From the NCBI GenBank assembly GCA_017303935.1, contig JAFLBD010000001.1:806001-870000 (forward strand): 64,000 nucleotides of DNA. Reading direction: 5' to 3'. Positions 1-64,000 of the stretch are shown piece by piece. Positions within the stretch are counted from its first letter, which is position 1. Each line of letters begins with the position of its first letter. The translations under genes were made by a program, and so were the position numbers. The notes beneath the pieces were generated by a model that made no database searches, was not told the DNA's origin, and saw nothing but the letters and a program-made list of their open reading frames with translations. The stretch comes from Armatimonadota bacterium. Its GTDB lineage: Bacteria; Armatimonadota; Fimbriimonadia; Fimbriimonadales; Fimbriimonadaceae.

Positions 1-1538
1 ACGAAGCCTCAGATCTTTACGTCTCAACCAGTTCTGCTGGTGGCGGATTGCAGATGATGGTCGCAGGTGTGGTGAAGTCGATGTCTGCCGAATCAGCAGA
101 ACGAGCTGCACTCGGTGCAGGCGCGATCTTGATGGACACGCTGGCCGTCGATGATGGTCGAAAAGAATTCCAAAAGGTGGAGCGGCTGCGACAACTCCGC
201 CCCGACATTATCCTAATGTCAGGCGGTACCGATGGCGGTACCCGGTCGCACCTTATCGATATGGCTGAAGTCGTGCGACGCGCCGATCCAAAGCCGCGAT
301 TTGGCGACATGAAGCTCCCAGTGATTTTTGCGGGCAACATCGAAGCGCGGGATGACGTTCACGAAGTTCTCGGAAAGAATATCGCTCTCAAGATGGTGGA
401 CAACCTTCGTCCGACCATGGACCGAGAGAACCTTGATCCAGCGCGCGACGAAATTCACGAGCTGTTCCTTGAGCACGTGATGCAACAAGCACCTGGCTAT
501 AACAAGTTGCTGGAGTGGGCGAGCGAAGAAGTCATGGCCACTCCGAACGCGGTTGGCAAACTGATGAAGTCTTATGCCGACCAGGAGGGCATCAACGTTC
601 TCGGTGTTGACATCGGTGGCGCGACGACAGACGTTTTCTCGGTTTTCAGCGGAATCTATAACCGAACCGTGTCTGCGAACCTTGGCATGAGTTACTCGAT
701 TTGTAACGTTCTCAAGGAAGCTGGAATCGACAACATCGCTCGCTGGCTACCATTCGAGATCAATCCAAATGATGTTCGAAACCGGCTGCGCAACAAGATG
801 ATTCGTCCAACGACGATCCCGCAAGCCTACGAAGACCTGTTGATTGAGCATGCGGTAAGCCGAGAAGCTCTCCGGCTAGCGTTTGACCACCACAAGTCGC
901 TTGCTCGGTCGCTCACGGGTTCCCAACAACAGCGCGATGTCGGTCAGATTTTCGACCAAGCCGCATCCGGCTCCACTCTTATCAAGATGATGGACCTCGA
1001 CATGGTGATCGGCTCCGGCGGTGTGCTTAGCCATGCGCCACGACGTGCTCAATCGGCCCTGATGATGATGGATGCGTACCAACCAGAAGGCGTGACCATG
1101 CTCACTGTGGACAGCATCTTCATGATGCCGCACCTCGGCGTACTGTCCGAGCACCTATACGAAGCCGCTAAGGAAGTGTTTGAATACGACTGTATCGTCA
1201 AGTGCGGTCACTGCATTTCGCCAGTGGGCACATTGAAGGGCAATGAGCCAGCGCTGACCGTTTCTGGCTCCGGCCACAACTTCACAATGCCTCTCGGCCA
1301 GATCAAGGTGATTCCTTGCGATCGAAACGAGTTCATTGAACTGACGGTTACCCCGGCTAAAACTTTGGACATCGGTGCAGGCAAAGGTAAGGAAATCACC
1401 CGAAAGTTTGAGGGTGGAACCGTTGGAATCATCTTCGATACCCGCGGACGGCCATTCACTCTGCCGACCGACAATCCAACCCGAATCGCCAAGCTGCGAG
1501 AGTGGCTGGAAGCGATGGGCCTTCCAATTCCGAAGTAA
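1..1538 (+). CDS. MutL-family (GlmL-like) mutase accessory protein, 5' end cut by window
   Basis: The frame is open to the left edge (first full codon at base 3), so the N-terminus lies outside. The visible part starts in the conserved segment SSAGGGLQMMVAGVVKSM, followed by AAxGAGA and, near the middle, NVLGVDIGGATTDVFSV, an actin/ASKHA-type phosphate-binding motif. These mark the MutL family, encoded with adenosylcobalamin-dependent mutases such as methylaspartate mutase and thought to help them fold or reactivate. A GHCISP segment with two cysteines lies near the C-terminus. No mutase subunit is in the window, so the partner is unknown. It ends just before a strong terminator and faces fcl. 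Confidence 0.85.
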   Translation, partial: EASDLYVSTSSAGGGLQMMVAGVVKSMSAESAERAALGAGAILMDTLAVDDGRKEFQKVERLRQLRPDIILMSGGTDGGTRSHLIDMAEVVRRADPKPRFGDMKLPVIFAGNIEARDDVHEVLGKNIALKMVDNLRPTMDRENLDPARDEIHELFLEHVMQQAPGYNKLLEWASEEVMATPNAVGKLMKSYADQEGINVLGVDIGGATTDVFSVFSGIYNRTVSANLGMSYSICNVLKEAGIDNIARWLPFEINPNDVRNRLRNKMIRPTTIPQAYEDLLIEHAVSREALRLAFDHHKSLARSLTGSQQQRDVGQIFDQAASGSTLIKMMDLDMVIGSGGVLSHAPRRAQSALMMMDAYQPEGVTMLTVDSIFMMPHLGVLSEHLYEAAKEVFEYDCIVKCGHCISPVGTLKGNEPALTVSGSGHNFTMPLGQIKVIPCDRNEFIELTVTPAKTLDIGAGKGKEITRKFEGGTVGIIFDTRGRPFTLPTDNPTRIAKLREWLEAMGLPIPK

Positions 1539-1560
1539 TTTCGGATCCCCAACACAACAG

Positions 1561-1591
1561 AGCCCCTGCTGGATTTCCAGCAGGGGCTTTT
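1561..1591. terminator. Rho-independent terminator between MutL-like gene and fcl
   Basis: A perfect 13 bp inverted repeat (1561-1573 with 1576-1588, GC-rich) is followed by TTTTG on the plus strand. It lies 22 bp after the plus-strand stop and just past the minus-strand fcl stop. The T-run supports plus-strand termination; the minus side has no T-run. Confidence 0.85.
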
Positions 1592-1604
1592 GAATAGGTC
1601 TGAT

Positions 1605-2546
1605 CTAAACCCGGCTGACTTCGCCAGCGAGGAAAGAGTCGTATGCAGCCTGAATTCCGGCCACCAAGCTCTTCTCGGGGCGCCATCCCAGCCCGAACAG
1701 TCGCGAGACGTCATTAGTCTTTTCGGGAAATCCGTCCGGCTTTGAGGTATCCCAGACAATCTCGCCTTCATGACCGATCACTTGTTGAATCGTTGTGGCG
1801 AGCTCCTTGATCGAGACAGAAGTGCCAACACCGATGTTCACCATGTCTGGCACATCGTCGGTCTGCATGAGGAACAGGATCGCGCCAGCAACATCGTCGC
1901 TAAAGAGGAATTCTCGCCGCGGCGAACCAGTACCCCAGCAAGTGACAGGAGTGTTCCCCGCCAGCTTCGCCTCGTGGAATTTGCGGATCAATGCCGGAAG
2001 CACGTGGCTTGTTTGCAAGTCGTAGTTGTCGCCAGGCCCATAGACATTCGGCGGCATGACCGTAAAGTAGTTCCGGCCGAACTGCTTGCGAATCGATTGG
2101 CAGAGCACCAGTCCAGCAATCTTCGCGATCGCATAAGGAGCATTGGTCGGTTCTGGCTTGCCGCTTAGCAAGGCGTCTTCTGGAATCGGCTGGGCCGTAT
2201 CGCGAGGATAGATGCAGCTCGAACCAAGGAAGCAGAAGTTTGGAACTCCAGCCAGATGCGCACCCCAAATCAGGTTGCACTCCATCACCAGGTTCAGGCC
2301 GATGAAGTCAGCTGGATAAGTGGAATTCGCGCCAATGCCACCCACCTTCGCGGCGGCCATCACGATCCATTCCGGCTTTTCAGCCGCTAGAAAATCAGCC
2401 ACCGCCGATTGATTTTCGAGGTCTAGCTCGGCCCGAGTGCGAGTGATGATGTTATCGAAACCAGCTGCTTTGAGCTGGCGCACGATCGCCGAGCCCACTA
2501 AGCCCCGGTGACCCGCGACAAAGATCTTATCGGCTTTCTTCAGCAC
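1605..2546 (-). CDS. fcl: GDP-L-fucose synthase
   Basis: This 313-residue short-chain dehydrogenase is the epimerase/reductase that turns GDP-4-keto-6-deoxymannose into GDP-L-fucose, a precursor of surface polysaccharide. The NADP-binding GHRGLVG motif is at residues 12-18, the catalytic serine lies in LGSSCIYP (about 109-110), and the Tyr-Lys pair is Y138 and K142 in YAIAK. Length is normal for the family. The start overlaps the end of gmd by 20 bp, so the two enzymes of the pathway are transcribed together and probably translationally coupled. Confidence 0.95.
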
Positions 2547-3621
2547 TCTGATACACCTTGAAGCCTTCGTTTCGAATCAGGGCATCCTTCTGCGCTGCTT
2601 CGAGGTCGGAGGCGACCATTTCCTTCACGAGTTCTTCGAACGATACCTTCGGTTCCCATCCAAGCTTGAGCTTTGCCTTTGTAGGATCGCCAAGCAAGGT
2701 CTCCACTTCGGCCGGTCGATAATAGCGCGGGTCCACGCCAATCACTTCTCGACCAGTAGCCTTGTCCACACCGACTTCTTGTTCGTCCTTGCCGCGCCAT
2801 TCGATGTCCATGCCAACTTCGCGGAAGGCGTGCTCGCACAGTGTGCGAATCGAATATTGCTTGCCTGTAGCCACAACAAAATCGTCTGGAGCGTCTTGCT
2901 GCAGCATCAACCACATCGCTTCGACATAATCACGGGCGTGTCCCCAGTCTCGAAGGCTGTCCATGTTGCCCAGGAACAGTTTCTTCTGAAGACCGACGCT
3001 GATTCGGGCTGCCGCGCGAGTGACCTTACGCGTGACAAATGTCTCACCTCGCAACGGACTTTCGTGGTTAAACAGAATGCCGTTACAAGCGTACATGCCA
3101 TACGATTCACGGTAGTTCACCGTGATCCAGTAGCCATACATCTTGGCCACAGCATATGGCGAGCGAGGATAAAACGGCGTGGTTTCCTTTTGCGGAATTT
3201 CTTGGACCAAACCATAAAGTTCCGAAGTCGATGCCTGATAGAACCGAACCTTGTCGGTCATACCAAGGATTCGAATCGCTTCCAACAATCGCAAGGTTCC
3301 GATGGCGTCGGAGTTTGCGGTGAACTCAGGCTCGTCAAACGACACCTTCACATGGCTCTGCGCACCAAGGTTATAGACTTCATCCGGCTGAACCTCTTGA
3401 ATCACACGAATCAATGAAGTCGAATCTGTAAGGTCGCCGTAGTGCAACTTGAACGGCAACCCTTCTTCATGAGCATCGTGATAGAGGTGATCAATGCGCT
3501 GGGTATTGAACAACGACGTGCGCCGCTTGATACCGTGGACCGAATAGCCCTTTTGCAATAGCAGTTCGGCAAGGTATGCGCCGTCCTGGCCGGTAATTCC
3601 TGTGATGAGTGCCGTTTTCAT
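2527..3621 (-). CDS. gmd: GDP-mannose 4,6-dehydratase
   Basis: It catalyses the first step of GDP-fucose synthesis, GDP-mannose to GDP-4-keto-6-deoxymannose, feeding the adjacent fcl product. The N-terminus [19 protein letters not shown] is the family NADP-binding loop, and [10 protein letters not shown] holds the catalytic Tyr and Lys. I chose ATG at 3621 because family members begin right before the nucleotide-binding strand; another ATG lies six codons upstream at 3639. First gene of the gmd-fcl operon, divergent from the gene at 3717. Confidence 0.95.
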
Positions 3622-3716
3622 AAATGGTGTACGCCCCATAGTTTAGCAGTCGGGGCAACTTCCTGCGTTAACAACCGTACATTATCGGCAGTTCCATCGT
3701 GCTACCCTAGGTTCTA

Positions 3717-4052
3717 ATGAACTACTACGAAACATGGGTAGATCTCCTCCCCGGAGTCAAGGACCTCGAATTCACCGATGCAGTCGATCGATACCTCTCA
3801 AAATTGACTGAAATGGGCCGGATCGAAGGGTTTTCGATCAAGCGCCGAAAGTTCGGATTTGGGCCAGAAGTACTTGGCGAGTTCAACATCACGATGAGTG
3901 TCAAAGACCTGGCGCAACTTGATTCCGCGTTCATGATCGTCGCGGAGCGAGATGGCGAAATCGAGAAGTTGCATGCTGCCGTATTCAGCAAAGTCTGCAA
4001 CTACAAGTCCGCTCTCTACCGAGACTTTCCGGACGAAGTGCGCAAGCGCTAG
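3717..4052 (+). CDS. Small conserved protein, possibly DUF6614-like
   Basis: A 111-residue protein with no signal peptide or membrane segment. It starts MNYYETWVDLLPGVKD and contains the pattern KRRKFGFGPEVLGEF. From memory this resembles the small family DUF6614, of unknown function; I could not check this. Its last 4 bp overlap the end of the convergent response regulator gene. Confidence 0.6.
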   Translation: MNYYETWVDLLPGVKDLEFTDAVDRYLSKLTEMGRIEGFSIKRRKFGFGPEVLGEFNITMSVKDLAQLDSAFMIVAERDGEIEKLHAAVFSKVCNYKSALYRDFPDEVRKR

Positions 4053-4720
4053 CCCATAAACTTGTAGCCGACGCCGCGAACAGTGACCAGCCTTGTTGGG
4101 CTGGCAGGATCTTCTTCGATCTGCTCCCGAATCCACCGCACGTGCACATCGATCGTGCGAGACGACACGTATGCGTCTTGCCCCCAGACTCGGTCCAAAA
4201 GTTGTTCGCGAGTGAACACTTGCCCACTGTTTCTAACGAAAAAGTAGATCAGGGCGAACTCTTTCGGAGCAAATTCGATGGTCTTGCCGCTCAGAGTCAC
4301 CTCGTGCGTTTTGGGGTCGATTTTCAGGTTGCCGCTTTCAGCGACCTCAAGCGGAGTATCGCCAGTCGTTCGGCGAAGAACGGCGCGGACCCTAGCCGTG
4401 ACTTCCCCCAAATTGAACGGCTTCACGATGTAATCGTCCGCCCCGAGTTCCAGCCCAGCCACGCGGTCATCTTCACTGGCGCGCGCGGTCAAAAAGATGA
4501 TCGGGGTTTGGTGCTCCTTTCGGATTGCCCGGCATAGTTCAAATCCAGACCGGTTCGGGAGCATGACATCAAGCAAAAGCAGGTCCGGACGGACCTGCTT
4601 AAAGAGCCTCATTCCTTCTTCTGCCGAGTTTCCAACAAAAACGCTAAAGCCCTCCTTTCGGAGTTTGTGTTCTAGCGTTTCGCAAATTGTAGGTTCGTCG
4701 TCAACAAGAAGTATTTTCAT
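4049..4720 (-). CDS. OmpR/PhoB-type response regulator
   Basis: The 223-residue protein has an N-terminal receiver domain with acidic pocket DDE (7-9), phospho-acceptor D51 in LLLLDVMLP, T77 and K99 before Pro. The C-terminal half is a winged-helix DNA-binding domain ending in VTVRGVGYKF. It should be a transcription factor controlled by phosphorylation. No histidine kinase lies nearby, so it is an orphan here. It starts 3 bp after the stop of the gene at 4724, so the two are co-transcribed. Confidence 0.92.
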   Translation of the reverse strand: MKILLVDDEPTICETLEHKLRKEGFSVFVGNSAEEGMRLFKQVRPDLLLLDVMLPNRSGFELCRAIRKEHQTPIIFLTARASEDDRVAGLELGADDYIVKPFNLGEVTARVRAVLRRTTGDTPLEVAESGNLKIDPKTHEVTLSGKTIEFAPKEFALIYFFVRNSGQVFTREQLLDRVWGQDAYVSSRTIDVHVRWIREQIEEDPASPTRLVTVRGVGYKFMG

Positions 4721-4723
4721 GGT

Positions 4724-5845
4724 TTAAGTGGCGATGATTTCAACGTTCGCACGTGGAACGGTGACTTCTTCCCCACTTTCGAGCTTTGCCTTGAGCACGC
4801 GGACTTCGGTTCCCGATTCCAAGACAACCAGTGTTGCCGGAAGATCGGTGACCGTTCCCAACATTCCAAAGTACGGTTCTCGGATGATTCGAATCGGAGT
4901 CCCGGCCTTCAGCTCAAGTGCACCGCCCGCAGCAGATGTCGCCGCTCCGGTCAGTTCCAGCGGCACAATAATCTCAGGACGAATCACACCCGCGCGGATC
5001 TGAGTTGCCCCGTTCATACTGGCCCTTTTGCCTTCCAGCGACTTGAACAAATTGAAAGTCCGTTCTGCCATGTTCAGCTTGCCAAAGCCCTCGGTCACCA
5101 TCAAAGTGAAGGTGATCGGTTCTTGGCCGGTGATCGCAACGCCGATGTCGTATCCAAGGAATTCGATCAGGTCGCTATCGAGCACGCCGCCAGCCACCAG
5201 TCCGACTGCGCCGACTTCAGCCGCGCGCTTGAACGCACCCACCGTAACCAGCGACCCGCCGATCAAAATCTTGCCGGCGTCGTCATCTTTGATCGCGGAT
5301 TCATCCAGAACATCCGCGGCAGAGTTCACCGCCATTCGAATGATGCCGGTTCTCTCGCCACCGATTCCAAAGATGCCCTGGACCATCGCGCCGCGAGTCT
5401 CGACAATCGTGCCTTCGTCAGGGATGACTTCGGCAACGGTGCCTTCCATATAAGCGCTTAGGTCAACCGGGATCGAGGGTTCGCGGATCAAAACGTGCCC
5501 AGAAACCTCAGAGATCGACTCGATCACGCCGCTGAAATCGCTGTTCACAACCGACTTAAAGAGTCCAAAAAAGCCTTTGGTTTCGGCGATCATTTGGTTC
5601 TTCTCGACGGTGTCTCCAGCCTTCATCATCAAGGCGCTTTTCACGTCTTTTGCTTCGAGGCTCAGCTTTTCGGCAAGTTTGATGGTTTGCAGAATCCCCG
5701 GCAACATCGCTCGCGCCACGACGGTGTCTGGTTCGACTTTATCGCCGGATTTGACGCTAACGTCCCCTTTGATAGGCAATCGCCGAACTCGGCGAACGAC
5801 GATGTCATTGCTGACAGTTAGTCCAGGTGTATATGCACTCCCCAA
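4724..5845 (-). CDS. Uncharacterised protein with barrel-sandwich and KOW-like segments
   Basis: The N-terminal third carries repeated short segments of the kind K-S-G-D-K-V and K-A-G-D-T-V, as in lipoyl/biotinyl or RnfC-type barrel-sandwich domains. The end of the protein (IRIIREPYFGMLGTV, then a Val/Arg-rich strand pattern) looks like a KOW motif. There is no signal peptide. The start is TTG at 5845: a GGAGG Shine-Dalgarno sits 8 nt upstream and no better ATG is in frame. It is first in an operon with the response regulator. I do not recognise a function; the MutL-like gene nearby may be relevant, but that is a guess. Confidence 0.75.
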   Translation of the reverse strand: MGSAYTPGLTVSNDIVVRRVRRLPIKGDVSVKSGDKVEPDTVVARAMLPGILQTIKLAEKLSLEAKDVKSALMMKAGDTVEKNQMIAETKGFFGLFKSVVNSDFSGVIESISEVSGHVLIREPSIPVDLSAYMEGTVAEVIPDEGTIVETRGAMVQGIFGIGGERTGIIRMAVNSAADVLDESAIKDDDAGKILIGGSLVTVGAFKRAAEVGAVGLVAGGVLDSDLIEFLGYDIGVAITGQEPITFTLMVTEGFGKLNMAERTFNLFKSLEGKRASMNGATQIRAGVIRPEIIVPLELTGAATSAAGGALELKAGTPIRIIREPYFGMLGTVTDLPATLVVLESGTEVRVLKAKLESGEEVTVPRANVEIIAT

Positions 5846-6048
5846 GGCTCATTCCTCCGTGACAACCCTGTCATGGTGACGAGGGTCGAACGTTGCGTTA
5901 GTTTAGCATGGGATCAGAACGGGTTTTCAATTTGCTGTGGTTCGCCAGACGGCTTTTTTGAACTTTACGCGTGAAATGTTAAGGCGGGATTAACCAGAGG
6001 TGCCCTTGCAACGCCCTGTTTGAATCGGTCATACTCGTTGTTGACCTC

Positions 6049-6124
6049 GGGGGATTAGCTCAGCTGGGAGAGCGCCTGCATGGCATGCAGGAGGTCAGCG
6101 GTTCGAGCCCGCTATCCTCCACCA
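6049..6124 (+). tRNA. tRNA-Ala (GGC)
   Basis: A 76-base cloverleaf. The acceptor stem GGGGGAT pairs with ATCCTCC (one G-T pair), the D arm is TAGCTCAGCTGGGAGAGC, the anticodon loop ATGGCAT gives anticodon GGC, and the T arm contains GGTTCGAGCCC. CCA is encoded. Confidence 0.97.
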
Positions 6125-6135
6125 AGATTTACAAG

Positions 6136-6169
6136 ATTGCCCACACCGGTGAATGGTGTGGGCAATTTA
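6136..6169. terminator. Hairpin after tRNA-Ala, shared with convergent gene
   Basis: A perfect 12 bp stem (6136-6147 with 6155-6166) and 7-nt loop follow the tRNA by 11 bp and precede the end of the minus-strand gene at 6199. T-runs are short on both sides (plus: ATTTAC), so this is a modest bidirectional terminator. Confidence 0.6.
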
Positions 6170-6198
6170 CTTTGCGCTTGTCTGTTGCTGAGTTCGTT

Positions 6199-7323
6199 TC
6201 AGGCGATTCTCTTCCGCCGCCTTTGCCTGAGGGCGACCCCCACCAACCCCACTCCGAGAACAATCAGTTCAGATGGCTCCGGCACTGGGGTGAGGAGCAG
6301 GTTGTACTTGTAGTTAGTTCCCAAATAGCCGTTACAGATTATTTCTCGTCGGTTATTGATTCCGATCACCGTCAAGTTGAATCCATTTCGGTTCGTGATG
6401 GAATCAGTGAAGTCAACAAGCCCGGTCGACTGGGACCAGAAGAACTGCCTGGCCGAATTGTTTACGACACCAGTTACCACAACTTCTCCATTGTCATTGA
6501 TGTAGCTTGCCTCGCCAACAGGGTGCGGCACGACGCTTCGAACCCCAATGTCGATCTTATGTATCAATTGGCCCGAGGAATTCCAAATCGCCAAATATCG
6601 CCGGGTTGAATTGCTTAGAATTCCGCTAATCACGCCGCTGGAATTGATACTGCAAGCCACACCATAGTGACCCGCCAAAGCAAGGCCCGTATAGCTGCCA
6701 TCTGGGTTCCAGCGGATAGGGTTGAAGTTGACACATCCAACAATTGATCCTGCTTCATCAATGTCCCTGGCAAGGTTGTAGCCGTCCCAGTATCCGGGAT
6801 CAAGTAGTGCGCTACTCGTAGGTGAATACCGGATGGCGTTTCCTGTTCCGCCCGTTCCGCCATTTCCGAACCACTCGGCCCAACCTACTGCGGTATGGGC
6901 ATTGTTCATGGCAAATGACTCGAACCAATAGTTCTGTCCGTTATCCTGTACCAAAAGATCGGTCATTCCTACGCCTGGCGTCCAATACCCAACTTTGGTT
7001 CGACCAGAACCTGGGATCGGATTTCCATACACAACCACATCTCCGGCTTCGTTAATGCCACCTGAAGATACGCTGGTGTGTTGATGTACCGATGGAGTCG
7101 CAGTTTCCACTAAACCGTTCGTGTTCACACGGTAAATGTTCGCTGTACCCCACCCTTCAGCGGAAATCTGACCCGCATTGTTTATCCCGCTGAACACGAG
7201 TTGCGATTCACCGGGAACAACGACTTCGCGCATTGACCAAGTCAGCGCATACGACTGCGAGCCGAGTGCAACCACACCCGCAACCACCAGCAACCTCGTC
7301 CTCAATGCCAATCCCATCCCCAT
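6199..7323 (-). CDS. Secreted PEP-CTERM-anchored protein with HAF-like repeats
   Basis: The N-terminus has a signal peptide (RTRLLVVAGVVALGSQSYA). The body repeats short units of the type I-N-N-A/D-x-G-x-I/V, the pattern of extracellular HAF-repeat proteins. The C-terminus is a PEP-CTERM sorting signal: VPEPSEL, a hydrophobic helix, then RQRRRKR. Such proteins are exported and processed by an exosortase; none is in this window. Start could be ATG 7323 or the next ATG at 7317. Confidence 0.85.
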   Translation of the reverse strand: MGMGLALRTRLLVVAGVVALGSQSYALTWSMREVVVPGESQLVFSGINNAGQISAEGWGTANIYRVNTNGLVETATPSVHQHTSVSSGGINEAGDVVVYGNPIPGSGRTKVGYWTPGVGMTDLLVQDNGQNYWFESFAMNNAHTAVGWAEWFGNGGTGGTGNAIRYSPTSSALLDPGYWDGYNLARDIDEAGSIVGCVNFNPIRWNPDGSYTGLALAGHYGVACSINSSGVISGILSNSTRRYLAIWNSSGQLIHKIDIGVRSVVPHPVGEASYINDNGEVVVTGVVNNSARQFFWSQSTGLVDFTDSITNRNGFNLTVIGINNRREIICNGYLGTNYKYNLLLTPVPEPSELIVLGVGLVGVALRQRRRKRIA

Positions 7324-7384
7324 CAGTATATGACGAAACCGACAGAAACAAAATAAGATTCATGCCGATGGGGGACAACGATAC

Positions 7385-7416
7385 AAAAAAGAGGGGAGGC
7401 GCCGTGGCCTCCCCTC
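7385..7416 (-). terminator. Minus-strand Rho-independent terminator opposite the ahcY leader
   Basis: A perfect 10 bp GC-rich stem (7391-7400 with 7407-7416) and 6-nt loop are followed on the minus strand by six Ts (A-run 7385-7390). No convincing minus-strand gene ends just upstream, so its client transcript is unclear. Confidence 0.75.
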
Positions 7417-7515
7417 TGCGTGAACAGCGAAGATTACGGCAGGTTGTCGCCGAGCTCGAAGCTCGCCACCACATTCTGAGTGAGAATGAGGGCGGATTGA
7501 TTTTCGAACGTGAAA

Positions 7516-7556
7516 ATGGCACCAATGAGCCTACGGTGGCCTGAATTTGGTGCCAT
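7516..7556. repeat. 10 bp inverted repeat upstream of the SAH riboswitch
   Basis: ATGGCACCAA (7516-7525) is repeated inverted as TTGGTGCCAT (7547-7556), separated by 21 bp. It lies 11 bp before the riboswitch and could be an operator or an extra RNA stem; no function is established. Confidence 0.5.
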
Positions 7557-7566
7557 AATTTGTATT

Positions 7567-7626
7567 GCTGAGGAGCGTTGCGATCCAGATTTGATTGGAC
7601 TAGGCTCAGCACCGTTTTCTGCGCAA
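7567..7626 (+). promoter_or_regulatory. S-adenosylhomocysteine (SAH) riboswitch of ahcY
   Basis: The segment contains the SAH aptamer signature GAGGAGCGTTGC followed by AGGCTC. Stem P1 is GCTGAG (7567-7572) with CTCAGC (7605-7610), and an inner stem is TCCA (7584-7587) with TGGA (7596-7599). The pseudoknot is TTGCG (7578-7582) with CGCAA (7622-7626). Its gene is ahcY, the usual client, about 118 bp downstream. In known cases SAH binding raises expression of the SAH-degrading enzyme. A GGAGC/GCTCC hairpin around a T-run between aptamer and start may be part of the expression platform. Confidence 0.88.
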
Positions 7627-7744
7627 TACCTGTTGTTCGGAAAGTGGATCAAACGGCGCTCGCGATCGAAAAATTGTTTCGGTTGGGAGCGTCTTTTTTG
7701 TTGCTCCTTGCCGAAGATTGAAACAGTTCTAAAAGAGAAACACG

Positions 7745-9154
7745 ATGGCAGCAACAATGAAAACAAATGACTTTCATGTCGCGGACCTGAGCCTCGCCGC
7801 TTGGGGACGAAAAGAAATCAAAATCGCCGAAACCGAAATGCCGGGCTTGATGGCGATTCGGAAAGAATATTCGGCGTCCAAGCCTCTGGCTGGCGCCAAG
7901 ATCGCCGGCTCGCTTCACATGACGATTCAGACTGCGGTCTTGATCGAAACTCTGGTCGATCTCGGCGCAGAAGTTCGATGGGTCAGCTGCAACATTTACA
8001 GCACCCAAGATCACGCCGCAGCTGCGATCGCAGCCGCTGGCGTCCCAGTTTTTGCCTATAAGGGCGAAACGCTTGCCGAATATTGGGACTACACCCACCG
8101 ATTGATGGAGTGGCACGACGGCGGAACTCCAAACATGATTTTGGACGATGGCGGCGACGCTACCCTTTTGGTGTTGCTCGGTAGCCGCGCAGAGACCGAC
8201 GCCTCGCTGATCAGTAATCCGACCAGCGAAGAAGAGGAATTTCTGTTCGCGAGCATCAAGCAGAAGCTGGCGGTCGATCCGACGTTCTATAGCCGAATCA
8301 AGGCCAACATCCAAGGCGTCAGCGAAGAGACTACCACCGGTGTACACCGACTGTACCAACTTCAAAAAGAAGGTCGGCTCCCATTCCCGGCGTTCAACGT
8401 CAACGATTCGGTTACCAAGAGCAAGTTCGACAATCTGTACGGTTGCCGAGAATCTCTGGTTGACGGCATCAAGCGCGCTACTGACGTGATGGTCGCCGGC
8501 AAAATTGCCGTCGTCTGCGGTTATGGCGACGTTGGCAAGGGCAGCGCCCAAGCACTCCGCGCACTCAGCGCTCAAGTTTGGGTGACCGAGATCGATCCAA
8601 TCTGCGCACTGCAAGCCGCAATGGAAGGCTACCGAGTGGTCACGATGGACTACGCTTGCAAGCACGCGGACATCTTCGTGACCGCGACTGGCAACTTCCA
8701 CGTGATCAACCACGAGCACATGAAGCAGATGAAGGATCAAGCCATCGTCTGCAACATCGGCCACTTCGACAACGAGATTGATGTGGCTTCGCTCGCCGAA
8801 TACGAGTGGGATGAAATCAAGCCGCAAGTGGACCATGTGGTGTTCCCAGACGGCAAGCGGATCATCATGCTGGCCAAGGGCCGATTGGTGAACTTGGGCT
8901 GCGGTACTGGCCACCCAAGCTATGTGATGAGCAGCAGCTTCGCTAACCAGGTGATCGCTCAGATCGAACTTTGGACCAAGCGCGGCGAATACGCTCCTGG
9001 AGTCTATGTGCTGCCGAAGCATCTGGACGAAAAGGTTGCTCGCTTACAATTGACCAAGCTCGGAGTCGAACTCACCCAACTGACCGAAACTCAGGCCAAC
9101 TACATCGGAGTGCCTGTCAACGGACCCTACAAGACTGACACTTATCGGTATTAA
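7745..9154 (+). CDS. ahcY: Adenosylhomocysteinase
   Basis: The 469-residue enzyme hydrolyses S-adenosylhomocysteine to adenosine and homocysteine, clearing the by-product of methyltransferases. Family features are [14 protein letters not shown], the NAD-binding loop [23 protein letters not shown], and the C-terminal KTDTYRY. Length is normal. The ATG at 7745 has only a weak purine-rich stretch before it. Expression is probably controlled by the SAH riboswitch upstream; a hairpin follows the stop. The gene appears monocistronic. Confidence 0.97.
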
Positions 9155-9169
9155 GAGTTCAAAACAGAG

Positions 9170-9208
9170 AGGGCTGGGGAGGTCGCTTGACTTTTCCCCA
9201 GCCCTTGT
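9170..9208 (+). terminator. Terminator after ahcY
   Basis: An 11 bp perfect GC-rich stem (9170-9180 with 9195-9205) with a 14-nt loop lies 15 bp after the ahcY stop. The following bases are TGTTAC, so the T-run is poor. Confidence 0.65.
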
Positions 9209-9239
9209 TACATAATTCAGCTTGCCTTAAGACAGCAGG

Positions 9240-9359
9240 GGGTGAGAAATCGCCTTAATCATCCAGCCGAGGGAGACAATATTGAATAGGAACCGCGCGG
9301 ACACTTCGGTGTCGCGTTCCCTGCTCGTGAAGTCCACCTTTTGGCTCACGGGTTTTTTT
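9240..9359 (+). promoter_or_regulatory. Ribosomal protein L10-type leader with attenuator
   Basis: The leader before rplJ folds into two clear stems. The first is capped by a TTCG tetraloop (GACAC 9300-9304 with GTGTC 9309-9313, extended by GGAAC 9289-9293 with GTTCC 9316-9320). The second is a terminator: CGTG 9326-9329 with CACG 9347-9350, inner CCA/TGG pairs, then seven Ts at 9353-9359. Position in front of rplJ-rplL and the terminator suggest autogenous attenuation by the L10-L12 complex, as known for this operon; the L10 binding site itself I infer only by position. Confidence 0.65.
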
Positions 9360-9388
9360 GTTGTCTGCGGGCTAAGAAAGAAACGCTC

Positions 9389-10045
9389 ATGCCTACCGCA
9401 GAAAAAGCGCAAATCATCGAACAAACTCAAGGCTGGTACTCCCAGGCGAAGGGAGTCATCTTAGCTGACTACCGTGGTTTGTCGGTGAAGCAAGTTCAAA
9501 AGCTGCGCGGAGATCTCCGGGCAAAGGGCGGCGAATTACACGTAATCAAGAACACCCTGTTCCAGCGCGCGATCGGCGACGATGTTGCCAGCCTCGCAGA
9601 AGAACTCAAGGGTGGCCCAATGGCTTACGCTTTCTTGTTTGAGAACGAAACCGACTGCGCCAAAATGCTGGTCGATTTCGCTGCCTCATCCAAGAAGCTC
9701 GAAGTCAAGGGTGGAATCTTTGCTGGCAAGGCAATGACCGGTAATCAGGTTGTTGCATTCAGCAAGCTTCCTTCGCGAGAGGTTTTGATCGCTCAAGTCA
9801 TTGGCGCGATCGCTGCCCCACTTTCCAATCTCGTTGGTGTTGTCGAAGCCTTGTACGCGGATCCAATTCGTGTTATTGGTGCCGTCGCCGATAAGGTTGC
9901 AGAAGGTTCGCCGCTCCCAGCTCCACAAGCCGCAAGCGCAGAAGTTTCGTCCCCCGCTGAAGAGGCTGCACCAGCCGCTGAAGCCGAAGCCCCCGCCGAG
10001 GCGCCTGCCGCCGAAGCACCATCCACAGAAGGAGAATCCAACTAA
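9389..10045 (+). CDS. rplJ: Large ribosomal subunit protein uL10
   Basis: L10 forms the base of the ribosomal stalk and binds L7/L12 dimers. The start ATG at 9389 gives the typical N-terminus [12 protein letters not shown]; a longer upstream frame would run through the leader terminator. Conserved segments are [15 protein letters not shown] and [10 protein letters not shown]. The 218-residue protein has a C-terminal tail very rich in Ala, Pro and Glu from about residue 180, longer than in E. coli. Followed after 2 bp by rplL. Confidence 0.96.
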
Positions 10046-10047
10046 CC

Positions 10048-10431
10048 ATGTCTGTTGTTGAAGAAATCGTAGAAAAGATCAGCGGTATGACCGCTTTGGA
10101 ATTGAGCGAGTTGAAGACCGCTCTCGAAGACAAGTTCGGCGTCACGGCCGCTGCCCCAATGATGGGTATGCCAATGATGATGGCTGGTGGCGGCGATGCT
10201 GGCCCAGCTGCTGAAGAAAAGACTGAGTTCAACGTCATCTTGGCCGCTGCAGGCGACAACAAGCTCGGCGTCATCAAGGTCGTTCGAGAAATCACCGGCC
10301 TCGGCCTCAAGGAAGCAAAGGACCTCGTTGACGGCGCTCCTAAGGCTATCAAGGAAGGCGTTGGCAAGGACGAAGCAGAGAGCATCAAGAAGCAGGTTGA
10401 AGAAGCCGGCGGAAAGGTCGAACTCAAGTAA
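10048..10431 (+). CDS. rplL: Large ribosomal subunit protein bL12
   Basis: L7/L12 (127 residues) is the mobile stalk protein that recruits translation GTPases. The N-terminal dimerisation helix region is followed by a Met/Gly-rich hinge ([12 protein letters not shown]) and the conserved C-terminal domain with [20 protein letters not shown] and a final VELK. It is the last gene of the rplJL unit, before a bidirectional terminator. Confidence 0.98.
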
Positions 10432-10452
10432 CTTCCCTTTAACTATCACAAC

Positions 10453-10486
10453 AAAAAGCCCCAGAGGAAACCTCCGGGGCTTTTCT
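10453..10486. terminator. Bidirectional terminator between rplL and infB
   Basis: AAAAGCCCC (10454-10462) pairs with GGGGCTTTT (10476-10484) with additional AGG/CCT pairs inside. T-runs occur on both strands, fitting the convergent rplL and infB. Confidence 0.9.
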
Positions 10487-10506
10487 TATCATCCGTCTCG
10501 CGCGGA

Positions 10507-12438
10507 TCAGTCCATGATCTGGACCATTTCGTAGGCTTCGATTTTGTCGCCTTCTTTGAACCCAGTCCAGTTTTCGAACTGGATACCGCATTCTTGGCCG
10601 TTGGACATTTCTCGCACGTCGTTCTTGATGTGCTTGAGCGATTCGATCTTCCCTTCGTAAACGCGTTCTCCAGCGCGGTCTACGCGGCATAGACATCCGC
10701 GCTTGACCATTCCGTCAGTGACATAGCAACCCGCCACGAAGCCAGCCTTGGTGAGCTTGAAGGTCGCACGGATATCCACCGAGCCCAAATACTTTTCTTC
10801 GAACTTGGGGGCGAGCATTCCCTTGACCGCAGCTTCGATATCTTCGATCAATTCGTAGATGATGGTGTAGGCTCGAATTTCGACCTTGGCCCTTTCGGCT
10901 TCGCACTTTGACTTACCTTCTGGCTTTACGTTGAATCCAACGATAATGCTGTCAGAGGCACTCGCAAGGAGGACGTCGCTTTCTGTGATCGCTCCAACAC
11001 CGGCGTAAACGATCTTGACTTCAACTTCCTCGTTCTGAATCTTCTCGAGCATGCCGCGGACCGCTTCCACGGAGCCTTGGACGTCCGCCTTGACGATGAG
11101 GTTGAGTGACTTTGTTTCGTCGCTATCGAGTTGTCGGCGAAGATCGCGCAAGCTGATCTTTCGCTTTGGCGCGATGAGCTGCTTGCGGATTTCATCCGAT
11201 CGATCCGAAGCCTTGTTACGTGCGGCACGTTCGTCGAGAGCGACTTCCACGATCTCACCCGCCATTGGCACTTCGCTCAGGCCGAGAATTTCGACCGGCA
11301 TCGATGGGCCTGCTTCATTGACACGCTCACCAAGATAGTCAGTCATCGCCTTGATCTTGCCGCTGGCGGTTCCTACCACGACGTTGCTGCCGATCTTAAG
11401 CGTGCCTTCTTGAACCAGAATCGTTGCAACCGGACCTCGGCCCTTATCGAGCTTGGCTTCAATCACGATTCCCTTGAATTCACCCTTCGGATTCGCCTTG
11501 AGCTCCATGACTTCGGCTTGGAGCAGAATCATTTCGAGCAAGTGAGGAACTCCTTCACCTGTATGAGCGGAGACAGGGCAAGTGATGATCTGACCGCCGT
11601 AAGCTTCAGGAACAACTTCGTGCTCGGTGAGCTGCATCAGCACTCGGTCTGGATTTGCGTTGCCTTTGTCGATCTTGTTGACCGCAACGATCATCGGAAC
11701 GCCAGCGTTCTTAATGTGGCCGATGGCTTCGATCGTTTGCGGCATGATGCCGTCATCTGCGGCGACCACCAAGATCGCAATATCGGTGACTTGTGCACCG
11801 CGCGCTCGCATCGCGGTAAAGGCAGCGTGGCCTGGAGTATCCAGGAATGTGATGAGCCCTTGATCGAGTTTCGCTTGGTACGCACCGATGTGCTGAGTAA
11901 TTCCGCCGTGTTCCTTGTCCGCGACGTTTGCCTTTCGGATGTAGTCGAGCAGCGAGGTCTTTCCGTGGTCAACGTGGCCCATGATCGTGACGACCGGAGG
12001 CCGAATCACTTCGGCGGGTTCATCGACTTTCTTGGCGCGGCTGACGATCGGTTTTGCCGCTGGCTTTGGAGCCTCGGTGACTCCCCATTGGAGCGTACAG
12101 CCGTACAATTCGGCGACCTTTTCGATGATGTCGGGCTTGAGACTGGTGGTGAGCTGCGCCATCGTCTTCAACTTCATCATGAGGTTTTTGACAACGTCTT
12201 GCGGCGGGACACCGATTGCTTGCGCGATGTCTCGCGGGGTTGCACCATCTTGCACGACAAGAACCTTCTTACCGCGTTGTGATTCGAGTGAGTCCTTGAT
12301 CAGTTCAAGTTCATCGGAATCGGCGAGGAACTCATCGCCCTCGTGTACGACGCCAAGCGACTGCAAAGCGCTGAGCACTTGGCTCGGCGTGACGCCATAT
12401 TGCTTGGCGAGTTCAGAAATGTTGTTTGAGGAACCCAT
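10507..12438 (-). CDS. infB: Translation initiation factor IF-2
   Basis: IF-2 is the GTPase that delivers initiator tRNA to the ribosome. From ATG 12438 it is 643 residues: an N-terminal IF2_N segment ([20 protein letters not shown], 6-25), a second IF2_N-like segment, then the GTPase domain with GHVDHGKT (154-161), DTPGH (200-204) and NKID (254-257), and the C-terminal domains that bind fMet-tRNA. The usual long charged linker is short here. I reject the longer start upstream because it would run through ylxR. It lies 2 bp after ylxR. Confidence 0.96.
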
Positions 12439-12440
12439 GG

Positions 12441-12683
12441 TTACTGGTGACAAAGAATCTCCTTCTTCAATTGCGCCTTGAAATCGGGAGTAACACGGAC
12501 TCGCAGGGCGCGGTCGAGCCTGTCTTTGGTCACGAATTGTTCGCGACAGTTGGATTGAAGGCACACATAGGCGCTTCGTCCGGAAGCTGGCTGATGCTGC
12601 CCGGAAGCGTGGCTTGCAACCACCCTATAAAGGGCTTTCTGCTCTAGGCGAGCTTTGCAAACGATGCAGGAACGAATCGGCAA
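12441..12683 (-). CDS. ylxR: YlxR-family RNA-binding protein (DUF448)
   Basis: An 80-residue basic protein with the family hallmarks RSCIVCKARLEQKAL and GRSAYVC. YlxR proteins are small nucleic-acid-binding proteins encoded between nusA and infB, as here (4 bp after nusA, 2 bp before infB). Role not firmly settled; links to RNase P and nucleoid function have been proposed. Confidence 0.93.
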   Translation of the reverse strand: MPIRSCIVCKARLEQKALYRVVASHASGQHQPASGRSAYVCLQSNCREQFVTKDRLDRALRVRVTPDFKAQLKKEILCHQ

Positions 12684-12687
12684 GGAG

Positions 12688-13758
12688 TCATGCCTCCCCG
12701 CCCGATTCGGTATTGGTCACGCCGTCTTCAGCGGCCTGAGATTCACTTCGAATATCGATCTTCCAATCGGTCAATCGGGCAGCAAGTCGGACGTTTTGTC
12801 CGCCCTTGCCAATTGCCAAACTGAGCTGAGTGTCTGGAACGATGCAGTATGCGCTGCGGTTGTCCACGTCCATCTTGATCGTGTTGACCTTTGCAGGGCT
12901 AAGTGCGTTGATGATGAACTGCTTTGGATCTTCGCTGTAAGGCACGATGTCAATCTTCTCGTCGTACAACTCATCAACGATGGCTTGGACGCGGCTACCG
13001 CGCGGCCCTACGCATGAGCCAACGGAATCAACGCGCTCGTCGGTGGATTGAACGGCGATTTTGGACCGTTGCCCCGGCTCGCGGGCGACGCTCTTGATGA
13101 CAACGATTCCCTCGTTGATTTCAGGAACTTCCAATTCGAACAGCTTGCGAAGAAGGTTTGGATGCGTTCGGCTGACGATCACTTCAAGTCCGCGGCGGCC
13201 ATCTTCTACGCGAAGTACATACACTCGAATCGTGTCGTTGACTCGGTATGGCTCGGTAGGGACTTGCTCCCAACGTGGCAACTTTGCTTCAACCTTGTTG
13301 ACCTGCACAAAGACGTTTTCGCCTTCTTTGCGGACGACGGTGCCAGCCACCACATCGTTGAGCTTTTCGCTGAACACACCGGTGATTCGCTTGTGCTCGG
13401 CTTCACGCATCTTTTGGGTCAAAACCTGCTTGAAAGTCTGCGCGGCGATACGGCCAAATCGAGCTGGGTCAACTTGGATCGGCACAAAACCGCCCACTTC
13501 GGCAGCTTCGTCGTACCGTCGTGCTGCCTGCAATCCGATATGAAGGGCAGGATTGACGACTTCTCCCACAACTTCCTTGAGCACATACATCTTGCTCAGG
13601 TCCTTGCGGTCAATTTGCATTTGCACACTGACCTCATTGCTGACCCCTACAAACTTCTTGTAGGCGACTGCCAATGATTCTTCCAACTCGTCAAAGAGCT
13701 CTGCAATTGGAATGTCGCGTTCCGTCGCGATCTGATTCAGCTGCTGAATGATATCCAT
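12688..13758 (-). CDS. nusA: Transcription termination/antitermination factor NusA
   Basis: NusA (356 residues) binds RNA polymerase and modulates pausing and termination. The N-terminal domain (MDIIQQLNQIATERDIPIAE) is followed by an S1 domain near 130-200 and two KH domains containing VGPRGSRVQAIVDEL and IGKGGQNVRLAARLT. The acidic repeats of E. coli NusA are absent. ATG 13758 follows an AGGAACAGG Shine-Dalgarno. First gene of nusA-ylxR-infB; the rimP gene that usually precedes nusA is not next to it here. Confidence 0.96.
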   Translation of the reverse strand: MDIIQQLNQIATERDIPIAELFDELEESLAVAYKKFVGVSNEVSVQMQIDRKDLSKMYVLKEVVGEVVNPALHIGLQAARRYDEAAEVGGFVPIQVDPARFGRIAAQTFKQVLTQKMREAEHKRITGVFSEKLNDVVAGTVVRKEGENVFVQVNKVEAKLPRWEQVPTEPYRVNDTIRVYVLRVEDGRRGLEVIVSRTHPNLLRKLFELEVPEINEGIVVIKSVAREPGQRSKIAVQSTDERVDSVGSCVGPRGSRVQAIVDELYDEKIDIVPYSEDPKQFIINALSPAKVNTIKMDVDNRSAYCIVPDTQLSLAIGKGGQNVRLAARLTDWKIDIRSESQAAEDGVTNTESGGEA

Positions 13759-13791
13759 TTTCGACCTGTTCCTCTTAATGCAAATAAAGAT

Positions 13792-13813
13792 GGGTGGCAC
13801 AAGTGCGCCACCC
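13792..13813 (-). promoter_or_regulatory. Hairpin in the nusA 5' leader
   Basis: A perfect 7 bp GC-rich inverted repeat (13792-13798 with 13807-13813) lies about 34 bp upstream of the nusA start in the divergent spacer. On the minus strand it is followed by a T-rich but imperfect tail (ATCTTTATTTG). It may be a weak attenuator; no gene ends here that would need a terminator. Confidence 0.4.
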
Positions 13814-13913
13814 GTCCTCGGTTTCGCTAATTTTGCATAGTTTACCACCAATGCACCATTTAGTCATGGGTCGAACAGCCCGTAATGGGTTCGATTTTCG
13901 GTATTCTTGCGCC

Positions 13914-14843
13914 ATGAAATTGGTGGCTCTGCTGAGTGCTTCCGTCGTTCTTTGTGGGTTCGCGTTTGCCCAACTCCCCGGTATCCCTGGTGGCGGCGGG
14001 ATTCCTGGAGTGGACGCACTCTTCCAAAAGGGTCCTTCGATCACGACTTCCCTTCCAGACGCCAAATGGGAAGCCAAGGACAAAGATGGTTTGGTCACCA
14101 AGCCTGGTGATCTTTTCAGCCTAGAGCGCGGACCAAATCACGGATTCATTTTGAAGGCAGGTGCATGGAAAGGCACTCTGCAGAGTTACTGTCTCAAAGC
14201 CGGAACCCATGGGCCAGGAAATGGCGATGGTTACCTTTTCGCACCTCCGAAGGGCCCATTTGAAGCGGCAGTGATCGCCGTGGCAAAGAATTCGGTTGAC
14301 CACCCAGAGATTCAGCAGCGACCGATCCAACTCTTGCTCTGGGCGATGATCGCTCGAACCAAGGTTCTGGATTTACCTCGCGACCAGCAAGCAATTGCAG
14401 CAAAGCTCCTCACTCCGAAGCAGATCGCAGATATTAACGGCGGTGCACTCGGATTCCTCACCGACGATCGACTCGGCGGTGCGTTGATCAAGGAGCCACC
14501 ACTGGTTCGCCAAGTCATGGAAGCCGAAAACAAGCTGCGAGGCTTGCTCACTAACCCAGCTTCAACGTTCCAACAGATGGAGGCGGTCGCCGTCCTGACC
14601 GGAGAGGCTCCTTGGGGCAAAGGTTCGCGCGAAGTGCCTGCTGGTCGCTGGAGCAAGCATCCCGACGGATACTACGTTCGGTACATCCCCAGCGCGTACT
14701 ACACCACGAATTGCGAAGTATATGTCGAGGAGAATTCTAAGGCCATCGGCAAAGAGTTCGATCCTTCGCGACACATCGCGGTCCCGGGCAATACGGCAAA
14801 GCAACGATTGCTACAGTCCGCGCGAAAGCAAGAAGGCCACTAA
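13914..14843 (+). CDS. Exported protein of unknown function
   Basis: From ATG 13914 the 309-residue product begins with a clear signal peptide (MKLVALLSASVVLCGFAFAQ), then a Gly/Pro-rich linker. I see no known domain. A central segment resembles a helical scaffold with ITPKQ-type bends, and a Tyr-rich stretch (DGYYVRYIPSAYYTTNCEVY) lies near the C-terminus. Likely periplasmic or surface-exposed. Divergent from nusA; 23 bp before the hydratase gene. Confidence 0.75.
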   Translation: MKLVALLSASVVLCGFAFAQLPGIPGGGGIPGVDALFQKGPSITTSLPDAKWEAKDKDGLVTKPGDLFSLERGPNHGFILKAGAWKGTLQSYCLKAGTHGPGNGDGYLFAPPKGPFEAAVIAVAKNSVDHPEIQQRPIQLLLWAMIARTKVLDLPRDQQAIAAKLLTPKQIADINGGALGFLTDDRLGGALIKEPPLVRQVMEAENKLRGLLTNPASTFQQMEAVAVLTGEAPWGKGSREVPAGRWSKHPDGYYVRYIPSAYYTTNCEVYVEENSKAIGKEFDPSRHIAVPGNTAKQRLLQSARKQEGH

Positions 14844-14866
14844 GCTCAGTGGGACATACTATCGGC

Positions 14867-15625
14867 ATGCTCAAAGTCGAGACTAACGGCCCGATTTGCA
14901 CCCTCACGCTCAACCGTCCAGAGGTTCGAAATGCGCTTAGCGATCACTTGATCGAGGAACTCTGCCAGGCGTTTTTGAATCTGCCTCCAACAATCCGTGC
15001 GGTTGTCTTGACGGGAGAAGGATCGGCGTTTTGTGCCGGAGGTGATCTGGAATGGATGAAGCGAGCCGCTGGCTACACCGAAGAGCAGAACTTTCAAGAT
15101 GCAGTTCGTCTTGCCGTGCTTTTTGAGACCATCGCGACTTGCCGCCCAGTGGTGATCGCTAAGGTCAATGGGCACGCATTTGGAGGCGGAGTTGGACTGG
15201 TGGCGGCTTGCGATGTGGCGATTAGTTCACAAGACGCACTCTACAGTTTTAGTGAAGTAAAACTTGGACTAGTAGCTGCGACTATCAGCCGATATGTAGT
15301 TCCAAAAATCGGCCAGGGCCACGCCAGGCATCTGTTCTCCACTGGGGACGTGTTCAAAGCAAATCGTGCTTACGATATCGGCTTGGTGCATGATGTTGCC
15401 CCTCTCGATCAGCTAGACGATCTGATTAAGTCTAAGATCAAGGCGGTTCTCGCTGCAGGGCCAGAGGCAGTCCATGCCAGCAAACTCCTGGCGCTAAACC
15501 CAGCCGTCGAAGCCGATGATGGGGCACGATTGCTCGCCGCGCGCCGCTCGAATCCTGAAGCTCAGGAAGGAATCGCCGCATTCCTCGAAAAGAGAAAGGC
15601 GTCGTTTGTAGAAGAATTGCCATGA
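14867..15625 (+). CDS. liuC: Enoyl-CoA hydratase, probably methylglutaconyl-CoA hydratase
   Basis: A crotonase-fold enzyme of 252 residues. Oxyanion-hole segments are FCAGGDLEWMK and HAFGGGVGLVAACDVAI; SEVKLGLVAATISRYV and IGLVHDV match methylglutaconyl-CoA hydratases of leucine degradation. The stop overlaps the ATG of the biotin carboxylase gene by 4 bp, and hydratase plus biotin carboxylase is the pairing of the liu/leucine cluster. A GTG start at 14849 is possible, but ATG 14867 gives the family N-terminus. Substrate inferred from context. Confidence 0.85.
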   Translation: MLKVETNGPICTLTLNRPEVRNALSDHLIEELCQAFLNLPPTIRAVVLTGEGSAFCAGGDLEWMKRAAGYTEEQNFQDAVRLAVLFETIATCRPVVIAKVNGHAFGGGVGLVAACDVAISSQDALYSFSEVKLGLVAATISRYVVPKIGQGHARHLFSTGDVFKANRAYDIGLVHDVAPLDQLDDLIKSKIKAVLAAGPEAVHASKLLALNPAVEADDGARLLAARRSNPEAQEGIAAFLEKRKASFVEELP

Positions 15626-17124
15626 AGAAGCTCCTCATTGCCAACCGAGGCGAAATTGCCGTTCGGATCATCTCAACGGCCAAGGAAATGGGCATCGCCA
15701 CGGTGGCGGTCTATTCAGAGGCGGATCAACATTCAATGCACGTTGCCTGCGCTGACGAAGCGGTGTATATCGGCGGAAGTGCTCCGGCTGAGTCCTATCT
15801 TCGAATGGAGGCGATCATCGACGCCGCAAAGACGACTGGTGCCGATGCGATTCATCCTGGCTACGGATTTCTGAGCGAGCGAGCGGAATTCTCGGCACTC
15901 TGCGCCTCGAACGGGATTGAATTTATCGGCCCACCTGAGGCTGCCATGCGAGCGCTTGGCGGAAAAATCGAAGCCAAACAGATCGCAGTTCAAAACAACG
16001 TGCCGATCACACTTGGCTTTTTTGAACCAGGAGCGACTCCAGAGCAGCTGTTTGCAGAGGCGAAGAAGATCGGCTTCCCGGTCATGCTGAAAGCGAGTGC
16101 AGGCGGTGGTGGGCGCGGAATGCGAGCGGTATTCGACGAATCCGAGTTTATGAGCGCGTGCACGATGGCGAGCGACGAAGCAACAAACGCCTTTGGCGAC
16201 GGCACGATGATGGTCGAAAAACTCGTGAAGACACCCCGTCACGTGGAGGTCCAGATCGTCGCCGATAAGCACGGTAACGTCGCCCCGTTGTTCGAGCGAG
16301 AGTGCAGCATCCAGCGGCGGCATCAAAAGTTGATTGAAGAGTCGCCAGCACCCTATTTTGATCGCAAAAATATTTGGGACGCGATGCGCGACGCCGCAGT
16401 CAACCTGGCAAAGGGCTCTGGCTATTACGGCGCTGGGACGGTCGAATTCATCGTGGATCCAGAGTCTGGCGAGTTCTATTTCATGGAAGTTAACGCCCGG
16501 CTCCAAGTCGAGCACCCAGTCACCGAGGGCGTGACTGACCTTGACCTGGTCCGTCTCCAAATCGAAATCGCTCGCGGAAAGAGTCTGGTGGACTTGGCGC
16601 CTCAGTTCATTGCTGGAGATCGGGCGAACTTACGCGGGCACTGCCTCGAAGTTCGAATTGTTGCGGAAGATCCGGCGAAGAACTTTTTGCCCTGTATCGG
16701 CAAGATCATCGGCTGGGCAGAACCGAAGTCGCCGGGAGTTCGAGTGGATACAGGATATAGCGCGGGCTCCGAGGTCAGCAGGTTCTATGATTCGATGGTG
16801 GCGAAATTGATCGTGACGGCAGAAGATCGTTCTGCGGCGATCACCCGCACGATTCGCGCTCTGAAGGACTTCCATGTTCTCGGCGTCAAAACCAACATCC
16901 CATATCTCATCAGCGTTCTGGAGCATCCTGGATTCAAGTCCGGAGATATTGACACCGGATTTCTGGGGCGAGAGTTCGAAGATTGGGCGCCAAATGCCGA
17001 GTTGCCTCAAGAACTCGGATCATTGATGATGCTTGCCAAGGGGACAAAGGCAAAACAATCGGCCTCAGTGGCTGATCCTTCACCAGCCTGGAGCACGCAG
17101 GACTCTTGGCGAGTGGTTCGCTAA
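15622..17124 (+). CDS. Biotin carboxylase subunit of an acyl-CoA carboxylase
   Basis: The 500-residue protein has the full biotin carboxylase domain: MKKLLIANRGEIAVRII, the ATP-grasp loop KASAGGGGRGMR, HVEVQIVAD, RECSIQRRHQKLIEESPAP and EVNARLQVEHPVTE. It attaches carboxylate to biotin using ATP and bicarbonate. There is no biotin carrier domain; the C-terminal 40 residues are Ser/Pro-rich. A free carrier gene (accB) lies at 35.9 kb, and no carboxyltransferase is in the window. Depending on partner it is accC or the methylcrotonyl-CoA carboxylase alpha chain; the neighbouring hydratase favours the latter. Confidence 0.9.
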   Translation: MKKLLIANRGEIAVRIISTAKEMGIATVAVYSEADQHSMHVACADEAVYIGGSAPAESYLRMEAIIDAAKTTGADAIHPGYGFLSERAEFSALCASNGIEFIGPPEAAMRALGGKIEAKQIAVQNNVPITLGFFEPGATPEQLFAEAKKIGFPVMLKASAGGGGRGMRAVFDESEFMSACTMASDEATNAFGDGTMMVEKLVKTPRHVEVQIVADKHGNVAPLFERECSIQRRHQKLIEESPAPYFDRKNIWDAMRDAAVNLAKGSGYYGAGTVEFIVDPESGEFYFMEVNARLQVEHPVTEGVTDLDLVRLQIEIARGKSLVDLAPQFIAGDRANLRGHCLEVRIVAEDPAKNFLPCIGKIIGWAEPKSPGVRVDTGYSAGSEVSRFYDSMVAKLIVTAEDRSAAITRTIRALKDFHVLGVKTNIPYLISVLEHPGFKSGDIDTGFLGREFEDWAPNAELPQELGSLMMLAKGTKAKQSASVADPSPAWSTQDSWRVVR

Positions 17125-17130
17125 ACAACA

Positions 17131-17163
17131 AGCCCCAGACGAATCGCCTGGGGCTCGATGTTT
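17131..17163 (+). terminator. Terminator after the biotin carboxylase gene
   Basis: An 8 bp GC-rich stem (17131-17138 with 17148-17155) and 9-nt loop follow the stop by 6 bp; the tail CGATGTTTC is only moderately T-rich. It also sits at the end of the convergent rpmE2. Confidence 0.6.
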
Positions 17164-17181
17164 CTTCTAAAGAAAACGGAC

Positions 17182-17424
17182 TTACTTGTTCTGGTTGCCG
17201 TATCGGCGCATGAACTTTTCGACTCGACCAGCGCTGTCCACGATCTTCTTTTGACCTGTGTAGAACGGGTGAGTAAACGCGCTAATTTCGACATTGACTA
17301 CGTAATATTCGATGCCATCAATGGTCTTGGTTTCGTTAGTCTTGATCGTCGAAACGCCGGTCCACTGGTGATCGCCGTCAACGAAAAGTACCGGATGGTT
17401 GGCGGGATGGATTTCGGTCTTCAT
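17182..17424 (-). CDS. rpmE2: Large ribosomal subunit protein bL31, type B
   Basis: 80 residues with the L31 pattern MKTEIHPANHPVLFVDG, ISAFTHPFYTGQKKIVDSAGRVEKF. It lacks the CxxC zinc-binding cysteines, which defines the zinc-free type B form. Type B L31 usually replaces the zinc form when zinc is scarce; whether a zinc form exists elsewhere cannot be seen. Confidence 0.96.
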   Translation of the reverse strand: MKTEIHPANHPVLFVDGDHQWTGVSTIKTNETKTIDGIEYYVVNVEISAFTHPFYTGQKKIVDSAGRVEKFMRRYGNQNK

Positions 17425-17487
17425 AAAAATCTTGTGCCCCTAGTCTGGATGCAAAGAGGGAGTATAGCACACGGCTGAATTCTGATG

Positions 17488-18384
17488 CTACTTCCGCGGG
17501 TGCGAACCATCATAAATACGACGTACTTCTTCCATATCCAGTTGTGTATACACCTGCGTTGTGGCGATGCTTTCGTGACCGAGCAGTTCTTGAACAGCTC
17601 GGAGGTCCGCCCCATTCCGCAGTAAGTGAACAGCATAAGAGTGCCTCAATATGTGTGGGCTGACATGAGCATCGATCCCTGCTAGCCGCTGGTATTGGGC
17701 GAGAATCTTGTACGCCATGACGCGCGACAGTTCTGCTCCCCTGTTAGACAAAATGAAACGGGACGTGGGCCGCACCACGAGTTGCGGACGTCCAAGTTCC
17801 AAGTACTTCGCGACCCAATCTGCAGTGAGTTCGGGCAACGGCAACCATCGGGTCTTCCCTCTTTTTCCGGTCACCGAGATTGCTTTTTCGTCAAGTCTTA
17901 TCTGATCGAGCCGCAATTCCAGAGCTTCGGTGATCCGCAGGCCGGCGCCATAGAGGAGTTCGAACAATGCCCGGTCTCGAAGGGATTCAGGAGTGTCTCC
18001 CGTCATTGCCTCTAACAGGGCATTCATTTGAGGTTCCGACAGTGCTTTAGGCAGGAGTCGCTGGCGTCTGAATCCTCCCGTCGAAGGAAGGTCCGCACTT
18101 GTTTTTGTGGACTTTTGACGGTGCTTGAGCAGTGCTCGAACGGCCGACAGCTTGCGACGAGAGGTTGCCGGGGCCAGGGGTGCCCCCAGTGTTGCGTGGT
18201 ACTGCATCATCTGGGCATTAGAGATCGATTCCCACTCAGTAACATTGAGTTGCGCAAAGAATGACGCCGCTTGAACGAGGTCGGAGCGATAGGCGGCAAT
18301 CGTGTGTGGACTCGCTCCGCGTAGGTTCGCCAAATCGTCCAAAAACTTCTCTATGGGTTCGAGGAGTTGTTCTTGCGGGTCCAT
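17488..18384 (-). CDS. Tyrosine site-specific recombinase, XerC/XerD type
   Basis: 298 residues, the size of XerC/XerD, with an N-terminal SAM-like DNA-binding domain (1-90) and a catalytic domain. Catalytic residues: R150 in GAGLRITEAL, K174, H244 and R247 in SPHILRHSYA, H270 in LLGHESI and nucleophile Y279 in TQVYTQL. This size and the absence of island genes around it favour a chromosome dimer-resolving recombinase. Its start overlaps the end of the upstream membrane glycosyltransferase gene by 34 bp. Confidence 0.93.
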   Translation of the reverse strand: MDPQEQLLEPIEKFLDDLANLRGASPHTIAAYRSDLVQAASFFAQLNVTEWESISNAQMMQYHATLGAPLAPATSRRKLSAVRALLKHRQKSTKTSADLPSTGGFRRQRLLPKALSEPQMNALLEAMTGDTPESLRDRALFELLYGAGLRITEALELRLDQIRLDEKAISVTGKRGKTRWLPLPELTADWVAKYLELGRPQLVVRPTSRFILSNRGAELSRVMAYKILAQYQRLAGIDAHVSPHILRHSYAVHLLRNGADLRAVQELLGHESIATTQVYTQLDMEEVRRIYDGSHPRK

Positions 18385-20018
18385 AAATAATAGGTTGGAC
18401 GGACGTACATCATGTCGTGGAGCGGTGGGATCGGCGAGGCATAAACCTTCTCCAGATCGTATTGTTCTTTTAACCGTTTGGTGAAATCTAGGAACGGGGC
18501 CACACGCGGGTCATCGGGAGTTTGAACAGCCAGCCGCTCATATCCTTCGGTTTCGAAGCTCGAAAACACGATTGTATCGGGCTTGTATTCGGTTAGGAGC
18601 CGTACATCCCAATCAATCCGTTCGTCTGGGTTTGGCGGCACAAACCGGAGTACCGATGGGTTCTGTGCACTGAGCCTGGCCTCTTCTCTAAACTTGAAAG
18701 GCACATATCGTGGCGCGCTTGATTCAGGGAATAACGCGGGAGTGTAAAACCATGGATCGGCGACTAATCCAACCGACTTCCCTCTTCCGTTTGATTTTAG
18801 TTGATCGGCGATCGTGATGCGGATATCCTTCTCATTCATCAACATCGTTGCCCGGGTTGTGTCCATGACCCCTCCGCCAAACACTCCGAAGGTGCCCAGA
18901 ATTGCGATGGCGACAACACCTCGCCATTTTGTGTTGGCAGCGGTGTGGGCCTTGGCTACGATCGCTCCGACCAATACCGCGAGCACTGGAAGTAGAGGAA
19001 ACACGTATCGAACGAACTTGAGCTCCGCTTTTCCGATCAGCAAGTAATAGAGCAATGCGAAAGCAAGGAGGCCGCTCATCCACTTCAACCGATCTCGGAT
19101 AGCGAGCACGGTGCCACAGACTGAAAGGAGCAGCAACAATGTTCCGAATGCCACCGCGATGTTCGCCAGGTGAGCGATATAGCCGGGGCTGGTGCCTGCA
19201 AAAACGAGTCCGTGACCAGCACTCGTATGCCAAAGCTCGTAAGAAAAGTCCTTAGAAAATTGTGCGGTGTTTATGAAGACACCTGGAGTGCTCACCACGA
19301 AAGTCAGCAACGCACAACCGAGGGCGACGCCAAACCGCTTTGGAATTTCCGAACGCTGAATTGCGATCAACGCCGGCAACAACCCGGCCAATGCCAGGAT
19401 TCCGTTGTACTTTGTTCCCGCCGCGAGACCAGCACAAATGCCAGCCCAAACCCAATGCTTCATCGCGGGAGACTCGCTGGCAAGGATTCCGCTGTAGAGA
19501 CTCAGCGTGACAAACATTGCTGCCATGACGTCCGGTGTCAAAAACCTGGAATGCATGACAAGACCGGGGGCCACCATCACTGCGGCGGCTCCAAAACACG
19601 CACCGATCAAGTGCACCCTACCGAACAGAATCAGAAACGTGATGCTGACAAGGATCGATCCGCAGACTGCTGAAATGAATCGACCTGCGGCAATCTCATT
19701 GGCTTGTTGACCGACGGTCGCCACAGATGGATCGGTCGCTCCCATCCCCAAAGCATCGACGACATCGTTAACCAAATGGTTAATAGCGAAAAAGGCTGTG
19801 CCGTAATTGTAGAAGCCGGGGTCGAGATCGCCTTTGAGGGGATCGACTTGCTGTGTTACCGCCCAATTGACCGGTTCGTCGGGATGAAAACTGGCGATGT
19901 TCTGACTCGAAGGCAGCCCCCAGCCAATGCCGATCACCCGAATCACGAGCGAGACGACAAAAAAGAGCAACGCGACTCTAGTTGATGTTTGCCAGTTCAT
20001 GCTCTTCACTAAACTCAT
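18351..20018 (-). CDS. Membrane glycosyltransferase, GT39/ArnT-like
   Basis: A 555-residue multi-spanning membrane protein with about ten hydrophobic segments, an early first-loop acidic motif (SFHPDEPVNW) and a later soluble loop region (400-540). This is the architecture of dolichyl/undecaprenyl-phosphate-sugar glycosyltransferases (GT39/GT83, PMT_2), which transfer sugars on the outer face of the membrane. Substrate unknown. The start may be ATG 20018 or 20000; both overlap the upstream HD-domain gene. Confidence 0.8.
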   Translation of the reverse strand: MSLVKSMNWQTSTRVALLFFVVSLVIRVIGIGWGLPSSQNIASFHPDEPVNWAVTQQVDPLKGDLDPGFYNYGTAFFAINHLVNDVVDALGMGATDPSVATVGQQANEIAAGRFISAVCGSILVSITFLILFGRVHLIGACFGAAAVMVAPGLVMHSRFLTPDVMAAMFVTLSLYSGILASESPAMKHWVWAGICAGLAAGTKYNGILALAGLLPALIAIQRSEIPKRFGVALGCALLTFVVSTPGVFINTAQFSKDFSYELWHTSAGHGLVFAGTSPGYIAHLANIAVAFGTLLLLLSVCGTVLAIRDRLKWMSGLLAFALLYYLLIGKAELKFVRYVFPLLPVLAVLVGAIVAKAHTAANTKWRGVVAIAILGTFGVFGGGVMDTTRATMLMNEKDIRITIADQLKSNGRGKSVGLVADPWFYTPALFPESSAPRYVPFKFREEARLSAQNPSVLRFVPPNPDERIDWDVRLLTEYKPDTIVFSSFETEGYERLAVQTPDDPRVAPFLDFTKRLKEQYDLEKVYASPIPPLHDMMYVRPTYYLWTRKNNSSNP

Positions 20019-20676
20019 GTTGCGGCAGCACTCGCAGAAGCGATTCCACCACTCCAGAATCGAACTTTCGTCCGCTATGGTGGACCAAATATGTTCTGGC
20101 TAACGTGGCGCCTTGTAGCCGTTCCCGAGTGACGTATTCGTCGACCACGTGGATGATTCTGGCTTCAAATGGAATGCTGGTTCCTGCTGGGAAACTCGGC
20201 CCCTTGGTCCCATCGAATGGCGCATGGTGGGTCCGAACGATCGTTGCGAGGTCCCGCAAAGTTGGGACGAGTTCAAGCATCGCGCCACCAATCTCGGAAT
20301 GCTTGTCGTACGCCGCTCGTTGCGAATCAGACCACATTAGCGGATTGCTTTCGTTGACGAGCTTCCATGGAATGGCGCAAAGCCCGATGTCCCTTAAATG
20401 AGACGCGCGCTCGATCCGGTCAATCGCACTGTCTGGAAGTCGGAGGTCCTTCGCTACGGCAAGGCTCAGATTGACAACCCTTTCAGTCAGTCCGACTTGT
20501 CCTTGGAACCGAAGTTCTACCGCCGATCCGAAAACCTTTAGGTGATTCCGTTCGTGGTCACGATACTGCTGTGGGAGCCTCACGTAGTGAATGTAAGCAA
20601 GTCCGGCAGTGACCAAAGCCATGACAACCAGGACGATAATCGCGCCGACACTCACCTTGCCGCACCTCTCAGACAT
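19978..20676 (-). CDS. Membrane-anchored degenerate HD-GYP protein
   Basis: One N-terminal transmembrane helix (about 9-27) precedes a domain that aligns by eye with HD-GYP phosphodiesterases. The key motif H-D-I-G-K-I reads R-D-I-G-L-C (SHLRDIGLCAIP), and the GYP region reads HHAPFDGTKGPSF. The metal-binding His of HD and the Tyr of GYP are therefore missing, so it is probably not catalytic. It begins inside the end of the intact HD-GYP gene (25 bp overlap), suggesting the two products work together. Confidence 0.8.
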   Translation of the reverse strand: MSERCGKVSVGAIIVLVVMALVTAGLAYIHYVRLPQQYRDHERNHLKVFGSAVELRFQGQVGLTERVVNLSLAVAKDLRLPDSAIDRIERASHLRDIGLCAIPWKLVNESNPLMWSDSQRAAYDKHSEIGGAMLELVPTLRDLATIVRTHHAPFDGTKGPSFPAGTSIPFEARIIHVVDEYVTRERLQGATLARTYLVHHSGRKFDSGVVESLLRVLPQHEFSEEHELANIN

Positions 20677-21917
20677 TCTTTGAAGGCCTGTACAACTCGG
20701 GGATCAAACTGCGTGCTTGAGCATCTTTCAAGTTCTGCAATCGCGTCGTCCTCGGTCATCGGATCGCGATAGCTTCTCTTTTCTGAACTCTCTGGCCCGC
20801 CGACCATCGCGTCGAATGCGTCCGCCACAGAGATGATTTTGCTCTCGATCGGAATCTCGATATCCGAGAGTTGGTGCGGATATCCTTTGCCATCGGGTCG
20901 TTCATGGTGGTGCCGGACCCAGGGCACGATCGCCTGGAACCGTTCGCTTCCGGAGAGGATTCTTGCACCGAATTCGGAGTGCTGTTTGACGTGCTCAAAT
21001 TCGGATTCGGTAAGGCGTGCGGGTTTATCGAGCACTTCCTCATCGATGGCGATTTTTCCGATATCGTGTAAAACGGCCGCCTCGCGCAAAAGCCTCGATT
21101 TCGACCGCGGTAGTCCAAGTTTCCGACCGACGTCCTCTGCGAGATTCCCGACTCTTTCAAGGTGGCCATGGGTGTACGGATGCGCCCGCTGAAGCATGAT
21201 AGTGAGCGCCACCATCGTCTCGTAACTCACTTCTTCGAGTCGCCGCTCAGCATCGATCACACTCCGCAGAAGCCAGATCGGCAAGTAAGTTAGCGGCAAG
21301 AGGAGCGCCAAATTTTCTCGGACCAGAACCCCGATACCAATGCCAAACAGGAGATAAACTCCGCTCGCAAAGAGAGTGAATCGCAGTCCTTTTTGAATCT
21401 GCTCCGAGAAAGAATGTGCTCCGAAACGAGTCCCAATGTGAGTAACGAGCAAATAGTTGATGCCAAGATAGCCCGCTACAAAGACAGTCACTCCAACCGC
21501 CCAATGCGAACCTAACATGTCGGCACCAGTCCACAACAAGCCGCCGGTTGCACTCGAAATGACGGTAACAGCGGCGTTGTATTTGAGCCAGTACAACGCC
21601 CGACTCGATCGCTTTCTGGTTTGTTGGATCACCGCGGTCGTGATCACGAGCAAGAGTTCTACAGCCAACGCGTTTGTCGGCCCGGAGATCACGAGGAACC
21701 CACAGACGTAGGCGAGACTCAGCGCAAGCATCACACCTTCACGGTGATAATGCACCGGAGCTAGCTCACACAGCAGCGCCAGTGAGAAAAGCAAAATCGC
21801 CAGCGGCCAAGCAATGGCGACGAATGGATGTGAAAGCAACAGGAGGGCACTAAGCCCTCCTGCAATAATCCAAAGTGATGTTAGGAAGCCCCTTTCTCTA
21901 TTGGTTTGGTTTTGCAC
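20652..21917 (-). CDS. Membrane HD-GYP domain protein, putative cyclic-di-GMP phosphodiesterase
   Basis: The N-terminal 220 residues hold about seven hydrophobic helices. The C-terminal domain carries an intact HD-GYP set: HTHGHLERV-type His (YTHGHLERVGNLA), VLHDIGKIAI, HSEFGARIL, and HHHERPDGKGYP, with SVADAFDAM after it. It should hydrolyse cyclic-di-GMP or a related dinucleotide. Start is GTG at 21917 with no clear Shine-Dalgarno. It overlaps the previous gene's end by 20 bp and is followed by the degenerate paralogue. Confidence 0.88.
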   Translation of the reverse strand: MQNQTNRERGFLTSLWIIAGGLSALLLLSHPFVAIAWPLAILLFSLALLCELAPVHYHREGVMLALSLAYVCGFLVISGPTNALAVELLLVITTAVIQQTRKRSSRALYWLKYNAAVTVISSATGGLLWTGADMLGSHWAVGVTVFVAGYLGINYLLVTHIGTRFGAHSFSEQIQKGLRFTLFASGVYLLFGIGIGVLVRENLALLLPLTYLPIWLLRSVIDAERRLEEVSYETMVALTIMLQRAHPYTHGHLERVGNLAEDVGRKLGLPRSKSRLLREAAVLHDIGKIAIDEEVLDKPARLTESEFEHVKQHSEFGARILSGSERFQAIVPWVRHHHERPDGKGYPHQLSDIEIPIESKIISVADAFDAMVGGPESSEKRSYRDPMTEDDAIAELERCSSTQFDPRVVQAFKECLRGAAR

Positions 21918-22941
21918 GAGGTTTCGGAGCGGGCTTACTGGATTGCGCGCTTGGAACAGTGTACTTAAGCCGGGTCAAAGTTGAAGTCCCAGTGATCTTC
22001 CGTTCCGCGATCGGTTCAGTTTCGCCCTTGAATTCAGTGACGATTGTCCCGGTCGAATTGCTCTCGGCATAAATCGTTGAGCAAGTCTTGAGATCTAAGT
22101 CGTATCGGTACTTCAGGTCGTATTTCACCTTGAGCGCCTTGAACGGACTGTCCTTGTCCGAAAGCCCGAAGTTGCCGTTCACATACGAAACCATGTCGTT
22201 ATCCAGCTTGAGCGACGCTGTGATTCGGTGGACAGGCTTGTTCCCTGCACCAGTTTTCACGCCCTCATAGACATAGGTGACGTCCAACCGTTGGTTGGCT
22301 TGCTTGTTCGATCCTGCCAGCTTTTGAGGCGCATACGACAACGTGTAGGCCCAAGTATCGCCGGGCTTGACTTCTTCTTCAGGCAACTTTGGCGAGAACT
22401 CAAACGAGCTGTCCAAGCTGCCAACGTTCAAGGCCATTCGGTAAAGCTCGCCGATGACGTTCCCCATCAAGATATCTGTGATCGTGGTCCCACCAGGGCC
22501 TTCCTGCATCATATTCAATGTGCGAGTGGGTTTCGCACCCGGCTTGGCGGGCGGCTTCACGATCTTCGCGCTGAGAAGCTCATTGATCGGAGTGGCCACG
22601 ATATCAAACTTGAGTTCGCCTTCTTCCTTAACCCGGGTTTCAGGCATTTCGCCGTTTTCACCATCAATTCGGTAAGTCGCTGGGCGGATGTAGCGCATGG
22701 ATGCGTTGCCATCTTCATCTACCGAATTCACCGTGTAATTGTAGGCGTACTCATAGCCAGTGGTCATCGGCAAGAAAGTCTGGAGTCCAGTCTCTCTGAT
22801 TTCGACCGTCAGCAGGGCGTTCATTTTGTAGGCCGCGACTTCGCCCTTAAAGTACTTGTGAGCGAGCAAAACCGGAGCCACTGCTGGCTTGGCGGGTGTC
22901 GATTGGCCGATCAAAGCGGCGAGAAGAACAGTTGTCAACAT
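21898..22941 (-). CDS. Exported protein of unknown function
   Basis: 347 residues with a short N-terminal hydrophobic export signal (MLTTVLLAALIGQ), a body of alternating polar/hydrophobic strands with no recognised domain, and a basic Pro/Lys/Ala-rich tail. The body reads like a DUF-type beta-rich periplasmic protein. First in a chain of overlapping genes through two HD-type proteins, the glycosyltransferase and the recombinase. Confidence 0.7.
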   Translation of the reverse strand: MLTTVLLAALIGQSTPAKPAVAPVLLAHKYFKGEVAAYKMNALLTVEIRETGLQTFLPMTTGYEYAYNYTVNSVDEDGNASMRYIRPATYRIDGENGEMPETRVKEEGELKFDIVATPINELLSAKIVKPPAKPGAKPTRTLNMMQEGPGGTTITDILMGNVIGELYRMALNVGSLDSSFEFSPKLPEEEVKPGDTWAYTLSYAPQKLAGSNKQANQRLDVTYVYEGVKTGAGNKPVHRITASLKLDNDMVSYVNGNFGLSDKDSPFKALKVKYDLKYRYDLDLKTCSTIYAESNSTGTIVTEFKGETEPIAERKITGTSTLTRLKYTVPSAQSSKPAPKPRAKPNQ

Positions 22942-23032
22942 GGCATTGGTACAGAGTTGATCAATACTCTACTTTATGATTGACGTGCAAAGTTTGAAGT
23001 CCGCAACTGTTTTGTGATCGATTGCGGCCCCA

Positions 23033-23818
23033 TCAGTCGCAAAGCGAGTACCAAGTTCCGGTCCAAGCGTTCGGGTCTGTCGTTGTCTCGCCAGACTTGT
23101 TACCCTCGACATTGATCCGCTGAGCATCAAACTTGCCTGCAGATGTCGTGGTCCTTGCACTGCCGTCAGAGAAGATCACGGTGCCGCCGATTCCCGACCA
23201 TTGACGGTAGTAGTTCCCTGGAGCTGGGCAGTCATAACCGTAGAGATTGCAGGCGTCATTGCCTGGCTTTTGCTGGAACCAAGGCATCATCTCCGTCCGC
23301 ATGATTCGAGTTTCGCTTGGGAATTCGATGCTGCCAAAGTTCACATTCCGGCTGTAATCGTAAACCGATCCATTTCCAACCGAATAACCGGCGACCATCG
23401 TGTACATGCAGCTCGTGAACCTATAGCTGGTGCCATAGGCGGCATAGTAGGTCGGCTTACCTTGTAAGAAGGCAGGAATCGAGGTTCGAGACAGGTATGG
23501 CCCTCCGTTATCGAGAGGACTCTTGAAGATTTCCAGGCTCTTGATATAGGGCCGGAGTCCAACTTCGACACCTTTGTGCCGCGCATCTGATGGCGGATAA
23601 AACTCGTCGTATGCGGAGAAAATCGGCATTCCGTCGTCGTTGTCACCCACATACATCATGGTTGACATTCCGATCTGCCTAGCTTGGCTGAGGCAAGCGG
23701 TGCGCTTCGCACTTTCGCGAGCTTGCGCAAAAACTGGGAATAGAATCGCGGCGAGAATCGCGATGATGGCGATCACCACCAGCAATTCGATGAGCGTAAA
23801 GGCTTTTTGGAGTCTCAT
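23033..23818 (-). CDS. Prepilin-type (DUF1559-like) pseudopilin
   Basis: The N-terminus is a type IV prepilin signal: MRLQKAFTLIELLVVIAII, cut before Phe, then AILFPVFAQARESAKRTAC, typical of a hugely expanded family in Planctomycetota and Armatimonadota. A VIFSDGSAR motif near the end matches the H-x9-DG-type ending of the family. I chose ATG 23818; a TTG 12 nt upstream sits inside a terminator T-run. The whole 5' region is a TPP riboswitch plus terminator, an unexpected regulator for this kind of gene. Confidence 0.88.
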   Translation of the reverse strand: MRLQKAFTLIELLVVIAIIAILAAILFPVFAQARESAKRTACLSQARQIGMSTMMYVGDNDDGMPIFSAYDEFYPPSDARHKGVEVGLRPYIKSLEIFKSPLDNGGPYLSRTSIPAFLQGKPTYYAAYGTSYRFTSCMYTMVAGYSVGNGSVYDYSRNVNFGSIEFPSETRIMRTEMMPWFQQKPGNDACNLYGYDCPAPGNYYRQWSGIGGTVIFSDGSARTTTSAGKFDAQRINVEGNKSGETTTDPNAWTGTWYSLCD

Positions 23819-23828
23819 GGTCTTAAAC

Positions 23829-23867
23829 AAAAAAGAAGGTCACCCACGTCGCACGTAAGTGACCTTC
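23829..23867 (-). terminator. Riboswitch-linked terminator before the prepilin gene
   Basis: GAAGGTCAC (23835-23843) pairs perfectly with GTGACCTTC (23859-23867), followed on the minus strand by TTTTTT. It lies about 30 nt downstream of the TPP aptamer and 10 nt before the prepilin ATG, the place of a transcriptional expression platform. Confidence 0.88.
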
Positions 23868-23898
23868 ATCCATGGAGTCCGATGGAATTGGTCGCTCA

Positions 23899-23989
23899 CC
23901 GCAATCCCTCCGTCGGTACTAGCCGAATCAGGTTCCAAGAGTTCGGCGCTTTGCCATCTCAGCCACACTTATCGTGGCTCCCCTTGCGG
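23899..23989 (-). promoter_or_regulatory. Thiamine pyrophosphate (TPP) riboswitch
   Basis: Read on the minus strand, all core elements are present in order: closing stem P1 (CCGCAA with TTGCGG, plus-strand 23984-23989 and 23899-23904), GGGGAGCC, GGCTGAGATGG, GAACCTGATTCGGCTAGTACC, and CGACGGAGGGA. These match the TPP (THI-box) consensus closely. Known clients are thiamine synthesis or transport genes; here the only gene downstream is a prepilin-type gene. rmlD upstream ends 21 bp before the aptamer. Confidence 0.93.
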
Positions 23990-24009
23990 ATACACTTCCT
24001 AACCAAATT

Positions 24010-24885
24010 CTACGCCGAATCTTGGCTTTGTGTCAAATTTTCGATGACTTTTTTGAGCGGCGTGCCCAAATCCGGGTCAATTTTGATCCCCAGTTCGATG
24101 AGTTTGCGATTGCAGAGCACGCTGTTCTTTGGTCTCTTTGCCGCAGTCGGATAGTCTTCTGTTCTGATTGGCTCGATCGCTACGTCAATGCCGGCAATTT
24201 CTTTGATGATTTGAGCGAACTCATACCAAGACAGGTCCGTTTGCCCGGTGGCGTGATAGATTCCGCTTGGAATTTCGATCTCGATCGCACTTGCGATCGC
24301 ATCGCTCAGACCAACCGTGCTCGTTGGGCAACCGCGCTGATCATTGACGATGCGCACAGTGTTTCCAGAACCGAGCAGCCGCAGCACCGTCTTCACAAAA
24401 CTCGGACCATTGCTCCCATAAAGCCAAGAGGTGCGAAAAACAACGTGAATAGGACTCGATTCGATGACTGCCAGTTCGCCTTCTAGCTTTGATTCACCAT
24501 AGACGGACTTGGGATTGGTGTCGTGACTCTCGGTGTACGGTTCGGTGCTCTCACCATCAAACACGTAGTCGGTGCTGATGTGAATCAGCCGAATATTGGA
24601 CATTGCACACGCCTTCGCGAGCATGCTCGGTCCGGTCGCATTGAGCTCAAAGGCTTTCTCCTTCTCGGTCTCGGCAAGATCGACTTTGGTGTACGCTGCG
24701 CAGTTGATCGCCCAATCGAACTTTCCGAATTCCTCGGCTGGGATTTTGCCGCAATCGACTGGGTTCGTGATGTCCAGCTCCGCACTCGATGGAGCAACGA
24801 CGTCAAAACCGCGAGATTTCAATATTGGGACGAGATCAGAACCCAATAGCCCGGTCGCGCCAATCACGAGGATTCGCCTGTTCAT
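24010..24885 (-). CDS. rmlD: dTDP-4-dehydrorhamnose reductase
   Basis: A 291-residue SDR enzyme that performs the last step of dTDP-L-rhamnose synthesis for surface polysaccharide. NAD(P)-binding motif ATGLLGSDLV (10-19), HISTDYVFDG, and the catalytic YGESKLEGE with Tyr-x3-Lys are present, followed by RTSWLYG. It overlaps the EVE-domain gene by 4 bp. Other rml genes are not in the window. Confidence 0.94.
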   Translation of the reverse strand: MNRRILVIGATGLLGSDLVPILKSRGFDVVAPSSAELDITNPVDCGKIPAEEFGKFDWAINCAAYTKVDLAETEKEKAFELNATGPSMLAKACAMSNIRLIHISTDYVFDGESTEPYTESHDTNPKSVYGESKLEGELAVIESSPIHVVFRTSWLYGSNGPSFVKTVLRLLGSGNTVRIVNDQRGCPTSTVGLSDAIASAIEIEIPSGIYHATGQTDLSWYEFAQIIKEIAGIDVAIEPIRTEDYPTAAKRPKNSVLCNRKLIELGIKIDPDLGTPLKKVIENLTQSQDSA

Positions 24886-25346
24886 TTGGAGGGATCAACC
24901 ATAGCCATAACCGCATTCCACTCTTCTTCGGTGACTGGCATCACACTCAGTCGCTGACCCCGCATACAAACCGCCATTCCAGCTGTATCTGGGTTCTCAC
25001 GGAGTGCGGACAATGGAATGACGCGATCAAACTTCCGCACAAAGGAGACATCGACCAGAAGCCAAGTGGGCGGATCTGTCTTGGCTTTGGGGTCGTAGTA
25101 GTCTGACTTTGGATCGTACTGAGTGTGGTCGGCGTACCCTTTGGATTCGACGCGCATCACGCCAGCAATTCCAGAAGGGACCGCGTTTGAATGATAAAAG
25201 AACGCGAGATCACCGGGTTCAAAACGATCCCGAAAGAAGTTCCGAACAGTGTAGTTCCGGCACCCTTCCCAGGCGTTTTTGACCTCGCGTTCCAGATCGT
25301 CAATCGAATAGGTGTCCGGTTCCGATTTCATCAGCCAGTACGCCAT
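24882..25346 (-). CDS. EVE-domain protein
   Basis: 154 residues forming a single EVE domain: MAYWLMKSEPDTYSIDDL, NYTVRNFF, GDLAFFYHS and a C-terminal QRLSVMPVTEEEW. EVE domains are PUA-like folds that bind modified bases in DNA or RNA. It is translationally coupled to rmlD by ATGA overlap but has no obvious functional link. Confidence 0.93.
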   Translation of the reverse strand: MAYWLMKSEPDTYSIDDLEREVKNAWEGCRNYTVRNFFRDRFEPGDLAFFYHSNAVPSGIAGVMRVESKGYADHTQYDPKSDYYDPKAKTDPPTWLLVDVSFVRKFDRVIPLSALRENPDTAGMAVCMRGQRLSVMPVTEEEWNAVMAMVDPSK

Positions 25347-25367
25347 ATTCGACTATTTTAGCTTGAC

Positions 25368-26600
25368 TTACAAGGTTGCGCTTTCTCGCAGCCGAATCGT
25401 GACATCACCACTGACCGCCGAGATGTCGATTATGCCGGCACCTTCGCCGAGTTTCCCCTCGACTTTTCGGTCGGTCTGGATGACATCTTGCAACATCAGC
25501 GCAGCGGTGCAAGCCCCTTGCAAGCTACTGATTTTGGTTCGGGCACTGCTCTGATCGGGGATGGTCACCCAAATGTCGCCGCTCACTGTCGTGGCATTCA
25601 GAGTTCCTTCGATGGGCACCAAGAAGTCCAGCACAAGGTTGCCGGAAACGCCTTGAACGGAGACGGTTTTGCCGCCACAATTTTGGAACTTGATGTCGCC
25701 AGTGGTTGATCGGACATTCATCGCGCCTTGGACGTCAGCGAAATAAATGTCGCCATTTTTGTTATCGACGTTCAGCATGGTTACGGTCGCATTTTCGACG
25801 CGAATATCGCCGTCCATGTTGCCGATTTCGACAGTTCCATCTAGGTCTTCAAGGTGAATGTCGCCATTTGAAACGTGCACACGGCACGATCCTCGGGCGC
25901 CAATGACCTTGACATCACCAGAATCTGTTCGGATTTCAATCGGGCATCCCTCAGCGAGCGTAATGCTCAAATCCACCGTCGTGAACAGCTGATCGGGCTG
26001 CCGAATCATCACAAAGTGATCGCTTTCTTCGACAACGAGAGCGAATTCTGCCGCGCGTTGCTTCAAAACTTCAGGATCGCTTCCTTTGAATTTGGCATTG
26101 GCAACAACTTCAGGCGTGCCGCTGGCATCCACCTTCACTTCGATATCCCCGTTGGTAGCTTCGATTCGCAAGATCTTTCCGCTTGGAACCATCAGCGGTT
26201 GCCGAACTTCTTTCGCTTCCTGATCGAAAAATCCGATGTTGAACTTCCCTGCTTTGAATTCCGAAGCAGCCTTCTTGATGGCGTCCGCACCGCTTTTCAC
26301 CCCATCTTTCAGTTGAGTTGAAACCTCGTTCCAATCCACGGTTGCGGTCACTTCGCGGCCGAGCTTCTCGATGGCATCGATCAAGCTGCCAAAAGGTGAA
26401 GAAGACGAACCGCTGGGAGGCGGCGGAGGTGGTGGTGTCGCAGTTCCTGAACTCGTTGTGGAACCTTGCTCAGATGGGTCAACATCCGCTACTTCCTGAT
26501 GGCTTGTTGAGTTCATCGCATCGATCAATTCGGCAGCGTCGTCAGGCGACAGCTTGCCTTCTTGAACCAACTTCATAATCCTTGTAATATCTTCTTTCAT
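25368..26600 (-). CDS. DUF4097-type beta-helix protein with SHOCT-like N-terminus
   Basis: 410 residues. The first 30 (ITRIMKLVQEGKLSPDDAAELI) form a short helical domain seen at the start of YvlB/LiaX-like proteins. A Pro/Ser linker with seven prolines follows, then repeats of the type S/T-x-N/S-G-D-I/V, typical of the DUF4097 beta-strand repeat. No signal peptide or transmembrane helix. It overlaps the DUF2089 gene by 4 bp, a common pairing, suggesting that protein regulates it. Confidence 0.88.
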   Translation of the reverse strand: MKEDITRIMKLVQEGKLSPDDAAELIDAMNSTSHQEVADVDPSEQGSTTSSGTATPPPPPPPSGSSSSPFGSLIDAIEKLGREVTATVDWNEVSTQLKDGVKSGADAIKKAASEFKAGKFNIGFFDQEAKEVRQPLMVPSGKILRIEATNGDIEVKVDASGTPEVVANAKFKGSDPEVLKQRAAEFALVVEESDHFVMIRQPDQLFTTVDLSITLAEGCPIEIRTDSGDVKVIGARGSCRVHVSNGDIHLEDLDGTVEIGNMDGDIRVENATVTMLNVDNKNGDIYFADVQGAMNVRSTTGDIKFQNCGGKTVSVQGVSGNLVLDFLVPIEGTLNATTVSGDIWVTIPDQSSARTKISSLQGACTAALMLQDVIQTDRKVEGKLGEGAGIIDISAVSGDVTIRLRESATL

Positions 26601-26992
26601 GCTCCACCTCGAATTCGTACTTTCGCTTCTTCCACTGTGATATTGCCGCTTTCAAGCTCGTCCAGAACTTTGCGCTTCTCATCCAAGTTTTGCATTGGAT
26701 CAGCGTGCTTTGCGGGCGTCAAGTCTAATGCCGCCAGGACGCCGTCCAGTCGGTTTCTCACGGTCGGATAGCTCAAACCAAGCTCCTTTTCGACGCTGCT
26801 AATCACTCCGCGACATCGCAGAAAAGCTTCTAGGAATCGACTTTGCTCTTCGTTCAGCCGAGCGAATCGCGGAACCTCGAATCGGCCCCGCATGGCAATG
26901 CCGCTTTGATCCGATTTCACTTCGCTCACATAAAGCTCTGAGCCCGTGACCGGATCGAACGCTGGCAATCGGTGCAGTTGTTCATCAGCCAT
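26597..26992 (-). CDS. DUF2089-family putative regulator
   Basis: 131 residues. The segment RFARLNEEQSRFLEAFLRCRGVISSVEKELGLSYPTVRNRLD (in part) is the DUF2089 helix-turn-helix-like core. The N-terminal zinc ribbon seen in the family is degenerate here: the expected CPxC pairs read PAFDPVTG and KSDQSG. The C-terminus repeats the SHOCT-like helix (VLDELESGNITVEEAKVRI). Upstream of and coupled to the DUF4097 gene. Confidence 0.85.
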   Translation of the reverse strand: MADEQLHRLPAFDPVTGSELYVSEVKSDQSGIAMRGRFEVPRFARLNEEQSRFLEAFLRCRGVISSVEKELGLSYPTVRNRLDGVLAALDLTPAKHADPMQNLDEKRKVLDELESGNITVEEAKVRIRGGA

Positions 26993-27109
26993 AGATACTT
27001 AAGATTACTGATCGAATTCGCCCGCCGTTTCAAGAAATTTCAAAGTTAGCATTAGATTTTCGATACCGGGAGCAATGACCCATATGGAACCAGTAGACTT
27101 TTATGCAAT

Positions 27110-28600
27110 ATGGGTAGCGGACTATCAAAACTTAAATCTCGAATGGAAGATTGCAACGCCATCAACGCAGCGATTGCGATGATGGATTGGGATCAACAGT
27201 GCTTTATGCCGAAGGGTGGCGCCGAAGCACGAGCGAACCACGTGAGCTTGTTGAGCCGAATGTCGCACGAAATCTTCGTGGCTGACGAAACTCAGCGTGC
27301 TCTCGAAGATGCACAGAGCGAAGTGACTCCTGGAACGGATGATGCGGCACTGGTTCGCGTCCTTGCCCGCCACATGAAGTTGAAGACCAAGTTCCCAGCC
27401 GAACTCGTCTCCCGCAAGAGCAAGCTCTGCGCTGAAGGACACGAGGCGTGGGTGGAAGCTCGTGCGAGCAACTACTTCGTTGGATTCGCTCCACTGCTCG
27501 CTGAGCTGTTTGAAATCGCGAAGGAAGAGGCAAACTTACTTGGCTACACGAACCACATTTACGACGCCCTGATCGACATGTATGAAGAGGGTGCCACGCA
27601 CGCTCAATGCGAGCAGATGTTCTCGACATTGCGCGCTCCGACGGTGGACTTGGTGGCAAAGATCAAGGCTTCTCCGGCTCAGCCGGACGATTCCCCACTC
27701 TATGGTGATTGGGACAAGGAGGTTCAGCGCAAGTTCACCGAATACCTCCTTCACTCGATTGGCTTCGATTTGAATCGTGGGCGACAAGACACCGCGCCTC
27801 ATCCGTTCTGCACTGGGTGGAGCGTCGGCGATATCCGGTTGACGACACGGTTTAAGGACTATCTCCCGAGCGCAATCTTTGGCACGATGCACGAAGCAGG
27901 CCACGGGATGTATGAGCAAGGTAGCCCGATGGAGTGGGATCGCACGGCTCTTGCAGGCGGCGTTTCGCTCGGCGTTCACGAAAGCCAAAGCCGGCTTTGG
28001 GAGAATATCGTCGGCCGGTCGCCGGCGTTCATTGAGTGGATGTATCCTGAGTTTGTCAAGGCATATCCAGCGATGGCGGCGTTCACTCCAGATCAGCTGT
28101 ATAAGATGATCAACAAGGTGGAGCCAAGCTTTATTCGGGTCGAAGCGGATGAAGTCACTTACAACCTGCACGTCATGGTGAGATTTGAAGTGGAATCCGC
28201 CATCTTGGAAGGCAAACTCGCGGTCAAGGACTTGCCTGAATATTGGAACTCGAAGTACACCGAGTACTTGGGCGTAACTCCAAAGAACGACGCCGAAGGA
28301 TGTCTGCAAGACGTTCACTGGTCGATGGGTTCGATCGGCTATTTCCCAACCTACACTATGGGCAATCTGCTCAGCGCGCAGATTTGGAACAAGCTGGTTG
28401 CCGACCTTGGAGACACCGACGCTCTGATCCGCCAAGGCAATTTTGCACCGATTCTAGGCTGGTTGAAGGAAAAGGTCTACAGCAAGGGTAGCAAGTATCC
28501 GCCACAAGAACTGATTCAGATGGTGACCGGAAAGCCGATGGCAGCGGACGATTACGTCCCGATGATCACCAAGAAGTATTCGGCCATCTACGAAATCTGA
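27110..28600 (+). CDS. Carboxypeptidase Taq (M32) metallopeptidase
   Basis: 496 residues, the normal size for M32 carboxypeptidases, which trim C-terminal residues from peptides. The zinc motif H-E-A-G-H is in FGTMHEAGHGMYEQG, followed by GVHESQSRLWENIVGRS containing the third ligand region, and TYTMGNLLSAQIW near the C-terminus. Substrate-binding segments such as HPFCTGWSVGDIRLTTR are intact. Its end overlaps the convergent NanE-ROK gene by 13 bp. Confidence 0.95.
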   Translation: MGSGLSKLKSRMEDCNAINAAIAMMDWDQQCFMPKGGAEARANHVSLLSRMSHEIFVADETQRALEDAQSEVTPGTDDAALVRVLARHMKLKTKFPAELVSRKSKLCAEGHEAWVEARASNYFVGFAPLLAELFEIAKEEANLLGYTNHIYDALIDMYEEGATHAQCEQMFSTLRAPTVDLVAKIKASPAQPDDSPLYGDWDKEVQRKFTEYLLHSIGFDLNRGRQDTAPHPFCTGWSVGDIRLTTRFKDYLPSAIFGTMHEAGHGMYEQGSPMEWDRTALAGGVSLGVHESQSRLWENIVGRSPAFIEWMYPEFVKAYPAMAAFTPDQLYKMINKVEPSFIRVEADEVTYNLHVMVRFEVESAILEGKLAVKDLPEYWNSKYTEYLGVTPKNDAEGCLQDVHWSMGSIGYFPTYTMGNLLSAQIWNKLVADLGDTDALIRQGNFAPILGWLKEKVYSKGSKYPPQELIQMVTGKPMAADDYVPMITKKYSAIYEI

Positions 28601-30000
28601 GGTGGGAACAAAGCCAGGCATGCGGCGCCGATAATTCCGGCGTCGCTGCCATAAGGCGATCGAATCGCGCCATCGAGTACGAGCCAGTCCGCCAATCCTA
28701 CGCCACCCGCTAGAACTATCTCGTCGGGTAAGACAATCGCCTTGATGAGATCTAGCGCGGACTTTGCCGCCTCAGTCGCAGTGGCTTTCTGGGATTCGGT
28801 CGGGTTCGGTGTCAGTGCTGCACCGCCGAGCTGGTCCTCAAACGATTGTTCGCCAAACTGCAGGTCATTGATCCGGGCGTATTCGCCATGAGGCCCCATC
28901 ATGATTCTGCCGCGATCCACCACCCCGCACCCGACTCCGGTGCCGAGCGCCAAGGTGGCAACGCGCTTCCCAGCAAACTGGGGATGCTGGGCATGCCCCC
29001 ACGCGGTGGCCAAGCCATCATTGAGTGCGTAAGACTTGATCCGATCGAATTCAAAGTTCGTGCCCAGATGGTCTGGGATCAGCGGCTTTGTCTCGACAAC
29101 AGTGTTCGTAGCTGGGTCAATGGTGCCCCCAGACGAAACTCCGACCACGTTGCATCGATGCGCCACGCAGAAATCGTGAATCATCTTCAAGCGCTGTGAG
29201 CGCGACTCTGGCAATTCGTGCCTTTCGTGGGACGTGATCGTGAGATTTCTGTCGACGACCGCCAGCCGCATCCACGTTCCCCCGATATCCACCGCAGCGA
29301 CGTGGGAGTGCCTGGCGCCAGCCGAGTTTACAAATGCTGCAGTTTGCTTGACAGGATCGTTCAAAGCACCGCCAATAACCACGGCAGACGCTCCAATCTG
29401 AAGAGCGGCGCGTGCCTGCCAAGGCTCATTGAATCGCCCTTCTGCGATCACGACTCCTGGTCCAAATTCGTCACAAAGCTCTCTTAATAGAGCCAAGTCC
29501 GGACCATTAGTCGCCGGCCGTGCTGGAGTGTATCCAGCAAGCGTTGTCCCGATCAGATCCGCACCGCAATGCCTTGCAAACCGCGCGGACTCCAGGCTGT
29601 CGCAATCTGCCATAGCCAGTCTTCCCGCTGAATGGATAAGTTCGATCAGATAGCCAAGCGACGATCCATCGGGACGAAGTCGGTCGGTGCCATCGAGCGC
29701 AATCACCTCGCATCCGAGGGCGATGAGCGCTTTGACTTCGACTTCCGTCGGGGTGATGTAAACCGGGTTTTGGCCGTATTCCCGCTTTATCAAACCGATG
29801 ATCGGCGCATCAAAACGCGATTTGAACGCACGGATGGTGTCTTCGCCTTGAGCTCTTAAGACTCGGACGCCATTCTGTAGCGAAGCTTGCGCCAACCGAT
29901 AGAGGGTCTCGACGTCTTCAAGTGGTGACCCCGGTGATGCTTGCACGCTCGCCACGATGGGCGATTGCGACACCAAATCGAGAAATTTCTCGTGGTTCAT
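28588..30000 (-). CDS. NanE-ROK fusion: ManNAc-6-P epimerase and sugar kinase
   Basis: The first 230 residues match N-acetylmannosamine-6-phosphate 2-epimerase (SPIVASVQASPGSPLE, APIIGLIKREY, VYITPT, GADLIGTTLAGYT). From about 233 the protein continues as a ROK-family sugar kinase (VAAVDIGGTWMRLAVVD, GVSSGGTIDP, LALGTGVGCGV). Such NanE/NanK fusions join two consecutive steps of sialic acid and ManNAc catabolism. The ROK zinc signature (CxCGxxGCxE) is absent; the region reads GPHGEYARINDLQFGEQ. Coupled by 4 bp overlap to the isomerase-like gene downstream in the window. Confidence 0.88.
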   Translation of the reverse strand: MNHEKFLDLVSQSPIVASVQASPGSPLEDVETLYRLAQASLQNGVRVLRAQGEDTIRAFKSRFDAPIIGLIKREYGQNPVYITPTEVEVKALIALGCEVIALDGTDRLRPDGSSLGYLIELIHSAGRLAMADCDSLESARFARHCGADLIGTTLAGYTPARPATNGPDLALLRELCDEFGPGVVIAEGRFNEPWQARAALQIGASAVVIGGALNDPVKQTAAFVNSAGARHSHVAAVDIGGTWMRLAVVDRNLTITSHERHELPESRSQRLKMIHDFCVAHRCNVVGVSSGGTIDPATNTVVETKPLIPDHLGTNFEFDRIKSYALNDGLATAWGHAQHPQFAGKRVATLALGTGVGCGVVDRGRIMMGPHGEYARINDLQFGEQSFEDQLGGAALTPNPTESQKATATEAAKSALDLIKAIVLPDEIVLAGGVGLADWLVLDGAIRSPYGSDAGIIGAACLALFPPQIS

Positions 30001-30338
30001 TTTCGATAAGTCGGGAGGTCCATGTCGCGAAGTTCAAGCGTGACCACGACTTTGTTTCCACGCTCTCGCTCGACGTATTCCTTCGCGACCGCGTAAAGTT
30101 GGTCGGCCATACTTCTGCGAAGATCGTCTGGGCGTCCTTCCATGATGGCGACATTGACGTGGACGAACTCATCCGGCGCCCCGGAGCCTAGCTCCCACAC
30201 CGAGTGCTCGACGAACCTTCCCTTCACTGCGGCGGGATCGACAGTTTCGCAGTCTGAGAGCGCACGAACCAGCCGCTGCAGCAACTCACGAGGATTTGCC
30301 AGCGTCTTGCTCGATGATTCCACGACGATGTGCGGCAT
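29997..30338 (-). CDS. CHMI-like tautomerase
   Basis: 113 residues with Pro2 (MPHIVVESS), the catalytic base of the tautomerase superfamily, and the fold pattern of 5-carboxymethyl-2-hydroxymuconate isomerase (FVHVNVAIMEGR, then a long helix). No aromatic-degradation genes are nearby, so the true substrate is unknown. It starts directly after the ccmD-like stop and overlaps the NanE-ROK start by 4 bp. Confidence 0.8.
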   Translation of the reverse strand: MPHIVVESSSKTLANPRELLQRLVRALSDCETVDPAAVKGRFVEHSVWELGSGAPDEFVHVNVAIMEGRPDDLRRSMADQLYAVAKEYVERERGNKVVVTLELRDMDLPTYRK

Positions 30339-30476
30339 CTACTTCTTGTCCGCTTCCATCTGATCCAATCGACTTTCGGCTTGTTTCAGTTTCTTATCGA
30401 CGGTCTGCAGGTACCACCACAGGGCCCCGAACACCATCAGCGGAGGAAGTCCCGCCGCCAGTTTCCATAGTTCCAT
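30339..30476 (-). CDS. ccmD: CcmD-like small membrane protein
   Basis: A 45-residue protein: MELWKLAAGLPPLMVFGALW begins a single transmembrane helix, followed by a charged, coiled-coil-like tail (KKLKQAESRLDQ). Size, topology and place after ccmA-ccmB-ccmC identify it as the CcmD accessory protein of cytochrome c maturation. Its first 83 bp lie inside the end of ccmC in another frame. An AGGAGG sits 13 nt before the ATG, longer spacing than usual. Confidence 0.8.
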   Translation of the reverse strand: MELWKLAAGLPPLMVFGALWWYLQTVDKKLKQAESRLDQMEADKK

Positions 30477-31149
30477 TTAGTTTTAGAATCCTCCTCAGGA
30501 GTGTCAAAGTGCGAATCTCGCGGTCAAAAACGATCAAAGTTGCAAGCGTAACGGCAGCAAAAGCGACGAGCAATACATTTCGGTAGTTCGAGTCTAAGCT
30601 TCCTTGAGAGACTGTTGTGGATGGGTGGAAGCTCGACTGAACCACATGCGGAAGTCTTGGGTAGACGAACACCAGGAACAAAATCGGAATGAGCGTGATG
30701 GCGGCGTAACCCGCATGGGCTATGGCGCGCTTGTCTGGTTCGTCGAAGCTCCGCCGCAGAATCAATCCAGCAAAGAGCATCAGAGTTACGAGAAGAAATG
30801 ATGTTTGCCGTGGATCCCACTGCCAAAACGCTCCCCATTGTGCACGGCTAAAAATTATGCCGGTCGTCAATGCGAGAACGCAGAGCACGGTGGCGATATT
30901 CCACGCTGATTCTAATCGGATGTCAAACCGCTCGCCCTTGCATCCCAAGTATCGGATGGCGTGATATGCCGCAACTAGAATGAAAATAGAGCCTAGAATC
31001 GCGCTGGAAAGGTGAAAAAAGATGATCCTAGCGAGTTCAGGATTTGGGAAGATCGCGGCCCGCGGCGCGGCAAGAGAGAGTACGATGGAAACAACACCTA
31101 GCAGTCCTGCCAAGGCGATTGTTGCTGGGGATCGAAGCAGATTCTTCAT
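30394..31149 (-). CDS. ccmC: Heme exporter/chaperone protein CcmC
   Basis: 251 residues with six hydrophobic helices and the heme-handling tryptophan-rich motif WGAFWQWDPRQTS, plus the conserved FFHLSSAI and AHAGYAAI histidine segments. CcmC presents heme to CcmE during cytochrome c biogenesis. The last 28 residues (after LLRRILKLN) are hydrophilic and lie over the ccmD start. 36 bp after ccmB. Confidence 0.92.
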   Translation of the reverse strand: MKNLLRSPATIALAGLLGVVSIVLSLAAPRAAIFPNPELARIIFFHLSSAILGSIFILVAAYHAIRYLGCKGERFDIRLESAWNIATVLCVLALTTGIIFSRAQWGAFWQWDPRQTSFLLVTLMLFAGLILRRSFDEPDKRAIAHAGYAAITLIPILFLVFVYPRLPHVVQSSFHPSTTVSQGSLDSNYRNVLLVAFAAVTLATLIVFDREIRTLTLLRRILKLNGTMETGGGTSSADGVRGPVVVPADRR

Positions 31150-31185
31150 TCGGCAACTTCCTTCTGTATGGAACCTTATTTGGGG

Positions 31186-31866
31186 CTAATCCTGCTTGCC
31201 CGGATACAGCTTCCAGAGCACTTTGCTCAAGGGCGGACCAAAAGTCACCATTGCAATCGCAAATCCGAGCAGCGCGACGAGGTTTTGAATTCCACCGCTC
31301 ACGGATCCCTCTCCAAGGGCAGGCCGAATCGCGCCAATGCTGATCGCGATTTGGGGCAAAACGAGCGGCAGCGCAATGACGGTAGTGAGCAACCACCTGC
31401 TACTTGCTCCCAGGGCGATCGAGCCGCACAAAGAAAGCGAGACTCCCAGCGCGATCGCTTCGAGCAAAGTCGCTCCGAAGTAGAGCGGATAGTTGACCAC
31501 TTGGACCTTGGTGAAAACGGAATACAGGAGCGCGAGCACAAGTCCGTTGAGCACCATTTGCACCGTGCAGTAGGCAGCCTTCCCTAGCCAGATCGCTTCC
31601 GGCTTGGCAATCAATCGCAAGAAGTCGAAGGTTTGCTGCTCCTCCTCTGCCATGAACACTCGGGGGAGGGTGACGGTCGCGGCGAAAACCAATACGATCG
31701 TCAGCATTCCCGCATGCTGTGTTGGCGTGGGATTCTGGTTGAACGTGCTGAAGGCGATCGCCACAATGCTCGAAAGTCCAAAAAGCGCCGATGATAGCCA
31801 AGCACTTTGATTTCGAATTTCTGCCAAAAATTCTTTGGCGAAAAGCGCTCTAAAGTGCGAGGACAT
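31186..31866 (-). CDS. ccmB: Heme exporter membrane subunit CcmB
   Basis: 226 residues with about six transmembrane helices and the family pattern FAKEFLAEIRNQ, EEEQQTFDFLRLIAKPEAIWLGK and PLVLPQIAI. Together with CcmA it forms the ABC-type component of cytochrome c maturation. The ccmA stop overlaps its start by 17 bp. Confidence 0.93.
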   Translation of the reverse strand: MSSHFRALFAKEFLAEIRNQSAWLSSALFGLSSIVAIAFSTFNQNPTPTQHAGMLTIVLVFAATVTLPRVFMAEEEQQTFDFLRLIAKPEAIWLGKAAYCTVQMVLNGLVLALLYSVFTKVQVVNYPLYFGATLLEAIALGVSLSLCGSIALGASSRWLLTTVIALPLVLPQIAISIGAIRPALGEGSVSGGIQNLVALLGFAIAMVTFGPPLSKVLWKLYPGKQD

Positions 31867-32422
31867 GTGTCGCTAACTCCAATTCTTGCGGGTCGTTGGT
31901 GGCGATGATACAGGCTCCATGTTCGCGCTGATTTTCGACGAGTTGCTTGACCACTGCTCGGCCGCTCTCATCGAGGCTCGCACCTGGCTCGTCCAAAAAG
32001 AGGCACTTCGGGTTTGATTGAATGGCTAGAGCCAACTTAATCCTAGCTCGCATCCCACTCGAAAATGCTTTCACTTGCTTTGCCGGGTCCACCTGCAGGC
32101 CGACTTGGTCCAGCAACGAGTCGGTTCGTGGTTCGCAATTGCGCAACGATGCCGCGAGGAGGAGGTGTTCTTGCGCGGAGAGGGTGGGATATAGGGCGAG
32201 GTCCAGCGCACAGTAACCTGCCTCAATGTGAGGGTCAAATTCTCGGTTGATCGAGCCTTCGCTGGGTTGCACCAATCCGCAGAGGAGTTTGACAAGAGTG
32301 CTCTTCCCTGCACCGTTGATTCCGGTGATCACCAAAGTCTGGCCCGTCGAAACAGTAAATGAAAGGCCTCGAAAGAGCCATCGGCCACTCAAATGTTTCC
32401 CGAGATTGACCGCCTCCAGCAT
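31850..32422 (-). CDS. ccmA: Heme ABC exporter ATP-binding subunit CcmA
   Basis: From ATG 32422 (AAGG Shine-Dalgarno close by) the protein is 190 residues. Walker A GINGAGKST, the signature FSSGMRARI and Walker B CLFLDEPGAS are present, spaced as in CcmA. It powers the CcmABCD complex. First gene of the ccmABCD-tautomerase-nanEK chain. Confidence 0.93.
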   Translation of the reverse strand: MLEAVNLGKHLSGRWLFRGLSFTVSTGQTLVITGINGAGKSTLVKLLCGLVQPSEGSINREFDPHIEAGYCALDLALYPTLSAQEHLLLAASLRNCEPRTDSLLDQVGLQVDPAKQVKAFSSGMRARIKLALAIQSNPKCLFLDEPGASLDESGRAVVKQLVENQREHGACIIATNDPQELELATHVLAL

Positions 32423-32440
32423 CAACCTTAAGTATGACGC

Positions 32441-32476
32441 AAAAAGCCCTGAGGTCACATTTTGTGAACTCAGGGC
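32441..32476 (-). terminator. Terminator after the minor pilin operon
   Basis: An 8 bp stem (32446-32453 with 32469-32476), extended past one mismatch by TCACA/TGTGA, is followed on the minus strand by TTTTT (32441-32445). It ends transcription of the gene at 32497, just before ccmA. Confidence 0.88.
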
Positions 32477-32496
32477 CGAGGTAACTGAAGTGCCGA

Positions 32497-34053
32497 TTAC
32501 TTAAGCGTCAACCACTCGGTCAACTTCGAAGGATTGAACGGAGATCGAACTCCCGCTGGGACCAGCGAGACATTGATCTGTGTTAGAAGTCCTGGATCAA
32601 AGTCGCCTGCGCTTGCTGCGTCAGGTTCGTACCGAACCACGAAGCTGTTGTTGGTTTCGACTTCAATGTCTTTGTACGCCAAGATCATGCCGTTCAACTC
32701 AGGAGATTTTTTGATCTTCATTCCGCCCTTTGCAGCGTAAATCAGACCCGTTGTCGCCGTCGTTTCGTGCTGATAGTCGATCGCGTCATCAGCGGTATTG
32801 ACCGAGATCAACGCCGAGTTTTGTAGAACTTTTGATCGTGTTGGATAAGGACTGCCGTTCGTGTCGAGTTTGTACTCGCCGGGATGCTTACCGATGTATT
32901 TTCCGTTGACAACGAGAGTTACTCCAAGATTCATCAGCTGTCCGACGTTTTTGACATTGCCGCTCACGTAGACAATGTTTTCTGTCGGATTTGAACTTGT
33001 CGGCACCAACCGCAAGAGGTCGCCGGCAGTCACTTCAAGATCACCATCAATATAAGCCGGTGTTTCGATAACCTTCCAGCCATCGCCCGGGCGACCTGAC
33101 ATAGTGTTCGATTTCAATCCACCGTTAAAGCGGTACGCGCTTGGTTTGGTCGTGGTGGTGCGCCAGTTGTTTGTCCAGAGGTCAACCTTTGCGCTATTGG
33201 CAAATCCAACGTCTTGGGCGAGTTTGACGACTGAGTTTGCGGCGACGTTTGGCAACCCTGGAGTGCTTGAAACTACGGGAGTTCGGTAGTTGATGGTGCC
33301 GTTAGCGTTACCAATTCCGGCGTCGCTGACCGTCCAATCAAAACTGCGCGCAGGCGTCATCATCAATCCCTGCGTGTCCATCACATTGGGGCTTCTATTT
33401 GTTGACTTCGTACCGTTCGGATCCCATTGGATGCCACCATTACCGATCACGTGTCCCTTCAGTCCGTCAGGGCTAAAGGTTCGGAATCCGCCACTAGTCT
33501 TCATGATCACTTTGCCATTGGCGACCACAGCTCCAGCCGGGAATGTGATTTTGTCCGCTGGAGGTGCCTGGTTGATAATGTTGGTGATCGACTGAAGGTT
33601 ATATTCCATCACAGCCAAAAACTTTGCTTGCTTACGCGAAACAACGCCATATTGGCTTGTCCCGGTGCCTTCCAGAACGAAGGTGTAATTGATGCGACGA
33701 ACAGGAGGGCTATTCCCGACATCAGCGATGTTCCTCGTCATGCTCACCACGCGCGCCGTATAGCTGCCAAGCACAATGCTTCCGCTCCGAGACTCGCCAG
33801 AAAGTGAACCGTTCGAGATCGAGAACGGATAGGTTTGGTCCGCCCACATCTGCGCGCGGATTCGATCATACAGATCGTTCACCGCCGATTCTGCCAACAG
33901 GTCAGCTTGTGATTTTGACGCAGTTCGGTCGGAGTGCTTGTCGCTCTGCATCGTGGACGAGGCCACATACATGCTTACTCCAGCGAAACTGATCATAAAG
34001 AGCATCACTGCTGGAGTGCTCATTCCGAGTCGCTTTCCAAATTTCTTCTTCAT
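32497..34053 (-). CDS. PilX-like pilus assembly protein
   Basis: 518 residues from ATG 34053. A basic start (MKKKFGKRLGMS) is followed by one transmembrane helix (VMLFMISFAGVSMYVAS) and a long extracellular domain with beta-rich, Asn/Gly/Thr-rich sequence. It lacks a canonical GFTLIE prepilin site but sits with two prepilin-type genes, as PilX-like proteins do. The middle (GAVVANGKVIMKTSG and GHVIGNGGI) resembles polymer-forming/DUF7305-like domains. Confidence 0.75.
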   Translation of the reverse strand: MKKKFGKRLGMSTPAVMLFMISFAGVSMYVASSTMQSDKHSDRTASKSQADLLAESAVNDLYDRIRAQMWADQTYPFSISNGSLSGESRSGSIVLGSYTARVVSMTRNIADVGNSPPVRRINYTFVLEGTGTSQYGVVSRKQAKFLAVMEYNLQSITNIINQAPPADKITFPAGAVVANGKVIMKTSGGFRTFSPDGLKGHVIGNGGIQWDPNGTKSTNRSPNVMDTQGLMMTPARSFDWTVSDAGIGNANGTINYRTPVVSSTPGLPNVAANSVVKLAQDVGFANSAKVDLWTNNWRTTTTKPSAYRFNGGLKSNTMSGRPGDGWKVIETPAYIDGDLEVTAGDLLRLVPTSSNPTENIVYVSGNVKNVGQLMNLGVTLVVNGKYIGKHPGEYKLDTNGSPYPTRSKVLQNSALISVNTADDAIDYQHETTATTGLIYAAKGGMKIKKSPELNGMILAYKDIEVETNNSFVVRYEPDAASAGDFDPGLLTQINVSLVPAGVRSPFNPSKLTEWLTLK

Positions 34054-34086
34054 AGTAATTTCTGCCAAGCTCAATCTGAGCGAGTG

Positions 34087-34929
34087 TTATCGGTTTCTAA
34101 GTGATGCGATTGATTTCAGAACAATGATTTTTGATCGATCCGCTTGTCGAGCATCTTTCCAAACGGGTTCAACTTCGAGTTTCACCATCACGCTGGACGC
34201 TGCATTGCCCCCACTGGAATTCGCGGTGATATTGGGACTGATCGGATAAGACACGTCCATCGTCACCCCACCCTTCATCGCGTAGGTGATATTGATGATT
34301 TGACCGTTTCGAGTGGCGTATCCGTCTGCCAATCGATCCGAACCTCCAACTACCGCGGTAATCGGGAAATTAGCTGTAGGCGAGAGTGGCAATGTTCTGA
34401 GGGTGTAACTCTTGGTCCACCAATCTCCCCAGAACGTATCGATCGCGCCATATTCGAGGCTGATCGACCGAACATTTTCTGCCACTGTGTCTACAAGCTG
34501 AGAATTGCTCATGACACCACCGGTGATCGTGCCTTGGTACAGCCGCAAGACATTTGGGCCCGTGACGCCAGCCTGAGCTTCACGCCGGTAGATCACGTAG
34601 TCAAAGTTGCCGCCAGTTCTAGGAATTCGGAGCACGAGCGTACTATTGCCGTCGGTACCCCAATTGACCCCTGCCGGGCTCTTCCCTTGGACCAAAACCA
34701 TGTCCGCACGAGTGATGTCTTGAACTATTGAGCTAAATGCGCGGCGTTCCTTGGCAAACACGTTCACGTTGCTATCGGACTTGTTTGCCAGCCGAGTTGC
34801 CTGCAAAGTCAGATTCACCAAAAAGATCACCAACATCGTGGAGATCACCATGGCAACGCTGATTTCGATCAGCGTAAATCCACGCGCCTTACTGTTGCGG
34901 CTTAGAGTCCGAGTACGGTGAGTGCCCAT
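34087..34929 (-). CDS. PilW-like minor prepilin
   Basis: 280 residues with a type IV prepilin signal: basic leader ending KARG, then FTLIEISVAMVISTMLVIFL. The soluble part has the PilW pattern of strands and ends in a QADRSKIIVLKSIASLR segment. A probable minor pilin needed to start pilus or pseudopilus assembly. It overlaps the PilV-like gene by 28 bp. Confidence 0.85.
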   Translation of the reverse strand: MGTHRTRTLSRNSKARGFTLIEISVAMVISTMLVIFLVNLTLQATRLANKSDSNVNVFAKERRAFSSIVQDITRADMVLVQGKSPAGVNWGTDGNSTLVLRIPRTGGNFDYVIYRREAQAGVTGPNVLRLYQGTITGGVMSNSQLVDTVAENVRSISLEYGAIDTFWGDWWTKSYTLRTLPLSPTANFPITAVVGGSDRLADGYATRNGQIINITYAMKGGVTMDVSYPISPNITANSSGGNAASSVMVKLEVEPVWKDARQADRSKIIVLKSIASLRNR

Positions 34930-35738
34930 TTTTCTCCCACATCTCCATAGGTATAGCCAGGATCCGATGATCCTCCAGTGCTTCCGCCAGTTGTGCCACC
35001 TGTAGTTCCGCCGGTGCTGCCACCAGTCGAACCTCCAGTGCTACCCCCGGTTGAGCCGCCGGTCGTTCCACCGGTAGTTCCCCCAGTGCTGCCGCCGGTC
35101 GTTCCACCAGTAGTTCCTCCGGTGCTGCCACCTGTCGAACCGCCAGTTGTTGTGCCCGGATTAGACCCGCCGGTTGATCCACCCGTCGTTGTTGGTGCTG
35201 GTGGTGGCGGTGGTGGTGGAGGCGGCGGTGGCGGTGGGACGTAGAAGTACTGATCCCACGATCCGCCAGAAGTTCCAAAATCGCCATAGGCATCGCGTGT
35301 GACCAGAGCTGCAAGAACTACTTCTGATTCTGGGCTCGCGATTCGCTCTTTAGATTGCGATCGCCAGGTGACGCGCACCGAAACCCGTTGCATTCGAGGA
35401 TTGTTTTGGACCGCGGCGACAGTGTATTGCCCGGTCATAGAGATGCCGTTTGCACCTCCAGGAAACTGATTCAGAACATCCGCGCCAATGGTGAAGGCGG
35501 TTCCTGCCGAATACGTGCGGTTCCCTGGCGAGGCAATGATCAGCTTCTCCAATTGCTGCCTTGCCGCAGCCATCGCTACAGTTCGGGCCTCGGATTGGTT
35601 GCCAATCTTGTGCGATTTGCCAAGTACCGACATCACCGAAATTCCCATGATTCCCAGGCAGAAAATTCCGATGACTGACTCAAGTAGAGTCAACCCTTGG
35701 ATTGATCGTCGCTGGATTCTGATCTTCGCGCCTTCCAT
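34902..35738 (-). CDS. PilV-like minor prepilin with proline run and Gly-Thr/Ser repeat tail
   Basis: 278 residues from ATG 35738 (AAAGG Shine-Dalgarno). The prepilin signal is SIQGLTLLESVIGIFCLGIM, with Leu instead of the usual Phe after the cut. After a pilin-like domain comes a run of 13 prolines, then a tail of about 90 residues built from GGST/GGTT units, then a short end segment with YGDVGEKW. The tail is probably an extended, exposed spacer. Confidence 0.85.
   Translation of the reverse strand: MEGAKIRIQRRSIQGLTLLESVIGIFCLGIMGISVMSVLGKSHKIGNQSEARTVAMAAARQQLEKLIIASPGNRTYSAGTAFTIGADVLNQFPGGANGISMTGQYTVAAVQNNPRMQRVSVRVTWRSQSKERIASPESEVVLAALVTRDAYGDFGTSGGSWDQYFYVPPPPPPPPPPPPPAPTTTGGSTGGSNPGTTTGGSTGGSTGGTTGGTTGGSTGGTTGGTTGGSTGGSTGGSTGGSTGGTTGGTTGGSTGGSSDPGYTYGDVGEKWALTVLGL
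34971..35242. repeat. 12 bp-period coding repeat (GGST/GGTT units) and proline run
   Basis: In the PilV-like gene, a 12-bp period runs over roughly 34971-35190, encoding Gly-Gly-Ser/Thr-Thr units, followed on the plus-strand map by a GGTGGC-rich stretch to about 35233 encoding consecutive prolines. Third codon positions vary between units, so the protein pattern is more regular than the DNA. Confidence 0.85.
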
Positions 35739-35892
35739 AGTGCCTTTCTTAGATCGGTCATGTGGACCTTCAAGATCACCGTGGAAAACACCAGATTTGC
35801 ATCCGGACACCTTCGATCCCAAAATCCCGTCACACCGACTCCAACAGGTTCATTCCACATCAGCCGCGTTCGTGCATAATAAATTTGTGGCG

Positions 35893-36339
35893 ATGAACGA
35901 CAAAATTGACCAGCTGGCAGACCTGATCAAGGAATTTGGGCTCGAAAAAGCTAAGATGAGCGGCGAAGATTGGAGCGTAGAATTCTCGAAAAATGCTCCT
36001 GCTGAAGGCGTCGTCGCAATGGCTCCTGCTGCAGGTGCGGCATCGCCGACTCCGACCTCTGACGCTGGAAAGAAGCCGGCTGCAGATTCTACGCCTGCGT
36101 CCAAGGGCACTCCGATCAATTCGCCAATGATGGGCATTTTTTACAGCTCGCCATCTCCGGGCTCTCCGGCGTTCGTGAAGGAAGGCGATTCCGTCAGCGT
36201 TGGACAAGTTGTCGGTCTCATTGAGGCGATGAAAGTTTTTAACGAGATCGTGAGCCCGATTGCGGGAACCGTGAGTTCCATGCCTGCCGAAAGTGGCGCA
36301 CTCGTACACCCTGGCGACGCGTTGATTTATGTCGAGTAG
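35893..36339 (+). CDS. accB: Biotin carboxyl carrier protein of acetyl-CoA carboxylase
   Basis: 148 residues: an N-terminal helical part (MNDKIDQLADLIKEFGLEK), an Ala/Pro/Thr linker (40-72) and a C-terminal biotinyl domain with VGLIEAMKVFNEI, where K114 is the biotinylated lysine. This is the AccB layout. ATG 35893 fits the family N-terminus. No accC is adjacent; the biotin carboxylase at 15.6 kb could use this carrier. It overlaps hom by 11 bp. Confidence 0.94.
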   Translation: MNDKIDQLADLIKEFGLEKAKMSGEDWSVEFSKNAPAEGVVAMAPAAGAASPTPTSDAGKKPAADSTPASKGTPINSPMMGIFYSSPSPGSPAFVKEGDSVSVGQVVGLIEAMKVFNEIVSPIAGTVSSMPAESGALVHPGDALIYVE

Positions 36340-37201
36340 ACGAGTCGGAATGCTCGGCTACGGCACCGTCGGCAAGGCGGTGCATGCCAATTTTCCTCCT
36401 CTAAGTTCTGGATTTGAGCTGACGGCGATTGGAGTCAGAAATCCTGAGCGGTTTTCAGGCGGTCTTTTCACAAGCGATTTACACTCAGTCGTGACAGGCT
36501 GCGACATCCTAATTGAGGTCATCGGTGGGATCGACCCTGCTCTCGAACTGATCTTGGCGGCGCTGGCGAACAATCAGCCTGTAATTACTGCGAACAAAAT
36601 GCTGGTTGCGAATCAATGGCCCACGCTAAGGCGATTCGGATCATTGCTTCGATTTGAAGCGGCGGTTGCAGCAGCGATTCCAGTGGTATCGAACCTTAAG
36701 CAACTCGCAAGGGTGAATCGCATCGACAAAATCGAAGGGATTCTGAATGGAACCACCAACTTCATTCTCCAGCAGATGATGAGTGAAGATTTCGATTCGG
36801 CTCTAACAAAAGCCCAAGAACTCGGTTACGCTGAAGCCGACCCCACGAGCGATGTTGATGGTTGGGATGCCGCCTACAAGATCGCGATTCTGGCCGGAAT
36901 CGTCACCGGACGTGCTCCAGAAGTTTCTCAGTTCAAAGTGGAGGGAATCCGGTCAATCACTCCCGATCAAGTGCGCAGCAATACAATCAAATTGATCGCC
37001 AGCTGGGACCGAGAGCATGGCGCAAGGGTGAGCCCGCAAACCCTGCTACCAGAACATCCGCTCGCCGCTGTGAACGGCACCCAAAACGCCGTGACCATCA
37101 CAGGGACACCATGTGGCCCAATCACCTTGATGGGTACGGGGGCTGGCGGCGACGCGACGGCGAGCGCTATCCTCCTCGACCTGATGAGCCTTTCAGATTA
37201 G
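36329..37201 (+). CDS. hom: Homoserine dehydrogenase, short form
   Basis: 290 residues. The NAD(P) loop GMLGYGTVGKAV is at the N-terminus; ANKMLVANQW, ILNGTTNFILQQM and AEADPTSDVDGWDAAYK are the catalytic and substrate segments of homoserine dehydrogenase, on the path to threonine and methionine. The regulatory ACT domain of longer forms is absent. Starts inside accB and ends 9 bp into the convergent mqnC. Confidence 0.93.
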   Translation: MSSRRVGMLGYGTVGKAVHANFPPLSSGFELTAIGVRNPERFSGGLFTSDLHSVVTGCDILIEVIGGIDPALELILAALANNQPVITANKMLVANQWPTLRRFGSLLRFEAAVAAAIPVVSNLKQLARVNRIDKIEGILNGTTNFILQQMMSEDFDSALTKAQELGYAEADPTSDVDGWDAAYKIAILAGIVTGRAPEVSQFKVEGIRSITPDQVRSNTIKLIASWDREHGARVSPQTLLPEHPLAAVNGTQNAVTITGTPCGPITLMGTGAGGDATASAILLDLMSLSD

Positions 37202-38272
37202 TTCGTATCGCGTGTTACGCCGGTGCGGTTCGTACTGCGCGTCTCGAATCAACCGTTCAAACTCTTCTGCGCTCAAAATGAACTTGTTCCCTGCCGCGGA
37301 CACCACGTTTTCCTCGATCATGATTGATCCGAAGTCGTTTGCTCCGTAGTTCAATGCGGCCTGAGCGATCTTCGGACCTTGGGTCAAGATCGAAACTTGT
37401 AGATTCTGGAAGTTATCGAGGAAGATTCTCGAAACGGCCACAGTTCGTAAGTAGTCAGCACCGCTTGCCTTCACTGGGATCGGCAAATTTGTATCTTCAG
37501 GCTGGAAGTTCCAGGTCACAAACGCGCGGAACGGCTGGCATTCGTCTTGTAACGCCCGGATTCTGCCCAAATGCTCAACGCGATCTTCTAACGTCTCGAC
37601 GTGGCCGAACATCATCGACGCTGTACTTCGAATTCCGAGTTCTGCAGCAGTGCGCATGCATGCCAGCCATTCGTCGGTCGTGTCTTTGTATGGAGCAATG
37701 ATCTTTCGTACTCGGTCGACCAAAATCTCGCCGCCTGCGCCGGGGATAGAGTGGAGTCCGGCTTCTTTCAATCGCTCTAAGCACTCCTTGAGCGAAATCT
37801 TGCTGATGTGGGCAATGTAGATGATCTCCGCTGGGCTAAGAGCATGCAAAATCACGTTCGGATACTTCGCCATGACCAAGCGGAAGATCTCTTCGTAGTA
37901 GTCGATCTTCAGTTTTGGATTCAGTCCACCTTGGAACAGAATCTCGACACCACCCTTTTCAACGGTGTCGCCGACCTTTTCGAGGATCTCTTCATTGGTG
38001 AGGGTGTAGCCCTCTTCGTGGTTTGGAACGCGATAGAACGCGCAGAATTTGCACCGGACCCAGCAGACATTGGTGTAGTTCAAGATTCGTCCGATGATGT
38101 AGGTCACCGTACGGCCGGGCACTGATTGCTGACGACGAAAATTCGCCATTGCCGACAGCTCGATCAGGTTCGGATGGTGGAACAATGCAAGCGCGTCTTC
38201 TTCAGAGATTCGCTCGCCCGCATAGACCTTTTCACTGATTCGTTCGATGACGCTGGACTCGGTGAACACCAT
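37193..38272 (-). CDS. mqnC: Cyclic dehypoxanthinyl futalosine synthase (radical SAM)
   Basis: 359 residues. The 4Fe-4S cysteine motif is C-x3-C-x2-C in NVCWVRCKFCAFYR; the surrounding pattern (YTNVCWVRC, GGVEILFQGGLNP, SIPGAGGEIL, TSASMMFGH-like SMMFGHVET) matches MqnC of the futalosine pathway to menaquinone. The organism therefore probably makes menaquinone by this route. No other mqn genes are in the window. Confidence 0.93.
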   Translation of the reverse strand: MVFTESSVIERISEKVYAGERISEEDALALFHHPNLIELSAMANFRRQQSVPGRTVTYIIGRILNYTNVCWVRCKFCAFYRVPNHEEGYTLTNEEILEKVGDTVEKGGVEILFQGGLNPKLKIDYYEEIFRLVMAKYPNVILHALSPAEIIYIAHISKISLKECLERLKEAGLHSIPGAGGEILVDRVRKIIAPYKDTTDEWLACMRTAAELGIRSTASMMFGHVETLEDRVEHLGRIRALQDECQPFRAFVTWNFQPEDTNLPIPVKASGADYLRTVAVSRIFLDNFQNLQVSILTQGPKIAQAALNYGANDFGSIMIEENVVSAAGNKFILSAEEFERLIRDAQYEPHRRNTRYELI

Positions 38273-38325
38273 GCGACGATTTTACCCAACTTTCAAATTT
38301 TCCTGAAAGTTCATAGTGAGGGCAA

Positions 38326-38360
38326 GAAAAATGGCGGCACCACATCCTATGGTGCCGCCA
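38326..38360 (-). terminator. Terminator after the thioredoxin-like gene
   Basis: A perfect 10 bp stem (38332-38341 with 38351-38360) and 9-nt loop, with TTTTT following on the minus strand, lies 18 bp beyond the stop of the gene at 38379. Confidence 0.9.
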
Positions 38361-38378
38361 AGGTTTGGATAGAGGGAT

Positions 38379-38939
38379 TTACTTTGCGATGTTTGCGATC
38401 GCTGCGTTCAATGACTTGAGGCCATCGGAGTCAGCTTTCAAATTGACCATCGTGTTGGCAACTGTCCAATCCTTGTACACGAACACGGTGTTCTTGATGG
38501 AACCATCGGTGTTGATCTTGTACTGTCGAACAGCTTGGTGGTTTGGCGCGATGAGAGCCATAGAAACATTCTTGAAGCTGTGAGTCTTTGCCGCTGCCTT
38601 GAGCTTGGTGGTCCAGGCTGCTTGCTTGTCTTCTGGCACGATGAAGACCATCAGAGCCTTGAACTCCTTGCTGGCGTACTTCGACATCGACTTTTCGAGG
38701 TCATTTGCAATTGAAAATGCGTTTGTGTCTGAATCGCCGTTCAACCAAACTTGAACCTGTGGTCGATTCTTGAAGGTGCATGGGAAGCAGTCTGTGGTGT
38801 CAGCCAGTGCGCCAACGACGTGCTTTGGATGGAAAGGCGAAACGCGGTCGCCCTGGGCCAAACCAGACTTCGGCGAACCTGCAATAGCGACGGTGGCAAT
38901 CGAGAGCACTGCCAGAGAACCGATCATTAGCTTATTCAT
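38379..38939 (-). CDS. Exported thioredoxin-fold-like protein
   Basis: 186 residues with a signal peptide (MNKLMIGSLAVLSIATVAIAG). The segment after it, PFHPKHVVGALADTTDCFPC, places a CFPC pair where redox-active cysteines sit in peroxiredoxin/thioredoxin-like domains; later strands (VQVWLNGDSDTNAF, KALMVFIVPEDKQ, VSMALIAPN) fit that fold. Function unknown, probably periplasmic redox. Flanked by its own terminator. Confidence 0.75.
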   Translation of the reverse strand: MNKLMIGSLAVLSIATVAIAGSPKSGLAQGDRVSPFHPKHVVGALADTTDCFPCTFKNRPQVQVWLNGDSDTNAFSIANDLEKSMSKYASKEFKALMVFIVPEDKQAAWTTKLKAAAKTHSFKNVSMALIAPNHQAVRQYKINTDGSIKNTVFVYKDWTVANTMVNLKADSDGLKSLNAAIANIAK

Positions 38940-39066
38940 ATCTTTATCCTAGAAGCGCCCTTTGTTGAGCACTCAAGTAATAATAGGCAGAAAGTCGTTT
39001 CAGAGTTCCCAGTTGCAGTCATTTTTGCTGACCCTATTGAACTTGTAAGGCAAAAAGCCCCAAAAT

Positions 39067-40599
39067 TTGGTCTTGAAACACCAGACCTGCTTAGTGATAG
39101 ATTTTGGCGGCCAATACAGCCAATTGATTGTGCGGCGGGTTCGTGAGGCCGGAATCTACAGCGAGATGGTCTCCTGGGACAAAGCCGCAGAGAAGATTGC
39201 CGAGCTCAATCCTCATGCTTTGATCCTTTCTGGTGGACCAAATTCTGTTCACGAATCAGGCTCCCCTACGTTTGATCCTTCCCTTTTTCAGGGTCGCCCA
39301 GTTCTTGGCATTTGCTACGGCATGCAACTGATGGCGCATCTGCTGGGAGGAAATGTCGCTCCTGCGGAAAATCGCGAATACGGCCGCCGGCATCTTGAAT
39401 CCGTGAAGAAAGGTTCTCTGCTCGAAGCGATGTCCGGCGATCAAGTTTGGATGAGCCACGGCGATCAGGTGATGAATGCCCCCACCGGATTCTCGACAAT
39501 CGCATCCACAGAATCCTGCCCGATATCGGCGATTCAAAGCGATTCAATGCCATGGGCGGGGGTCCAATTCCATCCTGAGGTCACGCACTCGGTACACGGA
39601 AAGGAGATTCTTCGTCGATTCCTATTCGATATCGCTGGCTTTAGTGGAGATTGGTCGAGCGATTCGTTCATCAACGATTCGATTGCCAGTATCCGTGAAC
39701 AAGTCGGTGACAAGCGGGTGCTGTGCGCCGTGAGCGGAGGGGTGGACTCCTCGGTCGCTGCGGCCTTGCTCACCAAGGCGATAGGCGATCAACTGATATG
39801 CGTCTTCGTGGACCATGGATTGCTCCGGAAATTCGAAGCCGAGCAAGTCATTGAACAGTTCACTGGTCATTTTCACCCGAAGCTCGTCGCGATCAATGCC
39901 AAAGATCAGTTTCTGACCGCTCTCGCGGGAATCAGTGACCCCGAACAAAAGCGCAAGACCATCGGTGCCGAGTTTGTCCGCTGTTTTGAAGAGCATGCCG
40001 AGGAACTCCAAGGCTGCGACTTTTTGGCACAAGGCACACTCTATCCAGATGTGATCGAATCTGGGTCGAGTACCGCGGCCAAAATCAAAACACACCACAA
40101 CGTGGGCGGATTGCCAGATTGGATGAAACTGAAGGTAATTGAGCCGCTGCGCTGGCTGTTCAAAGACGAGGTTCGAGCAGTCGGAAGAGCGCTGGGGCTA
40201 CCCGACGAGATGGTCGACCGCGAGCCCTTCCCTGGCCCTGGCCTTGGCGTGCGAATCCTGGGGGAGGTCACGGCGGACAAAATCAAGATGGTGCAAGACG
40301 CTGATCACATCTTCCGTCAGATGATCCGGGAGAACGGCCTTCGCCCAGGGATTTGGCAAAGCTATGCAGCGGTTCTTGATACCAAAACAGTTGGGGTGAT
40401 GGGCGACGGACGAACGCATCAATATCCAATCGTCCTTAGGGCAGTCCAGAGCGAAGACGCGATGACAGCGACCGCCTTTCCGTTCCAGTTTGAGTTCCTT
40501 GAGGTTGTCGCCAACAGGATTGTCAACGAGGTTCAAGGGATCAATCGAGTGTTCTATGACCTCACAAGCAAGCCGCCCGCAACGATCGAGTTAGAGTGA
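39067..40599 (+). CDS. guaA: GMP synthase (glutamine-hydrolysing)
   Basis: About 510 residues. The class I glutamine amidotransferase part carries VLGICYGMQL (nucleophile Cys) and VQFHPEVTH; the ATP-pyrophosphatase part has the P-loop CAVSGGVDSSVAA; the C-terminal dimerisation domain ends in PPATIELE. It converts XMP to GMP. The start is TTG, either 39067 or 39073, since no in-frame ATG precedes the conserved VIDFGGQYSQ. Confidence 0.96.
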   Translation: MVLKHQTCLVIDFGGQYSQLIVRRVREAGIYSEMVSWDKAAEKIAELNPHALILSGGPNSVHESGSPTFDPSLFQGRPVLGICYGMQLMAHLLGGNVAPAENREYGRRHLESVKKGSLLEAMSGDQVWMSHGDQVMNAPTGFSTIASTESCPISAIQSDSMPWAGVQFHPEVTHSVHGKEILRRFLFDIAGFSGDWSSDSFINDSIASIREQVGDKRVLCAVSGGVDSSVAAALLTKAIGDQLICVFVDHGLLRKFEAEQVIEQFTGHFHPKLVAINAKDQFLTALAGISDPEQKRKTIGAEFVRCFEEHAEELQGCDFLAQGTLYPDVIESGSSTAAKIKTHHNVGGLPDWMKLKVIEPLRWLFKDEVRAVGRALGLPDEMVDREPFPGPGLGVRILGEVTADKIKMVQDADHIFRQMIRENGLRPGIWQSYAAVLDTKTVGVMGDGRTHQYPIVLRAVQSEDAMTATAFPFQFEFLEVVANRIVNEVQGINRVFYDLTSKPPATIELE

Positions 40600-41310
40600 G
40601 AGCGCAATGGCGCAGGCTGTTACCGCCGCGGTATCAACGCGCAAAACCCTTGGGCCTAATGTGACGGCGAACGGGTCGATGAGCGCAACTTCGCGCGGCG
40701 CCCACCCTCCTTCTGGTCCGATCACGAGATTCGCCTCGGAAACTCCATCTAGTGCTTCAGAAAGGGTCTTCGAGATCTGATCGCCCTCGCTGAGAACAAT
40801 GGTCGAGCCAGGCTGATCGAGGACCTCCTTGACGCCGCTCATCCATCGAATTTTTGGGTATTTGGCTCGGAAAGACACCTCAGCCGCTTCGATGGCGATA
40901 GATTGGAGCCTTCGGGTGCGATCGGCCTTTTTGTTGCCATCCCAGCGAACCACACTTCTGTCCGATTCAAAGACGGTGATGCTGGCAACCCCAAGTTCAG
41001 AAGACATTCGAACAATCTCTTCCAGTTTCTCGGGCTTGGGCATGGCTTGATACAGGTGAATGTTTCGAGCCGATTCAGTCGGATGATCAAAAATCTCGAG
41101 CACCTTCACTTGGCGACCTGCCATCTCGCAACGCATGATTTGACCGTTGTTTGGCAACACCGCGACTTGGGCGCCGGAGCGAAGTCGCAGAACGTCGTGA
41201 AATTTCTTGAATTCGTGCGGTGGGAGGTCGATCAGATCGCCGACTTCGGCAGGAATCTCGATAAAGACTCTCGGAAGAGATCTTAGCGGCGGAACACGGC
41301 TGCTATCCAT
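40591..41310 (-). CDS. rsmE: 16S rRNA m3U1498 methyltransferase
   Basis: 239 residues, SPOUT-type trefoil-knot methyltransferase: N-terminal PUA-like part (EFKKFHDVLRLRSG), HLYQAMPKPEKLEEIVRMSSELG, LVIGPEGGWAPREV and LGPRVLRVDTAAVTAC. It methylates U1498 in the small subunit decoding region. Starts 28 bp inside the end of prmA and overlaps the convergent guaA by 9 bp. Confidence 0.94.
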   Translation of the reverse strand: MDSSRVPPLRSLPRVFIEIPAEVGDLIDLPPHEFKKFHDVLRLRSGAQVAVLPNNGQIMRCEMAGRQVKVLEIFDHPTESARNIHLYQAMPKPEKLEEIVRMSSELGVASITVFESDRSVVRWDGNKKADRTRRLQSIAIEAAEVSFRAKYPKIRWMSGVKEVLDQPGSTIVLSEGDQISKTLSEALDGVSEANLVIGPEGGWAPREVALIDPFAVTLGPRVLRVDTAAVTACAIALSL

Positions 41311-42116
41311 TCTCCCTCCTGGAGATTCGATTCAAATTGAAATCCTTGTTTTTCGGCAGCCAATTTGACATCTGGCCAATTGGCTTCGATGATTCCGCTC
41401 ACAATCCATACTCCACCTTGCTTGACCGCGTTTGCGGCTGCAGGGGAAACACGAATGAGCGCCGCGCTGATGATATTGCTCAGCACAAGATCAAATTGCT
41501 GACCGGGTAGCAGATCGAATCCCATTCCTAGGTGTACTGGGAATTCGACATGGTTCCGTGTGGCGTTTTCCCGCGAAACATCCACGCTCATCTCGTCATT
41601 GTCGACCCCGACCACACTCTTTGCGCCGAGTTTACAAGCCGCGATGGATAGGATTCCACTGCCGCAGCCGATGTCAGCAACCGTCTGGTCCTCTACGGAT
41701 TGTTGTTCGAGAAGCTCAAGGCACATCCGGGTTGTCGGGTGATCGCCAGTCCCAAACGCCTGTCCGGGATCAAGTTCGATCACCACATCGTCTGGCGAGG
41801 CTTCAAATTCTTCCCAATCGGGCTTAACGACAATTCGCTTGCCGATACGCCGGGGCTTGAAAAATCGCTTCCATGCGGAGGCCCAATCTTCTTCTTGAAC
41901 ATCGTGAATTTCAATTGACGACGCGCCTGCAGACTTCAAGTCGGCCACGAGTTCATCAACGCCTTTGCCCTCGTAGAGGTAGCCGCCCAGAGTGGCTGGA
42001 TGGTCGGTCTGAATGGTGCCCTGGATGCCGTGGTCTTCAAAAACAGTTGCGATTGTCGCCCAATCCTCGGGAGGATTTTCGAAACATGCTTTCACCAGAG
42101 TCCAAGTCGCGTTCAT
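41283..42116 (-). CDS. prmA: Ribosomal protein L11 methyltransferase
   Basis: 277 residues with the PrmA segments DPGQAFGTGDHPTTRMCLE and the SAM-binding VADIGCGSGILSIAACKLGA, then NDEMSVD and SNIISAALI. It trimethylates ribosomal protein L11. It shares a base with dnaJ (TAATG), consistent with the frequent dnaJ-prmA-rsmE order. Confidence 0.95.
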   Translation of the reverse strand: MNATWTLVKACFENPPEDWATIATVFEDHGIQGTIQTDHPATLGGYLYEGKGVDELVADLKSAGASSIEIHDVQEEDWASAWKRFFKPRRIGKRIVVKPDWEEFEASPDDVVIELDPGQAFGTGDHPTTRMCLELLEQQSVEDQTVADIGCGSGILSIAACKLGAKSVVGVDNDEMSVDVSRENATRNHVEFPVHLGMGFDLLPGQQFDLVLSNIISAALIRVSPAAANAVKQGGVWIVSGIIEANWPDVKLAAEKQGFQFESNLQEGEWIAAVFRR

Positions 42117-43252
42117 TACTTCTTTTTCTTGCCGAAGAGGCCACCGAAGAGGTTGCCGCCTTCTTCGGGCTCGGGCTGTCGCTCTCCGGCGAGTTCTGCG
42201 AACTCTCGAATAAGCTTTTCCTGCGCGGGCGAGATGTCTTTTGGAATCTTAACGACCAATTCAATGTGCATGTCGCCGCGCTGAGTGCCATGAACACGGG
42301 GCAGCCCTTTGCCCTTTTGCCGGATGACATGACCAGACTGCGTGCCTCGTGGAATCGCGACGCTCAGCTTCTCATCGATTCCATCGATTTCGATCTTGTC
42401 ACCAAGGATTGCTTGAGCAATGCTGAGCTCGGCGCGAGTAGCCACTTCCGTTCCTTCGCGTTCAAATCGTGGGTCGTGGGCGACATTGGTCACCACAAAC
42501 AGGTTGCCATTGATGCCGCCACCGGTTCCCTGCCCGCCTTCGCCCTGATACCGGATGGTGCTTCCGTCGTCGACTCCTGCAGGGACCTTGATGGTCTGTT
42601 CTTTGCTGACCATCGTGGCGCCGCGACCATTGCATCCCTTACACTTGTTCTTGATGATCTGGCCCGAGCCTTGGCAGGATGGGCATGTCGTCGCAGTGCG
42701 AACTTGCCCGATGAAAGTGTTTTGAACTCGGGTGACCTGACCTGAACCCTGACATTGGGAACAAGTATCAGGCTTTGCGCCGCCTTCCGCGCCAGTGCCT
42801 TTACACTCATCGCAAGCTTCGGATCGTCGGAAGGAGATCTTCTTTTCGGCACCGGTGAGAACCTCTTGCAGTGTCATCGAGACGTCAACGCGAACATCTT
42901 CGCCATCACGACCTCTTCGTGCTCTGCTCTGAGTCTGTCCCCCGGCCTGGCCAAAGAACATGTCAAAAATGTCGCCGAATCCACCGGCTCCTGCGCCACC
43001 GAAGAAGTCTCCGCCAGGAGGCATCTGTTGATCATCGGTGACTCCGTATTGGTCGAACCGTGCCTTGCGCTCAGAATCGGAGAGAATTTCGTACGCTTGT
43101 TGTACTTCTTTGAATTTCTCTTCTGCTCCGGAGTCGCCCTGATTGACGTCTGGGTGATACTTTCGCGCTAGTTTGCGATAAGCTGATTTGATCTCATCTG
43201 GCCCGGCGCTTCGAGAGACGCCAAGAACCTCATAAGGATCTCGCTTTGACAT
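42116..43252 (-). CDS. dnaJ: Chaperone protein DnaJ
   Basis: 378 residues. J domain with the HPD motif ([10 protein letters not shown]), a Gly/Phe-rich linker ([17 protein letters not shown]), four CxxCxGxG zinc repeats ([32 protein letters not shown]) and the substrate-binding C-terminal domain. Co-chaperone of DnaK. dnaK and grpE are not next to it; rpoZ and glyQ precede it instead. Confidence 0.97.
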
Positions 43253-43268
43253 ATGCCCTTGCTACGAA

Positions 43269-43772
43269 TCAGTCTTCGGACTCGTCGTCGTCGGCTTCGC
43301 TCTCTTCCTTCTCGGCGATATCCGAAAGGCTGAGTGTGTCCTCGCCGGTGTCTGCGACGGTTTCGACGGCCAAATCTTCGCCCATCAGATCAGAAAGCGA
43401 TGCAGCGTCTGCGTCGATTTCTTCTTCTGGATCATCAGCGCCAAGCCCATGAACACCCAAGATTTCTGCTTCAGCTTCGTCCAGAGCTGGCAACAAGATT
43501 CCAAGTTCTGCACCAGTGGTATCGATGATTTCCAAGTCCATTTCTTCGATTGCGGTGTCTGGGTCGGACTTGAGAACCGGCTTGATCTTTCCGGCGGCGA
43601 TTTCGGCGAGCGCGATGCTCAATGGGTGGTTGCTATCAATGCGTACAAGAGGAGGCGCGCCATCCTTAATTTGTTTGGCACGCTTTGCAGCCAAGTTTGA
43701 AAGCACAAACTTGCCGTATTCGGTGTTGTTCAGGATGTCAGGAGACGGGAAAATGCTGCCACTTGCGTTCAT
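43269..43772 (-). CDS. rpoZ: RNA polymerase omega subunit with long acidic tail
   Basis: From ATG 43772 the protein is 167 residues. The first 75 match the omega core: SPDILNNTEYGKFVLSNLAAKRAKQ and HPLSIALAEIAAGKI. The remaining 90 or so residues form an acidic, Glu/Asp/Ala-rich extension ending EADDDESED, about doubling the usual length. A longer frame upstream would overlap glyQ and is not supported. 37 bp after glyQ, 16 bp before dnaJ. Confidence 0.85.
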   Translation of the reverse strand: MNASGSIFPSPDILNNTEYGKFVLSNLAAKRAKQIKDGAPPLVRIDSNHPLSIALAEIAAGKIKPVLKSDPDTAIEEMDLEIIDTTGAELGILLPALDEAEAEILGVHGLGADDPEEEIDADAASLSDLMGEDLAVETVADTGEDTLSLSDIAEKEESEADDDESED

Positions 43773-43809
43773 GCGAATTCGACAGTCTACCCCTTCCGCA
43801 CTCGCAGAA

Positions 43810-44748
43810 TCAAGAATTTTCGTATTGCTGCAAGTGCTTTTTACAGCATTCTCGAATCCGTGCCCGTATACGGTTGATGTACGCAGCCCGCTCGGTGACG
43901 CTGATCGCTCCCCGCGCATCCAGGATGTTGAAAATATGCGAGCACTTTAGAGCCAAATCGAGTGCCGGATAAACCAGGGATTCGGCGCCTGGTTTCTTGC
44001 CTTCCCAGTCGGCCACGCTCATGTTCGAAGTCAAAATTTCGAACTCGGGGTCCCACTTGACGGGAGTGTTGATAACGCGCTGGCTCTCGGCTTCGTACAG
44101 ATCGAACATTTGGTACATCATCTCAGTGGAAGCCACTTCGAAGTTGTACACGTTGTGCTGCATTTCAAGTTCAAATTCGGTGTCTTTGTACGTCAGCTCG
44201 TCGTTCCACTGTAGATCACTCCAGAACGAGTTTTGGTTGTTGAGCATCAGGCAGAGCCGCTCAGGACCGTAGGTGATTTCTGCACAAACCGGATTGCACT
44301 CAAAACCGCCCATTTGTTGGAAGAAGGTGAACTGCGTGACTTCCGTCCCGTCAACCCATACTTCCCAACCCACGCCTGCGGCTCCAGCGGCCTGGCTCTC
44401 CCAGTCATCCTCGACCAGCCGAATGTCGTTCTTTTTGGTGTCGAATCCAATCGCGTTGAGCGATTCCATGTACAGGTCAACAATGTTGTCTGGACTGGGC
44501 TTCATCACTACCTGGTACTGGTAGTAACGCTGGTTTCGCATTGGATTTCGCGTGTAGCGACCGTCTGCCGGCCTTCGCGAAGGCTGTACATACGCCACGT
44601 TCCATGATTCAGGACCGAGACAACGTAGCGTCGTTGCAGGGTGCATCGTACCGGCTCCGACTTCGACGTCGTAGCCTTGCAAAATGGCGCAACCCTTGCT
44701 TGCCCAGAAGGTGTCTAACCGCTGAATGATCTCTTGGAACGTGACCAT
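43810..44748 (-). CDS. glyQ: Glycyl-tRNA synthetase alpha subunit
   Basis: 312 residues of the bacterial tetrameric GlyRS type: MVTFQEIIQRLDTFWASKGC, GAGTMHPATTLRCLGPE, YVQPSRRPADGRY, GWEVWVDGTEVTQFTFFQQ, ALKCSHIFNILDARGAISVTER in part. It activates glycine. The beta subunit gene glyS, usually next to it, is not here, so it must be elsewhere in the genome. Confidence 0.96.
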   Translation of the reverse strand: MVTFQEIIQRLDTFWASKGCAILQGYDVEVGAGTMHPATTLRCLGPESWNVAYVQPSRRPADGRYTRNPMRNQRYYQYQVVMKPSPDNIVDLYMESLNAIGFDTKKNDIRLVEDDWESQAAGAAGVGWEVWVDGTEVTQFTFFQQMGGFECNPVCAEITYGPERLCLMLNNQNSFWSDLQWNDELTYKDTEFELEMQHNVYNFEVASTEMMYQMFDLYEAESQRVINTPVKWDPEFEILTSNMSVADWEGKKPGAESLVYPALDLALKCSHIFNILDARGAISVTERAAYINRIRARIRECCKKHLQQYENS

Positions 44749-44810
44749 GAACGGCGATAAGGGTACCTTTTTGCTTTGAAGTCGGTTTGCGGTTGCGGTA
44801 TCCTCTCGTA

Positions 44811-45440
44811 ATGGCCAAGCCCATCCGAGAACCCTTCAACACCGTCTCCCACCTCGTTGGAGCGATTGTCGTCGGTATCGGTGTTTTAGGCTTGTGTATC
44901 GCTTTTCGCCACAGCCCCATCGCTTGGATCAGCTTCATGGTATTTGGACTGGGCTCAGTTTTTCTCTACTCCTCGAGCGCGGCTTATCACTGGACAGAGA
45001 ATGTTAAGCCGTTCCTGCAGCGCTTGGACCACGCCGCGATTTTTGTGATGATCGCTGCTTCATACACGCCAGTCGCATTGCTTGCGCTCGACCATCCATT
45101 GAAGTGGTGGGTGCTAGGTATCGAGTGGGGAGTCGCTTTGGTTGGCCTCCTGTGGACTCTGATCATCGGGAAACCACCAACGGCTGTCCGATTGGTTTTG
45201 TACACCGTGCTTGGCTGGCTGATCTTGCCCTGGACGCGTGAAGTTCTCAACAATACTTCCCTGTTGACCTTCGCACTGTTGCTGCTGGGGGGACTCAGCT
45301 ACACCATTGGGATTCTTTTCTATGCGCGAAAGACGCCATGGTTCCCAAAGACCCGCATTGGCAACCATGAGGTTTGGCACGTGTTTGTTCTCGCCGGGAC
45401 CGTGTTTCACTACGCGATGTGCTGGAGTTTGCCAGCATGA
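44811..45440 (+). CDS. Hemolysin III-family (PAQR-like) membrane protein
   Basis: 209 residues with seven hydrophobic helices. The family signature histidines are in NTVSHLVGAI, SAAYHWT, RLDHAAIF and NHEVWHVFVL, matching the YqfA/hemolysin III branch of the PAQR superfamily (likely metal-dependent membrane hydrolases). ATG 44811 gives the typical MAKPIREPFNTVSH start. Overlaps add by ATGA. Confidence 0.9.
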   Translation: MAKPIREPFNTVSHLVGAIVVGIGVLGLCIAFRHSPIAWISFMVFGLGSVFLYSSSAAYHWTENVKPFLQRLDHAAIFVMIAASYTPVALLALDHPLKWWVLGIEWGVALVGLLWTLIIGKPPTAVRLVLYTVLGWLILPWTREVLNNTSLLTFALLLLGGLSYTIGILFYARKTPWFPKTRIGNHEVWHVFVLAGTVFHYAMCWSLPA

Positions 45441-46480
45441 TTTCAGGTCAAGAATCCAAGCCGATGACCGCCGCTGAGTTCTTCTTGAAGATGCCCAAGG
45501 TGGAAATCCACGTTCACCTCGAAGGGGCAACCAGTTCAAAGACAATCTGGGAAATGGCTCAGCGAAACGGAGTCAAGCTCCCCGCAGAAACCGAATCTGA
45601 ATGGCGGCAATTTTTCGATTACCGCGATTTCGAGCATTTTGTCCAGGTCTACTGCGCCGGGACAGCAGCGATGCTCACGCTTGATGATTGGTCGCTAATG
45701 ATCGATCGATTCATGCAGGAGCAAGCGCGCCAGAACATCATCTACTCCGAAGTTTTCATCTCGGCGTCACATCATCTGGATCGCCACAATTGGGCCGATT
45801 GGATCTCCGTGATGAAGGATGCTTTGGAAGCCGGGAAAGAAAAGTACGGCGTCTCAGCGGCATTGATTCCTGATATCTCCCGTGAGATGCCAGCAACCCA
45901 GGGGCGCGTGCTCGATTTTGTCCTTCAAGCCCAAAAGGCAGGAATCGCAATCGGAATTGGACTAGGCGGCGTAGAGGCCGACTTCCCACCGTCCATGTTT
46001 GTTGAGACGTACAAAGAAGCGAGGGCAAACGGCTTGCACTCATTGGTACATGCAGGTGAAACCGCCGAGCCAGATTCGATTCGCCAGGCAATTGATCTCT
46101 TGGGCGCGGAGCGCATTGGACATGGCGTTCGAGTCCTCGAATCCGAGGAACTAATCCAAGAACTCGCCGAGTCCAAGATTCCGTTCGAAGTTAATCCAAC
46201 CAGCAACTACTGCATCGGAGTCACCAGCAAGGACGCACCGCACCCGATTCACGAAATGAATCGCCGAGGATTGCAAGTGACGGTGAACTCGGACGACCCA
46301 GCAATGTTCAACACTTCCCTCACTTCCGAGTACGAGTTATTGCATAAGCAAGGAATGAGTATTGACGAATTAGTAAAGCTTGCAGCAAGGGGCATCAAGT
46401 CGACATTTGCCCCCGATTCTGTCAAAGAGAATCAATTGCAACAATTGCGTCAATTTGAACTTAGTTTCTCTGTGAACTAG
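45437..46480 (+). CDS. add: Adenosine deaminase-family enzyme
   Basis: 347 residues. Metal and catalytic motifs: KVEIHVHLEGA (H25, H27), LVHAGETAEP, GHGVRV and SDDPAMF. The family deaminates adenosine or adenine-like substrates; adenosine would fit with SAH turnover by AhcY, but specificity cannot be decided here. ATG 45437 overlaps the preceding stop by 4 bp. Confidence 0.9.
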   Translation: MISGQESKPMTAAEFFLKMPKVEIHVHLEGATSSKTIWEMAQRNGVKLPAETESEWRQFFDYRDFEHFVQVYCAGTAAMLTLDDWSLMIDRFMQEQARQNIIYSEVFISASHHLDRHNWADWISVMKDALEAGKEKYGVSAALIPDISREMPATQGRVLDFVLQAQKAGIAIGIGLGGVEADFPPSMFVETYKEARANGLHSLVHAGETAEPDSIRQAIDLLGAERIGHGVRVLESEELIQELAESKIPFEVNPTSNYCIGVTSKDAPHPIHEMNRRGLQVTVNSDDPAMFNTSLTSEYELLHKQGMSIDELVKLAARGIKSTFAPDSVKENQLQQLRQFELSFSVN

Positions 46481-46568
46481 TGTTTTTGTCGGGTTCTTAA
46501 AGAACTAATTTTCACTCGATGCTGTCTAATAATTGGGGCGACGCGCTTTGTGGCCCGCAATTTGCATC

Positions 46569-48254
46569 ATGAAGGGAGTGAGAAGTATTGTTTTTGGTTG
46601 CCTTTTGGCGACAACAGGAGCGATTTGGGCGGCGACACTTGATCCTGCAACCCAAACCGCTTTTGTCAACAAACTTACTGCTCCCCCTGTGATTGATGCT
46701 CGTGGTGGCGGGCACTTTGTCATTCCGATCATCTCGTATTCCGCGAATCTCGGCGTCAAGAGTCCAACTCTCGGCACTCCGATGAGTACGCCGATGTATT
46801 GCTACGACGGGGTTTTTCCGGGCCCGACCATTCTGGCCAAGAAAGGTGTTCAAGCCACCTTTGAATTCCCAAACATGCTCGTTGACGGAAACAACAGTCC
46901 GATTCCACACATGTTCGGCGTCGATCGCACGCTGCACTGGGCGAATCCGCTCAACCAACCCAACACGACGGGCGGTTACACAGGCCCGATTCCTACCACG
47001 GTGCACCTTCACGGCGGCAAACTCTCACCGGAGAGCGATGGGCATCCCGACTCTTGGTATACGCCAAACTACGCCATCACCGGGGGCGAGTTCGCTAGCC
47101 CGATCTACGTTTATCCAAACAATCAACAAGCAGCAACTCTTTTTTATCATGATCACTCGCTCGGCATGACCCGCCTAAACGTTTATGCAGGAATGGCTGG
47201 GTTCTATTTGATCCAAGATTCGACCAGCGAAAAGCTGATCATGAACGGGTCTCTGCCTGGCCCAGATTTTGATTTGCCGCTCCACATCCAGGATCGTGAG
47301 TTCAATGACGACGGCACGCTCCAGTGGCCCTCTACGGGCGTCAACCCGAACCCAACGTGGAACCCGCAGTTCTTTGGAAGATTCATGCTGGTCAACGGAA
47401 AGGTCTGGCCTTACCACAAGGTGCAACCCAGAACCTATCGTGTGCGATTGTTGAACGCGTGCGACTCACGATTTTTGAATCTGAGGTTCAGTAACAACAT
47501 GAGCTTCACTTTGATCGCTTCCGATCAGGGATTCTTGCCCGCTCCAAAAACGGTCAGTTCCGTTCTACTCGCTCCAGGTGAAAGAGCAGAGGTACTAGTC
47601 GACTTTGCAAAGCTGAAGTCGGGCGCAGTGACCCTGACCAACGATGCCAAGGCACCGTATCCGAACGGGACGAGTCCGAACGCCGCTGTCGAAGGTCGCA
47701 TCATGAGGTTCCAGTTAGCGCGCGAAGAAGATCTTCCGAAAGACACCTTCGTCCCTGGGAAATTCGAGGGAATTCCTCGCCAGACACTGTCAACCACATT
47801 GCCCGTCCGAAAGATCGTCCTTGGGCAAAAGACGGACGTCTTCGGACGCGCAGAGCATTTCTTGGGAACTGCGTCTGCTGGCTATCTGCGCTGGCAGGAC
47901 CCCGTGACCGAGTTGCCGCAGCTTAACTCCACCGAAATCTGGGAGATCTACAACAACTCAAATATCGGGCATCCGATCCACCTGCACTTGGTGGCATTTC
48001 AGTTGCTCAGTCGGCAGACTTACTCGGCGACCGTTTATAACTCGACGGGCATCATGACAAACGTTGTTCTGACCGGGACGCCGTCGTCACCGGGGCCAAC
48101 CGAGACCGGATGGAAGGATACGATTTACGCACCGCCGAGACAAGTCACGCGCATCATAGCCAAGTACGACATCCTAGGCAATTACGTGTTCCATTGCCAC
48201 ATGCTATCGCACGAAGATCACGACATGATGCGGCCGTTCACGGTCGTCCCGTAA
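46569..48254 (+). CDS. Secreted multicopper oxidase
   Basis: 561 residues from ATG 46569, with a signal peptide (MKGVRSIVFGCLLATTGAIWA). The four copper-ligand clusters are present in order: VHLHGG, FYHDHSLG, HPIHLHLVAF and HCHMLSHEDHDMM (Met axial region of the type 1 site). Length and layout resemble CotA/bilirubin-oxidase-like enzymes that oxidise phenols or metals with oxygen. Substrate unknown. Downstream is a small lipoprotein gene on the other strand. Confidence 0.92.
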   Translation: MKGVRSIVFGCLLATTGAIWAATLDPATQTAFVNKLTAPPVIDARGGGHFVIPIISYSANLGVKSPTLGTPMSTPMYCYDGVFPGPTILAKKGVQATFEFPNMLVDGNNSPIPHMFGVDRTLHWANPLNQPNTTGGYTGPIPTTVHLHGGKLSPESDGHPDSWYTPNYAITGGEFASPIYVYPNNQQAATLFYHDHSLGMTRLNVYAGMAGFYLIQDSTSEKLIMNGSLPGPDFDLPLHIQDREFNDDGTLQWPSTGVNPNPTWNPQFFGRFMLVNGKVWPYHKVQPRTYRVRLLNACDSRFLNLRFSNNMSFTLIASDQGFLPAPKTVSSVLLAPGERAEVLVDFAKLKSGAVTLTNDAKAPYPNGTSPNAAVEGRIMRFQLAREEDLPKDTFVPGKFEGIPRQTLSTTLPVRKIVLGQKTDVFGRAEHFLGTASAGYLRWQDPVTELPQLNSTEIWEIYNNSNIGHPIHLHLVAFQLLSRQTYSATVYNSTGIMTNVVLTGTPSSPGPTETGWKDTIYAPPRQVTRIIAKYDILGNYVFHCHMLSHEDHDMMRPFTVVP

Positions 48255-48266
48255 ACATCGGCTGAA

Positions 48267-48563
48267 CTAGTTTCCAGCGCTGGCTTCGTCGGCTTCGGCT
48301 GCGTTTTCGCCGGCTTTGTTGCTCGCGTTCTTAGCTGCTTTGACGGCAGACTGGTTGATTCCGCCTCCACCGCTGTCGAGATCCGGAGTGCCAGTGACTG
48401 GTGTTGCCGATCCTGCTCCCATGCCTGGTGTTGAAATTCCGCCCGAGTTGTCACTCGTGGCTGGCGCATTTTCGGTGTTTGCTGCGGCTTCTTCGGTCGG
48501 CGCCTGGCTGCAACCAATGCAAAGCACGAGCGCGAAGATGGGCAGAATCAGTTTCTTGATCAT
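48267..48563 (-). CDS. Small lipoprotein
   Basis: 98 residues from ATG 48563. The N-terminus MIKKLILPIFALVLCIGCSQ has a lipobox (LCIGC) for lipid attachment; the rest is low-complexity Ala/Gly/Thr/Glu with no fold I recognise. It lies 13 bp after mutM. A longer upstream frame overlaps mutM antisense-free coding and is not supported. Confidence 0.75.
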   Translation of the reverse strand: MIKKLILPIFALVLCIGCSQAPTEEAAANTENAPATSDNSGGISTPGMGAGSATPVTGTPDLDSGGGGINQSAVKAAKNASNKAGENAAEADEASAGN

Positions 48564-48576
48564 CGCTCTTGTTTTA

Positions 48577-49419
48577 CTACTTTTGCAACTCAGGAATCCA
48601 CGCGGTAGTTCGTCCGGCAATTGTTTCCCGGCGAATCGGCTTGCCAAGCCAGGTTTCAACACCGCGATTCCCACCCCACCGCGCATGGAACAGCCAATCC
48701 TTCGGATACTGATTTTCGTCTGCACCGCAATCCACCGCCGTACGAACAATCTGTTGCAATGCGGTCCGGAGCGATTCAACTTCACTCTGTGAGAGTGACT
48801 TTGCGATCCTTCCCGGGAAAATTTGGGCTTGATAGCAAACTTCATCGGCGATCCAGTTCCCGACTCCAGCGAAAACCGATTGGTCCAACAACACGGCTTT
48901 TAGTGGCGCCGCTCTTCGTTGCAAAATGGCGTGCAGTTCGCTTGCCGATGGAATCTCGGATAAACAATCAAAGCCAAGTTGTAGGATTTTTGGCTCGAGG
49001 TTTGGGCGTGGACCGAGCCACATCCGAGCGAGTCTCCTGCCGTCTGTAAAGGCGATTCGATCGCCCATCTCCGAAGTCAAGAGCATTTTGAGGAATCTCG
49101 GACGGCCATTTTCGTCATCGAGTGGCATCTTGCCGTGCTCTTTGAGCCGAATCGTTGGAGCGTCCATTTGGCGAACCCAACCTGTCATTCCGAGATGCCC
49201 GTAAACGACAACATCGTGCCCGAGGTCGATCCACCAAGTTTTGCCTTTCCTGCCGATGGCAGTGGGTTTCGCGCCGTGCAAGACTTCAATAAAGGCTGAA
49301 GCGGGGCGTTTTTGAAGCAGAATCGCGTCTTCTGGAATCTCGACGTCAGTGATTGTGTGCCCGACCAAGACGCGCTCCATCGTCCGGCGGACTGTTTCAA
49401 CTTCGGGCAGTTCTGGCAT
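48577..49419 (-). CDS. mutM: Fpg/Nei-family DNA glycosylase lacking zinc-finger cysteines
   Basis: 280 residues. The catalytic N-terminus MPELPEVETVRR (Pro2, Glu3), the beta-hairpin lysine in GRKGKTWW, YGHLGMTG, and the H2TH segment with GVGNWIADE are all present. It excises oxidised purines such as 8-oxoguanine. The C-terminal finger keeps the DNA-binding Arg (AGRTTAW) but has none of the four zinc cysteines, so it is a zinc-less finger as in some Fpg/Nei relatives. Confidence 0.92.
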   Translation of the reverse strand: MPELPEVETVRRTMERVLVGHTITDVEIPEDAILLQKRPASAFIEVLHGAKPTAIGRKGKTWWIDLGHDVVVYGHLGMTGWVRQMDAPTIRLKEHGKMPLDDENGRPRFLKMLLTSEMGDRIAFTDGRRLARMWLGPRPNLEPKILQLGFDCLSEIPSASELHAILQRRAAPLKAVLLDQSVFAGVGNWIADEVCYQAQIFPGRIAKSLSQSEVESLRTALQQIVRTAVDCGADENQYPKDWLFHARWGGNRGVETWLGKPIRRETIAGRTTAWIPELQK

Positions 49420-49420
49420 A

Positions 49421-49453
49421 AAAAATGGAGTGGTCAGTTGACCACTCCATTTT
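49421..49453 (-). terminator. Perfect 15 bp hairpin terminator after the small helical protein
   Basis: AAAATGGAGTGGTCA (49422-49436) is followed after 2 nt by its perfect reverse complement (49439-49453); on the minus strand a T-run ends it. It closes the gene at 49471 and lies directly before mutM's ATG (49419). Confidence 0.88.
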
Positions 49454-49470
49454 GATACGTGATGCCGCGC

Positions 49471-49674
49471 TTAGTTATCGCCGTCGACTGCGTCTTTGGC
49501 CTTCTCGACCAAATTCTCGGCGCCTTCTTTGGCGTCCTGAGCGACGTCAGCAATCTTTTCCTTCGCCTCTTCAGCGAATTCGCTCAGCTTGTCGCCAGCT
49601 TCGCCAGCCAATTCCTTCGCCTTTTCCACAGCTGCTTCGGCAGCATCCTTCAACTTATCCAATGGGTTTTCCAT
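49471..49674 (-). CDS. Small Ala/Lys/Glu-rich helical protein
   Basis: 67 residues, almost wholly of the repeating pattern K-E/A-x-A-E-x-A, predicted as one long amphipathic helix with no membrane segment. It resembles LEA-like or CsbD/YtxH-like stress proteins in composition only. ATG 49674 has a GGAG Shine-Dalgarno, and its own terminator follows, so it is a real monocistronic gene. Confidence 0.8.
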   Translation of the reverse strand: MENPLDKLKDAAEAAVEKAKELAGEAGDKLSEFAEEAKEKIADVAQDAKEGAENLVEKAKDAVDGDN

Positions 49675-49721
49675 AACAATCTCCAGTTTATCTTGTCGCG
49701 CGACTTAGAATCTTCGACTCA

Positions 49722-50993
49722 TCACACATGAACAGGAAATTTCTTAGTGAGATCAATCACTTCGGCCTTCACTGCATTCAAGACATCTGAATCCGAGGGA
49801 CTTTTCAGCGCACGAGCTATTAATGACGCTATTTTTACCATCTCTGTTTCACGCATTCCGCGCGTCGTGACGGCCGGAGTTCCGAGCCGGATTCCAGAAG
49901 TCACGAAAGGCTTTTCGGGGTCATTTGGAATGGAGTTCTTGTTGGTCGTGATGTTGGCCTCATCCAGTGCAATTTGGGCGACCTTGCCCGTAATGCCATA
50001 TGGGCGCAAATCGACGAGCATCAAATGCGAATCAGTACCTCCGCTGACGATTCGGAATCCTTCCCCGATCATCGCCTCGGCCAGAGCGTGGGCATTCTTC
50101 TTGATTTGGGATTGATAATTCTTGAATTCGGGCTGAAGTGCTTCACCGAAGCAAACTGCTTTTGCCGCGATGACATGCATCAGCGGTCCGCCCTGGATTC
50201 CGGGGAAAACGCTCATATTGATCGGCTTGCAATATTCTTCGTCGTTCCAGAGGATCATCCCGCCGCGAGGACCGCGTATGGACTTATGAGTCGTGCTGGT
50301 GACAACGTGGCAATGCGGCACCGGATTTGGATACTCGCCAGCCGCGATCAGGCCGCTGTAATGACTCATGTCGCACATGTGCAAGGCGCACACTTCATCG
50401 GCGATTTGCCGAATCTTCGCAAAGTCGAAAACCCTTGAATATGCGGTTGCGCCGCTGACGATGATTTTTGGCTTCGATTCGAGTGCGATTCGGTGCATCT
50501 CGTCATAGTCAATCGTTTCAGATTCAGCATCTACACCATAAGCGGCGATGTTGTACATCTTCCCGGTGAAGTTCACTGGCGATCCGTGTGTGAGGTGCCC
50601 ACCGTGCGCCAAATTCATCGCCATGAGGGTGTCGCCAGGATTCATGAATGCAAAGTACACCGCCATGTTGGCTTGGGCTCCGCTGTGAGGTTGGACATTA
50701 GCGAAATTCGCGCCGTACAGCTTGCAAACCCGCTCGATCGCCAAGTTCTCGACTTCGTCCACAACTTCGCAACCGCCGTAATACCGCTTGCCCGGATACC
50801 CTTCGGCGTACTTATCTTGTAGCACCGACATCATGGCTTCCCGCACGGCGAGGCTAGCGATATTCTCGCTCGCGATCAGCTCAAGATTATTCTCTTGCCG
50901 GTTCGATTCTTTTTGAATCAAGTCAAAGACGGCAGAGTCGGATTGCGACAGAGGCCGTCTGTGCGCCGAAAAGTTTGGAGATGTGGCGGACAT
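49722..50993 (-). CDS. glyA: Serine hydroxymethyltransferase
   Basis: 423 residues, PLP enzyme that interconverts serine and glycine and charges tetrahydrofolate. Conserved segments: [46 protein letters not shown] and the PLP lysine in [14 protein letters not shown]. The region before the active site reads [13 protein letters not shown] rather than the common VDMAHIAGL. Divergent from the methyltransferase gene. Confidence 0.96.
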
Positions 50994-51043
50994 GCCTTTA
51001 TTATAGGCCCTGCCGATGGGCGGTATCCTTCTCGGTAATAACC

Positions 51044-51832
51044 ATGGTGAGCTTGGATAAGAAAAAACTTGCCGCGCTTGAACAAAAGATCTTGTTGATG
51101 CGCGAAGAAAAATTTGAAGGGCTTCCCGAAAAGCACTTGTGCTTTACGAATGAATACATCGGCTACCATTCGCGGCGATTTGCGACACTCGCGCTGATTC
51201 TAGAAGAGCTTGGCATCAACTCCAGTTCAAAGATCCTGGATGTCGGTCCCACCTTCACCGCGTTGTTCTTTCACCGGCAATTCGGTTGCACGGTCGACGC
51301 ACTCAGCTTTTCACCCGACGAAGAGACGCCGTTTGGATTCAATTACCAATTTGATTTGAATGATTCCCAGTTCGAAGACCAGTGGCGAAAGGATATGCCG
51401 CAGTATCCAGTGGTTGTCTTCGCGGAGGTCATCGAGCACCTTTATACTGCGCCGGAAGTTGTTCTGAAATTTCTTGCCTCGCTAACAGAACCGGGCGGAG
51501 TCATCATTTGCCAGACTCCGAATCCTTTGGCGCTGCGAAAGCGCATACAGCTTTTGGCAGGTCGGCATCCTTTCGAAGAAATCAGCTTAGAGCGTGGCTC
51601 GCCAAACCACTATCGAGAAAGCACCCTGAAAGAACTTGTGCGATACGGCCAAAATGCGGGTCTGGAGATTGCGCACGCCGGGCACTACAATTACTTTAAT
51701 CCGACCTACCGCCAAAACGAGGCAAACATCTCGCCAACCATGGGCAAGCTCTTCTTTAAGCTCAGCGACCGCTTGCCAGGTTCGATGAAGCCCAATTGTA
51801 TGGTGATCTATCGCAAAAAGTCGACACGATGA
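51044..51832 (+). CDS. Class I SAM-dependent methyltransferase
   Basis: 262 residues from ATG 51044. The SAM-binding strand is [14 protein letters not shown] (an unusual GPT variant of the GxGxG loop), followed by [24 protein letters not shown] and [11 protein letters not shown], a typical small-molecule or sugar methyltransferase layout. Substrate unknown. It overlaps the next gene by ATGA. Confidence 0.85.
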
Positions 51833-52230
51833 ACCCAGAGATCGAGCGTAGAAATCAAGTTATCTCCAGCCTGTTAGAAGCGATCGCGGATAATCGGACT
51901 ATTAAGTTGCCTCAGTTCGACCCGAGCTTGCCCCAGAGCCCGTTAGCAAACACCGTCGCTCTCATTGGGCTTGAGCCGAATGACTATTGTGGTCACTTTG
52001 GCGAGATGCGTTACCAGTTTGAAGGTGAAGAAGACTTACTGCATTTGATCGTCACGCGCATTGATGGCGACAAGCTTTCCCCAAAGGAAGCGCAAGAAGT
52101 TGCGGCGTTACTATTCGACGGAATCCCAGTCGCTCTGATACGGTTGCATCCTGGGGTTTTTAGCCAGCATTTCTATATCGGGCACGACGATGTGGAACGA
52201 TATGTCACCCGGCAAATAGACTCGATTTAA
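51829..52230 (+). CDS. Conserved hypothetical protein
   Basis: 133 residues from ATG 51829, coupled to the methyltransferase by a 4 bp overlap. Mixed alpha/beta, no signal or membrane segment, no cysteines in an obvious motif apart from DYCGHF. I do not recognise the family. Confidence 0.7.
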   Translation: MNPEIERRNQVISSLLEAIADNRTIKLPQFDPSLPQSPLANTVALIGLEPNDYCGHFGEMRYQFEGEEDLLHLIVTRIDGDKLSPKEAQEVAALLFDGIPVALIRLHPGVFSQHFYIGHDDVERYVTRQIDSI

Positions 52231-52272
52231 AATTTTCCCCAATTTGGCACGTTGCTTGACCTTAGGTCAGGC

Positions 52273-54036
52273 ATGCGATTGAATGTTCTTCTCCTGAGTT
52301 TGGCCCTTGGCACCGTCGCCAATGCGCAGATCATCAAGCCTCATCCACGCGTGATCCTCGGTGGAACCACACTCGTCGCAGATTCAAACTTCCTCGCACA
52401 AAACGACTATCAGATCCTGCGAAACGAGAACATTCGTCAAGCAGATCGCCTTCTCGGTGCACAGCCACGCCAATACCAAATCATCGAAGGTAGTTTGCTA
52501 ACCGTTTCCCGAGATGTCCTCGCCAACACTTTGACGCTGTCGATGGCTTACCGCTTAACTGGGAACGAGATGTATTCTCAGCGGGCAAAGGTTGAGCTTT
52601 TGAATGCGGCTGGCTTCCCAGATTGGTTCCCTGGCCACTTCTTGGGTACGGCTGAAATGACTGCAGCAATGGGAATCGGTTACGACTGGCTCTACCCGAC
52701 GCTCACTGAAGCTGAGCGAACCAAGATTCGATACGCGATTGTGATGAAGGGACTTCAACCAGGCATGAACGAATTCACCGGTGGATCGGACTGGGCACGT
52801 GGTTCGCACAACTGGACTCAAGTCTGTTCTTCTGGATTGACCCTCGGTGCGCTGGCTGTTTATGACGAAGAGCCACAACTGGCTGCAAAGATCATCAACT
52901 TCAGTACCAAGGCGGCTGCTCGAACAATCAGGGATTACAAGCCGAGTGGAATGCCTAGCGAAGGCCCAGTTTATTGGCGCTACGGCATGAACTTCCACAC
53001 CATGATGAGCCGGTCTTTGGAACTTTCTTTTGGTGCGAACCGATGCATCCTTAAGGACAAAATCTACGCCGAAACCAACAAGTACCCACTGATCATTCAG
53101 GGCTCAACCGGCATGAACTTCAACTTCGGTGATGCGAGCAGCTCTTTCTATGCACCAATCGCAAGCCTAGAACTCAGCCGAATTCACAACCAACCAAGTA
53201 TTGCCAGTTGGGCAACTCAGGCTGCGGTTCAAACTGCCACCTCTCAAGTCGAGTGGAGCGAAGAAAACCGATTGATGCCGCTGTTCGTGGCATGGTACTC
53301 CGCACCAGGCATCGCTCGAACCACGGAACTTCCGCTGGACAACGGTTACACTGGTCAGCAATCGGTGGTCACACTCCGCGGCAAGTGGAATGATTCCAAC
53401 GCCTCATTCGTGGCGATCAAGGCTGGCACAAACGGTACTCCTCATGGTCAACTCGACCTTGGTTCCTTTGTCTACGAAGCAGGTGGAGTCCGATGGGCGA
53501 TCGACTTGGGCAAGGATAAGTACTCGCTGCCAGGCTATTTTGACGTTGCCAACGGTGGCCGATGGAAGATATTCCGAAACCAAACTGCGGCACACAACAC
53601 CCTGACCTTCGGAACTCCAAATCAATCGCCAACCGGTCGGTCGACCATGGCACAAGTTCTTTCTGGCCAAAATCCAGTCGTAAACGTCAGCCTGACTGCC
53701 GCTTACCCACGAGCAGCAAAGTCCATCGCACGAACCTTCTTGTTCAAGAACCGCGAAGATTTGATGATCACTGATTCAGTGGATAACTCGGTGAATGCCT
53801 GGAGATGGGCGATGCTGACCCGAGCTTCGATCGAGAATTCGGGTCGAACGGCAATCCTGAAACAAGACGGCAAGACGCTCAAAGTCGAAATTGCAGAAGG
53901 CGCAGGACAATTTGCAGTCGTCGCAGCAACTCCATACACAGCGGCTGAGAACCAGAATGAAGGCGTCCAGATGTTGACGATCCAAATGCCAAAGGGTTCG
54001 AGCAAGCTAAAGGTTAACTTGAGTCTAGTGCGGTAA
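52273..54036 (+). CDS. Secreted heparinase II/III-like polysaccharide lyase
   Basis: 587 residues from ATG 52273, with a signal peptide (MRLNVLLLSLALGTVANA). The N-terminal alpha/alpha-barrel region has MGIGYDWLYPTLTEAER and GSHNWTQVCSSGLTLGALA with the catalytic His/Asn region; the second half (PHGQLDLGSFVYEAGGVRWAIDLGKD in part) is the beta-sandwich of heparinase II/III proteins. It probably cleaves acidic polysaccharides outside the cell. Ends 5 bp before the minus-strand tRNA-Met. Confidence 0.88.
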   Translation: MRLNVLLLSLALGTVANAQIIKPHPRVILGGTTLVADSNFLAQNDYQILRNENIRQADRLLGAQPRQYQIIEGSLLTVSRDVLANTLTLSMAYRLTGNEMYSQRAKVELLNAAGFPDWFPGHFLGTAEMTAAMGIGYDWLYPTLTEAERTKIRYAIVMKGLQPGMNEFTGGSDWARGSHNWTQVCSSGLTLGALAVYDEEPQLAAKIINFSTKAAARTIRDYKPSGMPSEGPVYWRYGMNFHTMMSRSLELSFGANRCILKDKIYAETNKYPLIIQGSTGMNFNFGDASSSFYAPIASLELSRIHNQPSIASWATQAAVQTATSQVEWSEENRLMPLFVAWYSAPGIARTTELPLDNGYTGQQSVVTLRGKWNDSNASFVAIKAGTNGTPHGQLDLGSFVYEAGGVRWAIDLGKDKYSLPGYFDVANGGRWKIFRNQTAAHNTLTFGTPNQSPTGRSTMAQVLSGQNPVVNVSLTAAYPRAAKSIARTFLFKNREDLMITDSVDNSVNAWRWAMLTRASIENSGRTAILKQDGKTLKVEIAEGAGQFAVVAATPYTAAENQNEGVQMLTIQMPKGSSKLKVNLSLVR

Positions 54037-54041
54037 AAAAG

Positions 54042-54114
54042 TGGGCCAGGTGGGAATCGAACCCACGACCAAGCGATTATGAGCCGCCGGCTCTAACCTC
54101 TGAGCTACAGGCCC
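54042..54114 (-). tRNA. tRNA-Met (CAT), elongator or Ile2 type
   Basis: A 73-base cloverleaf. The acceptor stem GGGCCTG pairs with CTGGCCC except for one T-T mismatch at position 6; the anticodon loop CTCATAA gives CAT; the T arm has GTGGGTTCGATTCCCAC. The G1-C72 pair and lack of three G-C pairs above the anticodon loop argue against initiator tRNA. CCA is not encoded; a T-run follows directly. Confidence 0.94.
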
Positions 54115-54149
54115 GCACTCGATGAATGATCATACCCGTTCGGGTTCTA

Positions 54150-54437
54150 TCAGACGGTACGGTCTATCGGGCTCAGCAGGCTCTTGAACAGCCTTGAGAA
54201 CTGTGTGCTCTTCGAGGTTTGAACAGGTGCCTTTTTCAGAATCTCGAACAGTTCAGGACTTGCGTCCATCACCAGCTCAAGCTGGGCTTGGATCAGTTTA
54301 GGATCATTCTCGAACTTGCCGTACCATCCGCAGATAAAGCACTCGCATGTGGAGCGCACGTTGAGCGTTCCACAGAGCGGGCAGGCCTTGAGCCTTCGCT
54401 TCATCATTTTCAGATTTGTTGGTGACAAGTTCGACAT
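54150..54437 (-). CDS. Small zinc-ribbon protein
   Basis: 95 residues from ATG 54437. Two cysteine pairs, CPLCGT and CECFICGW, form a probable zinc ribbon at about residues 19-37, followed by a helical region. Function unknown. Upstream of and divergent from the CBS gene. Confidence 0.7.
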   Translation of the reverse strand: MSNLSPTNLKMMKRRLKACPLCGTLNVRSTCECFICGWYGKFENDPKLIQAQLELVMDASPELFEILKKAPVQTSKSTQFSRLFKSLLSPIDRTV

Positions 54438-54532
54438 CTTCTGCAATCCCAAAGTAATGTTCGGAACGATTCTGCGGCCGCAATACCTGTCAGTACTCTC
54501 AGTTTTGCAAGAAGTTCATAATAGAGCCATTC

Positions 54533-54931
54533 ATGACGCTCCGCGAAATCCTGCACGCGCATATTCCTATGCTACGGACATACTCGACGATTCGAGATGC
54601 CGTTGACAAAATGGACATCTACCAATTCCCTGCGCTGGTTGTCGTGGATGAGAACGAAGTCCCTCAGGCGGTGATTACGGAGGGGGACATCGTGCGCGCA
54701 AGTCAGACCCAAGGCGGTGTCCTGAAGATCGGCAAAGAACCTGTAATGTCATTTGCCTCGCTCTCGCCAACAACAGCGAGCATTGATGCCGAAGTGAGCG
54801 ATGCACTCTTGACGATGGTATCGAGCGGGCTCACGATTCTCCCCGTGGTTGAAAATGGCCGACTGATGGGTGTCGTTTTAAGGGTTGATTTGATGCAGGC
54901 AATGCTGATGGACGACCACTTTGACGCGTAA
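54533..54931 (+). CDS. CBS-domain pair protein
   Basis: 132 residues made of two CBS motifs (YQFPALVVVDENEVPQAVITEGDI and GLTILPVVENGRLMGVVLRVDL, each in part), which together form one Bateman module that binds adenine nucleotides. No enzymatic domain is fused. Followed 11 bp later by bcp. Confidence 0.9.
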   Translation: MTLREILHAHIPMLRTYSTIRDAVDKMDIYQFPALVVVDENEVPQAVITEGDIVRASQTQGGVLKIGKEPVMSFASLSPTTASIDAEVSDALLTMVSSGLTILPVVENGRLMGVVLRVDLMQAMLMDDHFDA

Positions 54932-54942
54932 TTAGGATTGAT

Positions 54943-55398
54943 ATGCTAATCGAAAACCAGCCTTTCCCAGATTTCAAGTTGCTCGATCAGAACGGTGATG
55001 AAAAGATGCTGTCTGATTTCGAAGGCAAGCCTGTAATCTTTTACTTCTATCCGAAAGATGACACCTCTGGATGCACTGTAGAAGCTTGCGAATTTAATGA
55101 ATCGCTGCCAAAGTTCTCTGGCGCAACGGTCGTTGGAGTGAGCCCTGATCCAGTCAAGTCGCATCGCAAGTTTGCAGAAAAGTTTGATCTGAAGTTCACT
55201 CTATTGGCAGACGTCGATAACCAACTATGCGAAGCAGCCGGGGTTTGGGTCGAAAAGTCGATGTACGGCAAGAAGTATATGGGTGTCGAGCGCACAACCT
55301 TCTTGGTGGATGGCGAAGGAGTCGTTCGGCAAGTTTGGAACAAGGTGAAGCCGGCCGGCCATGCAGAAGAAGTGCTAGCCGCAATCAGTAAGCTGTAA
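54943..55398 (+). CDS. bcp: Thioredoxin-dependent peroxiredoxin, Bcp/PrxQ type
   Basis: 151 residues. The peroxidatic cysteine is in DDTSGCTVEACEF, with a second Cys five residues later as in PrxQ; YFYPKD, GVSPDPVKSHRKF and ERTTFLVDGEG complete the family pattern. It reduces peroxides using thioredoxin. Confidence 0.94.
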   Translation: MLIENQPFPDFKLLDQNGDEKMLSDFEGKPVIFYFYPKDDTSGCTVEACEFNESLPKFSGATVVGVSPDPVKSHRKFAEKFDLKFTLLADVDNQLCEAAGVWVEKSMYGKKYMGVERTTFLVDGEGVVRQVWNKVKPAGHAEEVLAAISKL

Positions 55399-55602
55399 CT
55401 TCCCTTCAAGTCTACCGCGGCATCGCGCACTCGTACGCGTTAAGAATAGATTCACACTTGTGTCAGCTTGTTGTCGTCTATCTGGTGCAGTGAGAGTCGC
55501 GGTCGGCTTTGGTTGAAGAATCTTTACAATTTTCAAAAGTAATAGTGACATTGCGTATTCTTTGTGCAATAATCTGGTACTAGATATAAAGGAGTCAACC
55601 CA

Positions 55603-56004
55603 TTGTCTAATAACGTTGAAAAAATCACCAAAGCTCTTAAGCTAAAGGCTAACCCAAAAACTAACGTCCTCACCTTGAAAGTCGGCGCAAAGAAATACAC
55701 TCTTCCGTTCGAAGTGCGCATGCTTAGCTCGGAATCTAACGTTTTCGTTCACATCCCACCAAGCGCAATGCTGTTTAAGGTCGAGGGTAAGGAAATCAGC
55801 CCAGTCGAAACCGATGCTGATGCTAAGTCAGCCCAGGCATCCTTCCGTAAGGGTAGCCGAACTGGTGCCAAGCGATCGACCAAGACTGCAGAAATTCCTG
55901 CCGAAGTCATGGCCGCTCTGAGCAAGATTCCAGCAGGTCACAAGCTGGCATTTGATGCAAACGGCAACCCACGATTGGTCAAAGCTCGCAAGCGACGCGG
56001 CTAA
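55603..56004 (+). CDS. Small basic protein of unknown function
   Basis: 133 residues, Lys/Arg/Ala-rich. The start is TTG 55603 with a GGAG Shine-Dalgarno 8 nt before it; the coding region then begins SNNVEKITKALKLK. A middle region (FVHIPPSAMLFKVEGKEI) looks folded, and the tail KARKRRG is strongly basic. Possibly nucleic-acid binding; no family recognised. Confidence 0.7.
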   Translation: MSNNVEKITKALKLKANPKTNVLTLKVGAKKYTLPFEVRMLSSESNVFVHIPPSAMLFKVEGKEISPVETDADAKSAQASFRKGSRTGAKRSTKTAEIPAEVMAALSKIPAGHKLAFDANGNPRLVKARKRRG

Positions 56005-56063
56005 TTCAGAAAATTCGACTATGAAAGAGATTGCCCAAATTGGGTAATCTCTTTTCTCTTCAG

Positions 56064-56138
56064 GCCGGAATAGCTCAGTGGTAGAGCGGCTGTTTTGTAA
56101 ACAGCGGGTCGCGGGTTCGAATCCTGTTTCCGGCTCCA
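56064..56138 (+). tRNA. tRNA-Thr (TGT)
   Basis: A 75-base cloverleaf. The acceptor stem GCCGGAA pairs with TTCCGGC, the anticodon loop TTTGTAA gives anticodon TGT, the T arm has GCGGGTTCGAATCCTGT, and CCA is encoded. The gene content changes sharply right after it. Confidence 0.96.
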
Positions 56139-56150
56139 TATTTTAGGTTC

Positions 56151-56177
56151 AAAATCCCGCTTTTGAGTGGGATTTTT
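56151..56177 (+). terminator. Terminator after tRNA-Thr
   Basis: AAAATCCC (56151-56158) pairs with GGGATTTT (56169-56176), followed by more Ts, 12 bp beyond the tRNA end. Confidence 0.8.
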
Positions 56178-56194
56178 CTGTTTTGAGAGGTCGT

Positions 56195-56218
56195 TTGACG
56201 GCAGAGTTGACGGCAGAG
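56195..56218. repeat. Tandem 12 bp direct repeat near the island edge
   Basis: TTGACGGCAGAG occurs twice back to back (56195-56206 and 56207-56218), 57 bp after tRNA-Thr. The rest of 56219-56422 holds no gene I can support. It may be a remnant of an integration site. Confidence 0.6.
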
Positions 56219-56422
56219 AAATTCTAAGGACAAGTCTTAGCGTTCAGTCATGTTGAGCCAAGCGATCATTATTTATGGTCTTGCTTTGTGAGTGGAGCAT
56301 TTTCAGGGGCAGCATCAGATCGTGTGATACAAGTTCGAGGTATCGCCGAGAATATAGTTGGCGAAGAACAGCGTGAGGCAGCATGATTCGTGTTGTTTTG
56401 ACACAGCGCAGAACTTTTCGGC

Positions 56423-59400
56423 CTAGATGCCCTTACAGATGACCTCGGCTTGTTCGATCACGAACTGAACCGCCGCATTCTCGAAGTCAGGAGGGTAACC
56501 ATACTTGCGGAGAATCCGCTTGATGAGCCGTCGAAGGTTCGCCCGGACGCTGTCGCGAACATGCCAGTCAATCGTCGCGTTCTGTCTTACCGTCGAGAGG
56601 AGCTCACGCGCGATGAGTGCGAGCTTCTGGTCACCCATAACCTCTACCGCGTTGTTGTTCGTGGCCAAGGCGTCGTAGAAGGACTCTTCATCTTCGTTGA
56701 GTCCGAGCCGGGAGCCTTGGTTTCGCTGGTCTCTGAAGTCCTTCGCCATCTGGACCAACTCCTCAATGAGTTGAGCCATCTCGATAGCCTGGTTTGTGTA
56801 TCGTTTGACCGCCTCCTCCAGCATCTCCGCGAAGGTTCGGGCCTTGACGACGTTCTTCTCCGACTTCAGAGCGATCTCCTCATTAAGAAGCCTCTTCAGT
56901 AGCTCCAGAGCGAGATTCTTCCTGGGAAGGTTCTTGAGGTCGTTCAAGAACTCGTCAGAGAGGAGGGCAATGTTCGGCTTTTCGATTCCCGCTGCCTGAA
57001 AGAGGTCGACCACGCCTCCGGGAAGGATCGCCTTAGAAACAAGCTGCTTTACGGCGAGCTCACGGTCAGCATTTGTTCGAGCTTGCCCGGGCTTTGGAAC
57101 ATTGATTTCTTTCTGATATGCGGCTCGGATGGATTGGAAGAACGCAACCTCCAATTTGTGCTCCATAACCTTCTCGTCTGGAACGGAAAGGGCGTACGCT
57201 TGGCCGAGTTCGTAGACCCGGGCAGAGAATCGCTTCTGCTTCTCGTCATCGAACCCGAGAACGAGATCGACCGCGTCGGCCAATAGCTCTAGCCGGTCCT
57301 GTGGCGTCCCGGTCATCCAGTCGTCGTAGGTGAAGCCGTGGAGAAGGCCGCGACAAGTGTCGAGCTTCTCGAAGAAGGCCTTGATTGCCTTTGCTTGTGT
57401 TTGGGCGGCGTCTTCCTTATCCCCTCCGCTCGCCTGGGCGTACTCGGCAAGGGCCTTCTTCAGCGGCTCCCCAAGCCCAAGGTAATCGACGATCAATCCA
57501 CCCGGTTTATTCTGGAAGACCCGGTTCACGCGAGCGATAGCCTGCATGAGGTTGTGTCCCTTCATCGGCTTATCCAGGTACATCGTGTGCATGCAAGGAG
57601 CGTCAAACCCGGTGAGCCACATGTCGCAGACGATCACGAGCTTAAACGGATCGTTGGGGTCCTTATAGCGATTCGCCAAGTCCTCCAGCGACCTCTTCGA
57701 GCGGATGTGACGCTGAAACTCGGGAGGGTCACTTGCCGCTCCGGTCATGATCACTTTCAAGACTCCCTCGCTATCGTGAGGAGCGTCCCACTCGGGGCGA
57801 AGGCGGGTGAGGGCGTTGAACATCGCGACCGCGATTCGGCGGCTCATGCAGACGATCATCGCCTTTCCGTCAACTCCCGTTCGGGCCATTCCATCGACCC
57901 GATTCTCCCAATGCTCAACAAGGTCATCGGCGACAAGGTTGAGCCGTTTCGGATCGCCCACGAGGGCTTCGGTTGCCGCCCACTCCCGCTTCAGTCGCTC
58001 GCGAGCGGTCTCTTCCTCTCCCTCTGTGATCTCTTCGAATTCGGGGTCAATCTTCGGACGCTGATCCTCGTCTAGACTCAACTTTGCGAATCGACCCTCG
58101 TAATAGATCGGAACCGTCGCTCCGTCCTCAACGGCTCGTTGCACGTTGTAAACGCTGATCACGTCGCCGAAAACTTGAACCGTATTAGCGTTCGTGAGCT
58201 GGATCGGCGTTCCCGTGAACGCCATGAAAGTAGCGTTCGGGAGGGCGTTGCGCATGTGCATCGCGTATCCTTCCGCGATCTCGCCCTTTTGGTTGATTCG
58301 AGCCTCTAGCCCGTATTGCGAGCGGTGGGCTTCATCGGCAAGGACAATCACGTTCCGACGGTCGGTGAGAGCCGGGAACGACTCTTCCTCGGCGGTCGGG
58401 AAGAACTTCTGAATCGTGGTGAAGATCACTCCGCCCGCTGGAACGCTCAGGAGACGACGGATTTCCGGTCGAGACTCCGCCCGGGTCGGAGTTTGGCGAA
58501 GGAGGTCCTTACACGAGGCGAACGTGTTGAAGAGCTGCTCGTCGAGGTCGTTCCGGTCGGTGACAACCACAATTGTAGGGTTTCGCATCTCATCGGAGAG
58601 CACGATTCGCCCAGCGAAGTAGGCCATTGTGAGGCTCTTTCCGCTTCCTTGGGTGTGCCAGACCACCCCTCCGCGTCCGTCCGATCCCTCCTCACTCGCC
58701 CGGATCGCCGCTTCAAGGGCGGTGTTCACGGCGTGGTACTGGTGATATCCCGCGACCTTTTTGATCGGCCCGTGTTTGGTGTCCTCGAAGACCAAGAAGT
58801 AGCGGACGAGATCGAGAAATCGGCGGGGTTGAAGAATTCCGAAGGTGAGCGTACGCAAGTCGCCCTTCCCCTCGATGGGATGCTCGATTGCCCTCCAAGG
58901 CATGAACCGCTCCCAGTCGCTACTGATGGTCCCGAGCCGAGCGTCGAGCCCGTCCGAGATCACGCAAATCGCGTTGTAGTTGAAGAGGCTCGTAATCTGA
59001 GCCTTGTAAGTCTGAATCTGGTTAAAGGCCGCCTCTACCGTGGCTTTCTCATCGGCGGCGTTCTTGAGTTCGATGACGACGAACGGAAGGCCGTTCACAA
59101 AGAGAATAATGTCCGGACGGCGATTTCTTTCGGTTGCCGGGAGGTGATCCCCTCCGATGTTCTGTCTCTCGATGATGGTGAACTGGTTGACCGCGATGAG
59201 GTCGTTCTCTTCTGGCGATTCCCAGTCAACCAAGACGACGTTCGCCGTTGCATCTTTACCGTCAGCGTCACGATAGGGGACCCTCACAGAGTCCGAGAGC
59301 ATTCGATGGAAGTTCCGGTTGCTGGTGATGAGGTCAGGGGAGTCTGGTCGAGTTACGATTCGGAACGCCTCATCAAGGACCGCTTGCGAAACTCCCGGAT

Positions 59401-59575
59401 TCAGGCGTCGGAGAGCTTCGCGGAGTCTTCCGGATAGAAAGACGGTGGAGAACTCATCGCGCTCGGCGGCGGGCTTCTCCGGCTCAATATCAGGCCCGAA
59501 AACATGCTTCCACCCAAGTTCACCGAGCCACTGGAGGTGAAGCTCTTCGAGCTCCTGCTCTGACAGCCTGCTCAT
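56423..59575 (-). CDS. hsdR: Type I restriction enzyme motor/nuclease subunit HsdR
   Basis: 1050 residues. The N-terminal nuclease core is PD-(D/E)x[10 protein letters not shown] (D155), VIELK (E169, K171), followed by Q-x3-Y (Q186-Y190). The helicase part has Walker A HTQGSGKS (308-314), DEAH (414-417) and FMAFTGTPI. It translocates DNA and cuts unmethylated DNA together with HsdM and HsdS. An hsdS fragment lies at the right edge; hsdM is not seen. It overlaps the AlbA-domain gene by ATGA and is last in the operon. Confidence 0.97.
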
Positions 59576-60729
59576 TGCTTTTCACCCGAAGTCTTAGAGT
59601 AAGGTGAACAGGGTATCCCAACTGCTTGATAGGCCACATCAAAGGCGGGAGCCAAGAGTTGTCTTACGACCTTCTTGTCCATACATCCTGAAGTATCTTG
59701 TAGCTCAATTTCGGGAAGCAGAAGAATATCTCGGTCGATCGGCTCCTCGTTACTCTTTCGCCCCATGTACAAAGTTCGCCCATGACACCCGGTAAGGCTC
59801 AAAGAAATGATGATGTTCCGACTAAGGCCAATCCTAGATAGAAATGTTAAGCATCCCAAAACATAGTCAATAGTTTGATTCTCCCAGTGTTCCGCTGCAA
59901 TTGTTCCACCGGGTCCGTTTGTGTTCCCAACTTCAGTGACGCCTTCAAATACCCCATTCCGAAAAAGTTGTGAATAAGAGGTCTTGCGGCGATCGGGCAT
60001 CACGGTTGACAGAATTCCGTCGAAGTTCAGTTTGGGCAATGCTCCTCCTTCGAAAGCAAATGGCAGGGCTCCTCGCAACCCCGAGGCTGTGACATCAATG
60101 AAAGCAGATTCAGTGAATGATTCAAGAGGTATAACGTGAACCACAGCCATGCCCGTTGTAACGTTTCGAATCTGACCTTGACCGACAGAGATCAGTCCGA
60201 CCCGTTCAGCTCTCCACCTCTTTATCCGTTCTGTAAGAGAATCAGCAACCTGGAACGCTTGACGAATCTCTCGCGAATCCATAGGCTCTGCCTTTGAGGA
60301 AGTTCTCAGATAGAAATAGCTTTGTTCGCTAATCCTAACCCTGTGCGGACCTATCCAGCTACGCGGAATATCCAGAACGATGACACGTCCGTGTGGGAAT
60401 CCTTCTACTCCGTAAATGTTCACAGAGTTGAGTGGCGGATCACAATTGTCCCGGAGCTTGTTTTCATACTTCTGCTTAAACTGATCGAGGGAAACATCCA
60501 CGCCATCGGCGGAGGTTGCTGACACAATTCCATCCTCGCTCCTTTGCTCTGATATCCCGATTATTAGGAGGCCGCCTTGACTATTCGCAAAAGCAGTCAC
60601 GTCCTTGAGAAACTCTTTAGTACCATCTTTGGAATCCGAATACATGGCCGATTTAAACTCGAGCGTTTTGGACTCATCGGCGTTTCCCGCCACAAGCAGG
60701 TCAATTTCCGCTTTTGTTAGCTTGCTCAT
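59572..60729 (-). CDS. AlbA_2/Schlafen-type ATP-binding protein
   Basis: 385 residues from ATG 60729 (ATGA overlap with the antitoxin gene). The N-terminal domain has [34 protein letters not shown] and [19 protein letters not shown], the AlbA_2 (divergent AAA_4, Schlafen-like) pattern. The C-terminal 230 residues show no recognised domain. Such proteins occur in defence loci and as regulators; here it sits between the toxin-antitoxin pair and hsdR. Confidence 0.85.
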
Positions 60730-61802
60730 TCTCCCGCCTCCGAGAATTCGAGTTTCCTGCGTAGGCTTCGCAGGTGGTGAAGTTGATCGAAAGCGTTGAA
60801 CTCGTGGCAAAGTCGACCAACCACGACCGCAGGTGCGACTTCCTGAGTTGCGGCGAAGGATGTCACCGAATCTCGCGAGAAGTCTTGATCAGACACGAAT
60901 CTTGTCCACGCTTCTATCGGGATCAATGAATCCCGGGAGAATTCGTCGGCTTCAGTCTCCTGCTGTGAAGTGGTTCCGAGCCCCTCGATAAAGGTCGCCG
61001 TCTTCTCGTGGAGAAGAATGTGCCCTATCTCATGGAAGAGGGTGAACCAAAAGATGTCCTCGTACGCGCCTCGGACGCTGAGCAGAACAACGGGCCGGGA
61101 ACGATGCCAGAAAGTCGCCCCATTAGCGTAGGTCTTCGGTAGGTGTGGGGCTGCGACAAAGGCGATTCCACACGAACCCAGAATCTCTCGGATCGCTTCG
61201 ACAATGTCCCCGCCTCCGCGAGTCACCCTCCGCAGTTCTGCCAAACATGACCGTGTCCGAGCCTTGTCGTACTCAGGAAGGTCCATCCTTTCCGCTTCAC
61301 GCTCTCCCATCCGAAGCCATGCCGCCAGGGCATAAGGACAGGGTTCCTTCTTGCGATCCTTTCGAAAAGCAGGGGCGTACGCGGTCGCTACCGCGTCCAG
61401 CTTTGCAACGTTGAAGAAACCACAGAGCTCTCCAACCCGCTCGGACTGATCTCGGGTCTTGGCCACCGCACCAACCTTCACCAGGTCGTTGTACGGAAAG
61501 TTGGCGGCGAGGGTGATCTGTTCGGCCATCCGGGCGGCACGTTGCCGAGCTTGGAGGCCGTAGCGATAGGTCGTCTCCAGGTTCAGCCAAACATGAGCGG
61601 GTGTTCCGAGAACGGCCTCCAGGTCAAAGGCGGTCTCCTCGGTGATCTCCTTCTTGGCGTTGACGATCTCGCTCACGAGCTGGTCCGGTCGACCCATCCG
61701 CTCGGCAAGTTCGCCCTGGGTCATGTTCAATGCGTCCAGGGCCTCCCGAACGTAAAACCCCGGAGCCACCAGATAATCTGAAATCAAAGGCTTAGTCGCC
61801 AT
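60726..61802 (-). CDS. HigA-like antitoxin fused to ImmA/IrrE metallopeptidase
   Basis: 358 residues. The N-terminal HTH (about 25-66, LNMTQGELAERMGRPDQLVSEI in part) is of XRE/HigA type; the C-terminal part has the zinc peptidase motif HEIGH (257-261) and ETEADEFS for the third ligand, as in ImmA/IrrE proteins. It likely represses its own promoter and counters the HigB-like toxin next to it. It overlaps that gene by 11 bp. Confidence 0.92.
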   Translation of the reverse strand: MATKPLISDYLVAPGFYVREALDALNMTQGELAERMGRPDQLVSEIVNAKKEITEETAFDLEAVLGTPAHVWLNLETTYRYGLQARQRAARMAEQITLAANFPYNDLVKVGAVAKTRDQSERVGELCGFFNVAKLDAVATAYAPAFRKDRKKEPCPYALAAWLRMGEREAERMDLPEYDKARTRSCLAELRRVTRGGGDIVEAIREILGSCGIAFVAAPHLPKTYANGATFWHRSRPVVLLSVRGAYEDIFWFTLFHEIGHILLHEKTATFIEGLGTTSQQETEADEFSRDSLIPIEAWTRFVSDQDFSRDSVTSFAATQEVAPAVVVGRLCHEFNAFDQLHHLRSLRRKLEFSEAGE

Positions 61803-62097
61803 AGTGGTTGCTCACCTCCTCAATCACGGCTCCCTTTCCGTCCGCGTCGGGCCAATACTCCAATCTCCATCGGTCATGCAAAGTGAAGGCCCGCAAGCCC
61901 GCTCTCGGCCCTTTAAGGTCGTGGTCGCGGTAATGCGGAAAGGACTTCCCGAACTCCGAGACGTCGTTGACAGCTTGAAGCGCATTTACACGCTCGATAT
62001 ACTTCTTCGCCACCACATCACCCCAAAGCTTCGTTCCGGCTTTGAGCTCCAGAAAAGCCTTCTCCAGCTTCTTGTTGGCAAACCGGATCGTAATCAA
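61792..62097 (-). CDS. HigB/RelE-type toxin
   Basis: 101 residues with the RelE/ParE fold pattern and a family-type start ITIRFANKKLEKAFLEL; the C-terminal RAFTLHDRWRLEYWP segment matches HigB-like mRNA interferases. The start is TTG 62097; the promoter just upstream makes the transcript nearly leaderless. Toxin first, antitoxin second is the HigBA order. Confidence 0.88.
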   Translation of the reverse strand: MITIRFANKKLEKAFLELKAGTKLWGDVVAKKYIERVNALQAVNDVSEFGKSFPHYRDHDLKGPRAGLRAFTLHDRWRLEYWPDADGKGAVIEEVSNHYGD

Positions 62098-62108
62098 GAG
62101 GTCATCCC

Positions 62109-62137
62109 ATTATACACCTTCACCCTAAGGGTGAAAA
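62109..62137 (-). promoter_or_regulatory. Predicted toxin-antitoxin promoter with palindromic operator
   Basis: Read on the minus strand: -35-like TTTTCA (62137-62132), 17 bp spacer, perfect -10 TATAAT (62114-62109). A perfect palindrome, TTCACCCT-A-AGGGTGAA (62119-62135), covers the spacer and touches the -35, the place expected for HigA-type autorepression. A second 15 bp palindrome (ACCCACT-C-AGTGGGT, 62213-62227) lies further upstream. Confidence 0.75.
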
Positions 62138-62298
62138 GGCTATCGCGTGCCAGTTCGGTGCGGCAGCTAACCGTCCGCGGCTTTGGAGGCGGGTTAGAGT
62201 TCTGCTTCGCAGACCCACTCAGTGGGTAATTTGGTGGCTCGTGCCTCCTATGCTTTCGCCTAAAACGCCGGATATGATTTCATACTCTTTGTGGTTGC

Positions 62299-62433
62299 TT
62301 ATTTCTTTCTCTCGGGAGGGGGCGGCGGATGTGGAGGAGGCGGAGTAACCGGGCGTGAGGGCGCGGGGCCTGTAGATTCGCGGTTTGGGCCGGGGCTTTG
62401 ACCAGTCCGAACGTTCGGCTTATCCTTGCTCAT
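62299..62433 (-). CDS. RPVTPP peptide A, tiny proline-rich protein
   Basis: 44 residues: MSKDKPNVRTGQS, a Gly/Pro/Ser middle, then APSRPVTPPPPH with five further prolines and ERKK. No hydrophobic segment. It starts inside the stop codon of the preceding gene (ATGA, 4 bp). It shares the motif APSRPVTPPPP and a basic end with peptide B. Too short for standard gene calling. Family unknown to me; the gene is supported by coupling and by repeated sequence similarity to its neighbours. Confidence 0.7.
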   Translation of the reverse strand: MSKDKPNVRTGQSPGPNRESTGPAPSRPVTPPPPHPPPPPERKK

Positions 62434-62588
62434 TTCTTGCTGCCTCTATTGTTGCCGCTGTTGGGAGGAGGTGGAGGAGGAGTCACCGGACGGCTCGGAG
62501 CTGAGTTCGTTGCTCCCGGTTGACCGGCGCCGGAGGGCGTTATAGGCCTTGATTGGGCTCCAGCTAAGTCCTGATCACTTTTGCTCAT
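62430..62588 (-). CDS. RPVTPP peptide B, tiny proline-rich protein
   Basis: 52 residues from ATG 62588. It has two related motifs, AQSRPITPSG (about 11-20) and APSRPVTPPPPPP (30-42), then NSGNNRGSKK. The start overlaps the end of peptide C by 14 bp, and its stop overlaps the start of peptide A. No membrane segment. Function unknown. Confidence 0.75.
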   Translation of the reverse strand: MSKSDQDLAGAQSRPITPSGAGQPGATNSAPSRPVTPPPPPPNSGNNRGSKK

Positions 62589-62742
62589 TGCTGTTCGCTC
62601 CTTGACCGTCAGTCCTCTGGATAGTTGAAGTTGCCTGGGCCGCGTCGCTTGGCGGCGTGACTGGACGGTCAGACGCCCCAATGTTTCTTGTGATCTCCGG
62701 CAAATTAACATGTTTAGCGGGCTTGTCGTCGCTTGTCGCCAT
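62575..62742 (-). CDS. RPVTPP peptide C, free-standing copy of the membrane protein's tail
   Basis: 55 residues beginning MATSDDKPAKHV, with ITRNIGASDRPVTPPSDA in the middle and a polar Gln/Asn/Gly end. By eye it aligns with residues 201-231 of the preceding membrane protein (SDDxP, then TRxxGxSxRPVTPP). It begins on the last base of that gene's stop codon (TAATG). Function unknown; homology to the tail is visible, meaning is inferred. Confidence 0.75.
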   Translation of the reverse strand: MATSDDKPAKHVNLPEITRNIGASDRPVTPPSDAAQATSTIQRTDGQGANSNEQK

Positions 62743-63494
62743 TACTGCTTCTTGTCTCCCGAGTTGTCTTGCGTAGACGAGTTTCCGCTTGCGGGTTGTG
62801 AAGGCGGTGGGGTCACCGGACGGTTGCTTGAGCCAAAGCTTCTAGTGGTATCCGGGGTTCCCGAGGTCGTGTTTGTCGTTGGTTGGTCGTCGCTCACATT
62901 TGCTCCTTTAGTGGGGTTAGTGGCAGTAGGGATAAGTTGCATCAAGGCAACCCCGAGGGTCAATACCCCTAGCAAAATAAGGACGATGCTTGCGGGGTTT
63001 AGGAATCGATCAAGCCACAAGTTGTATTTATTGCCACGATCATTGAGTCTCCTTGCTTCCCACATGTTGCGTCGGTCATCGTCTAGCAAGTTGGTAGCTC
63101 TCTGAAATGAGAGGTTTGCAACGTAAACGGCGGTCAACGAAAAGATCAGCGCGAAGGTCAAAAGACTCCAAGACACAAACACCCAGAATAGGGCCTCTTT
63201 CGTGGCGCGGGGGAGCAATTCTTTCAAGAGAGTCGCGGAGACAGCAATCGCGCCACCCGCAATGTACGTTCGCGACTTGTCAAAGAGGTCGCCAAGCTCG
63301 TTTCGTCGCTTGACAAGGGCGGAACGCTCTTCAATGTAGATTTTCTCGTCGGCGAGGGCGTTTGCGTCAGGAACGTGCGAAGTGGGATGTTCTACCCCGG
63401 CTTCTGAATGCTCAGGGGGTGCTGCTACAACCTTGGCTGCAGCCGCCTCTACACCTTGAGGTTTGGCTTCTTCAGCTTTCGTCTTTCTACGCAT
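62742..63494 (-). CDS. Membrane protein with C-terminal RPVTPP tail
   Basis: 250 residues from ATG 63494, which lies within the end of hsdS (8 bp overlap). An Ala/Glu-rich N-terminus (1-50) is followed by a charged helix, hydrophobic helices at about 76-93, 101-128 and 168-190, and between them a charged loop (LDDDRRNMWEARRLNDRG). The last 55 residues are a Thr/Ser/Asn-rich tail with SSNRPVTPPPSQ and a KKQ end. No known domain recognised. It is the largest member of the RPVTPP set and its likely membrane anchor. Confidence 0.8.
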   Translation of the reverse strand: MRRKTKAEEAKPQGVEAAAAKVVAAPPEHSEAGVEHPTSHVPDANALADEKIYIEERSALVKRRNELGDLFDKSRTYIAGGAIAVSATLLKELLPRATKEALFWVFVSWSLLTFALIFSLTAVYVANLSFQRATNLLDDDRRNMWEARRLNDRGNKYNLWLDRFLNPASIVLILLGVLTLGVALMQLIPTATNPTKGANVSDDQPTTNTTSGTPDTTRSFGSSNRPVTPPPSQPASGNSSTQDNSGDKKQ

Positions 63495-64000
63495 TTTCGG
63501 CCCCTGCGCATAGCGATCCTGACAGAAGACGCGGTAGCAAGTAGTCTCTTGTCTCTGCCAAAGTGCTAGATTCCCGTTCATTGGCGGCGATTTGAAGGTC
63601 AATAGCCCCCACGAGGTGGTTGAAAGCAAGAGCAACTTCGAGCGAAGGAGTAACGAATGGAAGCCCGACGAACCCTTGCTTCGTTATCGAACCGAACACC
63701 GTTCCAGACTCTTCGAATACCTTGAACTGGTCTGAAAGCTCACCCATGGCATAGTAGGTCAGCGACATTGAGCCACTAAGATGTCGAATCGCGGCTAGTC
63801 CTCGACCGATGCAACATCGTTCGTTGGCGACGTTGAGAGCTCCGACGGGAGCCCTCACGCTTACCAGGGTGTCACCCTCTTCGGCAAAGCGAGTTGGAGC
63901 GGTGCAGGATAGCCGCCGCTCGGGGAATCTCCATCCGTAGTCAGTCTTTCCTTGATAGAACGGGATTCCCTCGCCTGAGGAGTTGTAGCTCTCCCCAGGA
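63487..64000 (-). CDS. hsdS: Type I restriction specificity subunit HsdS, 5' part outside window
   Basis: The frame is open through the right edge, so only the last 170 residues or so are seen. They carry the second target-recognition domain: GIPFYQGKTDYGWRFP, TRFAEEGDTLVSVRAPVGA, CCIGRGLAAIR, GTVFGSITKQGFVGLPFV and the end helix TLAETRDYLLPRLLSGSL. HsdS sets the DNA sequence recognised by the type I complex. The start of the membrane protein gene lies inside its end. Confidence 0.93.
   Translation of the reverse strand, partial: PGESYNSSGEGIPFYQGKTDYGWRFPERRLSCTAPTRFAEEGDTLVSVRAPVGALNVANERCCIGRGLAAIRHLSGSMSLTYYAMGELSDQFKVFEESGTVFGSITKQGFVGLPFVTPSLEVALAFNHLVGAIDLQIAANERESSTLAETRDYLLPRLLSGSLCAGAENA

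Follow-up and report, generated by a model that had tools for sequence, protein, structure and literature searches.

Four consecutive genes that each encode the peptide RPVTPP in an Armatimonadota bacterium were found to specify one member of a membrane protein family that recurs across many phyla, together with three tiny proteins equivalent to that protein's own C-terminal tail. They are proposed, with a probability of about 0.45, to form a self-contained module of membrane protein and docking peptide that serves as a membrane effector of the accessory, defence-island genome.

The RPVTPP gene cluster

The window is the whole stretch of DNA that was analysed (64,000 nucleotides; contig JAFLBD010000001.1, positions 806,001 to 870,000). 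The features referred to below are as follows.

62742..63494, minus strand: membrane protein gene, 250 aa (open reading frame, homologues, alignment, AlphaFold2, hydrophobicity)
62742..62885, minus strand: disordered tail at the C terminus of the membrane protein, approximately residues 203-250 with the stop (block pLDDT mostly 46-56)
62575..62742, minus strand: tiny protein 1, 55 aa, with RPVTPP (open reading frame, weak match to the membrane protein tail)
62430..62588, minus strand: tiny protein 2, 52 aa, with RPVTPP and a degenerate RPITPS (open reading frame from the ATG at 62588)
62299..62433, minus strand: tiny protein 3, 44 aa, with RPVTPP (open reading frame)
62805..62822, minus strand: RPVTPP codons of the membrane protein (motif search)
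62650..62667, minus strand: RPVTPP codons of tiny protein 1 (motif search)
62475..62492, minus strand: RPVTPP codons of tiny protein 2 (motif search)
62338..62355, minus strand: RPVTPP codons of tiny protein 3 (motif search)
62532..62549, minus strand: decayed fifth copy, RPITPS, in tiny protein 2 (translation)
63487..64000, minus strand, extending past the window to genome C1:870686: hsdS-like specificity gene (ORF 9488-10687 of L009)
56423..59575, minus strand: hsdR of the same type I operon, given for context (HSDR_N, SWI2_SNF2 and T1RH-like_C far over cut-off)
56064-56138: tRNA-Thr, flanking the hsdR end of the operon

On the minus strand the gene order is hsdS, membrane protein, 55-aa, 52-aa and 44-aa protein, and each gene overlaps the next, by 8 nt (hsdS and membrane protein), 1 nt (TAATG, membrane and 55-aa protein), 14 nt (55-aa and 52-aa proteins), and 4 nt (ATGA, 52-aa and 44-aa proteins). 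The sequence AAGGAG lies upstream of the ATG of the second tiny gene. The membrane protein consists of a long N-terminal helix, a DK-x6-GGAI core, membrane helices (one marginal and two clear), and a disordered tail that carries the motif. A first-pass annotation of this DNA had described four consecutive RPVTPP genes with S, N, or D before the motif Arg; all four are present on the minus strand with the lengths it gave, and the preceding residues are N, D, S, and S. Structured RNA was sought in the cluster, and none was found.

RPVTPP coded with CGN for the arginine occurs at four sites in the whole 2.56-Mb genome, all within these four genes, while the reversed control pattern occurs at none. 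A chance origin of the motif was ruled out on the ground that 4/4 genome-wide sites fall inside the cluster. The four motif copies show 26 pairwise nucleotide differences, reflecting at least 10 changes, and all 26 are synonymous, where a random change would be expected to be synonymous one time in three. It was therefore deduced that the pattern in the window is coding and under selection and not the product of recent slippage, which the first-pass annotation had named among the findings that would undo its proposal. Recent duplication was excluded likewise, as the copies differ at synonymous positions only. An artefact of GC content or polyproline was also rejected, given that dN is well under dS and that like peptides recur in many phyla. 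The synonymous differences, together with relatives of the same tandem layout, bear out the earlier view that the tiny reading frames are real genes. RPVTPP itself is the local version of a widely varying motif in a much larger family.

The membrane protein family

The family is recognized by an invariant DK...GA...W...G signature, with the core DK-x6-GGALGLSxTF. When 33 members from many phyla were aligned, seven columns proved invariant, Met1 included, and the window protein has them all; D72, K73, G81, A82, W109, and G176 (window numbering) are the same in all 33 sequences, of which the window protein is one. The window protein accordingly carries each element of the FDK-GGALGLS family, namely, DK with a helix of small residues, Trp in the next helix, and Gly in the last. 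In its own genome it matched the family profile with an E value of 5e-46, being itself one of the 33 profile rows. The AlphaFold2 model of the window protein, at moderate confidence (pLDDT 72), has helices at 44-93, 99-143, and 156-187 followed by the disordered tail, and the model of a Geobacter member gave the same picture. Docking of the tail onto its own protein was not seen in either of these two models. Foldseek comparison of the moderately confident window model with the PDB and viral models found no match (best E value in the PDB, 1.4). At one locus (L048:1503-1991) the membrane protein has an N-terminal zinc-ribbon-like extension (CPFC...CKHC), and the tiny protein there has a long PRPAPP repeat ahead of its motif.

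No match above cut-off was found for the scanned proteins in Pfam or NCBIfam, the PADLOC matches were weak, and PDB sequence searches were negative. The membrane protein thus has no Pfam, NCBIfam, or PADLOC entry, in keeping with the earlier statement that no known family was recognized. Literature searches by exact motif or keyword found no description in open-access texts, which is weak evidence of absence. The first-pass annotation had also suggested a search for an RPVTPP family; homologues were found, but the family proved to be defined by the membrane protein together with a proline-rich motif that is specific to each locus.

By record titles and tree position, the membrane family is present in at least 10 phyla as well as in prophage, phage, and plasmid records. 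The phyla are Planctomycetota, Verrucomicrobiota, Chloroflexota, Nitrospirota, Thermodesulfobacteriota, Myxococcota, Acidobacteriota, Pseudomonadota, Bacteroidota, Chlorobiota, Balneolota, and Armatimonadota. When the DK...GGALxLSxT core was turned into a DNA search pattern, without recourse to the tiny genes, matches were obtained in 38 genome contigs and in 3 viral ones. By profile and protein searches, the membrane protein was detected in 6/113 genomes of the window's order and 9/291 of its phylum, and in none of four genomes of the same genus. In four other phyla, profile matches were obtained in 3/198, 4/301, 9/289, and 3/247 genomes, of which the weakest may be false, so that prevalence is about 1 to 3% of genomes per sampled phylum, with a single copy of the membrane gene per genome. 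Taxa are mixed on the tree; for example, Planctomycetota and Myxococcota rows are joined at 99%. One further member with tiny ORFs was found on an Acuticoccus plasmid and another on a phage-like contig; in the plasmid annotation, the gene table of which is incomplete, the membrane gene is hypothetical and the tiny ORF has no gene. Three members (L026, L042, and L111) lie within Mu-like prophage or phage-like contigs. Searches of phage, plasmid, and viral collections gave single distant matches for typical members and left the window protein and the G058-type protein unmatched, and no integration repeat was found at the flanking tRNA-Thr. The module is a patchy, horizontally spread part of the accessory genome.

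Tiny proteins and the membrane protein tail

A tail-like tiny ORF or a fused tail was scored by a mechanical rule, with neighbouring genes as the control, and was found at 27/37 untruncated loci compared to at most 21/209 neighbouring genes (Fisher P of about 4e-15); these cases are not all independent, as five Geobacter-type loci are closely related and L026 and L042 have the same prophage protein. By eye, L032, L035, L054, and L057 were added, while L026 and L033 are doubtful as called. The window has both forms, with three tiny genes adjacent to the membrane gene and a fused tail within it. In a hand-collected set of 36 tiny proteins, lengths have a median of 44, a net positive charge is found in 32/36, and Lys or Arg is found among the last three residues in 30/36. 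PP is present in 32 and PPP in 23.

The motifs are common within a locus and different between loci. GYIPPPPPP is found in L027 and L063, GYVPPKxPxKP in L049 and L058, and GYAPAQxPS plus GYTPP in the fused Geobacter tails, while L062 has four copies of a GxLVPPPP-type motif and L108 has four copies of a SYTPPVxKLPPPPP-type motif. As a description that carries no statistical test, 51/55 hand-picked motif windows match the loose form [GSR]x(1-3)[VITRASQW]xP. The L108 arrangement is an exact repeat of that in the window, and the differences between its tandem copies are mostly synonymous. Overlapping tiny genes after the membrane gene repeat its tail in G009 (FGPRSTPVTAQ with FGPPSTPVTPQ) and in G055 (FGPKDRPVTPK with FPPKDRPIKKP), and a tandem pair of tiny genes, with a motif of their own, is present in both G058 and G134. 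A third tiny ORF of G055 (L011, approximately 9575-9700) reads APKD*PVTPKP, and this copy looks decayed since a TGA lies inside the motif. In a Chlorobiaceae member (L044:5700-6300), three G-x-WVPP copies with similar spacers stand in one long frame, like tiny genes run together.

Four between-species pairs of tiny genes and tails gave dN of 0.07 to 0.30 against dS of 1.25 to 2.24, a dN/dS of about 0.06 to 0.18, which corresponds to purifying selection. These values bear on the possibility that polyproline stalls ribosomes when EF-P or prolyl-tRNA is low and so ties expression to the state of translation. PPP in 23/36 tiny proteins and the tight gene overlaps are in line with such a sensor, but 13/36 are without PPP (for example, those of L049, L058, L053, and G055 and the window 55-aa protein, which has PP only), yet mostly keep the flanking motif and the Lys-rich end. 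Since dN is much lower than dS along the peptides, the peptide was concluded to matter beyond stalling, and this explanation was considered very improbable indeed. EF-P dependence is possible for some members; it is not the conserved feature, and the earlier suggestion of such dependence was not upheld as a general one.

The equivalence of tail and tiny protein was deduced from several alignments. In the window, the 55-aa protein aligns with the membrane protein tail along its full length (SDDxP...TRxxGxSxRPVTPP), and a search of the genome with the membrane protein returned the 55-aa stretch as the second, weak match (E value, 0.0015); tail and tiny protein were therefore taken to be the same element. 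The same conclusion follows from the start Met of the tiny gene, which is kept in the fused tails of L061 (compared to L053), L108, L057, G009, and G055, as it often is. The fused tail of L061, MSKKKSGFVKTEGVVPP..., can be aligned to the tiny protein that its sister L053 encodes separately, MSDKKKGRLIEGFVSQK..., and in L108 three separate copies come after the tail, MTCKPTPQ...SYTPPVNKLPPPPP. On a quick tree at least 12 switches between fused and unfused forms were counted, an approximate figure given weak inner branches and hand-set labels. The first-pass annotation had spoken of soluble tail-like partners, and their likeness to the tail was confirmed by this interchange and by tandem relatives in G009, G055, L108, L062, and L047. 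By a Rosetta-stone argument, the tail and the membrane protein may be expected to cooperate on the same side of the membrane.

Free copies of a tail might also be decoys, as the first-pass annotation suggested; by imitating the tail, they would draw some partner, perhaps an inhibitor made by a phage, away from the membrane protein. The copying of both tail and motif in the window, G055, G009, L108, and L062 would suit this role, but at many loci (L049, L058, L063, and L027) the membrane protein is tailless and the only copy is the tiny protein. There is then nothing to mimic, so the decoy idea fails for the common form and was judged quite improbable.

Points that weigh against the docking-peptide module are the negative Foldseek comparison, the undocked tails of the two AlphaFold2 models, and a problem over the side of the membrane on which the tail lies. 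Of the membrane helices, two are clear and one, the first (DK to KD), is borderline (Kyte-Doolittle mean, 1.48; Hessa sum, +5.7). With three spanning helices, the fused tail would lie opposite the N terminus and, by charge, outside the cytoplasm. The free tiny proteins are without a hydrophobic export signal, an export-like hydrophobic stretch being found in 0/36 of the hand-collected set, and this conflict is resolved only on the assumption that the first helix, the marginal one, does not cross the membrane. If it does not, the N and C termini would both be cytosolic, with tails and tiny proteins in one compartment; if it does, tails and tiny proteins would be in different compartments.

Genomic neighbourhood and a possible link to defence

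The operon in the window comprises hsdM, a 310-aa protein, a DUF262-like gene, a 273-aa protein, and hsdS, followed by the membrane protein, the three tiny genes, a HigB/HigA-type pair (Peptidase_M78), an SLFN_AlbA_2 protein, and hsdR. These domains were assigned by Pfam for hsdR, SLFN_AlbA_2, and HigA only, by a separate search for hsdM, and by reading for the others. Accessory defence-type genes are packed around hsdM/S/R (window 59572-62097 and L009 11660-13657). The window hsdS-like gene matches the HsdS of L032 by tblastn, and in G055 the module again follows hsdS. A type I N6-methylase gene was found within 10 kb in 6/52 genomes, the window included, compared to 0.77 expected (P of about 9e-5), an excess of about eightfold. 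Neighbour tallies also included Eco57I/MmeI, XamI, TIR, AbiEii, HerA, and nSTAND genes, with type I, IIG, and II restriction genes. The link to a restriction operon made in the first-pass annotation stands as a tendency (6/52 against 0.8 expected) but not as a rule, as no restriction gene was found near most loci. An all-against-all comparison of 262 neighbouring ORFs revealed no conserved third partner beyond close relatives and hsdM, with the exception of a GFO/IDH/MocA oxidoreductase common to two Planctomycetota. Since no neighbour besides the tiny genes is conserved, the module was concluded to be self-contained.

A defence role is not forced, given that most loci are without a nearby restriction gene or a conserved partner. 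The module could instead serve membrane housekeeping or the maintenance of mobile elements and merely be sited in variable regions, as would fit the ordinary neighbours at many loci, the lack of a conserved partner, and the members that lie in Mu-like prophage or adjoin a type IV secretion region. This is held to be improbable in view of the eightfold excess of nearby type I methylase genes and the other defence genes in the tallies.

Comparison with known systems

The best profile matches of the membrane protein were all weak, with E values of 0.0016 for 2TM, 0.064 for RTasSLATT, and 0.049 for PycTM, and NCBIfam SLATT_4 gave 12.1 bits compared to a cut-off of 55. The C-terminal half of L030:5119-5727 matched the end of PADLOC PD-T4-6 with an E value of 1.3e-4, the strongest defence-profile match in the family. 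SLATT and 2TM are listed among conflict-system effectors in PMC7159879. Like the SLATT, 2TM, and PycTM effectors, the module has a small membrane protein, which combines a helical soluble part with two or three membrane helices, and is found among defence genes, but where a profile has a cut-off, no match exceeded it. No nucleotide cyclase, SMODS, or SLOG sensor is conserved, and none was among the Pfam matches of the scanned operon genes in the window. We know of no tandem tiny proline-rich partners described for these effectors. Caution is due in calling the architecture new, as the membrane half could turn out to be very distantly related to known membrane effectors.

Type II toxin-antitoxin operons likewise have two tightly coupled small genes and are accessory and patchy. 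The module differs in that a disordered Pro/Lys peptide, present in one to four copies and homologous to the tail of the first part, makes up its second part, and in having no DNA-binding domain. The main rival explanation is nevertheless of this kind, with the membrane protein as a toxin that arrests growth or forms pores and the tiny proteins or the cis tail as antitoxin-like plugs that would be freed or degraded on infection. It draws on the tight coupling of a small hydrophobic protein to tiny disordered partners, on the patchy, single-copy occurrence with defence-gene neighbours, on the marginal membrane helix, whose charged flanks could allow it to switch states, and on the very weak matches to 2TM, SLATT, and PycTM effectors. 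Against this, by the mechanical rule neither a tail nor a tiny gene is recognizable at 10/37 loci, though several of these are clear by eye or truncated, and the tiny genes come second here, while the antitoxin gene is mostly first in classical toxin-antitoxin pairs. A toxin with its inhibitor was therefore rated unlikely, although it is the strongest of the alternatives.

Accessory genes of type I restriction-modification operons are known as R-linked ORFs. As in these, the window module lies between hsdS and hsdR in one operon, and it adjoins hsd genes in G055, L032, L050, L038, and G146; most relatives differ in having no hsd genes found nearby. Pfam detected no methylase, specificity, or nuclease domain in the four window proteins. 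Short linear proline-rich motifs serve as ligands of SH3 or EVH1 type domains, and the tiny proteins resemble them in having a short proline-rich peptide, a conserved residue before the proline run, and several copies. They are unlike them in that the motif varies by locus and that a cognate reader domain was not found.

Proposed mechanism and significance

The docking-peptide module would have two components, a membrane protein with a helical N terminus and two or three transmembrane helices and a tiny (approximately 30 to 60 aa), disordered Pro/Lys-rich docking peptide. The peptide would be supplied by one to four separate, translationally coupled genes, by a fused C-terminal tail, or by both, and in the likeliest mechanism the peptides would be subunits of a membrane complex. 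The locus-specific motif is proposed to bind a single partner, which would be the membrane protein or else a shared cytosolic ligand; with several copies, binding would be multivalent and would hold the membrane protein in a set state. The analysis shows the genes, the family, the selection, the equivalence of tail and tiny protein, the patchy spread, and the excess near methylase genes, and from there we infer physical interaction, multivalency, effector activity, and defence. The output is probably accessory immunity against phages or plasmids, with the module as its membrane effector. In the window, the module and a type I restriction system are packed closely into a single run of genes. 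A more specific form, in which a phylum-spanning immune module has its membrane effector controlled by multivalent, locus-specific free copies of its own tail, is put forward tentatively, with the odds somewhat against it.

A widespread, uncatalogued membrane protein family is hereby added to the accessory genome. Genes of 30 to 60 codons, often left unannotated, can be conserved, selected, and arranged in tandem beside a defined partner, and the natural fused and separate forms are ready-made tests of interaction. A motif that is constant within a locus and variable between loci has the expected look of a co-evolving docking peptide, a pattern that to our knowledge is rarely seen in bacteria. 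If the module does serve defence, the tail-copy peptides would represent a new principle in membrane-effector immunity, and the family would amount to a built-in bacterial system of short linear motifs, encoded in tiny genes that are easily overlooked by gene callers.
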